Positions 1 through 32,863 of a stretch of 32,863 nucleotides of DNA are shown one piece after another. Made by a program: the position numbers and the translations under genes. The stretch comes from a bacterium (GTDB taxonomy: Bacteria > Actinomycetota > Acidimicrobiia > Spongiisociales > UBA5794), in contig JAAELU010000567.1 in assembly GCA_024226255.1 (NCBI GenBank), positions 1-32,863 of the forward strand, read 5' to 3'. The notes beneath the pieces were generated by a model. The model did not search any database, had not been told where the DNA came from, and saw nothing but the letters and a program-made list of their open reading frames with translations. Position 1 is the first letter of the stretch. Each line of letters begins with the position of its first letter.

Positions 1-1731
1 CTCGGTTGTAGTCGACGCCCACATTGAACGTGAACCTGAGCCGAGCGAAACGGTCATCCAGTCCGAGACCACTTCATCGCTACCCGAATTCCAGTTAGCC
101 AGCACGTAGCCGTCTGCTCCGTAGGTCCCAACCCAATCACCCTGGACGCCGGGACCGAAGTCGGGAGGCACTGATACCTCCGCGGACGTGTTCGCCGTAG
201 CGCCTTCGTTGTCCGTGACAGTTAGAACTACTTCAAAGGTTCCTTCGGTGAGGTAGGTGTGGCTCGGGTTTTGCTGCGTGCTTGTGGAGCTGTCTCCGAA
301 GTCCCACGACCAGTTCACGATGGACCCATCCGGTTCCCAAGTCGTGTCGACGAAATCGCATGTGAGAAGGTCGCAGCTCGAGTCAAAGGCGGCGATGGGT
401 GGGATATTCCCGCCGCCGGTGCCCACCGCAACCGCAACCTCAACGGCGCGTTTGGCATTGACCAACGGTTCTCCGACGCCGTCTGGATCGCCAGGCCACA
501 CTTCGCCGGAACATGTCGCCCCGCCCGGATTGACCGAACCAGATGGGCACTCACCGCTGAGCTGCAGCAGCGCCATCAAGGTGGGAGCGGCGAGTGTCGG
601 CTCGGCCGACAACATGGCCGCAACCACACCGGAGACGTGGGGAGCAGCCATCGAAGTACCGCTCTTCTCGCCGTAGCCTCCGCCGGGCACCGTTGACAGG
701 ATCGGATCGCCTGGCGCGATCACGTCGACACTTGGTCCGTAGTTGCTGAAGTACGCGAATTCGTCATCGCAGAAGATGAAGATGAGAAGACATCCACCGA
801 GGCCGCCTGGAACGCCATCGAGGTCGGTCAAAGCGGACACCGATATGACCTCATCGAACACGGCAGGAATAAACTGTTCGGCCGAGCCGGAATTGTTGCC
901 CGCGGCAGCCACTGCGATCACTCCGAGATCGGTCAGGTCACAGATCGCCTCGTGGATCGCGTCAGAAGTGACGCTGTCGTCACACGTTGAATCCGAACCC
1001 GCCTCGCCGAAGCTCATGTTGGCCACGGTTGGGACCCCGTCAGCCGCCAAGCCCGCCACGTAATTGATACCGCACAGAACCTGAGCTGTGGTCGCGTTGC
1101 CGGTTGCATCGAACGCTTTGACCGCGACCAGGCTCGCCTCAGGGGCAACTCCAACCACACCTGTTCCGTTGAGGGATGCGCCGACGATTCCGGCCACGTG
1201 GGTACCGTGGCTGTTGTCGTCGTCTGCGCTGGCACCTGGTGTGACACAGTTGTAGCCAGCTGCGGCGTCGATGTTCGCCACGAGATCAGGGTGGTCGAGG
1301 TCGATGCCCGAATCGATTACCGCAACGCGGATGCCGGCACCGCGAAATGTACCGCCGGCGAGGTCGTGCAGCTCATCGCCGGAGATTCTGGCGACGCCAT
1401 TCTGAACCTCCTGCAGCCGGAATAACTGGTCTGGTGCCACCGAGCTGACGTGAGGATTCTTCCGGAGAGCGGCGGCCGCCTGGGACGATCCAACGAACGA
1501 GAAGCCTCCGAGGACGTTCTCGAAGACGAATCCAGCTTTGCCGCCAACGCCACGCGCCAATGCGTGAGATACCTGGCCGGGTTGGGCACCCTCATTGAGG
1601 GTGACGATCCAATTCGTCTGCTCTGCGGTCGCCTCGGCCGGCTCGAAGGGCTCGAGTGGGTCGGCTGCGGCAGGGACCACCATCGTGAACACCAAGAGAC
1701 CAGCAAGAAACGTGACGATCGACGTCCGCAT
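1..1731 (-). CDS. Subtilisin-like serine protease (S8) with I9 propeptide and PKD domain, partial
   Basis: Not in the ORF track because it runs off the window; I translated the minus strand and found an open frame of 577 codons with no stop. Residues 1-23 form a signal peptide ending in PAAA. About 38-107 resembles an I9 inhibitor propeptide (starts NWIVTLNEGA). The S8 catalytic domain follows with Asp at VIDSGID (~140), His at HGTHVAG (~175), oxyanion Asn in AAAGNNSG (~279) and Ser at GTSMAAPHVSG (~360), so the triad is complete. A PKD-type fold follows (about 430-540; WSWDFGDSSTS, then HTYLTEGTFEVVLTV). It is thus a secreted, self-processed endopeptidase. The ATG at 1731 has a GAGGGG ribosome site just upstream. 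The C-terminus, where more binding domains or an anchor could lie, is outside the window. Family assignment is secure; substrate is unknown. Confidence 0.93.
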   Translation of the reverse strand, partial: MRTSIVTFLAGLLVFTMVVPAAADPLEPFEPAEATAEQTNWIVTLNEGAQPGQVSHALARGVGGKAGFVFENVLGGFSFVGSSQAAAALRKNPHVSSVAPDQLFRLQEVQNGVARISGDELHDLAGGTFRGAGIRVAVIDSGIDLDHPDLVANIDAAAGYNCVTPGASADDDNSHGTHVAGIVGASLNGTGVVGVAPEASLVAVKAFDATGNATTAQVLCGINYVAGLAADGVPTVANMSFGEAGSDSTCDDSVTSDAIHEAICDLTDLGVIAVAAAGNNSGSAEQFIPAVFDEVISVSALTDLDGVPGGLGGCLLIFIFCDDEFAYFSNYGPSVDVIAPGDPILSTVPGGGYGEKSGTSMAAPHVSGVVAAMLSAEPTLAAPTLMALLQLSGECPSGSVNPGGATCSGEVWPGDPDGVGEPLVNAKRAVEVAVAVGTGGGNIPPIAAFDSSCDLLTCDFVDTTWEPDGSIVNWSWDFGDSSTSTQQNPSHTYLTEGTFEVVLTVTDNEGATANTSAEVSVPPDFGPGVQGDWVGTYGADGYVLANWNSGSDEVVSDWMTVSLGSGSRSMWASTTTE

Positions 1732-1901
1732 ATTCCCCTCCGCGCCTGCGGCAACTGCGCGAATCGGTATGACCCGCGACTGCAAAGAGTGGCCGTACAA
1801 GCACCTCCAAGACTACCGACGGCATCAGCAGCTGGTCAATGGGTCGTCCGCCCCTGAATCTCGCCTGAGCAGGCGGGTGGTCGAGCTCTTCTCGACGCGT
1901 C

Positions 1902-1927
1902 GTGGAGGCCGGCGAACCGGCCCCCAC
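1902..1927 (-). terminator. Hairpin, possible terminator of the molybdoenzyme-rhodanese operon
   Basis: A perfect GGCCGG/CCGGCC stem closes a CGAA tetraloop, and an outer GTGG/CCAC stem extends it after one mismatch. It lies about 25 bp past the stop of the tandem-rhodanese gene and before the protease gene on the same strand. There is no U-tract, so it is either a non-canonical terminator or a palindromic site. Confidence 0.35.
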
Positions 1928-1951
1928 GTCCATGCGTCGACCGACGCGGAT

Positions 1952-2881
1952 TCACTGTGTCTCGATGGGCTCTCCAGCGCCGGTCCACGCCAGGTAGCTG
2001 CCCGAGAAGCCTCGGACATTGTCGAATCCCAGAATGTGGAAAACTGGGACTGATAGGGCTACACGCCAGCCGGACTTGCAGTACGCAATTACCTGCGTAT
2101 CCGTCGGGATGTCAGCAACGTTGTTGCCGATTTCGCGCAGCGTGATGTTGGTTGCCGGGGCAATAAAGCCCTCGGCGTATTCGGCAGGCGTGCGGACGTC
2201 GATGACTGCGGATCCGGCTGCGATAGCGGCCTTGACTGTTTCAACGTCACCGGCTGTCAGCCAGCCCTCGGGGAGGGTGGTGAGGAAGTCGTTGACGGCC
2301 GTGTACATCTCAGGTGCCATTTCGGGAACCTCGTAGGCCGCGGCGGCGACTGTGCCGGTCGAGATCTCCTCTCCAGCGGCAGTCCAGCCGTTCCATCCCG
2401 GGGGATAGGCGAGGACGTTGTCGTATCCGAGCATGCGCAGCGAGGATGTGGCCAAACCGGCTCGCCAGCCCGACTTGCAGTACACAAACACTTGGGTGTC
2501 GGCCGGAATCATCTCCAGGTTCTCACCGAGCGTTCGCAGCGGAATGTTGATCGCATCCAGGATGTGACCCTCGGCATACTCGCCGGTCTCGCGGACGTCG
2601 ATCACCAGGGCATTGCTGGCGGCTACGGCGTCCTTGAATGCGGTGGTATCTCCAACAGCCATGTAGCCCTCAGGGATCGTTGCCGCGTAGTCGGCGACGG
2701 CGGCGACGAGGTCGAAGGTAGCGACTGTGGTTGGGGCTGCAGTCGTTGCCGGAGCCTCGGTTGTCGTTGCCAGCGGCGCGTCAGCAGTTGTATCCGAAGC
2801 GTCATCGCCACCGCACGAGGCGGCCACGAGGGCGAGAGCAACCAAAAGGCCGGTCACGGTCTTGCGACGGAGGATTTTCAT
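1952..2881 (-). CDS. Tandem-rhodanese lipoprotein
   Basis: 309 aa. The N-terminus has a basic start, a hydrophobic segment and a lipobox (LVAASCGG), so it is an exported lipoprotein anchored at the outer face of the membrane. A Thr/Ala/Pro-rich linker (~25-53) leads to two rhodanese domains (about 70-185 and 200-309). Each has the LVIDVRE or AVIDVRT start and an intact active-site Cys in the same loop, YCKSGWR. Both domains therefore look catalytic, which is unusual since two-domain rhodaneses often keep only one active Cys. The AAAGGAAA ribosome site sits before the ATG. It is the last gene of the molybdoenzyme operon, 60 bp after the cytochrome b. That context suggests handling of sulfane sulfur made or used by the enzyme outside the cell; this role is inference. 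Confidence 0.9.
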   Translation of the reverse strand: MKILRRKTVTGLLVALALVAASCGGDDASDTTADAPLATTTEAPATTAAPTTVATFDLVAAVADYAATIPEGYMAVGDTTAFKDAVAASNALVIDVRETGEYAEGHILDAINIPLRTLGENLEMIPADTQVFVYCKSGWRAGLATSSLRMLGYDNVLAYPPGWNGWTAAGEEISTGTVAAAAYEVPEMAPEMYTAVNDFLTTLPEGWLTAGDVETVKAAIAAGSAVIDVRTPAEYAEGFIAPATNITLREIGNNVADIPTDTQVIAYCKSGWRVALSVPVFHILGFDNVRGFSGSYLAWTGAGEPIETQ

Positions 2882-2941
2882 TGGTTTCCTTTCTTACGGT
2901 GAGCGCCGAAACTGGTTCTGACGCCGAAGTCTGTGTAGGTC

Positions 2942-3625
2942 CTAGGTTTGTGGGGCCGGTTGTTCTTCTTTTTCGATTTGGGGCTCCTCCTCGGCGTGCT
3001 CGATTTCCTCCACCCACTTGGAGTGTTCGAGCCGCGCCTCGTCCTCATCCACGTATCCGGTCGTCATGGACGACATTGCCTTGTAGACGTACGTGAAATA
3101 GAGGTGGCCGACCAGCAGGAGGGTCAGTGCCAGCATCGAGAGGTCGTGTATCACTGCGGTCCAAGCCAGTCCGGTGGCCCCCAACGTGGGCTTGATGAAC
3201 CACATAGCCAACCCGGACAACACGATCGACAGCGAGATGACGATCACTGCCCCGTGGTGGAGCTTCTGGCCTGCATTGAGGCGACCCTGGGGCGGCATCT
3301 CGGCGGCATGGCCCATTGCATAGCGGTACATGTGCTTGAACCAGGAGATGTCGTCGCGGTCGTACCTGAACGTCTCGCGGAGGAGCTCTTTGGCCCCTTC
3401 GCGATCTGCCAGCAGGTATGCGACCGGGACAAGCATGAATGCGATCGCTCCGACCCGGTGGAGCCATCGCGAGTTACCGCCCACAGCCAAGAACGACAAC
3501 GGACCCCACAGCAGGACCATCCCCGTCAGTAGCAGCAGAATGAACGAACTCGCCAGAAGGGCATGAACAAATCGTTGGTTGCGTCGGTAGCGCAGGATCT
3601 TGTGGTCGTGGTCATGTTTCGCCAT
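2942..3625 (-). CDS. FdnI-type cytochrome b subunit of a molybdopterin oxidoreductase
   Basis: 227 aa with four predicted membrane segments: FVHALLASSFILLLLTGMVL, a second after WLHRVGAIAF, a third after QKLHHGAVIVISLSIVLSG, and IHDLSMLALTLLLVGHLYF. The histidines in these segments (FVH, WLH, LHH, GHLYF) match the heme b and quinone-site pattern of formate dehydrogenase gamma subunits and the related NrfD-free cytochromes of sulfur enzymes. The C-terminal tail is very acidic. It would pass electrons between the quinone pool and the periplasmic Fe-S subunit. It starts one base after the ferredoxin stop (TGACATG), so it is translationally coupled. Family is secure; direction of electron flow is not known. 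Confidence 0.88.
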   Translation of the reverse strand: MAKHDHDHKILRYRRNQRFVHALLASSFILLLLTGMVLLWGPLSFLAVGGNSRWLHRVGAIAFMLVPVAYLLADREGAKELLRETFRYDRDDISWFKHMYRYAMGHAAEMPPQGRLNAGQKLHHGAVIVISLSIVLSGLAMWFIKPTLGATGLAWTAVIHDLSMLALTLLLVGHLYFTYVYKAMSSMTTGYVDEDEARLEHSKWVEEIEHAEEEPQIEKEEQPAPQT

Positions 3626-3626
3626 G

Positions 3627-4409
3627 TCAGCCCTCCTCTGATTCGGTCTGGCGGGTCGCCGCTCCCGCGATGGCTACCTCGCCGGCTTCGATGCTGCGTA
3701 GCTCCTGCATGTGGATTCGGCGAGCGATTACCGCAGCAACTCCCGCGGCCACCGCGGTAGCCGCGGTCAGGCCAAGTGATGCCGGTTGCACGATGCCGGT
3801 CCAAAGGCCGGCGGCGATCGGGGGGTCGACGTCGAGCGGCAGGTCCAACTTCTCCGGATCGTCCGGGGTAACGACTATCACGCCAAGGCCCCCAGCCTGG
3901 TCTTCGCCATAGACCTGGGCGTTCGGATAGCGAGTCTTGAGTGCAGCCGCCCGCTGCTTGGCTTCGGCGAGGATCTCGGTGCGTTCGCCAAACTCGAGTG
4001 CCCGGCTGGGGCAGGTGGTAACGCACCACGGTTCGCCGCCGGCCTTGGTGGCGGCAGCACACCCGTCGCATTTGCTCGAGAGACCATCGACCATTCTGGG
4101 TACGCCGTATGGGCACGACTCGACGCAGTAGCTGCATCCGCTACATGCGTCCCGATCGAGTCGGGTCATCCCATCTTCTTTGAAGAGTGCGCCAGTGGGA
4201 CAGACCGCAACGCACGCCGCGTCGGCGCAGTGATAGCAGCGGTGGTTTCCGAAACCACCTTCGAGAATTGGGAAGGTTCCTCTGGTCTGTTCGATCAGCT
4301 GGATGTACTGGGTGCCTTCGTTGAGCTCGTTGCCGACTTTGCAGGCGGCGACGCAGGCTTGGCAGCCGATACAGCGTCCCAGGTCCAACAGGAATGCTAT
4401 TTCAGTCAT
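3627..4409 (-). CDS. Four-cluster ferredoxin subunit with C-terminal membrane anchor
   Basis: 260 aa from the ATG at 4409, chosen because AGGAGG lies 6 nt upstream and it follows the previous stop by one base; the longer track start would run into the upstream gene. Four Cys groups are visible: CIGCQACVAAC, CYHCADAACVAVC, CSGCSYCVESC and CDGCAAATKAGGEPWCVTTC, fitting four [4Fe-4S] clusters as in FdnH/PhsB/PsrB-type subunits. Near the C-terminus (about 212-240) a hydrophobic stretch (GLTAATAVAAGVAAVIA) can act as a single transmembrane anchor, as in FdnH. It wires the molybdoenzyme to the cytochrome b. There is no signal of its own, so export would piggyback on the Tat signal of the large subunit. 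Confidence 0.9.
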   Translation of the reverse strand: MTEIAFLLDLGRCIGCQACVAACKVGNELNEGTQYIQLIEQTRGTFPILEGGFGNHRCYHCADAACVAVCPTGALFKEDGMTRLDRDACSGCSYCVESCPYGVPRMVDGLSSKCDGCAAATKAGGEPWCVTTCPSRALEFGERTEILAEAKQRAAALKTRYPNAQVYGEDQAGGLGVIVVTPDDPEKLDLPLDVDPPIAAGLWTGIVQPASLGLTAATAVAAGVAAVIARRIHMQELRSIEAGEVAIAGAATRQTESEEG

Positions 4410-4410
4410 G

Positions 4411-6705
4411 TCAGACCTCCTTGCGCAATCGAACGAAGTTGACACGCATCCCGGCGCCCCCGCTGATTGGGTCGAGCGCGTACCTGGTCTGGAGCTTCGT
4501 GTCGCTGGCCCCGACGCCGTGGGCTCTGGTCAAGCCGGGGGAATCCTGGCCGAAGCCATGGACCAGGAAGACTGCGTCATCCCGGATGCGTTGGGTGGCC
4601 TTGACCTTGATCGGTCCGCTGGTCGCTCCGTCTTGGTTCTCGAGCCAGACCTCATCGCCGGAGCTGAAACCAGCCGCCGATGCGGCGTCCTCGTTCACCC
4701 AGACCTCGTTCTCGGAATACAGCTCGTTGAGGAGCGGCGTGTTCTGAGTCTTGGCGAAGGTGTGCACCGGGTGGCGGCCGTACAGGAGTCGGAAGAAGCC
4801 GTCGGGCGGTTCCTCAACCGGCTCGAATACCGGCATGGCGTCATGTCCGGCCTCTGCGAGCTGTTCTGAGTAGAACTCGATCTTCTCCGACGGCGTGTGG
4901 AACGGTGACGCTCCCTCGAAGTCCTCGAGGTAGGGCTTTCCGGCCTGGATGATGACTCCGCCACTGTCACGCATCTTCTCCAAGCTCGAGCCGACGGAGC
5001 GCAGCCGAGTGTTGAGGTATTCCTCTGCCGTCTCCCACCTGAAGAAGGAGTCGAGACCGACCCTGAGGCCGAGCTCACGGGCCATCCACCATCCTGGCTT
5101 CGTGTCATAGAGCGGCTCGATAGCCGGCTCTCGCATCGCGATATATGGGGTCTTGTGGGCGACGGCGAACAGCTCGTCATAACGTTCGAGGTAGGTCGCT
5201 TCGGGCAATACGACGTCCGCCCAGGCAACGTGTTCCTGGGGGAGCACATCGATGGCTACCACCAGGTCGAGCGCCTTGAGGGCCTCGATCGTGCGGGGCA
5301 CGTTCGGCACCGAGTTGAGCAGATTCGTCCCATAGACGATCAACCCCTTGATCGGATATGGATCACCGCTGATCATCGGGTCGATCAGCTCCTGCATTGC
5401 AGTGGAGCCCCGCAGGAATGTGTCTCTCGCCCCATCGGCGCGAGCCTTGCCCGTCGGCCCCAAGGGGAGCTCGTCGCTCTCTTCTCCCGGTTCGGCGGAG
5501 CAACCGCCGGAGCTGCCGGCCACTGCAAATGGCGGATGGGGATATGCCTCTAGGTAGGGAGATTTACTGAAGTACATGCCGCCGTGACGCCCGTAGGCTC
5601 CCAGCAGCGCGTTGATCAGATAGGTGGCCCGCATCCGCTGCGTGTCATTGCCGTACCAGACCACGTGGCGACCGGGCATGATCACCGAGCGAGGTTTGCT
5701 GGCGGCCATAACACGGGCAGTGGTGCGAATTTGATCGGCGGACAGGTCGGTTATCGGGGCTGCCCACTCCGGTGTGAATTCGGCCACATGGTCGGCCAGG
5801 GCATCAAAACCTTCGGTCCACTCGGCCACGTACTCGGCGTCGGAGAGACCTTCCGTGATGATGACATTCATCCACGCCAGCAGCAGGGCGGTATCGGTTC
5901 CCGGCTTGATCGGGAGCCAGTGGTCTGCCTTGGCGGCAACGCTGGAGAACCGGGGGTCGACAACGATTACCGAGGCGCCCCTACTCCACGCCGCCGAGAA
6001 GTCTTGCATCACCGTGTTGCGCGTGTCCTCGCCGATGTGGCTGCCGATGAGGGTCAAACACTCGAGCTCGTCCCAGTCGACCGGCTCGTGGCCGCCCACA
6101 CCTAGTCCGTACGTGAGGATGGCGGCTTCCTCGCGCGGTGACAGGCACAGCGAGGAGGACGGTTTGGCTGCATTGGGCGTGCCGAACGCCTGCGCAAAAT
6201 AGTCGGTGAACCAGAACTCTCCCGAGGTGTGGCCGAAGACTGCCAGTGACTCGGGGCCGTGGGTGTCCTTGAGGGTGTTGATCTTGGAGGCGGTGTAGTC
6301 AAGGGCTTCTTCCCAAGTCACTTCGCGGAATTTGCCCTCGCCGCGTTCTCCTGTCCGAATCATCGGAGATTGCAGCCGGTCGGGGTCATAGGCGAAGGAG
6401 ACGCCACCTTGTCCACGGGCACACAGCATGCCGCGGCTCTTCGGGTCGGCCTGGTTGCCATCGATCTTCTGGACTACGCCATCGACGGATTGCACGACCA
6501 CGCCACAGCGCCAGGGGCACATGTCGCAGTAGTTGTAGGTCGTCTTGATCTCACCACGGCGATACCAGGGCGCGGTTCCGTTGGCGAGCGCCAGGCCGTT
6601 CCGGGCCGGGTTGGAAGGTCGCAATCCAACGGCGGCCAGTGTGCCCGCGGCCGTGCCTGATTTCAGGAACGTGCGACGGGTGATTTTGAGCTGGGCGCGA
6701 GCCAT
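4411..6705 (-). CDS. Tat-exported molybdopterin oxidoreductase, thiosulfate/polysulfide reductase-like
   Basis: 764 aa from ATG 6705; the track start 96 bp upstream is rejected because the Tat signal follows this ATG directly (TRRTFLKSG, then an Ala/Gly-rich hydrophobic run). A [4Fe-4S] site follows (CDMCPWRC, then GMLCARG). The likely Mo ligand is Cys in SSLCLSPREE. The residue after it is not His, so it does not fit formate dehydrogenase, where [U/C]-H is conserved; PhsA/PsrA-like sulfur reductases or oxidases fit better. MGD-binding blocks (VVDPRFS, KGLIVYGTNLLNS) and a C-terminal dinucleotide-binding domain (EVWLENQDGA, FLVHGFG) are present. It heads a four-gene operon with ferredoxin, cytochrome b and a rhodanese lipoprotein. 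The substrate (thiosulfate, polysulfide, tetrathionate or another) cannot be settled from sequence. Confidence 0.85.
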   Translation of the reverse strand: MARAQLKITRRTFLKSGTAAGTLAAVGLRPSNPARNGLALANGTAPWYRRGEIKTTYNYCDMCPWRCGVVVQSVDGVVQKIDGNQADPKSRGMLCARGQGGVSFAYDPDRLQSPMIRTGERGEGKFREVTWEEALDYTASKINTLKDTHGPESLAVFGHTSGEFWFTDYFAQAFGTPNAAKPSSSLCLSPREEAAILTYGLGVGGHEPVDWDELECLTLIGSHIGEDTRNTVMQDFSAAWSRGASVIVVDPRFSSVAAKADHWLPIKPGTDTALLLAWMNVIITEGLSDAEYVAEWTEGFDALADHVAEFTPEWAAPITDLSADQIRTTARVMAASKPRSVIMPGRHVVWYGNDTQRMRATYLINALLGAYGRHGGMYFSKSPYLEAYPHPPFAVAGSSGGCSAEPGEESDELPLGPTGKARADGARDTFLRGSTAMQELIDPMISGDPYPIKGLIVYGTNLLNSVPNVPRTIEALKALDLVVAIDVLPQEHVAWADVVLPEATYLERYDELFAVAHKTPYIAMREPAIEPLYDTKPGWWMARELGLRVGLDSFFRWETAEEYLNTRLRSVGSSLEKMRDSGGVIIQAGKPYLEDFEGASPFHTPSEKIEFYSEQLAEAGHDAMPVFEPVEEPPDGFFRLLYGRHPVHTFAKTQNTPLLNELYSENEVWVNEDAASAAGFSSGDEVWLENQDGATSGPIKVKATQRIRDDAVFLVHGFGQDSPGLTRAHGVGASDTKLQTRYALDPISGGAGMRVNFVRLRKEV

Positions 6706-7283
6706 TTTTCTACCTTCTTCGACAGGGGGACAGCCGGCGCCTTGGACGATGGCGTGCGACGGTCGAAAGGTGGAACGGAGAGCCGACCCGCCTGCTTGCA
6801 CTTGCTGCGCAGTCGGCAGCAGTTGCTCACATAGCGGCTCTGATGGTGCGGTCTCCCCGCATCGGTCTGGTGAACTTGGTTTGAGCGTATTGGGGTCCAG
6901 CCGCCGTCAGCCAGAACCCGTCTTGTTGGAGTGTCCATCGAAACAGCTGCATTGTTTCACCGCGACTTTCGACTCTCCAGAGGCAAATGTCCCGAGTCAA
7001 CGGGGTCGCATGGACGTAGTGATTCTGGCCTCTTCGCTGGTACTTTAGTTAGAGATACTTATGTCACACCAGAGCGCAGGTGAAGGAGTGAACGGAGCTG
7101 CGCAGGAGCTACCTAGGAACTGCGCCAGGTCCGGTCGCACCACCTGCCTCATGCCTCACATCTCACATCTGTCTTCTGCCTGATCCTGTTGCGGACAGCT
7201 CACACAAGTCTGGCGTTACCGATTTCGCCCAAGTAGCGGGAGAGATCCAGGTAGATTGACTGCCGCAACTTCCTGGAGGCCCA
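6706..7283. other. Divergent intergenic region, no gene seen
   Basis: 578 bp between the molybdoenzyme operon (minus) and the deacetylase gene (plus). The frames here give only shadow ORFs with no recognisable motif. It should hold the promoters of both units. On the minus strand a TTGACT hexamer is visible near 6989-7000 but without a clear -10. Around 7145-7175 there is a pyrimidine-rich run with repeated CTCACATCT, of unknown meaning. Confidence 0.5.
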
Positions 7284-8108
7284 TTGGCTACGCTCGTGGC
7301 GTTCCACGCCCACCCAGATGACGAATCGATCTCGATGGGTGGCACCATGGCCAAAGCCGCTGCGGCCGGCCACAAGGTAGTTGTGGTCACTGCAACCGAT
7401 GGTGCGGTCGGCGAGGTTGCCGATGGGTTTCTCCGCTCGGGTGAGAGTCTCGAGGATCGACGAACGGTCGAGTTGTACAAGGCAGCCGCGATTCTGGGAA
7501 TCGATGGGGCCCTCCAGCTGGGCTACCGGGACTCGGGCATGATGAACACCGAGGACAACGTGCATCCGCAGTGTTTCTGGCAGGCGGATGTGGACGATGC
7601 CGCCACCAAGCTGGCCGGAATCCTGAATGAGGTGGGGACGGACGTTCTCACCGTCTACGACAGCTACGGCGGGTATGGCCACCCAGACCACATCCAGGTA
7701 CATCGAGTCGGGCACGCGGCCGCCCTGCAGGCAGGAGTCGGGCGGGTGTTCGAGGTCTCGATGAATCGTGACCGGATCAAAACAATGCAAGCGATGCAAC
7801 CGGACGAGGGTGAAGGTTCCGATCGGGGACCCCGGGATGATGATGATCGATTCGACATTGACAAGATCGGGTTGCCGGAGTCCGAGATCACTACCGCTGT
7901 CGACGTTGCCGATGTCTTGGACACCAAGCGAGCGGCGATGGCGGCTCACGCCAGCCAGATAGGTGAAGACAGCTGGTTCCTGGCTCTGCCACCCGAGGCA
8001 TTTGCCGTGGCGTTCGGCACTGAGTGGTTCCGACAAGTACACCCCGAATTCTCCGGTGATCCAATAGCTGATCGAACCAGTTGGATCCTGGAGGGCCTGC
8101 CTCTCTGA
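7284..8108 (+). CDS. PIG-L family deacetylase
   Basis: 274 aa. It starts at a TTG preceded by TGGAGG at a good distance. The zinc-site motif AHPDDE occurs at residues 9-14 and a second metal-binding segment is GHPDH (~133-137), as in MshB, Mca and other GlcNAc-deacetylases. The fold expected is Rossmann-like with a mononuclear zinc. In actinobacteria close relatives act in mycothiol synthesis or on mycothiol conjugates, but sequence alone does not choose between these and other N-acetyl sugar substrates. It is followed by malic enzyme after 20 bp, but the second gene has its own promoter-like box, so they need not share one transcript. Confidence 0.85.
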   Translation: MATLVAFHAHPDDESISMGGTMAKAAAAGHKVVVVTATDGAVGEVADGFLRSGESLEDRRTVELYKAAAILGIDGALQLGYRDSGMMNTEDNVHPQCFWQADVDDAATKLAGILNEVGTDVLTVYDSYGGYGHPDHIQVHRVGHAAALQAGVGRVFEVSMNRDRIKTMQAMQPDEGEGSDRGPRDDDDRFDIDKIGLPESEITTAVDVADVLDTKRAAMAAHASQIGEDSWFLALPPEAFAVAFGTEWFRQVHPEFSGDPIADRTSWILEGLPL

Positions 8109-8113
8109 CCGGC

Positions 8114-8119
8114 TACGGT
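8114..8119 (+). promoter_or_regulatory. Candidate -10 box of the malic enzyme gene
   Basis: TACGGT, 9 nt before the ATG at 8129. It fits the TAnnnT pattern seen before many genes here and would give a leaderless or almost leaderless mRNA. Confidence 0.35.
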
Positions 8120-8128
8120 GGTGGCCCT

Positions 8129-9832
8129 ATGAGACGCGATTACGAGTTCCTGACGGATCCGGAGACGGCCGAAGTTTTTGTCGGCGTCCGCCTCCGTGGC
8201 GTCGATGTCCTCAAATCGTCCATCCTCAATAAGAGCAACGGCTTCACGGGCAGAGAACGGGAGGAGCTCGGCCTATCTGGGCTACTGCCCGACAGCGTCG
8301 ATGACATCTCGAACCAACTGCTCAGGGTCCAAGCTCAAATGGATCTGAAGACAACTGATCTGGGTCGTCATGTCTACCTGAACGGGCTGCTGGATCGCAA
8401 CACGACTCTGTTCTACAGGTACCTCATCGACAACCTCGAGGACTTGGTTCCCATCATCTACACCCCGACGGTTGCCGAGGCGTCTCTCCACTGGAGTCGA
8501 ATCTTTCGCCGCAGTCGTGGCCTCTACATCACCCCCCGGCATCGAGGATCGATCGCCGGCATTCTCAGAGCTCGTGCCTACGGTGAGCGGCCGATTGTCG
8601 TCGTGACCGACAACGAACGAATCCTCGGCATCGGCGATCAAGGCGCTGGAGGCATGGGTATCCCCGTCGGCAAGCTGGCTCTGTACACGGCGGCCGCCGG
8701 TATCCACCCCGATCGGACTATCCCCATTTGCCTCGACGTCGGCACCAACAACGAGGAGCTGTTGGCCGATCCGTTGTACATCGGCTACCGACACCGGCGC
8801 ATCCGCGGCGACGAATACGACTCGCTGATCGCTGAGTTCGTTGCTGCCCTAAAAGAGGTCCACCCCGGTGCCATTCTGCAGTGGGAGGACTTTGCCAACC
8901 TGACGAGCTTCGCCAACCTTGCCCGCTACCGCGACGAATTGCCGTCGTTCAACGACGACATCCAGGGCACCGCGGCGATGACGGTCGCTGGTTTGATAGC
9001 GGCCGGCCGAGCGTCGAATCACTCCGTCGCCGATCACAGGGTTGTGATCCTCGGATCTGGCTCAGCCGGCGTTGGTATCCACGATCAGATTGTCGCGGCC
9101 CTGGTGGACGCCGGGCTATCCCCTCGAGATGCCCTTGATCGGGTTCTTGTTCTCGACTCACGGGGGCTAGTGGTCGACTCCAGATCTGACCTGACCGATG
9201 TCAAGAAGTCGGTTGCGGTCGACTCGGCGATGACATCGCAGTGGGACGGTGGCCCCCCTTGGAGCCTCGAAGAGGTGGTTGCCAACGCCAAACCGACTGC
9301 CCTCATTGGTGTCAGTGGCCAGCGAGGCGCATTCACGGAGTCTGTCGTAAGGACCGCAGCCGCCGATATCGATCGTCCAGTGATCATGCCGATGTCGAAC
9401 CCGACATCCCATGCCGAGGCGACTCCTGCCGACATCATCAAGTGGACCGAAGGACGGGCTCTGGTAGCGACCGGTAGTCCATTCCCGCCGGTTCTCGAAG
9501 GGCACACAATCCATCGGATTGGGCAGGCCAACAACGTTTTTATCTTCCCCGGGATGGGACTCGGAGCGTTGGCGGCTCGGGCTACCAAGGTCACCGACGG
9601 CATGTTCCTGGCTGCAGCCAAGGCGTTGGCCGCCTCATTGTCGAAGTCGACTCTTGACGCTGGATCGCTCTATCCGCCCATCGGTCAGGTCCGTCAGGTG
9701 TCGAAGGTGGTGGCCACTGCGGTGTTCGCTCAGGCGGTCGCGGAGGGCGTCGGTGAGCCGGTTGCCGACATCAACACTGCTGTCGACGCCGAGATGTGGG
9801 ACCCCGAGTACCTTTCCTATCGGGCCATCTAA
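8129..9832 (+). CDS. NAD-dependent malic enzyme
   Basis: 567 aa, typical length of the large malic enzyme family. It decarboxylates malate to pyruvate with reduction of NAD(P), in the cytosol. The N-terminal domain shows LNKSNGFTGREREELGLSGLLP and the catalytic Tyr segment PIIYTPTVAEA. The block VVVTDNERILGIGDQGAGGMGIPVGK is the family signature. Metal-binding residues lie in EDFAN and FNDDIQGTA, and the dinucleotide fold is VVILGSGSAGVGI. The conserved NPTS and GQANNVFIFPG segments follow. The ATG at 8129 is chosen over the longer track start, which overlaps the previous gene, and because the family begins near here. No odd features. Confidence 0.95.
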   Translation: MRRDYEFLTDPETAEVFVGVRLRGVDVLKSSILNKSNGFTGREREELGLSGLLPDSVDDISNQLLRVQAQMDLKTTDLGRHVYLNGLLDRNTTLFYRYLIDNLEDLVPIIYTPTVAEASLHWSRIFRRSRGLYITPRHRGSIAGILRARAYGERPIVVVTDNERILGIGDQGAGGMGIPVGKLALYTAAAGIHPDRTIPICLDVGTNNEELLADPLYIGYRHRRIRGDEYDSLIAEFVAALKEVHPGAILQWEDFANLTSFANLARYRDELPSFNDDIQGTAAMTVAGLIAAGRASNHSVADHRVVILGSGSAGVGIHDQIVAALVDAGLSPRDALDRVLVLDSRGLVVDSRSDLTDVKKSVAVDSAMTSQWDGGPPWSLEEVVANAKPTALIGVSGQRGAFTESVVRTAAADIDRPVIMPMSNPTSHAEATPADIIKWTEGRALVATGSPFPPVLEGHTIHRIGQANNVFIFPGMGLGALAARATKVTDGMFLAAAKALAASLSKSTLDAGSLYPPIGQVRQVSKVVATAVFAQAVAEGVGEPVADINTAVDAEMWDPEYLSYRAI

Positions 9833-9893
9833 CTGCCTAGAGGACCCGCGGTAGATGGTGGTTGGGCGTTCGCTGGAGATCCGATTGATCCTG

Positions 9894-10793
9894 TCAAGAC
9901 CGGAAGCGGTCGAATGGTTCGATCTGGACGCCGGCGGCGACCGCCATCTGGCGTGCCAGGCCGAGCGCAGCTGACAGATCGTTTGGTGTGACAAGAAGCT
10001 GCCGGAGCGGGTCCACGTCCGGAAGGTTTCCCAGTTCAAACTGGTTCGGGGCTACTTCGTCGATCTGGTCCCAAGTAATCGGAACGGCCACGGTTGGTTT
10101 GGAGCGAGGTCGCAGCGACCACGGAGCAACTGATGTCGCTCCCCAGCGGTTGCGCAGCCAATCGCAGAAGATTCGGCCGTCTCGATTCGCTTTGCGGAAC
10201 TGGGCAGTCAGCAGATCCGGATGGCGGGCGGCGAGCAGGGCTGCGGTCAGCTGACCGAATTCATCGGCCTCAGCGACCTTGACTCGACGCGAGACCGCAG
10301 CCGTCACATGGAAGCCTTTGCTTCCGGTCGCCACAGGTATTGAGGTCAGGCCGAGTTCGTCCAGAAGTGCTTTGGTGGCCCAAGCCGCCTCGTGGATTGC
10401 ACCGCCGGGAGTTGGGGGTGGATCCAGGTCGATGATCACACGATCTGGATGGTCGTAATCAGTAGCCGTCGTCGTCGGCATATGAAACGTGATCGTGTTC
10501 TGATTGGCCAGGTACTCAATGCCCGTCACGGCTGTGACCACAGGGTGGGTCGTGATGCCATCGGCGCGTTCCACGACGAACCTGTCGATGAAATCGGGGA
10601 AGTATTTGGCGGCATTCTTCTGCATGAATCCCTTCCCCGTGATGCCCTTGGGGAAACGTTCGAGCGTGAGTGGGCGATCGTTTAGATGGAACAGGAGCCG
10701 TTCTCCGACCGCACTGAAGTGGCTCACGACGTCGCCCTTGGTCGTTCCGCTCTCGGGGTACACGACACGTCCGGCGCTTGAAATGTGAACCAT
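9894..10793 (-). CDS. LigD-type polymerase/primase domain protein (stand-alone)
   Basis: 299 aa covering just the archaeo-eukaryotic primase-like polymerase domain found in LigD. Diagnostic blocks: RVVYPESGTTKGDVVSHF at the N-terminus, RPLTLERFPKGI, the metal-binding DLDPP (~141-145), the conserved TGSKGFHV (~176-183) and RIFCDWLRN. There is no ligase or nuclease domain and no Ku gene in the window. In actinobacteria such single-domain proteins act in nonhomologous end joining or gap filling and can add ribonucleotides; which applies here is unknown. The ATG follows a TAGCCT box by 7 nt, implying a leaderless transcript. Confidence 0.92.
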   Translation of the reverse strand: MVHISSAGRVVYPESGTTKGDVVSHFSAVGERLLFHLNDRPLTLERFPKGITGKGFMQKNAAKYFPDFIDRFVVERADGITTHPVVTAVTGIEYLANQNTITFHMPTTTATDYDHPDRVIIDLDPPPTPGGAIHEAAWATKALLDELGLTSIPVATGSKGFHVTAAVSRRVKVAEADEFGQLTAALLAARHPDLLTAQFRKANRDGRIFCDWLRNRWGATSVAPWSLRPRSKPTVAVPITWDQIDEVAPNQFELGNLPDVDPLRQLLVTPNDLSAALGLARQMAVAAGVQIEPFDRFRS

Positions 10794-10800
10794 GAAGCGC

Positions 10801-10806
10801 AGGCTA
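10801..10806 (-). promoter_or_regulatory. Candidate -10 box of the polymerase-domain gene
   Basis: On the minus strand TAGCCT ends 7 nt before the ATG at 10793, the spacing expected when transcription starts on the start codon itself. Confidence 0.4.
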
Positions 10807-10862
10807 CCGGCGACGTCGTCCCATCCCGGCTCCGCCGAGGTCTATCAGGCTGGACCGTGCCG

Positions 10863-11714
10863 TCACCGGTTGACCGGGGGTCCTCGCAATATGTCCGCCA
10901 TCCACGCTTCGTGTTCGATACCGGTCTCGGGGATCCAGGTATCTCGCCACCAGGTAGCCCCGGCGGCGGCCATCTCGCCCAGCCATTCGGTGAGGTCGGC
11001 ACCTGGCGTGTGGGTTCCGGCAACGGCGTAGTCGAACGGCTCAGCCGAGGTCCGATGCTCACCGAGATACGACATGATCTCGGCAACGGACTCCGGGGTC
11101 GGCGGAGAGAACACATCGTTTTCTATGTCGAAGAGGATGGGGGCGATTCCATCCCACTGGGCAGCGCGGCGCACCGGTCTGCGTTGCGGCCACATTGCGG
11201 CGACCCAGATCGGGATCCGCGGTCTCTGAGCCGGCCGCGGCAAAAAGGTCACGGGTGCCAGGTCATAATGTTCGCCGTGGAATTCGTACGGTTCGCCGGT
11301 CCACAGTCCGGTGAGGATCTGGAGCCCTTCGTCGAGCATGTCGGCACGGGTGCGCAAGTCGATCTCTCCGCTAAAGCGGGTGAACTCGGGATCAGTAGGC
11401 CATCCGATGCCCACACCGAGAATGAGCCGGCCCTCGCTGAGTAGATCGACGCTGACGCACTCGCGCGACAGCTTCCACGGGTGGCGACGTGGAATCGGCG
11501 TGACCATGGACATCAGCCGGATGTGATCGGTTGTCACGGCGGCTGCTGCAAGCAGCACCCAGGGATCCGCCACCTCCGCTCCATCCCAGACCAAGATGTG
11601 ATCCCAAACCGATATTCCATCCCACCCTGCCTGCTCGACCTGGTGGGCAAACTCGGCGAACTTCTTCGGGTCAGACCACATACCGAAGTTGGGAACATCT
11701 ACGCAGTACTTCAC
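10863..11714 (-). CDS. LLM-class flavin/F420-dependent oxidoreductase
   Basis: 283 aa. The luciferase-like TIM barrel is shown by the N-terminus (VPNFGMW), EQAGWDGISVWDH, the TPIPRRHPWKL segment, and SEGRLILGVGIGW, which is the LLM signature. DEGLQILTGLWTGEPYEFHGEHY is a common block in the F420-dependent branch. The start is a GTG with AAGGTGG upstream. It uses reduced F420 or FMN to reduce or oxidise an unknown organic substrate in the cytosol. It lies on the same strand before the polymerase-domain gene with a 69 bp gap; no functional link is evident. Confidence 0.9.
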   Translation of the reverse strand: MKYCVDVPNFGMWSDPKKFAEFAHQVEQAGWDGISVWDHILVWDGAEVADPWVLLAAAAVTTDHIRLMSMVTPIPRRHPWKLSRECVSVDLLSEGRLILGVGIGWPTDPEFTRFSGEIDLRTRADMLDEGLQILTGLWTGEPYEFHGEHYDLAPVTFLPRPAQRPRIPIWVAAMWPQRRPVRRAAQWDGIAPILFDIENDVFSPPTPESVAEIMSYLGEHRTSAEPFDYAVAGTHTPGADLTEWLGEMAAAGATWWRDTWIPETGIEHEAWMADILRGPPVNR

Positions 11715-12147
11715 AACACACCACCTTGTTCGCGGAGTTTCCCTCAGATTATCCGCCTTTGGTGACCCGGAGAAACCCGCAGAGCAATAGCGTTTGCCCT
11801 ACGGAGAAGGGCCACGATGCTCTCAGTCATGTCGTGGAAGTCGTGGCTGTTGGCCATGGCAATCTTGGGATGCACGGCCTGCTCCGTGCCTGGATTGTGA
11901 ACCACTGAGGGGAGCCTCCCGGGTGATGTTGTCACGCCCGCGCGCCGATGGCGGGACAATTCGCGAGCAGGTTCGCCGCGGGAGTCCCCGATTCCGCACG
12001 AGTCGCGTTCGCCGCGGCATTTGAGGGCGCGGCGGGCCCCGGAACGGGCGTCAGCGAGGCCATGATTCCGCACATGGTGGACCGAGTTGCGTAAGGCGCG
12101 TCTTGTGATTTGCCGCCCCTCGAATGCAGCGGCAGTATGCGACCAAG
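11715..12147. other. Divergent intergenic region with one small uncertain ORF
   Basis: 433 bp between the LLM gene and the Na/Pi transporter gene. I recognise no family in it. On the plus strand a 48-codon ORF (11948-12094, ATG to TAA) reads MAGQFASRFAAG and ends MVDRVA; it has host-like codon use but no clear ribosome site and may be a gene remnant or chance. The track ORFs on both strands have no recognisable domain. Confidence 0.4.
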
Positions 12148-13293
12148 ATGGCCGCTACCACTCCCTTGAAACCTGATGGGTCACGCCAAATACCGCCCTT
12201 GGTGCGAGCCCTGTTGGTTGTCGGTTTGCTCTATATCTTCCTCGGCGCGGTACGCCTGCTCGAAGGCGGCATCAAGGGCTTCGGCTCAGACTTCACCGAC
12301 GCCCTATTCGGGGGAGTCAGTAATCCGCTCGCCGGCCTCGCAGTCGGAATCCTGGGAACTGTCCTAGTGCAGTCGTCGTCGGTCTCGACCACCACGATTG
12401 TCGGCCTCGTCGCGTCGGGCATCCTCAACGTCGAAAGCGCTGTCCCCATGATCATGGGCGCCAACATCGGCACAACGGTCACCAACACACTGGTGGCGCT
12501 GGCACATATGCGCCAGTCGGTGGAGTTCCGCCTCGCATTCACCGCGGCGACAATGCACGACTTCTTCAATCTCATGGCGGTGGCAATCCTGTTGCCCCTC
12601 GAAATGATCACCGGAGTGCTGTCAAAGACCGCCGGGGCGATCACGGAGGCGGTGTCGGGCGGCGATGTGGGCGGCTCCTTCAATAGCCCGATCAAGGGTG
12701 CGGTCAAGTGGCTTGGGAATCAGATCGAGTCGTTGATCGAGCCCCTCGTGGGCGAAGGCAACGTGTATGCCGCCGCACTGCTCATCGTCGGGATTGCATT
12801 GATATTTGTGACTCTGACGTTGATCACGAAGAACATGCGGGCGCTGGTTGCGCGGCGCATCGAGCAGTCGCTCAACGCGGCGCTCGCCAAATCGGGCTTG
12901 ATCGGCCTCGTGGTCGGCATGATCATGACGATTGCGGTCCAGTCATCCAGCATCACGACCTCGATACTCATTCCGCTTGTCGCTTCGGGGATTCTCGTCG
13001 TGCGCAACGCGTATCCGATAACGCTGGGGGCCAACGTCGGCACGACGATTACTGCGCTGCTGGCCGCTCTGGGTACCGGTGAGGTCGACGGCATGACGAT
13101 CGCGTTCGTCCACACTCTCTTCAACGCGTCGGCAATCGCGATTCTTTATCCATGGAGGAAGATTCGCTACATTCCAGTTCAGGCGGCAGAGCGCTTGGCG
13201 GACATCGCACTCGAACGCAAATGGCTGGCATTGGCGTACACCGGGACGATGTTCGTGTTGATACCGATCGCACTCATTGCTCTGCTCAGATAG
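12148..13293 (+). CDS. Na/Pi cotransporter family protein (NptA/SLC34-like)
   Basis: 381 aa from ATG 12148 (an ATG 24 bp upstream is possible). Two inverted-repeat halves each carry the QSSS motif typical of sodium-phosphate cotransporters: VQSSSVSTTTIVGLVASGI (~70-90) and VQSSSITTSILIPLVASGI (~255-275). Each half also has a GANIGTT or GANVGTT block. About eight hydrophobic segments are visible. It would import phosphate with sodium across the cell membrane. A PhoU-like gene follows after 9 bp, the usual partner that adjusts Na/Pi transport in bacteria, so the two form an operon. Confidence 0.92.
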   Translation: MAATTPLKPDGSRQIPPLVRALLVVGLLYIFLGAVRLLEGGIKGFGSDFTDALFGGVSNPLAGLAVGILGTVLVQSSSVSTTTIVGLVASGILNVESAVPMIMGANIGTTVTNTLVALAHMRQSVEFRLAFTAATMHDFFNLMAVAILLPLEMITGVLSKTAGAITEAVSGGDVGGSFNSPIKGAVKWLGNQIESLIEPLVGEGNVYAAALLIVGIALIFVTLTLITKNMRALVARRIEQSLNAALAKSGLIGLVVGMIMTIAVQSSSITTSILIPLVASGILVVRNAYPITLGANVGTTITALLAALGTGEVDGMTIAFVHTLFNASAIAILYPWRKIRYIPVQAAERLADIALERKWLALAYTGTMFVLIPIALIALLR

Positions 13294-13302
13294 GGAAAGA
13301 CA

Positions 13303-13980
13303 ATGCTCGAATTCTTCAGAAGCACCGGCCACACTGCCATCGAGTCTGTCGAGGAGATGCTCGTTGGCATGCTCCGCGACGGCTACGAGGTGTACTCAAC
13401 CGCATCGGACGCGCTGTTCGGTGGCGGCAAATCCAAAGAAACCAAACAAGAAGTCCGCTCGACCGATCGTGGGATCAACGAGGCGCAGCGCGAGGTCCGC
13501 CGCGAGCTCATGATGCATGCGGCGGTCTCCGAGTCGGTAAACCTGCCCCTGGTCCTCAGTTACATGAGTGTGGTCAAGGATGCCGAGCGCATCGGCGACT
13601 ACGCCAAGAACATCTACGACCTGGTCAAGTACGGCGCCAACTTCGAGGAAGTTCCCGACCGGGAGCAGCTCAACGGCTACCGCCTGGCTGTGGGTGACTT
13701 GATTAATCAGGCGGCAGATGTATTCGAGGTCCGTGACGAACACCGCGCTGCCGAGCTGGTGAACAAGGCCGACGGGTTCCTCGACGAGCATGATGCTGAG
13801 GTCAAGATCGCCTTCAACAGCGAAGGTCCCGTTGGCGATGCCGTAGCCAGGGCGCTGTACTTCCGTTTTCTCAAGCGGATTACCGCTCATATCATGAACC
13901 TGCTCACCGCGCTCGTCATGCCTGTAGATCAGCTGGACTACTACGACGAGACCAAGGAGGACCGCCGCACTACCAGCTGA
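13303..13980 (+). CDS. PhoU-like phosphate transport regulator
   Basis: 225 aa. A PhoU helical bundle is indicated by the heptad-rich N-terminus and the E/DxxxD metal-site pattern in VVKDAERIGDYAKNIYDL (~88-105), with a second copy near HIMNLLTALVMP at the C-terminus. No membrane segment. It follows the Na/Pi transporter in the same operon and likely restrains phosphate uptake. Relatives are often fused to the transporter as its C-terminal domain; here it is a separate gene. Its ribosome site is a short AGGGAAAG before the ATG. Confidence 0.9.
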   Translation: MLEFFRSTGHTAIESVEEMLVGMLRDGYEVYSTASDALFGGGKSKETKQEVRSTDRGINEAQREVRRELMMHAAVSESVNLPLVLSYMSVVKDAERIGDYAKNIYDLVKYGANFEEVPDREQLNGYRLAVGDLINQAADVFEVRDEHRAAELVNKADGFLDEHDAEVKIAFNSEGPVGDAVARALYFRFLKRITAHIMNLLTALVMPVDQLDYYDETKEDRRTTS

Positions 13981-14000
13981 TACGACGGTCCACCGAGCGG

Positions 14001-14025
14001 TGCTGTTCCACGATGTGGAACAGCA
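14001..14025 (+). promoter_or_regulatory. Perfect inverted repeat, likely IclR operator
   Basis: Two 11-bp arms, TGCTGTTCCAC and GTGGAACAGCA, are separated by GAT and are perfect inverse complements. The site lies 41 bp before the iclR-type start. A TATGGT -10 box at 14029-14034 would put the -35 (TTCCAC, 14006-14011, 17-nt spacer) inside the repeat, so bound protein would block the promoter. Autoregulation by the downstream IclR protein is the simple reading. Confidence 0.7.
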
Positions 14026-14028
14026 GGC

Positions 14029-14034
14029 TATGGT
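14029..14034 (+). promoter_or_regulatory. Candidate -10 box of the IclR gene
   Basis: TATGGT, 17 nt after TTCCAC in the operator arm and 32 nt before the start codon. Position agrees with a normal leadered promoter covered by the operator. Confidence 0.45.
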
Positions 14035-14066
14035 TGAGGTTGTTCCCCCGTCGGAAAGAGAACCTC

Positions 14067-14822
14067 ATGTCGGGTGTGCAATCGGTCCAACGAGCCTTTC
14101 AGATTCTCGAAGCGCTTGCTGTTTCTCCCGCCGGCGTGTCTGACATGTCGCGCCGGGTCCGGCTGCCGAAGAGCACCGTGGCGCGGCTGCTTGCCACGCT
14201 TGAAGAGTCGGCTGCCGTTGAGCGAACCCCCGACGGGGCTGCCTATCGAATCGGGCCGGCGCTGCGTGGATTGGCGGCGTCGATCGACGGTTCGCTGGGT
14301 ATGGTCGAACTGGTGCGTCCCAGCCTGGCCCGCCTCGCCTCGCTCACCCGAGAAACCGCTGGATTCTCCGTAGCCGAGGGCTTTCGGGTGCAGTATCTGG
14401 CCCAGGTCGATAGCGATCGCAACATCCAGGTTCGTGATTGGACGGGCGAGCTGATTCCGCTGCATCTGGTGCCGTCCGGGCTGGCGATCATGGCCTACTG
14501 GCCTGCGGACCAGATCGACGAGTACGTCTCCCGGACGCTCGAGACAACGACTTCTCGCTCGATCACGGACCCCGACCGGCTGATCGCCCGGTTGACGGAG
14601 ATTCGTGATGTTGGACACGCGTGGGGCCACGGCGAGTTTGCCGAGGGAATCAACTCAGTGGGCGCAGCAGTTGTTGACCAGGAGGGCACCGTACTTGGCG
14701 CGGTTCACATCCACGGACCGGCCTACCGTTTCCCGGTGGAAGGCGATGCCGAGCGCGTAGCTCACCTCGTGATGGATGCCGCCAATCGTTTGGCGGCGGC
14801 CGAGGCACGTCTCTCCTTGTGA
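14067..14822 (+). CDS. IclR-family transcriptional regulator
   Basis: 251 aa from ATG 14067; the longer track start would place the operator inside the gene. The N-terminal winged helix begins SVQRAFQILEAL and has the recognition region RVRLPKSTVARLLATLEE (~28-45). The C-terminal effector domain (about 75-250) includes GHAWGHGEFAEGINSVGAAVVD, a common IclR block. IclR proteins sense small aromatic or carboxylic metabolites and often control nearby catabolic genes. Here the perfect repeat in front suggests autoregulation. The convergent thioesterase-MFS pair and the one-carbon block downstream are possible targets, but I found no second copy of the operator near them. Confidence 0.93.
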   Translation: MSGVQSVQRAFQILEALAVSPAGVSDMSRRVRLPKSTVARLLATLEESAAVERTPDGAAYRIGPALRGLAASIDGSLGMVELVRPSLARLASLTRETAGFSVAEGFRVQYLAQVDSDRNIQVRDWTGELIPLHLVPSGLAIMAYWPADQIDEYVSRTLETTTSRSITDPDRLIARLTEIRDVGHAWGHGEFAEGINSVGAAVVDQEGTVLGAVHIHGPAYRFPVEGDAERVAHLVMDAANRLAAAEARLSL

Positions 14823-14846
14823 GTTCCAAGTCCGGCCAGCTCGCCG

Positions 14847-16127
14847 TTACGTGCGTGACTGCGTTTTGCCGTTGCCGGATCGACGAGCTTTTGTCAGGCG
14901 AGTGACGACCGCGGAAGCTCGCGCCGGCATCGGTATCCACGGCCTCTGTTCCTCTGGCGATATCGGTGGGTCACCGACGGCTATCTGATAGAGGGCGAAG
15001 ATACCGACGAGAGCGTGTGTCATTGCCATCACGACGAAGAATCCCGAGGCGCCAACTGTGTCGAGCGCCCAAGCCGCTACCAACGGTCCGAGGATGGCGC
15101 CGATACCACCCACGAACACGTACAGCGCGCTTGCCGAGACGGCTTGGTTGACGCCGACCACATCGCTGATGTGGCTGAGCGTTATCGAGTACATCGGGAA
15201 CGTCAGGCCGCCGAAGAGGAACATGACGAGAGTGAGGTGGCCGAAGCTCGGAGTGTCGGTGAACGAGCCGAACGCTGCCACGACCGCCGCCAGACCCGTG
15301 ACAAGAAGCAGGGCGCGCCGCCGCGGCATGTGGTCCGACATGTGGCCGATCGGCCATTGCCAGGCGACTGAGCCGACAAGGGCCGCGCCCATGATCAAGG
15401 CGACCTCTCCCGTTTCGAACCCAATGCGAGTCGCATAAACAGGGCCGATTCCGACCAAAGCCCCATTGGTTATGCCGACTCCGAGTCCACCGACGATTCC
15501 TAGCGGGGCGAGTCTCCAAAGTGTTGATGCTTTGAGTGGCTCGATTGCGTGGAACGCCGGCCCGGCACCCTGTGACAGGGTGATGGGCACAACGGCGAGT
15601 GAGACGAATAGGGATGCCAGTACAAAGAGCTTGAAGCCGTTTGGGCTCGAGATTCCGAGGAAGAGCTGCCCAATGCCGAGGCCCCCCATCATCACGAGCA
15701 TGTATACCGACAGCAGCCTGCCTCGGGTCTCATTGGTCGCGGTCTGGTTGAGCCAGGACTCAGAAACCACGTAGAGGCCGGCCATGCAGAAGCCGAAGGT
15801 GAATCGCATTGCGGACCACACGGCCGGGGTGACAAAGACGCTGTGCACGAGCGGCGACGCCGAAGCGAGAGATGCCAGAGCAGCGAATACGCGGACGTGG
15901 CCAACCTTCTCGAGCGTCCGTGGCACGACCCGCGAGGCCAACAAGAAGCCGGCGTAGTAGCTCGCCATCACGATTCCGGTCGATGTCGTCGCGAAACCCT
16001 CGAGCTCCGAGCGGATTCCGAGCAAGGTCCCGAGCAGGCCATTGCCGAGCATCAGTAGACCCAGCGCGGCAAAAAGGCCTCGACTAGCCGTTATTGTCCC
16101 GGTTGCCCGTTGACGATCGGTGGTCAC
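14847..16127 (-). CDS. MFS transporter
   Basis: 426 aa with about twelve hydrophobic segments in two six-helix halves. The first half contains MRFTFGFCMAGLYVVSESWLN and ETRGRLLSVYML, features of the YcaD/YfkF-like branch of major facilitator proteins; the second half has WPIGHMSDHMPRRRALL, the loop motif repeated in MFS halves. It starts with a GTG that overlaps the thioesterase stop (GTGA), so it is translationally coupled to that gene. Substrate is unknown; the partner suggests a carboxylic acid or betaine-like compound, as inference only. The C-terminal tail is basic. Confidence 0.9.
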   Translation of the reverse strand: MTTDRQRATGTITASRGLFAALGLLMLGNGLLGTLLGIRSELEGFATTSTGIVMASYYAGFLLASRVVPRTLEKVGHVRVFAALASLASASPLVHSVFVTPAVWSAMRFTFGFCMAGLYVVSESWLNQTATNETRGRLLSVYMLVMMGGLGIGQLFLGISSPNGFKLFVLASLFVSLAVVPITLSQGAGPAFHAIEPLKASTLWRLAPLGIVGGLGVGITNGALVGIGPVYATRIGFETGEVALIMGAALVGSVAWQWPIGHMSDHMPRRRALLLVTGLAAVVAAFGSFTDTPSFGHLTLVMFLFGGLTFPMYSITLSHISDVVGVNQAVSASALYVFVGGIGAILGPLVAAWALDTVGASGFFVVMAMTHALVGIFALYQIAVGDPPISPEEQRPWIPMPARASAVVTRLTKARRSGNGKTQSRT

Positions 16128-16621
16128 TCCTGGAGGCCGATTGATTTGATGGCGTGGCCCACTCCTTCGGGACGCATGGCACGGTGGGCGTCGCGGTCAA
16201 GTTCGATTGCTCGCAGTAACCAAGTCTCCATCGGCGCTACGGCGACACTATCGAGATTCACGTGCAGGAAGAACGCTTCCTGGGTCGCCGCCTCGTAGCC
16301 CTGCTCGGCGTGTTCCATTGAGTGGAAGAGATGCAGCTTTTTGGCATCGACTCCCAGAATTGTTGTGCGGAAGACAAGGGGGTCGTTGAGCTTGAGTTCT
16401 CGCAGATAGCGGATGTGGGTTTCGACGGTATAGAACGTGCCACGGGTCTGTTCGCGGTACTCCTCGCCGAAACCGGCCTGCATCATGTAGGCATCGGAGG
16501 CCTCCCCAAATGCCACGGCGTAGTAGCCCTCGTTCATGTGGCCGTTGTAGTCAATCCAGCCCGGCGCCACCCGAACCCGATACGCCTCGAGCGGAGATGG
16601 ATTTTTGGCTGCCACGTTCAC
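16124..16621 (-). CDS. Hot-dog thioesterase, betainyl-CoA thioesterase-like
   Basis: 165 aa, a single hot-dog fold. The hallmark WIDYNGHMNEGYYAVAFGEA (~24-43) carries the catalytic Asp region of 4-hydroxybenzoyl-CoA-type thioesterases. The following Y-V-E-T-H-I-R-Y-L strand and LKLNDPLVFRTTILG fit the same family. Closest relatives that I recognise are the thioesterases of carnitine breakdown, which release glycine betaine from betainyl-CoA, sometimes fused to carnitine dehydrogenase. That link would match the methyl-group metabolism downstream, but general acyl-CoA activity is equally possible. The start is a GTG; a second in-frame GTG lies two codons on. Confidence 0.85.
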   Translation of the reverse strand: MNVAAKNPSPLEAYRVRVAPGWIDYNGHMNEGYYAVAFGEASDAYMMQAGFGEEYREQTRGTFYTVETHIRYLRELKLNDPLVFRTTILGVDAKKLHLFHSMEHAEQGYEAATQEAFFLHVNLDSVAVAPMETWLLRAIELDRDAHRAMRPEGVGHAIKSIGLQE

Positions 16622-16777
16622 CTGCCAGCTGTTGCGGCCCGGTTTCTTGGAGGGCCTATCGAGTTGAGGAACTGTAGCCGACGAGCCGTGTGTAGGGAAC
16701 CACGAATTCGCGTGACGAGAGGAGGTCCGCGGCGCGTGCCAGCGCTCGGGATCGCGCCATGTCGCGGGTTGCCGCTT

Positions 16778-16794
16778 CGATTAGAGTCGAGACG
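16778..16794 (+). promoter_or_regulatory. Promoter-like element of the formate-THF ligase gene
   Basis: CGATTAGAGTCGAGACG, containing a TAGAGT -10 box. The same 17-nt element with two changes occurs in front of the formate dehydrogenase gene (18620-18636). It lies about 30 nt before the start codon. Confidence 0.45.
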
Positions 16795-16824
16795 CTTTTG
16801 TAACCAATCCAGAGGGGCCGCGCC

Positions 16825-18588
16825 TTGTCTTCATCCGTCCCGAGCGATCTCGATATCGCACAGGCAGCAACCGTTCAACCGATCGCCGATATTGCGGCTT
16901 CGATCGGTATCGAGTCTGACGAACTGATTCCTTTTGGCTCGACCAAAGCGAAGGTCCACCTCGACATCTTGAAACGTATCAGAGCCAACCCGACCGGCAA
17001 GTACGTTGACGTGACGGCGATCACCCCGACGCCACTGGGGGAGGGCAAGACCACAACGACAGTTGGCCTCGTGCAGGGACTTGGCCTTCTTGGCAAGAAG
17101 GCGATTGCTGCCATTCGGCAACCATCGATGGGACCCACCTTCGGGATCAAGGGTGGTGCCGCCGGCGGCGGCTACAGCCAGGTTGTTCCGATGGAGGAAT
17201 TCAACCTGCACCTGACCGGTGACATCCACGCCATCAGCGTCGCCCACAACTTGGTGGCAGCCGCGATCGATGCCCGGTGGTACCACGAGAGCCGCCGCAA
17301 CGATGAGGAGTTGGCCGCTCTCGGTCTCGAGCGCATCGGCATCGACCCCAACCGCATCTCGTGGCGTCGCGTGCTCGACGTCAATGACCGTGCCCTGCGC
17401 AACACCATCGTCGGCCTGGGTGGCTCTGCCGATGGCATCCCTCGTGAAACCGGTTTTGACATCACCGTAGCCAGCGAGCTCATGGCGATTCTCGCCCTTG
17501 TCGATGGCACTGACTACGCGAGCGCCCTCAAGGATCTGCGGGCGCGGTGCGCCCGGGTTGTTGTCGGATCAACGTCGAAGGGCAAGTCGATCACCCTCGA
17601 GGATCTCGGCGTCGCCGGCGCTGTCACAGTGCTCTTGAAGGACGCTCTGCACCCAACACTCATGCAGACTCTCGAGGGTCAGGCCACCATGATCCACGCC
17701 GGGCCGTTCGCCAATATCGCTCACGGCAATTCGTCGATTCTGGCGGATCGGGTGGCGCTGCAACTCGGCGACTACGTCGTCACCGAGTCGGGTTTCGGGG
17801 CGGACATGGGCATGGAGAAATTCTTCAACATCAAGTGCCGGGTCTCTGGGCTGGTGCCGGACGCTGTCGTTCTGGTTGCAACGGTCCGGGCGCTCAAGAC
17901 ACACGGCGGCGGCCCCAAGGTGGTGCCCGGGCGTCCGCTCGATGAGGCCTATACATCCGAGAACCTCGAACTCTTGGAGGCCGGCCTCTCCAACCTCGCG
18001 GCCCACATCGACAATGCGAAGAAGTTCGGAATCACGGTCGTCGTTGCGGTCAACTCGTTCTACACCGATACCGAGGCAGAGATCGAGCTCGTCAAAAAGG
18101 CGGCAATCGAGGCCGGGGCTGCTTCGGCGGTGACTTCCGACCACTGGGCCGATGGGGGCCAGGGTGCACTCGAGCTGGCGAAGGCAGTGGTTGCGGCCTG
18201 CGACGAGCCTTCCGACTTCCACTTCCTCTATCCAGATTCAGCTGTCATCAAAGAGAAGATCGAGACGATCGCCCGGGACATCTACGGTGCCGGCGCCGTC
18301 GAGTACTCACCGTTGGCCAGTCGCCAGATTGCTGAGTTCGAGTCGGCAGGGTTGGGTGATCTTCCTATTTGTATGGCAAAGACCCATCTCTCGATGAGCC
18401 ATGACCCGACCCTCAAGGGCGCCCCGTCGGGATTCACGGTGCCGGTGCGCGAAGTCAGGGCCTCTGCAGGGGCTGGGTTCATCTACCCGCTGCTCGGTGA
18501 GATGCGCACTATGCCGGGCCTCGGTACGAGGCCGGCCTACCTGAATGTCGACATCGACGAGGACGGGAACATTGTCGGCCTCTTCTAG
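16825..18588 (+). CDS. fhs: Formate-tetrahydrofolate ligase
   Basis: 587 aa, slightly longer than the usual ~560. It joins formate to THF with ATP to give 10-formyl-THF, or runs in reverse, in the cytosol. The P-loop is TPTPLGEGKTTTTVGL (~67-82), followed by the signature RQPSMGPTFGIKGGAAGGGY and EFNLHLTGDIHA. The later block VATVRALKTHGGG and the end PGLGTRPAYLNVDIDEDGNIVGLF are also conserved. Start is a TTG with AGAGGGG upstream. The next gene on the strand is formate dehydrogenase after 74 bp, so formate made or used here is linked to NAD-dependent oxidation. Confidence 0.97.
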   Translation: MSSSVPSDLDIAQAATVQPIADIAASIGIESDELIPFGSTKAKVHLDILKRIRANPTGKYVDVTAITPTPLGEGKTTTTVGLVQGLGLLGKKAIAAIRQPSMGPTFGIKGGAAGGGYSQVVPMEEFNLHLTGDIHAISVAHNLVAAAIDARWYHESRRNDEELAALGLERIGIDPNRISWRRVLDVNDRALRNTIVGLGGSADGIPRETGFDITVASELMAILALVDGTDYASALKDLRARCARVVVGSTSKGKSITLEDLGVAGAVTVLLKDALHPTLMQTLEGQATMIHAGPFANIAHGNSSILADRVALQLGDYVVTESGFGADMGMEKFFNIKCRVSGLVPDAVVLVATVRALKTHGGGPKVVPGRPLDEAYTSENLELLEAGLSNLAAHIDNAKKFGITVVVAVNSFYTDTEAEIELVKKAAIEAGAASAVTSDHWADGGQGALELAKAVVAACDEPSDFHFLYPDSAVIKEKIETIARDIYGAGAVEYSPLASRQIAEFESAGLGDLPICMAKTHLSMSHDPTLKGAPSGFTVPVREVRASAGAGFIYPLLGEMRTMPGLGTRPAYLNVDIDEDGNIVGLF

Positions 18589-18597
18589 GCCGATTGT

Positions 18598-18612
18598 CCC
18601 CGCCCTGCGGGG
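18598..18612 (+). terminator. Short GC hairpin after fhs
   Basis: CCCCGC and GCGGGG pair around a CCT loop directly after the fhs stop. There is no U-run, so it may only slow transcription or be an mRNA stabiliser between fhs and fdhA. Confidence 0.3.
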
Positions 18613-18619
18613 TCGCACC

Positions 18620-18636
18620 CGATTAGGGTCGAGGCG
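18620..18636 (+). promoter_or_regulatory. Promoter-like element of the formate dehydrogenase operon
   Basis: CGATTAGGGTCGAGGCG, with a TAGGGT -10 box 33 nt before the fdhA start. It nearly repeats the element before fhs, suggesting parallel control of the two genes. Confidence 0.45.
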
Positions 18637-18662
18637 ATCGAGGACCGAGGGGAGGTGATGAG

Positions 18663-20558
18663 ATGGCACGCAACAAGCAACGGCTAACTACTCCGCTGGT
18701 GCGGACAGAGGCCGGGTTGGAACCAGCCACCTGGGATGAAGCCTTGGCCAAGGCGGCCGCCGGCTTCGAGGCGATCCGCGCCAGGCTCGGAGGAGATGGT
18801 TTCGCCGCTTTCAGTTGCTCGAAGGCTACGAACGAGACGAACTACATGGCTCAGAAGTTCGCTCGGGTGGTCATGGGCTCGAACAACGTCGATTCGTGTA
18901 ACCGCACCTGACACGCTCCCTCCGTCACCGGTCTGGTGGCAGTGCTCGGAGCGGGGGGCGGGACCTCCTCATACGAAGAGATCGAGTCCACAGAGTTGAT
19001 AATTCTGTGGGGATCGAACCCGCGCGAGGCGCACCCGATCTTTTTCCATCACCTCATGAAGGGTGTTCGCAACGGAGCCGAGATGTACACGATCGATCCG
19101 CGGCGCACTACGTCGGCACAATGGGCTGACACCTGGATGGGGCTCAACGTTGGATCGGACATTGTCTTGGCCAACGCGGTCGGACGCGAAATCATCGCCC
19201 AGGACCTGCACAACAAGGAATTCATCTCTCATTCGACAAGTGGATTCGAGACGTACGCCGCAAGGGTTCAGCCATACACCCTTGAGTATGCGAGAGAGAT
19301 CACGGGAATCCCGGCCGAAGCGATCCGGCAACTGGCCTATGACTACGCCACGGCCAAGACCGCTCAACTGTGCTGGGTGCTCGGAATCACCGAGCACCAC
19401 AACGGGACTGACAACGTCCTCGCCCTCATCGATTTGGCTTTGCTGACGGGGCACGTCGGGCGTTTCGGCTCCGGCCTGGTTCCGATCCGTGGGCAAAACA
19501 ACGTCCAGGGTGGCGGCGATATGGGTGGCCTGCCCAACAAGTACCCGGGCTATCAGGACGTCGAGGACCCGGCATCGCGCTGCAAGTTCGAAGAAGCGTG
19601 GGGTTGCGAGCTGAACCCTGTCGACGGCCGCCACATTTCGCTGATGTTCGACGCCATGGAAGAAGGAACGATCCGCGGCCTCTACGTGGTTGGAGAGAAT
19701 CCAGCGCAGTCTGAAGCTGACGCCGACCGAATTCGCAAGCTGCTTGCCAACCTCGAATTCATGGTGGCGCAGGACATCTTTCTGACCAAGACTGCGGCAA
19801 TGGCCGACGTTGTCTTCCCCGCCGCGGTCGGATGGGCCGAATCTGAGGGGACTGCCACCAGCTCCGATCGTCGGGTGCAGCGAATCCGCGCCGCGCTACA
19901 ACCGCCCGGCGAGGCCAAACACGACCACGAGATCATTGCGATGCTCGCCAATGCAATGGGACACGATTGGGGCTCACCATCCGCGTTCGAGATCTGGGAA
20001 GAGCTGCGCTCGCTGTCGCCGATGCACTACGGCATGACTTACGAGCGCCTCGAAGAGCTCGGCGGAATTCAATGGCCATGTCCTGATCTCGATCATCCGG
20101 GGACGCCGTTTCTCCACTCATGGTTGTGGGAGGACACGCTGCCCAGGGAGCCCGCACCCTTCAAGCCTGTGGACTATGCACCTCCCATCGACCCGCTCTC
20201 CGAGGACTATCCGATCCGTCTCACCACGGGCCGTCGGCTCGACTCGTACAACACCGGAGTCCAGTCCGGTGGATATCAGTCGCCGATCCGTCACGGTGGT
20301 GTGTTGGACATGGCGCCGGCCGATGCGGCCCGCCTCAGCGTCGGCGAGGGTGAGGTCGTCCGGATTGCGTCCCGGCGTGCCAGCATCGAGGCCCCGGTGC
20401 GCTTCGATTCGGCTCTGCGGCCCGGGCTGGCCTTCATGTCTGTCCATCATCCCGACGACGCCGACGTGAACCGGCTCACCATCGACGCCTGGGATCCGCA
20501 GGCTGGAACCGCCGAGTTCAAGGCGACCGCCATTCGTGTAGACAAGATCACGGTGTAG
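18663..20558 (+). CDS. fdhA: Formate dehydrogenase catalytic subunit, selenocysteine-containing, lacking the N-terminal Fe-S part
   Basis: 631 aa read through an in-frame TGA at 18909-18911; the track splits it into two ORFs of the same frame. Residue 83 is thus selenocysteine in CNRTUHAPSVTGL, the FDH active-site signature (U/C then His). A hairpin with GGUCU loop follows. The start has GGAGGTGAT, a near-perfect anti-16S match. The protein opens at RLTTPLVR, which in normal FDH large subunits comes just after the Fe4S4 domain; that domain is encoded two genes downstream. Other conserved parts: WGSNPREAHPIFFHH, LCWVLGITEHHNG, RGQNNVQGGGDMGGLPNKYPGYQ, and the C-terminal MGD domain (RLTTGRRLDSYNTG, VHHPDDADVNRLT). 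It oxidises formate to CO2, with electrons passed to the NuoEF-like subunit. Confidence 0.95.
18924..18940 (+). promoter_or_regulatory. Bacterial SECIS element of fdhA
   Basis: GTCACC and GGTGGC form a 6-bp stem (one G-U) with loop GGTCT, starting 12 nt after the UGA. The stem-loop position and a GGUCU loop match the known E. coli fdhF type, where SelB binds the loop. Supports true selenocysteine insertion. Confidence 0.8.
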
Positions 20559-20565
20559 GAGCGGT

Positions 20566-22353
20566 ATGGATCTTCGCCTCATGGACGCCACAGCCACAGC
20601 GGATGAGATAGCCGCAGTTGATGTGGTGCTCGGACCTCCCGAGTCGGGATGGACCGGCGGCGTGATGACCGCGGCCGATACCCGTTTGGCGCAGGGTGGC
20701 TATCACGCCGCGGCGGCTCAACGACACCTGTTGCTGCCGGCTTTGCTGCAGGTCCAGTCGGAGATTGGCTGGATCAGTGAAGGCGCCATGAATTATGTGT
20801 GTGTCCGCCTCCAGGTCCCCCCGGCGGAGGCACACGGCGTTGCCACCTTCTACGCCCTGTTGTCCACAACCAAGCGTCCAGACCGTGTTGCCCATGTGTG
20901 CGACGATGTCGGCTGTCGCGATCGCGGCGGTGGGGCAATTCTCGAGGCGTTCGGTGATCGTGACGATGTCGTGCCTAGCCCGTGCCTTGGCCAGTGTGAT
21001 CGGGCACCGGCAGTCTTCGTGCAGCGGGCCGGCGAATCCGATGTCGTGCTTGGCAATTCCGAGCCGATGGAGGTGGAACTCGTTCTCGGCGGCGGCTCTG
21101 CCCCACCGCCTCCCGTGACCGCTCCCCAGGTAGGCGATGGCAGCCTCCGTTTGTTACGTCGAGTCGGTGTTGTCGATCCGGCCGGCCTTGATTCGTACCG
21201 AAGTCACGGCGGCTACGAGGCATTGATTCAGGCTATCGGCATGAGTCCCGGCGAGGTGATCGCCGAGGTCAAGGTTTCCAATATCCGGGGCCGCGGCGGC
21301 GCCGCGTTTCCGATGGGAATCAAATGGGAGGGTGTCGCCGCCGCCCCCGAGTCTGAGCGCTACCTGATCTGTAACGCCGACGAGTCGGAGCCCGGCACGT
21401 TCAAGGATCGAGTGTTGATGGAAGGTGATCCTTTCGCGCTCGTGGAGTCAATGACAATCGCCGGGTACGCGGTGGGCGCCACGAAGGGATACATCTACGT
21501 GCGCTCCGAGTATCCAGTGGCCCGGCAACGCCTCGAGGGTGCGATAGCGGCTGCTCGCGATGCCGGCCTGCTGGGCTCCGACGTGGCCGGCTCCGGCTTT
21601 GCCTTCGACCTCGAGGTCCGCAGCGGGGCGGGCGCTTACATATGTGGCGAAGAGACGGCTCTGATGAATTCGATCGAGGGCTACCGGGGCGAGCCCCGCA
21701 ACAAGCCACCCTTCCCGACTCAGGTAGGCCTCTTTGGCAAGCCGACCGTGATCAACAACGTCGAGACTCTGATGAATGTGCCCGACATCATTGCCGACGG
21801 TGGTGCTGCCTTCGCCGCTCTGGGCACCGAGCAGTCGACTGGCACGAAGCTCTTCTGCCTCGCCGGTGACATCGCTGCGCCCGGCGTGTATGAGGTGCCG
21901 TTTGGGGTGACCCTTGGTGACGTCATCGAATTGGCCGGAGGCGTCACCGGTTCGGGCGTCCTCAAGGCGGTTCTGCTGGGAGGTGCCGCCGGGGTGTTCG
22001 TCGGAACTGAACATCTCGACATGCCGCTCACTCTCGAGGATGCGCGGTCTCGCAACGCGACTCTGGGTTCCGGCGTTGTGATGGTCTACGACGACACGAC
22101 AGATTTTCGAGCCATTCTGCGCCGTGTCGCCGAGTTCTTCCGCGATGAGTCTTGCGGTCAATGTGTGCCGTGCCGTGTCGGCACGGTGCGCCAGGAAGAG
22201 CTTCTGGCCCGCCATCTGGGCGGGGAATCGCTCGACGCCGACCTGCTGGCCGAGTTAGCCCAGGTGATGGGCGATGCCTCGATCTGCGGTCTCGGCCACA
22301 CCGCGTCCGGTGCCATACAGAGTGCTCTGCAACTCGGATTGGTCGGAGACTGA
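20566..22353 (+). CDS. NuoE-NuoF fusion, NADH-binding subunit of formate dehydrogenase
   Basis: 595 aa. About 35-180 is a NuoE-like thioredoxin fold with a [2Fe-2S] site (HVCDDVGC, then PCLGQC). A proline-rich linker leads to a NuoF-like part (about 200-595): the FMN/NADH site VSNIRGRGGAAFPMGIKW, NADESEPGTFKDR, GAGAYICGEETALMNSIEG, and the [4Fe-4S] motif ESCGQCVPCRVGT with its fourth Cys in ASICGLG. Such fusions occur in cytoplasmic NAD-dependent formate dehydrogenases (FdsB-like) and hydrogenases. It hands electrons to NAD. The gene begins 7 bp after the fdhA stop, and the next gene starts one base after its own stop, so the three form one operon. The start at 20581 is an alternative. Confidence 0.93.
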   Translation: MDLRLMDATATADEIAAVDVVLGPPESGWTGGVMTAADTRLAQGGYHAAAAQRHLLLPALLQVQSEIGWISEGAMNYVCVRLQVPPAEAHGVATFYALLSTTKRPDRVAHVCDDVGCRDRGGGAILEAFGDRDDVVPSPCLGQCDRAPAVFVQRAGESDVVLGNSEPMEVELVLGGGSAPPPPVTAPQVGDGSLRLLRRVGVVDPAGLDSYRSHGGYEALIQAIGMSPGEVIAEVKVSNIRGRGGAAFPMGIKWEGVAAAPESERYLICNADESEPGTFKDRVLMEGDPFALVESMTIAGYAVGATKGYIYVRSEYPVARQRLEGAIAAARDAGLLGSDVAGSGFAFDLEVRSGAGAYICGEETALMNSIEGYRGEPRNKPPFPTQVGLFGKPTVINNVETLMNVPDIIADGGAAFAALGTEQSTGTKLFCLAGDIAAPGVYEVPFGVTLGDVIELAGGVTGSGVLKAVLLGGAAGVFVGTEHLDMPLTLEDARSRNATLGSGVVMVYDDTTDFRAILRRVAEFFRDESCGQCVPCRVGTVRQEELLARHLGGESLDADLLAELAQVMGDASICGLGHTASGAIQSALQLGLVGD

Positions 22354-22354
22354 T

Positions 22355-23308
22355 GTGAACGAAGTCGCTCTCAACATCGACGGTGTTGCCGCAAGCGTCC
22401 CGGAGGGCTCGACGATCCTCGAGGCGTGTCGCTCGGTCGACAAGCCGCAGCCCACGCTCTGCTACTTGGAGAACCTGACGCCGGTCAATGCCTGCCGGGT
22501 CTGCGTCGTCGAGGTGGAGAACAATCGGCTTCTGGTGCCGTCGTGCTCGCGGCCCGTTGAAGAGGGCATGGTGGTGAATACAGACACTGAGCGAGTGCGT
22601 CATTCCCGCAAGATGGTCTTCGAATTCGTGGCGTCGTCCGTCCAGATGGATCTGGTCGACGAGGAGACCAGGGAGTGGATGGACTACTACGGGGCCGATC
22701 CGTCCCGATACGGCAACCCCGCCGCTTCGTCGCTTGACCGCGACAGCCGACATCCCGGTCACCATCCGATCCCGGATGGTTCGGAAGCTGCCAACGTGCA
22801 TCAGCCGATCAAGGTCGACAACGATCTCTACGTTCGGGACTATTCGCGGTGCATCCTCTGCTACAAGTGCGTCGAAGCGTGTGGTGAGGACGCCCAGAAC
22901 TCATTCGCCATTGCCGTCTCGGGTCGCGGGTTTGATGCCCGGATCTCAACGGAGTTCGACACCCCACTCACCAATTCGGCTTGTGTCTTCTGCGGCAACT
23001 GCATTGGAGTATGTCCAACGGGAGCGTTGATGTTCCGCAGCGAATACGAGATGCGCAAAGCCGAGATCTGGGATGAGGATGAGCAGTCGGTGACTCGCAC
23101 GATCTGTAGCTACTGCGCGGTCGGCTGCAATCTCGATCTCCACGTCCAGGACAACCGCATCGTCAAAGTGACCTCGCCGATTGACCATTCGATCACCGAT
23201 GGCCACCTGTGCATCAAGGGCCGCTTCGGGTACGAATATGTGCAGGACCTTGGTGAGATGGCCAGCACCCCTATCGACATCGTGCTTGCCCGCGCCAGAA
23301 CGACCTGA
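22355..23308 (+). CDS. Formate dehydrogenase Fe-S subunit carrying the displaced Fe4S4 domain (NuoG-like N-terminal half)
   Basis: 317 aa from GTG 22355, one base after the NuoEF stop; the longer track start overlaps that gene by 80 bp and is rejected. Order of domains: [2Fe-2S] ferredoxin (CRSVDKPQPTLCYLEN, CRVC, SCSRP), a NuoG-type spacer with His residues, two [4Fe-4S] clusters (CILCYKCVEAC and CVFCGNCIGVCPTG), then the molybdopterin-oxidoreductase Fe4S4 domain (CSYCAVGC, then GHLCIKGRFGYEYV) near the C-terminus. It ends just where FdhA begins in family members. In FdsA-type enzymes all of this and the catalytic part are one ~950-residue chain; here 317 plus 631 residues give the same total. 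So the large subunit is split and the halves are reversed in gene order. Confidence 0.92.
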   Translation: MNEVALNIDGVAASVPEGSTILEACRSVDKPQPTLCYLENLTPVNACRVCVVEVENNRLLVPSCSRPVEEGMVVNTDTERVRHSRKMVFEFVASSVQMDLVDEETREWMDYYGADPSRYGNPAASSLDRDSRHPGHHPIPDGSEAANVHQPIKVDNDLYVRDYSRCILCYKCVEACGEDAQNSFAIAVSGRGFDARISTEFDTPLTNSACVFCGNCIGVCPTGALMFRSEYEMRKAEIWDEDEQSVTRTICSYCAVGCNLDLHVQDNRIVKVTSPIDHSITDGHLCIKGRFGYEYVQDLGEMASTPIDIVLARARTT

Positions 23309-23319
23309 GGCGAGCCGTG

Positions 23320-23379
23320 ATGAAGGAACTACTGGGACTAGGCCGTTCGCCACGGGTTCGCCCTTCACCGTTCCTCTAG
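23320..23379 (+). other. In-frame 5' segment of the aminomethyltransferase, ended by TAG
   Basis: ATG 23320 to TAG 23377 codes for 19 residues (MKELLGLGRSPRVRPSPFL) in the same frame as the next gene, with GAGGCGAG upstream as a ribosome site. The sequence fits the N-terminus of GcvT/DmdA-like proteins, whose start is R-SPF-x-A then GA-x-FTVYNHM. TAG replaces what would be one residue in this stretch. So either a nonsense change (for instance from GAG), a recoded stop, or an assembly error. Confidence 0.65.
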
Positions 23380-23385
23380 GCAACC

Positions 23386-24450
23386 ATGCCCGCTGGAGCC
23401 CAAACGTTCACCGTCTACAACCACATGCTGCTGCCGATGCGGTACACGTCTTCGCTCGACGAGTATGAGGCGCTGATCACCGGTGTCACGATTTGGGACG
23501 TTGGAGCAGAGCGCCAGGTGGAGATCCAGGGCCCCGATGCAGCCGCTCTGACCCAGTACCTGTGCACCCGAGACGTGTCCCGAATCCGACCCGGCCAGGC
23601 TTGCTACACATTCGTGTGCAATCACGCCGGTGGCATTCTCAATGACCCTGTGCTGCTCAAACTGGCCGAGGACCACTACTGGCTGTCGCTGGCCGATAGC
23701 GACGTGCTCCTGTGGGCCCAGGCGATTGCGGCAGAACGCGGCATGGATGTCGCGGTGCGCGAACCAGACGTCTCGCCACTCCAGGTACAGGGTCCCAAGT
23801 CCGGCGATCTCATCGGTGACGTGTTCGGGCCGGACACCCGCGATCAGAAGTACTACAACTTCGTCGAGACCGAACTCGACGGTGTGCCGATGGTGGTCGC
23901 GCGCACTGGCTGGAGCGGTGAATTCGGATATGAGGTGTTTCTACGAGACGGCCCCAAGGGAACCTGGTTGTGGGATCGGTTATTCGCCGCCGGAGAGAGT
24001 CATGGTGTCAAGCCCGCCAGCCCTAACCAGATCCGGCGGATCGAGGGAGGCATCCTCTCGTACGGCACTGACATGGACCAGACGGTGACGCCGCTGGAAC
24101 TCGGTTTCGGAAGGTTCGTTCAGTTCGACGGCGCTGAAGACTTCGTCGGCAAAGCGGCTCTACTCACCCAAGCTGCTCGCGGAATCGATCGTCGGCTCAC
24201 CGGGATCCGCATCGGCGGTGACCCGGTTCTGTCGAATAGCGCGCACATGGACGTGCAGCTCGATGGCCGATCCGTCGCGAGGCTCACTTCGATGGTCTAT
24301 TCCCCGCGCTTCGACGCCAACCTGGGATTCGCCTTCGTCGAATTGGGCTGTGCCGCGCCGGGCTGCGAACTCGAGATCATCACGTCAAATGGTGGACTTC
24401 TAGGTATCGCCGAGGCGATTCCCTTTGTGGAGCCGACGAAGTCGATCTAG
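23386..24450 (+). CDS. Aminomethyltransferase of the GcvT/DmdA family
   Basis: 354 aa from ATG 23386, which has only a weak ribosome site. Family blocks: FTVYNHMLLPMRY, VTIWDVGAERQVEIQGPDA, LTQYLCTRDVS, GGILNDPVLLKL, LQVQGPKS, the THF-site region ARTGWSGEFGYEVFL, and RRIEGGILSYGTDMDQTVTPLELG. These occur in glycine cleavage T-proteins and, more closely by the last block, in demethylases like DMSP demethylase that move a methyl group to THF. Upstream in frame lies a 19-codon piece that looks like the true N-terminus, ended by TAG (23377). If translation starts here, the protein lacks that part. The gene is the last of the FDH operon (11 bp after the previous stop to ATG 23320), so its methyl product may feed formate oxidation. 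Confidence 0.85.
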   Translation: MPAGAQTFTVYNHMLLPMRYTSSLDEYEALITGVTIWDVGAERQVEIQGPDAAALTQYLCTRDVSRIRPGQACYTFVCNHAGGILNDPVLLKLAEDHYWLSLADSDVLLWAQAIAAERGMDVAVREPDVSPLQVQGPKSGDLIGDVFGPDTRDQKYYNFVETELDGVPMVVARTGWSGEFGYEVFLRDGPKGTWLWDRLFAAGESHGVKPASPNQIRRIEGGILSYGTDMDQTVTPLELGFGRFVQFDGAEDFVGKAALLTQAARGIDRRLTGIRIGGDPVLSNSAHMDVQLDGRSVARLTSMVYSPRFDANLGFAFVELGCAAPGCELEIITSNGGLLGIAEAIPFVEPTKSI

Positions 24451-24611
24451 CCGGCTCGATACCCGGCCAAGAAGAAACCGATCCCGATCAGCCAAACGAT
24501 TGATCCAATTGCCGCCCAGGCGTCGCCGACACGTATTGCTGAAATGAGGAAGAAGACCCCGCTGAGAGCGAACGCGGTCCAGCCCATGATGGCTAGTCGA
24601 TTGTTTGGCAT
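24447..24611 (-). CDS. Small membrane protein, two helices
   Basis: 54 aa from ATG 24611, with two hydrophobic helices (MGWTAFALSGVFFLISAI and AAIGSIVWLIGIGFFLAGY). The ATG is preceded by CACAAT at 7 nt, which fits a leaderless promoter, so I prefer it to the longer track start. Its stop overlaps the stop of the converging aminomethyltransferase gene. No family is recognised; function unknown. Reality of the gene is supported by the membrane pattern and the promoter but not by homology. Confidence 0.6.
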   Translation of the reverse strand: MPNNRLAIMGWTAFALSGVFFLISAIRVGDAWAAIGSIVWLIGIGFFLAGYRAG

Positions 24612-24618
24612 CACGAGG

Positions 24619-24624
24619 ATTGTG
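24619..24624 (-). promoter_or_regulatory. Candidate -10 box of the small membrane protein gene
   Basis: On the minus strand CACAAT ends 7 nt before the ATG at 24611. Same layout as the DUF3039 gene. Confidence 0.35.
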
Positions 24625-24743
24625 GCGGCACATCGGTGCAGCCGCAATCGATCCGGATTCGTCAGTCCCCAGCGAGTGACGTTGACGCTTCCTGGCTAGC
24701 CTCTCCCCAACCTGCATCCATATCCGTATCGGGGGAGCCGCCA

Positions 24744-25319
24744 GTGAAGATCACCGAAGTAATCGAAGTCAGCCGACCCATCGATCAGGTGTGGTCGCTT
24801 TTTCAGGATGTACCCGATCTGGCCACCTGCCTCCCGGGAGCCGAGCTCACCGAGGACAAGGGCGACGGCCAGTACGCCGGCAATGTGTCAGTGAAGTTGG
24901 GCCCGATGACGGCGATGTTCGAGGGGCAGGCGACGGTCACGGCTGACGTCGCGGCCAAAGCCGGGAAAGTCACCGGCAAGGGTGTCGATAAGCGTGGCGG
25001 CAGTCAGGCCCAGATGAAGGTCGACTACGCGCTACAAGAGATGGATGGCGGCACCCGAGTGACCGTCGACGCCGATGTGATGCTCGCCGGGGCCGCCGCC
25101 CAATTCGGTCGCACCGGGCTCATTCAGGAGATGTCCAAGCGAATCATCGGTGAGTTCGTCGAGTGTGTCGAGGCGAAGCTGGCGGCGACGACTGTCGAGG
25201 AAGCCGCCGAAATAACGGCAGGTGAGGTCAAGGGTTTCTCACTCTTCCTCTCCAGCTTGTGGGCAACGGTCCTCGGATTCTTCAAGCGGCTGTTCGGAGC
25301 CAAGGACGGCGGCTCTTAG
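24744..25319 (+). CDS. SRPBCC (CoxG-like) protein
   Basis: 191 aa from GTG 24744, with GGGGGAG upstream; the longer track start has no ribosome site. The first ~150 residues fit the CoxG family: SRPIDQVWSLFQDVPDLATCLPGAEL, GQYAGNVSVKLGPMTAMFEGQATV and a helix near FGRTGLIQEMSKRIIGEFV. A C-terminal hydrophobic/amphipathic segment (FLSSLWATVLGFFKRLF) could bind the membrane, as in CoxG, which tethers carbon monoxide dehydrogenase. No CoxMSL genes are in the window, so its partner is unknown; a role with another molybdenum enzyme is only a guess. Its stop meets the converging gene. Confidence 0.88.
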   Translation: MKITEVIEVSRPIDQVWSLFQDVPDLATCLPGAELTEDKGDGQYAGNVSVKLGPMTAMFEGQATVTADVAAKAGKVTGKGVDKRGGSQAQMKVDYALQEMDGGTRVTVDADVMLAGAAAQFGRTGLIQEMSKRIIGEFVECVEAKLAATTVEEAAEITAGEVKGFSLFLSSLWATVLGFFKRLFGAKDGGS

Positions 25320-25576
25320 TTGTTCTGCTGCGGGTTGAGCAGCTCGCGGTAGGCCTCGAGCGCCTTGCGGTGGCCTTTGGCTCCTGACCCAACCACGCCG
25401 CCGGTGCGCGCCTTCTTCACTGCGTCCTCGAGCGTGTCCAACAGTCCGTAGATGTCCGATTCGGGACCGGCATCCCTGAGCGCATGGAAAGCGATGTGGA
25501 TGGTCGCGATCGTTTCGCTGACCTTCTCGAATTCCTTGTTCACCTTGGCTCTGGCTTTGTCTAGTTCTTCACTCAT
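25316..25576 (-). CDS. Small helical protein, unknown function
   Basis: 86 aa from ATG 25576; the long track start is rejected because it covers the DUF3039 gene on the other strand. The product begins MSEELDKARAKV, is mostly charged and helical, and has no membrane segment. GACACT lies 6 nt before the ATG on the minus strand and could be a leaderless -10. It overlaps the CoxG-like stop by a few bases. I do not recognise the family. Codon use is like its neighbours, so it is likely a real gene. Confidence 0.65.
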   Translation of the reverse strand: MSEELDKARAKVNKEFEKVSETIATIHIAFHALRDAGPESDIYGLLDTLEDAVKKARTGGVVGSGAKGHRKALEAYRELLNPQQNN

Positions 25577-25582
25577 GGGTGC

Positions 25583-25588
25583 AGTGTC
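25583..25588 (-). promoter_or_regulatory. Candidate -10 box of the small helical protein gene
   Basis: On the minus strand GACACT ends 6 nt before the ATG at 25576; weaker match to the pattern than the others. Confidence 0.25.
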
Positions 25589-25621
25589 GCCGTTCTGGCG
25601 GATGCTCGCCACCAGCAGTGG

Positions 25622-25627
25622 CACAAT
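25622..25627 (+). promoter_or_regulatory. Candidate -10 box of the DUF3039 gene
   Basis: CACAAT, 6 nt before the GTG at 25634. No ribosome site is seen, so a leaderless start is likely. Confidence 0.35.
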
Positions 25628-25633
25628 GGGGCT

Positions 25634-25864
25634 GTGACTGAGACATGGACTGAAGAGCTGACCGACACGACGACGGGTGACGGTGACCACGATCGCTTCG
25701 CTCACTACGTGCGCAAAGCCGACATCGTGAGGTCCAATGTCGAAGGCGTACCGGTGCAAGCACTGTGCGGCAAGGTGTGGATTCCCAATCGCGATCCCGA
25801 CCGTTACCCGGTGTGTCCGACATGCAAAGAGATCCATTCCAAGCTGTTCGGTTCTGGCGAATAG
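25634..25864 (+). CDS. DUF3039 family protein
   Basis: 76 aa, GTG start. The conserved part is HYVRKADIVRSNVEGVPVQALCGKVWIP followed by RDPDRYPVCPTCKEIHSKL, which is the DUF3039 pattern common in actinobacteria. The Cys set (ALCGK, CPTC) may bind a zinc ion. Function is not known. It is a good marker that the host is an actinobacterium. It is divergent from the small helical protein gene, and the two promoters must lie in the 57 bp between them. Confidence 0.9.
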   Translation: MTETWTEELTDTTTGDGDHDRFAHYVRKADIVRSNVEGVPVQALCGKVWIPNRDPDRYPVCPTCKEIHSKLFGSGE

Positions 25865-25902
25865 CTCCACGTGGCCGGGTCAGGGCAGCTTCTTGGAAGC
25901 CC

Positions 25903-25908
25903 TAGAGT
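25903..25908 (+). promoter_or_regulatory. Candidate -10 box of the HesB-like selenoprotein gene
   Basis: TAGAGT, 7 nt before the ATG at 25916 and with no ribosome site between. This supports the start codon chosen and a leaderless mRNA. Confidence 0.45.
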
Positions 25909-25915
25909 CAATCGC

Positions 25916-26209
25916 ATGCAGGTAAAGGTCACCGAGGCGGCGTTGGAGCTGGCTCGCAAGAAGGGCGGCATGGTCGCTCTCGATTTCATCAAGCCGGTCG
26001 GCTGAGGCAAGCCGGCGGAGGTGTCGGTCGACACCAACACGGACGGCAAGAACCTCAACCCGTACGAGCGGATGCCGTACGAGGGCGTTGAGTTCCTCTT
26101 GCCACGCAATCTGATGCGATGGGCTGCCGACGTAACGGTCGACGCGAGACGATCGTTGCTCGGCACCCGTTTCATCGTGCAAGCCGGGCACGCTCACAAC
26201 CCCACCTGA
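25916..26209 (+). CDS. HesB-like (CC/Se motif) small selenoprotein with in-frame UGA
   Basis: 97 aa read through TGA at 26003-26005, residue 30. The track shows only the C-terminal part as an ORF from 26021 in the same frame. N-terminal part: VKVTEAALELARKKGGMVALDF, a HesB/IscA-like start; then IKPVGUGKPAEVSV with selenocysteine at the place of the first Cys of HesB proteins. After it come YEGVEFLLPRNLMRWAADVTVDAR and a hydrophobic end. It fits small proteins of the HesB-like (CC/Se motif) type known as selenoproteins in some bacteria. Here U is followed by Gly rather than Cys, and the C-terminal Cys pair of IscA is absent. A GGUC-loop hairpin lies 14 nt after the UGA. Function is unknown; a redox or metal role is inferred. 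Confidence 0.8.
26020..26035 (+). promoter_or_regulatory. Candidate SECIS element of the HesB-like selenoprotein
   Basis: GGTGTC and GACACC form a perfect 6-bp stem with loop GGTC, starting 14 nt after the UGA; the loop is 20 nt downstream, against 18 in fdhA. The two hairpins share stem length and loop core, which supports recoding of both UGA codons by the same SelB. Confidence 0.7.
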
Positions 26210-26218
26210 CAACACGGA

Positions 26219-26224
26219 TAGGGT
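26219..26224 (+). promoter_or_regulatory. Candidate -10 box of the ASCH-like gene
   Basis: TAGGGT, 21 nt before the ATG at 26246; short leader. Confidence 0.3.
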
Positions 26225-26245
26225 CTCGGTCGGGACTCCACGGAC

Positions 26246-26833
26246 ATGCGATTCATCAAACCTTTCTGGGCAGGTATTGCCGACGGCACGGTCACCGTTG
26301 CCTTTCGCCGTTGGCGTCGGCCCACCGTCGTAGCCGGACGTCCGTACCGTACCGGTGGCGGCAGAATCGAGGTTCTGTCTGTCGATGTTGTCGATCCCGA
26401 ATCGATCAGCGCTGCCGACGCTCGGAGGGCGGGGCATCAGTCCGCGGACGACGTGCGAGCCCAGCTCCGCGACGAACCGGATTGGTCGGTCTACCGGGTC
26501 GAGTTCCGGTTTCTCGACGAACCCGACCCGCGTGAGGTTCTCGCCAAAGACGACCAGTTGTCCGCACGGGACATCGCTGAGATCGACAGGCGGCTCGATC
26601 GCCTCGATTCCGCGAGCAAACAAGGGCCGTGGACGCGCCGGTACCTTCGCCTGATTGCCGACATGCCCGAGGTGCGAGCACCCGACCTCGCCGAGTCGGT
26701 CGGACGCGAGACGCAGCCGTTCAAGCTCGACGTGCGCAAACTCAAGAGCCTGGGTTTGACGTTGAGTCTCAATCCCGGATACCGGCTGTCGCCTCGGGGA
26801 CAGGCGTACCTGGCATTGTTGAGTTCCACCTAA
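26246..26833 (+). CDS. ASCH/PUA-like protein with C-terminal winged-helix part
   Basis: 195 aa. The N-terminal ~105 residues (FIKPFWAGIADGTVTVAFRRWRRPTVVAGRPYRTGGG) resemble ASCH/PUA-like RNA-binding folds, including a GR-rich loop and the later WSVYRVEFRFLD strand. The C-terminal ~70 residues look like a small winged helix (TRRYLRLIADMPEVRAPDLAESVG, then LDVRKLKSLGLTLSL). Nucleic-acid binding is likely, but the target is unknown. Its stop overlaps the stop of the converging small membrane protein gene by a few bases. The domain call is moderate; the gene itself is well supported by length and codon use. Confidence 0.75.
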   Translation: MRFIKPFWAGIADGTVTVAFRRWRRPTVVAGRPYRTGGGRIEVLSVDVVDPESISAADARRAGHQSADDVRAQLRDEPDWSVYRVEFRFLDEPDPREVLAKDDQLSARDIAEIDRRLDRLDSASKQGPWTRRYLRLIADMPEVRAPDLAESVGRETQPFKLDVRKLKSLGLTLSLNPGYRLSPRGQAYLALLSST

Positions 26834-27111
26834 CTCCCGGCGGAGGTAGCTTGATCAGGGGATTCGACGCCATCCTCATCCGGCTTGTCGCCCGACTCGT
26901 CCTGCGAGCCGCGAGCACGGTCTCCGGCCCTTTCCTCCATCACATGTTCGACGCCGGGGTTGTAGATGCCTTCGATTAGGCCGAGGCTGGAACCTCTGTA
27001 CTTCGCCTCGGTCTTGTAATGGATCCAGCCTCGGCCCTCAGCCCATAGGGCCAGCCGATGTAGTCCGTACCCCAGAGCGACAAGTACCAGGACCAGGCCG
27101 AGCCACCACAT
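26830..27111 (-). CDS. Small membrane protein with charged tail
   Basis: 93 aa from ATG 27111, one base after the stop of the glyoxalase-like gene (TGAGATG), so I prefer it to the longer track start. A single N-terminal helix (WWLGLVLVLVALGYGLHRLALWAE) is followed by a soluble part with YKTEAKYRGSSLGLIEGIYNPGVEHVMEE and an acidic end. The segment before the tail is found in small actinobacterial proteins of unknown role. Operon with the VOC gene is likely. Function not known. Confidence 0.65.
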   Translation of the reverse strand: MWWLGLVLVLVALGYGLHRLALWAEGRGWIHYKTEAKYRGSSLGLIEGIYNPGVEHVMEERAGDRARGSQDESGDKPDEDGVESPDQATSAGS

Positions 27112-27112
27112 C

Positions 27113-27496
27113 TCAGCCCGCAGCAGCTTCCAGCGGGTGACCGCAGCAGAATTGGTTGCCCTCAGGGTCGGCGTAGATGTTCCAGACGAAGCTCGGCACT
27201 GTGTGTTGGGCGACGAATGACCCGCCAAGCGACAACACTTGGGCTGTCAGTGTCTCGAGGTCCTCGTGGTATCCGTCGAGGTGCAGCTTGTTCTTGCCGG
27301 GGGTCGGATCGGGGACCTTCTGAAAGGCAACCTTCCAGCCGCCCTCACGCTGTGGTTGCAGCCACACGAAGTCTGGATAGTCGTGCAGGACTTCCACATC
27401 CAGCAGCGCCATCCAGAACTCGGCGAGCAGCTTGGGATCGTGGCAATCGAAGGCCACGGTGTTGATCTGCGGGGCGGTGAATTCGGTTGCGTCCAT
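27113..27496 (-). CDS. VOC (glyoxalase-like) domain protein
   Basis: 127 aa, one glyoxalase-like domain. Blocks: INTVAFDCHDPKLLAEFWMALLDVEV at the N-terminus, FVWLQPQREGGWKVAFQKVPDPTPGKNKLHLDGYHED in the middle (His and Asp typical of the metal-type site), and WNIYADPEGNQFCCG at the end. Members bind small molecules or act as dioxygenase-like or resistance enzymes; no substrate can be named. The ATG is preceded by TAGCGT at 6 nt, so the transcript is probably leaderless. It is divergent from the CREST-like gene. Confidence 0.88.
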   Translation of the reverse strand: MDATEFTAPQINTVAFDCHDPKLLAEFWMALLDVEVLHDYPDFVWLQPQREGGWKVAFQKVPDPTPGKNKLHLDGYHEDLETLTAQVLSLGGSFVAQHTVPSFVWNIYADPEGNQFCCGHPLEAAAG

Positions 27497-27502
27497 ATCG
27501 CA

Positions 27503-27508
27503 ACGCTA
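27503..27508 (-). promoter_or_regulatory. Candidate -10 box of the VOC gene
   Basis: On the minus strand TAGCGT ends 6 nt before the ATG at 27496. Confidence 0.4.
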
Positions 27509-27604
27509 GCCCGACATGGACGCAACATCATGGGGGCTACGACAGAGGAGAGGCCTCGGCCCGAAGTGCCCTGGTTATTGCACAGCCACACGGCGGACTC
27601 GCCG

Positions 27605-27610
27605 TAGTCT
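27605..27610 (+). promoter_or_regulatory. Candidate -10 box of the CREST-like gene
   Basis: TAGTCT, 7 nt before the ATG at 27618. No ribosome site is present; leaderless start expected. Confidence 0.4.
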
Positions 27611-27617
27611 TTCCTCG

Positions 27618-28610
27618 ATGAAACGGACCATGACGCCCACACGGATAGCACTGGCGGCTCTGGGGAGTTTTGCTGTTGCCTATGTTGCGATTGGCCTCGT
27701 CGGCTGGGGCCCACCTGCCTCCAATGAATCACCGATCGGTGAGATCTCCCGATGGTGCGAACGTGTCCGCGACGGGCTGATGCGCGAACCGGTGAATACG
27801 TTGGGGAACCTGGGCTTCGTGGCTGCGGGCCTGATCATGTTCCGCGTTCTGGCTCGCGATCGATCGGCTGCTGTGCCCGCCGGCAATCGCTTCTACGGGC
27901 ATCAACCGCTTGCTCTGCTCTACGCCGCGGCTGCAGTCTTCCTTGGTCCCGGATCGATGGTCATGCACGGGACCCACACCTTCTTCGGCGCCTGGATCGA
28001 CAACCTATCAATGGTGGCGTACATATTGATCCCGTGGCTGTTCAGTCTGTCGGTCTTGGGTCGATGGAGTGACGTCACGTTCTTCAAGGTCTACGGAATC
28101 GTCGTGGCCGCCTACGCCTTTGGTTATTGGTTCTTTGGAGCCGACCTGGGCATAGGCCTCCAGCTCTTTGATGTGTCGATCGCGATCTGGATCATTTCGG
28201 AGGTTCTGTATCGATGGTGGTCTCCGGCGGCCCGACTCTGGTCGGGGCTCGTCGGATTTGTGGTCGCCGCCGTCTTTGGGATCACACCAGTCGAGATCCT
28301 CGGCAATCTCGGCGACCACTGGTGGATGGTCCTGTTCTGGGTGCCGGGCGCCATCGCCAAAGGACCCGCCACCGGGAGGCGCCAATACACCCCATGGTTC
28401 TGGGCCGGAATTGGCTCATTCCTCGTGGCCTACACAATCTGGCTGACCGGAACGAACGAGCACTCATGGTGCCGGCCGGACTCACTGCTACAGGCTCACG
28501 CCATCTGGCATCTGCTGACTGCCCTGGCTACGTGGTGCTTCTTCATGTTCCTGAGGACGGAGCACGAGGTCGAACGTCGAGCTGTTTCCGCCCAACTAGG
28601 CCGTCGGTGA
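27618..28610 (+). CDS. CREST/ceramidase-like membrane hydrolase
   Basis: 330 aa from ATG 27618, chosen because TAGTCT lies 7 nt upstream; the longer track start runs past that promoter. About eight hydrophobic helices. The early motif WCERVRDGLMREPVNTLGNLGFVAAG and the later GPGSMVMHGTHTFFGAWIDNLSM and SWCRPDSLLQAHAIWHLLTALAT have the Glu, Ser-His, Asp and His-x-x-x-His pattern of CREST hydrolases (alkaline ceramidase, PAQR-like). A zinc-dependent amidase or lipase role in the membrane is likely. Bacterial sphingolipids are rare in this phylum, so the lipid substrate is open. Family call is good. Confidence 0.82.
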   Translation: MKRTMTPTRIALAALGSFAVAYVAIGLVGWGPPASNESPIGEISRWCERVRDGLMREPVNTLGNLGFVAAGLIMFRVLARDRSAAVPAGNRFYGHQPLALLYAAAAVFLGPGSMVMHGTHTFFGAWIDNLSMVAYILIPWLFSLSVLGRWSDVTFFKVYGIVVAAYAFGYWFFGADLGIGLQLFDVSIAIWIISEVLYRWWSPAARLWSGLVGFVVAAVFGITPVEILGNLGDHWWMVLFWVPGAIAKGPATGRRQYTPWFWAGIGSFLVAYTIWLTGTNEHSWCRPDSLLQAHAIWHLLTALATWCFFMFLRTEHEVERRAVSAQLGRR

Positions 28611-28676
28611 CGACGGAGATCTGCGGCGCACAACCAATGATGTGGACAATCCGGGTGTCACTAGCCCTCTTTGAGC

Positions 28677-28706
28677 TAGACACTCTCCGTGTTCGTGGCG
28701 TATGCT
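28677..28706 (+). promoter_or_regulatory. Promoter of the secreted charged protein
   Basis: TAGACA (-35-like, 28677-28682), an 18-nt spacer and TATGCT (-10, 28701-28706). The start codon lies 37 nt on. The only place in this part where both boxes are easy to see. Confidence 0.4.
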
Positions 28707-28743
28707 CTCAGTTACTTCCGGAGACGAAATGGTGGTGGAACCC

Positions 28744-29400
28744 ATGAGGAAATCCTTTGGCGTGATCGTTGTCGCGCTAGTGGCAGCGATGTCGTTCGCG
28801 GGCGTGGCGCTCGCAGAAGAGGCCGACGGAGACTCCGAGTCGCAGATAGCGGCGCCCGTTGTGGTTGTTGATGAAGAGAGTGGCCTGGTCAGGATCGCCA
28901 TCCCCATCGACGGCGAGCTTCCCGAGGGATGTCTCGAGGACGACGACGAGACGCTGACCCAAGATGACGATGCTGAGGGAGATGACGGGGACGAAGCTGC
29001 CGATCCGGAGGAAACCGTGACCTACGGGCCCGGCGACTGCATCGAATTCGTTATCGAACATCCAAGTGGGAAGACCCACCATGGTGCCGTTGTCTCGACG
29101 GTCGCCAAGAATCTGCACCCTTCAATGCTCAACGGCATCAAGAAGGGCGAGATCATGCGGATGGTCGCCAAGACCGGCAAGATCGCCGACGACGGTGATG
29201 ACGACGACGACGGCGACGGCAAGGCTGACAAAGAAGAGCGCAGGGCCGACCAAAGAGAGCGCAAGGCCGAGAGAGCAGAGCGCAAGGCGCAACGCAAGGC
29301 CGACCTCGAGGAACGCAAGGCGCAGCGCAAGGCCGACCAGGCAGCACGTAAAGCCGACCGTTCTGCCAACAGGGGCAACAGGGGCAAGAGGAACCGCTAG
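28744..29400 (+). CDS. Secreted protein with acidic linker and Lys/Arg-rich repeat tail
   Basis: 218 aa from ATG 28744. Signal peptide MRKSFGVIVVALVAAMSFAGVALA. Then a small domain with two Cys (LPEGCLED and GPGDCIEF) around an Asp/Glu run, and a segment HPSGKTHHGAVVSTVAKNLHPSMLNGIKKGEIMRMVAKTG. From about residue 150 the chain is DDDDDGDG followed by repeats of the type ERKAxRKAD. This gives strongly acidic and strongly basic blocks in one exported protein. The repeat part may form a single charged helix. No family recognised. A clear hairpin terminator follows the stop. Role could be binding of polyanions or the cell wall, as a guess. Confidence 0.8.
   Translation: MRKSFGVIVVALVAAMSFAGVALAEEADGDSESQIAAPVVVVDEESGLVRIAIPIDGELPEGCLEDDDETLTQDDDAEGDDGDEAADPEETVTYGPGDCIEFVIEHPSGKTHHGAVVSTVAKNLHPSMLNGIKKGEIMRMVAKTGKIADDGDDDDDGDGKADKEERRADQRERKAERAERKAQRKADLEERKAQRKADQAARKADRSANRGNRGKRNR
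29232..29360 (+). repeat. Short tandem repeat coding ERKA(x)RKAD units
   Basis: Degenerate repeats of GAGCGCAAGGCC/GCGCAAGGCC within the secreted protein gene, coding 4- to 5-residue units with RKA core. The unit copies differ by point changes. It is part of the gene and not mobile. Confidence 0.6.
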
Positions 29401-29422
29401 GCAGATCCAGGAATCGAGATCG

Positions 29423-29451
29423 AAGGCTCTCCTCATTGCGAGGGGAGCCTT
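29423..29451 (+). terminator. Rho-independent terminator after the secreted protein gene
   Basis: AAGGCTCTCCTC and GAGGGGAGCCTT pair over 12 bp (one G-U) around ATTGC, 22 bp past the stop; CCTTCGTT follows. The strongest hairpin found in the window. Confidence 0.8.
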
Positions 29452-29806
29452 CCTTCGTTGGATGCTTGCGGACGGGCGTGGAGTATGGAGTAGTCAGTAA
29501 TCAGTATTAGGTATTGCGCTCAACGGTCCCCGTCCGCGGCTCCCCCTACTGGTGCTCGTTGAGCGGCTGTTCGGCGACCAGCGAGAGCTGGGAATTCAAC
29601 TCGACCGAGCAACTCTCGGTGTGATCGATGCCCAACGTGGCGTCGCCGACGTTGCTCGCTGTCCAGACGTCCGACGAGAAGGTCGGTCGTGTGTCGAGTA
29701 CCTCGGTGTACCACTCAACAGAGCGTTTGTATCTGTGATGCAGACGATCCGTTGCGGTTCACTGGTCTCCTTCGAGGTCGCCGGCCCAATCGAACTCGGC
29801 GCGGTA

Positions 29807-29812
29807 TATGGT
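29807..29812 (+). promoter_or_regulatory. Candidate -10 box of the DDAH-like gene
   Basis: TATGGT, 5 nt before the ATG at 29818 (or TATATG, 7 nt before). No ribosome site. Confidence 0.4.
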
Positions 29813-29817
29813 GCCCC

Positions 29818-30579
29818 ATGATCGTTGCCCTCACAAGACCGACGGGACCGGAACTTCTCGAGTGCGAACTGACGCACGTCGACCGAGTCCCGATCGACGC
29901 GGCGCGGGCTTCTACCCAGCACGATGACTACCTCGATGTCCTGCGTGCACTGGACGTGGATGTTGTCGAGCTTTCACGGCTCGAGCATCACCCTGATGCG
30001 GTCTTTGTTGAGGACACAGCCCTGGTGCTCGACGAGGTCGCGGTGATGCTCCGTCCCGGAGCTGAGTCTCGCCGGGGCGAGCTCGCTTCTGTTGCGGCAG
30101 CTCTTGATGGCTACCGACAGGTCGTGGCAATGGAAGCGCCTGCAACGCTCGATGGGGGCGACGTCATCGTGTTCGGCCGACGGATCCTGGTCGGCGAAAC
30201 CACTCGTTCCAACGCTCTCGGCATTGCCGCCCTCGGCGCGCTGCTCGATCCGTTCGGCCACACGGTTGAAGGCGTGCCGGTCCAGGGGGTACTTCACCTC
30301 AAGTCGGCGGCGACCGTCGTGGACCCCGACACGTTGATCGTGTACCCGGACTACGTGAACCTCGATTTCCTGGGAGCGAAGCTCATCGCGGCTCATCCCG
30401 ATGAGCCCCAGGGAGCCAACGTAGTTCGCGTCGGCGATTCACTGCTCGTTGACGCCTCGGCGCCTCGAACCATCGCTCGACTCCGTGAGCACGACGAGAG
30501 CCTTGTCGAAGTCCATGTGGACGAGTTCGCCAAAGCCGAAGGCGCCATCAGTTGTAAGGGCATCATCTTCGACACGTAG
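29818..30579 (+). CDS. Dimethylarginine dimethylaminohydrolase-like protein
   Basis: 253 aa from ATG 29818 (MIVALTRPTGPELLECELTH). The guanidino-modifying fold is shown by HPDAVFVEDTALVLDE (~62-77; substrate Asp/Glu), METPATLDGGD-like block EAPATLDGGDVIVFGRRILVG, the catalytic His in GVLHLKSAATVV and the catalytic Cys at the end in EGAISCKGIIF. Family members hydrolyse methylated arginines to citrulline and methylamines, or arginine itself. The start is chosen from the promoter box 5 nt before it and from family length; the track start is longer. Possibly linked with methyl metabolism, by inference only. Confidence 0.9.
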   Translation: MIVALTRPTGPELLECELTHVDRVPIDAARASTQHDDYLDVLRALDVDVVELSRLEHHPDAVFVEDTALVLDEVAVMLRPGAESRRGELASVAAALDGYRQVVAMEAPATLDGGDVIVFGRRILVGETTRSNALGIAALGALLDPFGHTVEGVPVQGVLHLKSAATVVDPDTLIVYPDYVNLDFLGAKLIAAHPDEPQGANVVRVGDSLLVDASAPRTIARLREHDESLVEVHVDEFAKAEGAISCKGIIFDT

Positions 30580-31027
30580 GTTGGGGCCGGCGCCTGTAGG
30601 CGAGGGCAGCGTTCGTCTGCATTGGGCGCAGCGGTTGGGGACAATTCGATCAGGCTGCCTAGATCTCTCCTGACGTCGGATGTCACTGATCGGTCTTCGA
30701 GCACCGTGGCTCAATGCGACCTGAAACGGCTCACCCATCGGGCATTGCCGAGATCCGGGCCGGCACCGTTGGAGATCGTTCCATTCGGATGCGAGCAACA
30801 ACCGTTGACTCGACGCCCACGGCCACGGACGTCCCTTCACTCACCCGGACAATCGGGGTGATAGCCAGCGAGATGCACTACGTCATTGAGATGGCTGCCG
30901 TAGGTCACGACCTTCCGTTCCACGTCGGACAAGATCGCGCCCACTTCCAGAACGTGCAATAGCTGAAACCAATACGTAGCCCATGGGCATTCCCATCGAA
31001 CGCCCAGCCTCCCCTAATCTGTTCCCC
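30580..31027. other. Intergenic region, no gene recognised
   Basis: 448 bp. The ORF 30714-30962 has a readable middle part (GVIASEMHYVIEMAAVG) but no family was recognised; on the opposite strand a similar open stretch exists. It may be a remnant. The DUF2277 promoter box is at the right end. Confidence 0.4.
31015..31020 (+). promoter_or_regulatory. Candidate -10 box of the DUF2277 gene
   Basis: TAATCT, 7 nt before the ATG at 31028, again without a ribosome site. Confidence 0.4.
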
Positions 31028-31297
31028 ATGTGTCGATCCATCAGACCCCTCAGCAATTACGAGCCGCCGGCCACCGATGATGAGGTGGAAGCCGCCGCAC
31101 TGCAGTTCGTCCGCAAAGTGAGCGGCAGCCGCGATCCTTCGCAGGTCAACAGGGAGGCCTTCGATGCTGCGGTCGCCTCGATCACTGACATCACCCGGGG
31201 CTTGGTTGATGCTCTCGTCACGAGCGCGCCAACCAAGAACCGTGAAGAGGAAGCCGCCAAGGCACGCGCTCGTGCTGCCGAGCGGTACGCCTCCTAG
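31028..31297 (+). CDS. DUF2277 family protein
   Basis: 89 aa from ATG 31028. The start MCRSIRPLSNYEPPATDDEVEAAALQFVRKVSG is typical of DUF2277, with the invariant early Cys and NY/FEPPAT. The second half is helical and ends with a charged EEEAAKARARAAERYA. Function is not known. It is followed after 10 bp by the lipoprotein gene. The start is set by the conserved MCR and by the promoter box 7 nt before it. Confidence 0.93.
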   Translation: MCRSIRPLSNYEPPATDDEVEAAALQFVRKVSGSRDPSQVNREAFDAAVASITDITRGLVDALVTSAPTKNREEEAAKARARAAERYAS

Positions 31298-31307
31298 GTC
31301 GGCAGAG

Positions 31308-32162
31308 GTGCCTTCTCACCCATCGCGGACATGGCTCGTAGTCGTCGTGCTCGGTGTCGGCGCTGTAGTGCTGTCTGCGTGCGGAGGCAGCTCGACCAGC
31401 AATGGCGGTCAGGTTGCCACTACGGAACCCGTCGCCGTAACTACAACGCTTCCTCCCCAGGCCCAGCTGGCTCCTCGAACGTCGCCACCGCCAAAGGTCT
31501 CGACAACCCTTACGACGACCACTTCGATGGTGCCCCGTCCGGTGGGATTCCCTGTCGGTTTGAAGCTTCCCGCAGGTGAGGTTGGCTACTACACCGGAAG
31601 TCCAGCACTCGGCTTCCATCTCAACGTATCGACCGAGGAGGATTTCTCAGACTTGGTTCGATTCTTCACGACGACCATCGCTGAGACCGGTTCATGGGAC
31701 ATGTCGGTCCGCGATGTCGGCCGTGGCTTCCTGCCGGGTTTCGAGAATCAGTGGGCGATCTACACCGCCAACGATCACGTCCTGACTCAGTTGACCGGCG
31801 CTGATTACCAAGGCGTGCTCGAGATTGAGGATCGACACATCAATATCTTGCTCGATCCGTTGAGTCAGCCCGAGGAGGGTCAGGTGCCGGCAGTGTTGCC
31901 GGGTGAGGATGTCTTGCCGTTGCCGGAGGGCACAATTCGGCTCGCTGGCTACTCGGCAGGGCTGGTACACCTGACATATGACAGCCCCGCTGGTGCCTTC
32001 GAAGCGCTCGTGGCTACATATCGCGAGCGAGAGTGGGTCGAGCTGGGCGCGATTGATACGATCGCGGTCGGCGAATTGGCTGGATGGAAGATCACCGTCG
32101 AACTGCTCCCGGATGGGCCGATGAGTTTGGAGTTCGAGAACCTGGCTTTGTCGTACCCGTAG
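31308..32162 (+). CDS. Lipoprotein of unknown function
   Basis: 284 aa from GTG 31308; the track start is much longer and lies inside the previous gene. A hydrophobic N-terminus (TWLVVVVLGVGAVVLSACGG) ends in a lipobox with Cys. A Thr/Pro-rich linker (~25-65) follows, then a folded part beginning VGFPVGLKLPAGEVGYYTGSP. It has no motif that I recognise. The start codon is not certain; it may begin at the GTG given or at a downstream codon just before the helix. It likely sits on the outside of the membrane. It is near the DUF2277 gene, possibly cotranscribed. Confidence 0.8.
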   Translation: MPSHPSRTWLVVVVLGVGAVVLSACGGSSTSNGGQVATTEPVAVTTTLPPQAQLAPRTSPPPKVSTTLTTTTSMVPRPVGFPVGLKLPAGEVGYYTGSPALGFHLNVSTEEDFSDLVRFFTTTIAETGSWDMSVRDVGRGFLPGFENQWAIYTANDHVLTQLTGADYQGVLEIEDRHINILLDPLSQPEEGQVPAVLPGEDVLPLPEGTIRLAGYSAGLVHLTYDSPAGAFEALVATYREREWVELGAIDTIAVGELAGWKITVELLPDGPMSLEFENLALSYP

Positions 32163-32279
32163 AGGCGCACGAGTTCCTGACGTCGGCATGATCCGGGGCC
32201 CCGAAAGCGGCAACTGATCGCACTCCCAAGGAACGCCGTAAACGATCGGCCTGACTCCTCAGTCCTCGCTCCTGGCGCT

Positions 32280-32863
32280 CTAGACGTGCAGCTCGATGAT
32301 GTCGCCGTCGGAGAGTTTGTGGTCACGGCCGACCTGTTGACCGTCGAAGTTGCCGTCGCCCCAAACTTTGGCGTATTTCAGGTCCCGGGCGATATCGCGG
32401 TGAACCTGCAGAGCGACGTCGAGCACGGTGTCGCCGCGGCGGATGGTGAATGGCGCCGAACCGTCTGGAGGTTTGCCCGGCAGCTTGGTGTAGATCCGGA
32501 CAATGCCCAGTTGGTCGAATAGCCATTCTCCGAGGTTCTCGAGGCCGGCCCCGGTCGTTGCTGAGACTGCGATGGTCGGGTAATCGACGCCACTGAGCTC
32601 CTCGAGCACCTCGAGCTCCCCGGTGGGGTCGTCGAGTAGATCGGCTTTGTTGGCTACCAGGAGCGTCGGCAATGTCAGCGCGAAAATGTCGTCCTCGTCG
32701 GATGCCGTCGCCGGCGGTTGATCGCCGAAGGGCCAGTCCGCCGAGAGGATGACCCGTTTGTCGGCGAGCAGCGTGACAACCTCGATCAGTCGTTCGACCG
32801 TGCCCGGTTGGCTGAGATCGACCACCAACAGACATGCCTCTGGCGTCTGCAGAGTGTTGGCCA
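32280..32863 (-). CDS. DRG/Obg-like GTPase with TGS domain, C-terminal part
   Basis: The frame is open to the window edge; the visible 193 codons are the C-terminal end. A NKAD motif (LLVANKADLLDD) and a SATTGAG G5-like motif mark the second half of the GTPase domain. A TGS domain closes the protein (about the last 80 residues: IVRIYTKLPGKPPD, FTIRRGDTVLDVALQVHRDIARDLKYAKVWG, HKLSDGDIIELHV). DRG-type GTPases with TGS domains bind RNA or ribosomes. The N-terminal half, with the P-loop and switch regions, lies outside the window. The track's TTG start at 32828 is just an internal codon. Confidence 0.88.
   Translation of the reverse strand, partial: ANTLQTPEACLLVVDLSQPGTVERLIEVVTLLADKRVILSADWPFGDQPPATASDEDDIFALTLPTLLVANKADLLDDPTGELEVLEELSGVDYPTIAVSATTGAGLENLGEWLFDQLGIVRIYTKLPGKPPDGSAPFTIRRGDTVLDVALQVHRDIARDLKYAKVWGDGNFDGQQVGRDHKLSDGDIIELHV

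Follow-up and report, generated by a model that had tools for sequence, protein, structure and literature searches.

An in-frame TAG in a GcvT/DmdA-like methyltransferase gene beside a selenocysteine formate dehydrogenase operon probably stems from a very recent nonsense mutation or from an error in the consensus

Among proteins of solved structure the closest relative by sequence of the methyltransferase described here is the DMSP demethylase DmdA of P. ubique (3tfh, E 2.6e-72), and SAR11 likewise carries aminomethyltransferases of unknown substrate (PMC3160333). Stop codons inside genes may be recoded, and in the actinobacterium Blastococcus the reading of UAG as selenocysteine by a tRNA-Sec with a CUA anticodon has been reported (PMC5330540). 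Ordinary nonsense mutations and errors in a draft consensus appear as a single in-frame stop in one genome between intact flanks. The same picture is found in the stretch of 32,863 nucleotides analysed here (the window), but with a possible restart codon that lies unusually close, two codons downstream of the stop. The interrupted gene shares the SPF/TPF ... YNHM start with DmdA; unlike DmdA in its usual setting it adjoins a formate dehydrogenase operon, with no DMSP genes beside it. Both Pfam domains of the superfamily are found above their cut-offs (GCV_T, PF01571, 168.3 bits with a cut-off of 25.6; GCV_T_C, PF08669, 34.8 bits with a cut-off of 25.9), whereas the NCBIfam cut-offs are missed, for the DmdA equivalog NF009133 with 361 against 410 bits for the 354-aa part, for the glycine cleavage GcvT equivalog TIGR00528 with 151.7 against 235.85 bits and for a further GcvT model with 187 against 300 bits. 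Judged by these profiles the gene is a GcvT/DmdA-superfamily methyltransferase below the DmdA and GcvT NCBIfam cut-offs. When the read-through form was modelled with AlphaFold2 from an alignment of 15 sequences (mean pLDDT 89), 3tfh was the closest solved structure by fold as well, with a TM of 0.93 at 35% identity.

The features of the locus are collected in Table 1. From the formate-THF ligase to the methyltransferase the genes follow each other as they do in the closest relative, the sister genome (G001), and dehydrogenase genes are also located near the methyltransferase homologue in G054 and G067. In this setting the enzyme may demethylate a substrate onto THF, after which oxidation of the C1 unit would yield formate and CO2. 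The alpha subunit of the formate dehydrogenase appears to be split, as its molybdopterin part and its Fer2/Fer4/Molybdop_Fe4S4 part flank the NuoE-NuoF-like fusion. The UGA of fdhA lies within the motif SCNRT-UGA-HAPSV, conserved in 4/4 genomes; it is a genuine Sec codon and the enzyme a selenocysteine formate dehydrogenase. The sequence CACC-GGUCU-GGUG found past this UGA resembles the apex of a bacterial SECIS.

Table 1. Features of the methyltransferase locus and its surroundings, with positions in the window.
Feature	Position	Strand	Remarks
Formate-THF ligase	16825-18588		upstream of methyltransferase gene
Formate dehydrogenase catalytic part (fdhA)	18663-20558	+	Sec-UGA 18909-18911, genuine recoded stop, same operon
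NuoE-NuoF-like fusion	20566-22353	+	intact
Fe-S subunit of formate dehydrogenase complex	22274-23308	+	Fer2_4, Fer4, Molybdop_Fe4S4; intact
N-terminal coding remnant, MKELLGLGRSPRVRPSPFL	23320-23376	+	conserved RSPRxRxSPF; third-position-biased divergence from the sister genome
In-frame TAG	23377-23379	+	family position usually Glu/Asp; this genome only, sense codon in 40/40 homologues
AGG-CAACC-ATG	23378-23388	+	weak Shine-Dalgarno-like AGG and possible restart codon ATG 23386
GcvT/DmdA-like folate-dependent methyltransferase	23386-24450	+	354-aa open frame; Pfam domains, DmdA relative 3tfh, normal conservation
Small IscA/HesB-like gene	25916-26218	+	UGAs 26003-26005 and 26207-26209, both conserved; SECIS-like hairpins, Cys homologues

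A small IscA/HesB-like gene further downstream contains two in-frame UGA codons. The first is found in the context PVG-U-GKPAEVSVDTNT and is kept in 14/14 matching genomes of the same order; the second, close to the C-terminus (NPT-U-QHG-stop), is also present in all 14 of these members and followed by a short conserved tail (QHG, RH, SH). Hairpins with mostly a GGUC loop follow both codons, although only three pairs of the second hairpin were recovered when it was folded automatically from the alignment. Among members of the compared set (L134-L157) from elsewhere in the phylum, Cys occupies the first UGA position in L153, L154, L155 and L157 and the second in L149 and L150. When the protein is modelled from its single sequence (mean pLDDT 71), Foldseek finds a resemblance to IscA/SufA (E 1.4e-4). 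The nearest named family, NF041239 ('CC/Se motif'), is hit only below its cut-off (15.8 vs 40 bits); a 2026 review gives it one Sec (PMC13188914). The product is probably an A-type protein with two selenocysteines.

The initial annotation had described a TAG inside the N-terminus of the methyltransferase gene, and this codon is indeed located between ATG 23320 and ATG 23386 and in frame with both. The frame opened by ATG 23320, for which GTG 23317 is a second candidate start, spans 23320-24450 and reads MKELLGLGRSPRVRPSPFL, the TAG, the residues A-T and the Met of ATG 23386, which is followed by 353 more residues and the terminal stop at 24448-24450. The homologue from the sister species aligns in frame with the upstream piece (LSELFGIVRSPRLRASPFYEAT) and is identical at 11 of the 19 residues preceding the TAG, the identity over the whole gene being 70%. 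Other genomes of the order also align in frame upstream of the TAG (for example VEEDLRLIRSPRVRVSPYFEAA in G096), and RSPRVR-SPF aligns to homologues from other families of the order. As the first 22 codons differ from those of the sister genome at 7, 3 and 15 sites on codon positions 1, 2 and 3, respectively, the upstream segment appears to be kept as protein, and this third-position-biased divergence indicates that it was coding until very recently. On these alignments the 19 codons preceding the TAG are genuine coding sequence, and the TAG therefore interrupts the gene and is not the end of an unrelated leader.

In order to compare the site itself we used 40 homologues aligning through the TAG position, with each species represented by one reference genome. 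A stop is found in none of them. They carry Glu (13), Asp (12), Pro (8), Ala (5), Asn (1) or Ser (1), and with an acidic residue in 25 of the 40 the position is often acidic, as had been proposed from the sequence. Its proposed origin from GAG by one base change is plausible, since Glu is encoded more often by GAG than by GAA in the window (194 vs 85), but the closest relative uses GAA, not GAG, at this position and the origin is therefore not demonstrated. Close homologues starting at the same methionine (MPAGA) had been named as one result that would speak against a nonsense change; a Met at this position occurs in none of the 40 and is unique to this genome, and the reading stands. Taken together, the alignment supports a nonsense change at a conserved, often acidic position. 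Internal stops that seemed to be shared by the relatives G005, G012, G060 and G073 turned out after re-alignment to be normal C-terminal stops.

The remaining part of the gene shows no sign of decay. Its identity to the three nearest order-level outgroups is 61.0, 60.7 and 58.8%, compared to 58.8, 58.5 and 57.7% for the sister protein, and at columns otherwise invariant it has five private changes, the sister two. By these sequence measures the rate of evolution of the gene body does not exceed that of the sister gene and no decay is visible, from which it follows that the TAG event is very recent, harmless to function or absent from the organism. With neither acceleration nor further stops in the gene, it does not behave as an established pseudogene. 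A second copy of the locus, which would indicate a mixture of strains, was not detected in the same genome, the next match being only 32% identical. An apparent frameshift in 25316-25870 relative to the sister genome was rejected as the artefact of an over-extended reverse-strand frame across a conserved small plus-strand gene, with no lesion. This small gene (about 25640-25900, ETWTEELTDTTTGDGDHDRFAHYVRKADIVRSNVEGVPVQALCGKVWIPNRDPDRYPVCPTCKEIHSKLFGSGE) is hidden by the longer reverse-strand ORF in mechanical lists.

The AlphaFold2 model gives an impression of what would be lost with a start at ATG 23386. Residues 1-8 are of low confidence, a short helix is formed by residues 19-22 and the first core strand by residues 29-33. 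According to this model translation from residue 23 onwards would leave the core in place but remove the lead-in, and with it R14 and P17, two residues that do not vary across the 15 aligned sequences. As to the concern that loss of the first 22 residues could affect the folate domain, the core is probably not lost, and the predicted loss amounts to eight disordered residues and a short ordered lead-in with two invariant residues.

The TAG most probably arose by a very recent single-nucleotide nonsense change, as a real allele or as an error in the assembled consensus, at a position that is usually Glu or Asp in a gene otherwise intact and under ordinary constraint; the TAG would not be a programmed signal. 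A recoded UAG (pyrrolysine, UAG-selenocysteine or a suppressor tRNA) or readthrough by design might be expected from an operon that recodes UGA as Sec and from the Blastococcus precedent, but we consider it highly improbable. The search for pylT and pylS suggested in the initial annotation was run on the genome. The PylS C-terminal model reached 29 bits with a cut-off of 178, a loose level at which it also matches 13 of 14 control genomes, and the PylS N-terminal domain gave no match. Among the tRNAs found there is none with the CUA anticodon of a pyrrolysine or suppressor tRNA. Both absences carry much weight without being absolute, as the genome is 90.7% complete. The tRNA-Sec on contig C698 has the anticodon UCA, which reads UGA, and not CUA; no hairpin follows the TAG, where the region folds worse than shuffled sequences (z +1.83), and none of the homologues carries a Cys at this position. 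Moreover, TAG is the terminal stop of 10 of the 25 complete genes in the window. Pyrrolysine, a suppressor tRNA and UAG-selenocysteine were rejected on these PylS, anticodon, homologue-residue and folding results, and the alternative of recoding or readthrough raised from the sequence is not supported. We also give hardly any credence to the UAG as a programmed switch setting the ratio of full-length and shortened methyltransferase by low-level readthrough or restart. A natural start at ATG 23386 with the upstream segment as a leader would agree with a 354-aa frame that is complete by Pfam; it is nevertheless very unlikely and largely refuted by the missing Met in all 40 homologues, all of which continue upstream in frame, and by the conservation of the upstream segment as protein.

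Between the two forms of the preferred explanation, a very recent nonsense change, the choice is close to even. An error in the consensus or assembly, with a sense codon at 23377 and a full-length enzyme in the population, has in our view a little less than an even chance. It would agree with the metagenome-style nature of the draft, which has 778 contigs at 90.7% completeness and 4.9% contamination, with the recorded k-mer coverage of only 4.57 for the sister contig, with codons on both sides of the TAG that are without decay and with the confinement of the event to a single genome. On the other hand, alignment of the window's syntenic genes to the sister genome revealed no other nonsense codon besides the conserved Sec UGAs. 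A real nonsense allele with coupled reinitiation at ATG 23386 and an at least partly functional 354-aa enzyme is a possibility we hold tentatively, clearly short of even. It is favoured by an ATG that is unique to this genome with AGG five bases upstream, by the core fold beginning after residue 23 and by the normal constraint on the gene body, but the lost segment holds the two invariant residues and the undecayed upstream codons allow at most a very recent change. If the base is real, ribosomes would end at TAG 23377 and some of them might restart at ATG 23386, only 6 nt past the stop. Reinitiation there, already suggested in the initial annotation, is plausible from this spacing and the nearby AGG, and the resulting enzyme without its first 22 residues might show normal or reduced folate-dependent demethylase activity; lost function, reduced function or no effect are all possible outcomes of a real base. 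That a unique ATG lies two codons past a unique TAG could also mean that the truncation is tolerated or compensated and that the TAG is real and older than assumed, but this hint is weak because ATG accounts for about 2.5% of codons.

On the 31-kb contig C775 of the genome (G000), a cluster of 20 tRNA genes, all on the same strand, occupies about 4.3 kb (122-4420, L118). Many of them duplicate tRNAs found elsewhere in the genome, and the cluster may represent a tRNA array of a mobile element or contamination from binning.

In summary the TAG is an ordinary lesion, one nonsense codon in one draft genome, and within the same window it fails every conservation test that is passed by the Sec-UGA codons. 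An in-frame stop that occurs in one draft genome and is absent from all relatives should be treated with caution and not be taken as evidence for recoding, even if it is located in an operon with a true recoded stop.
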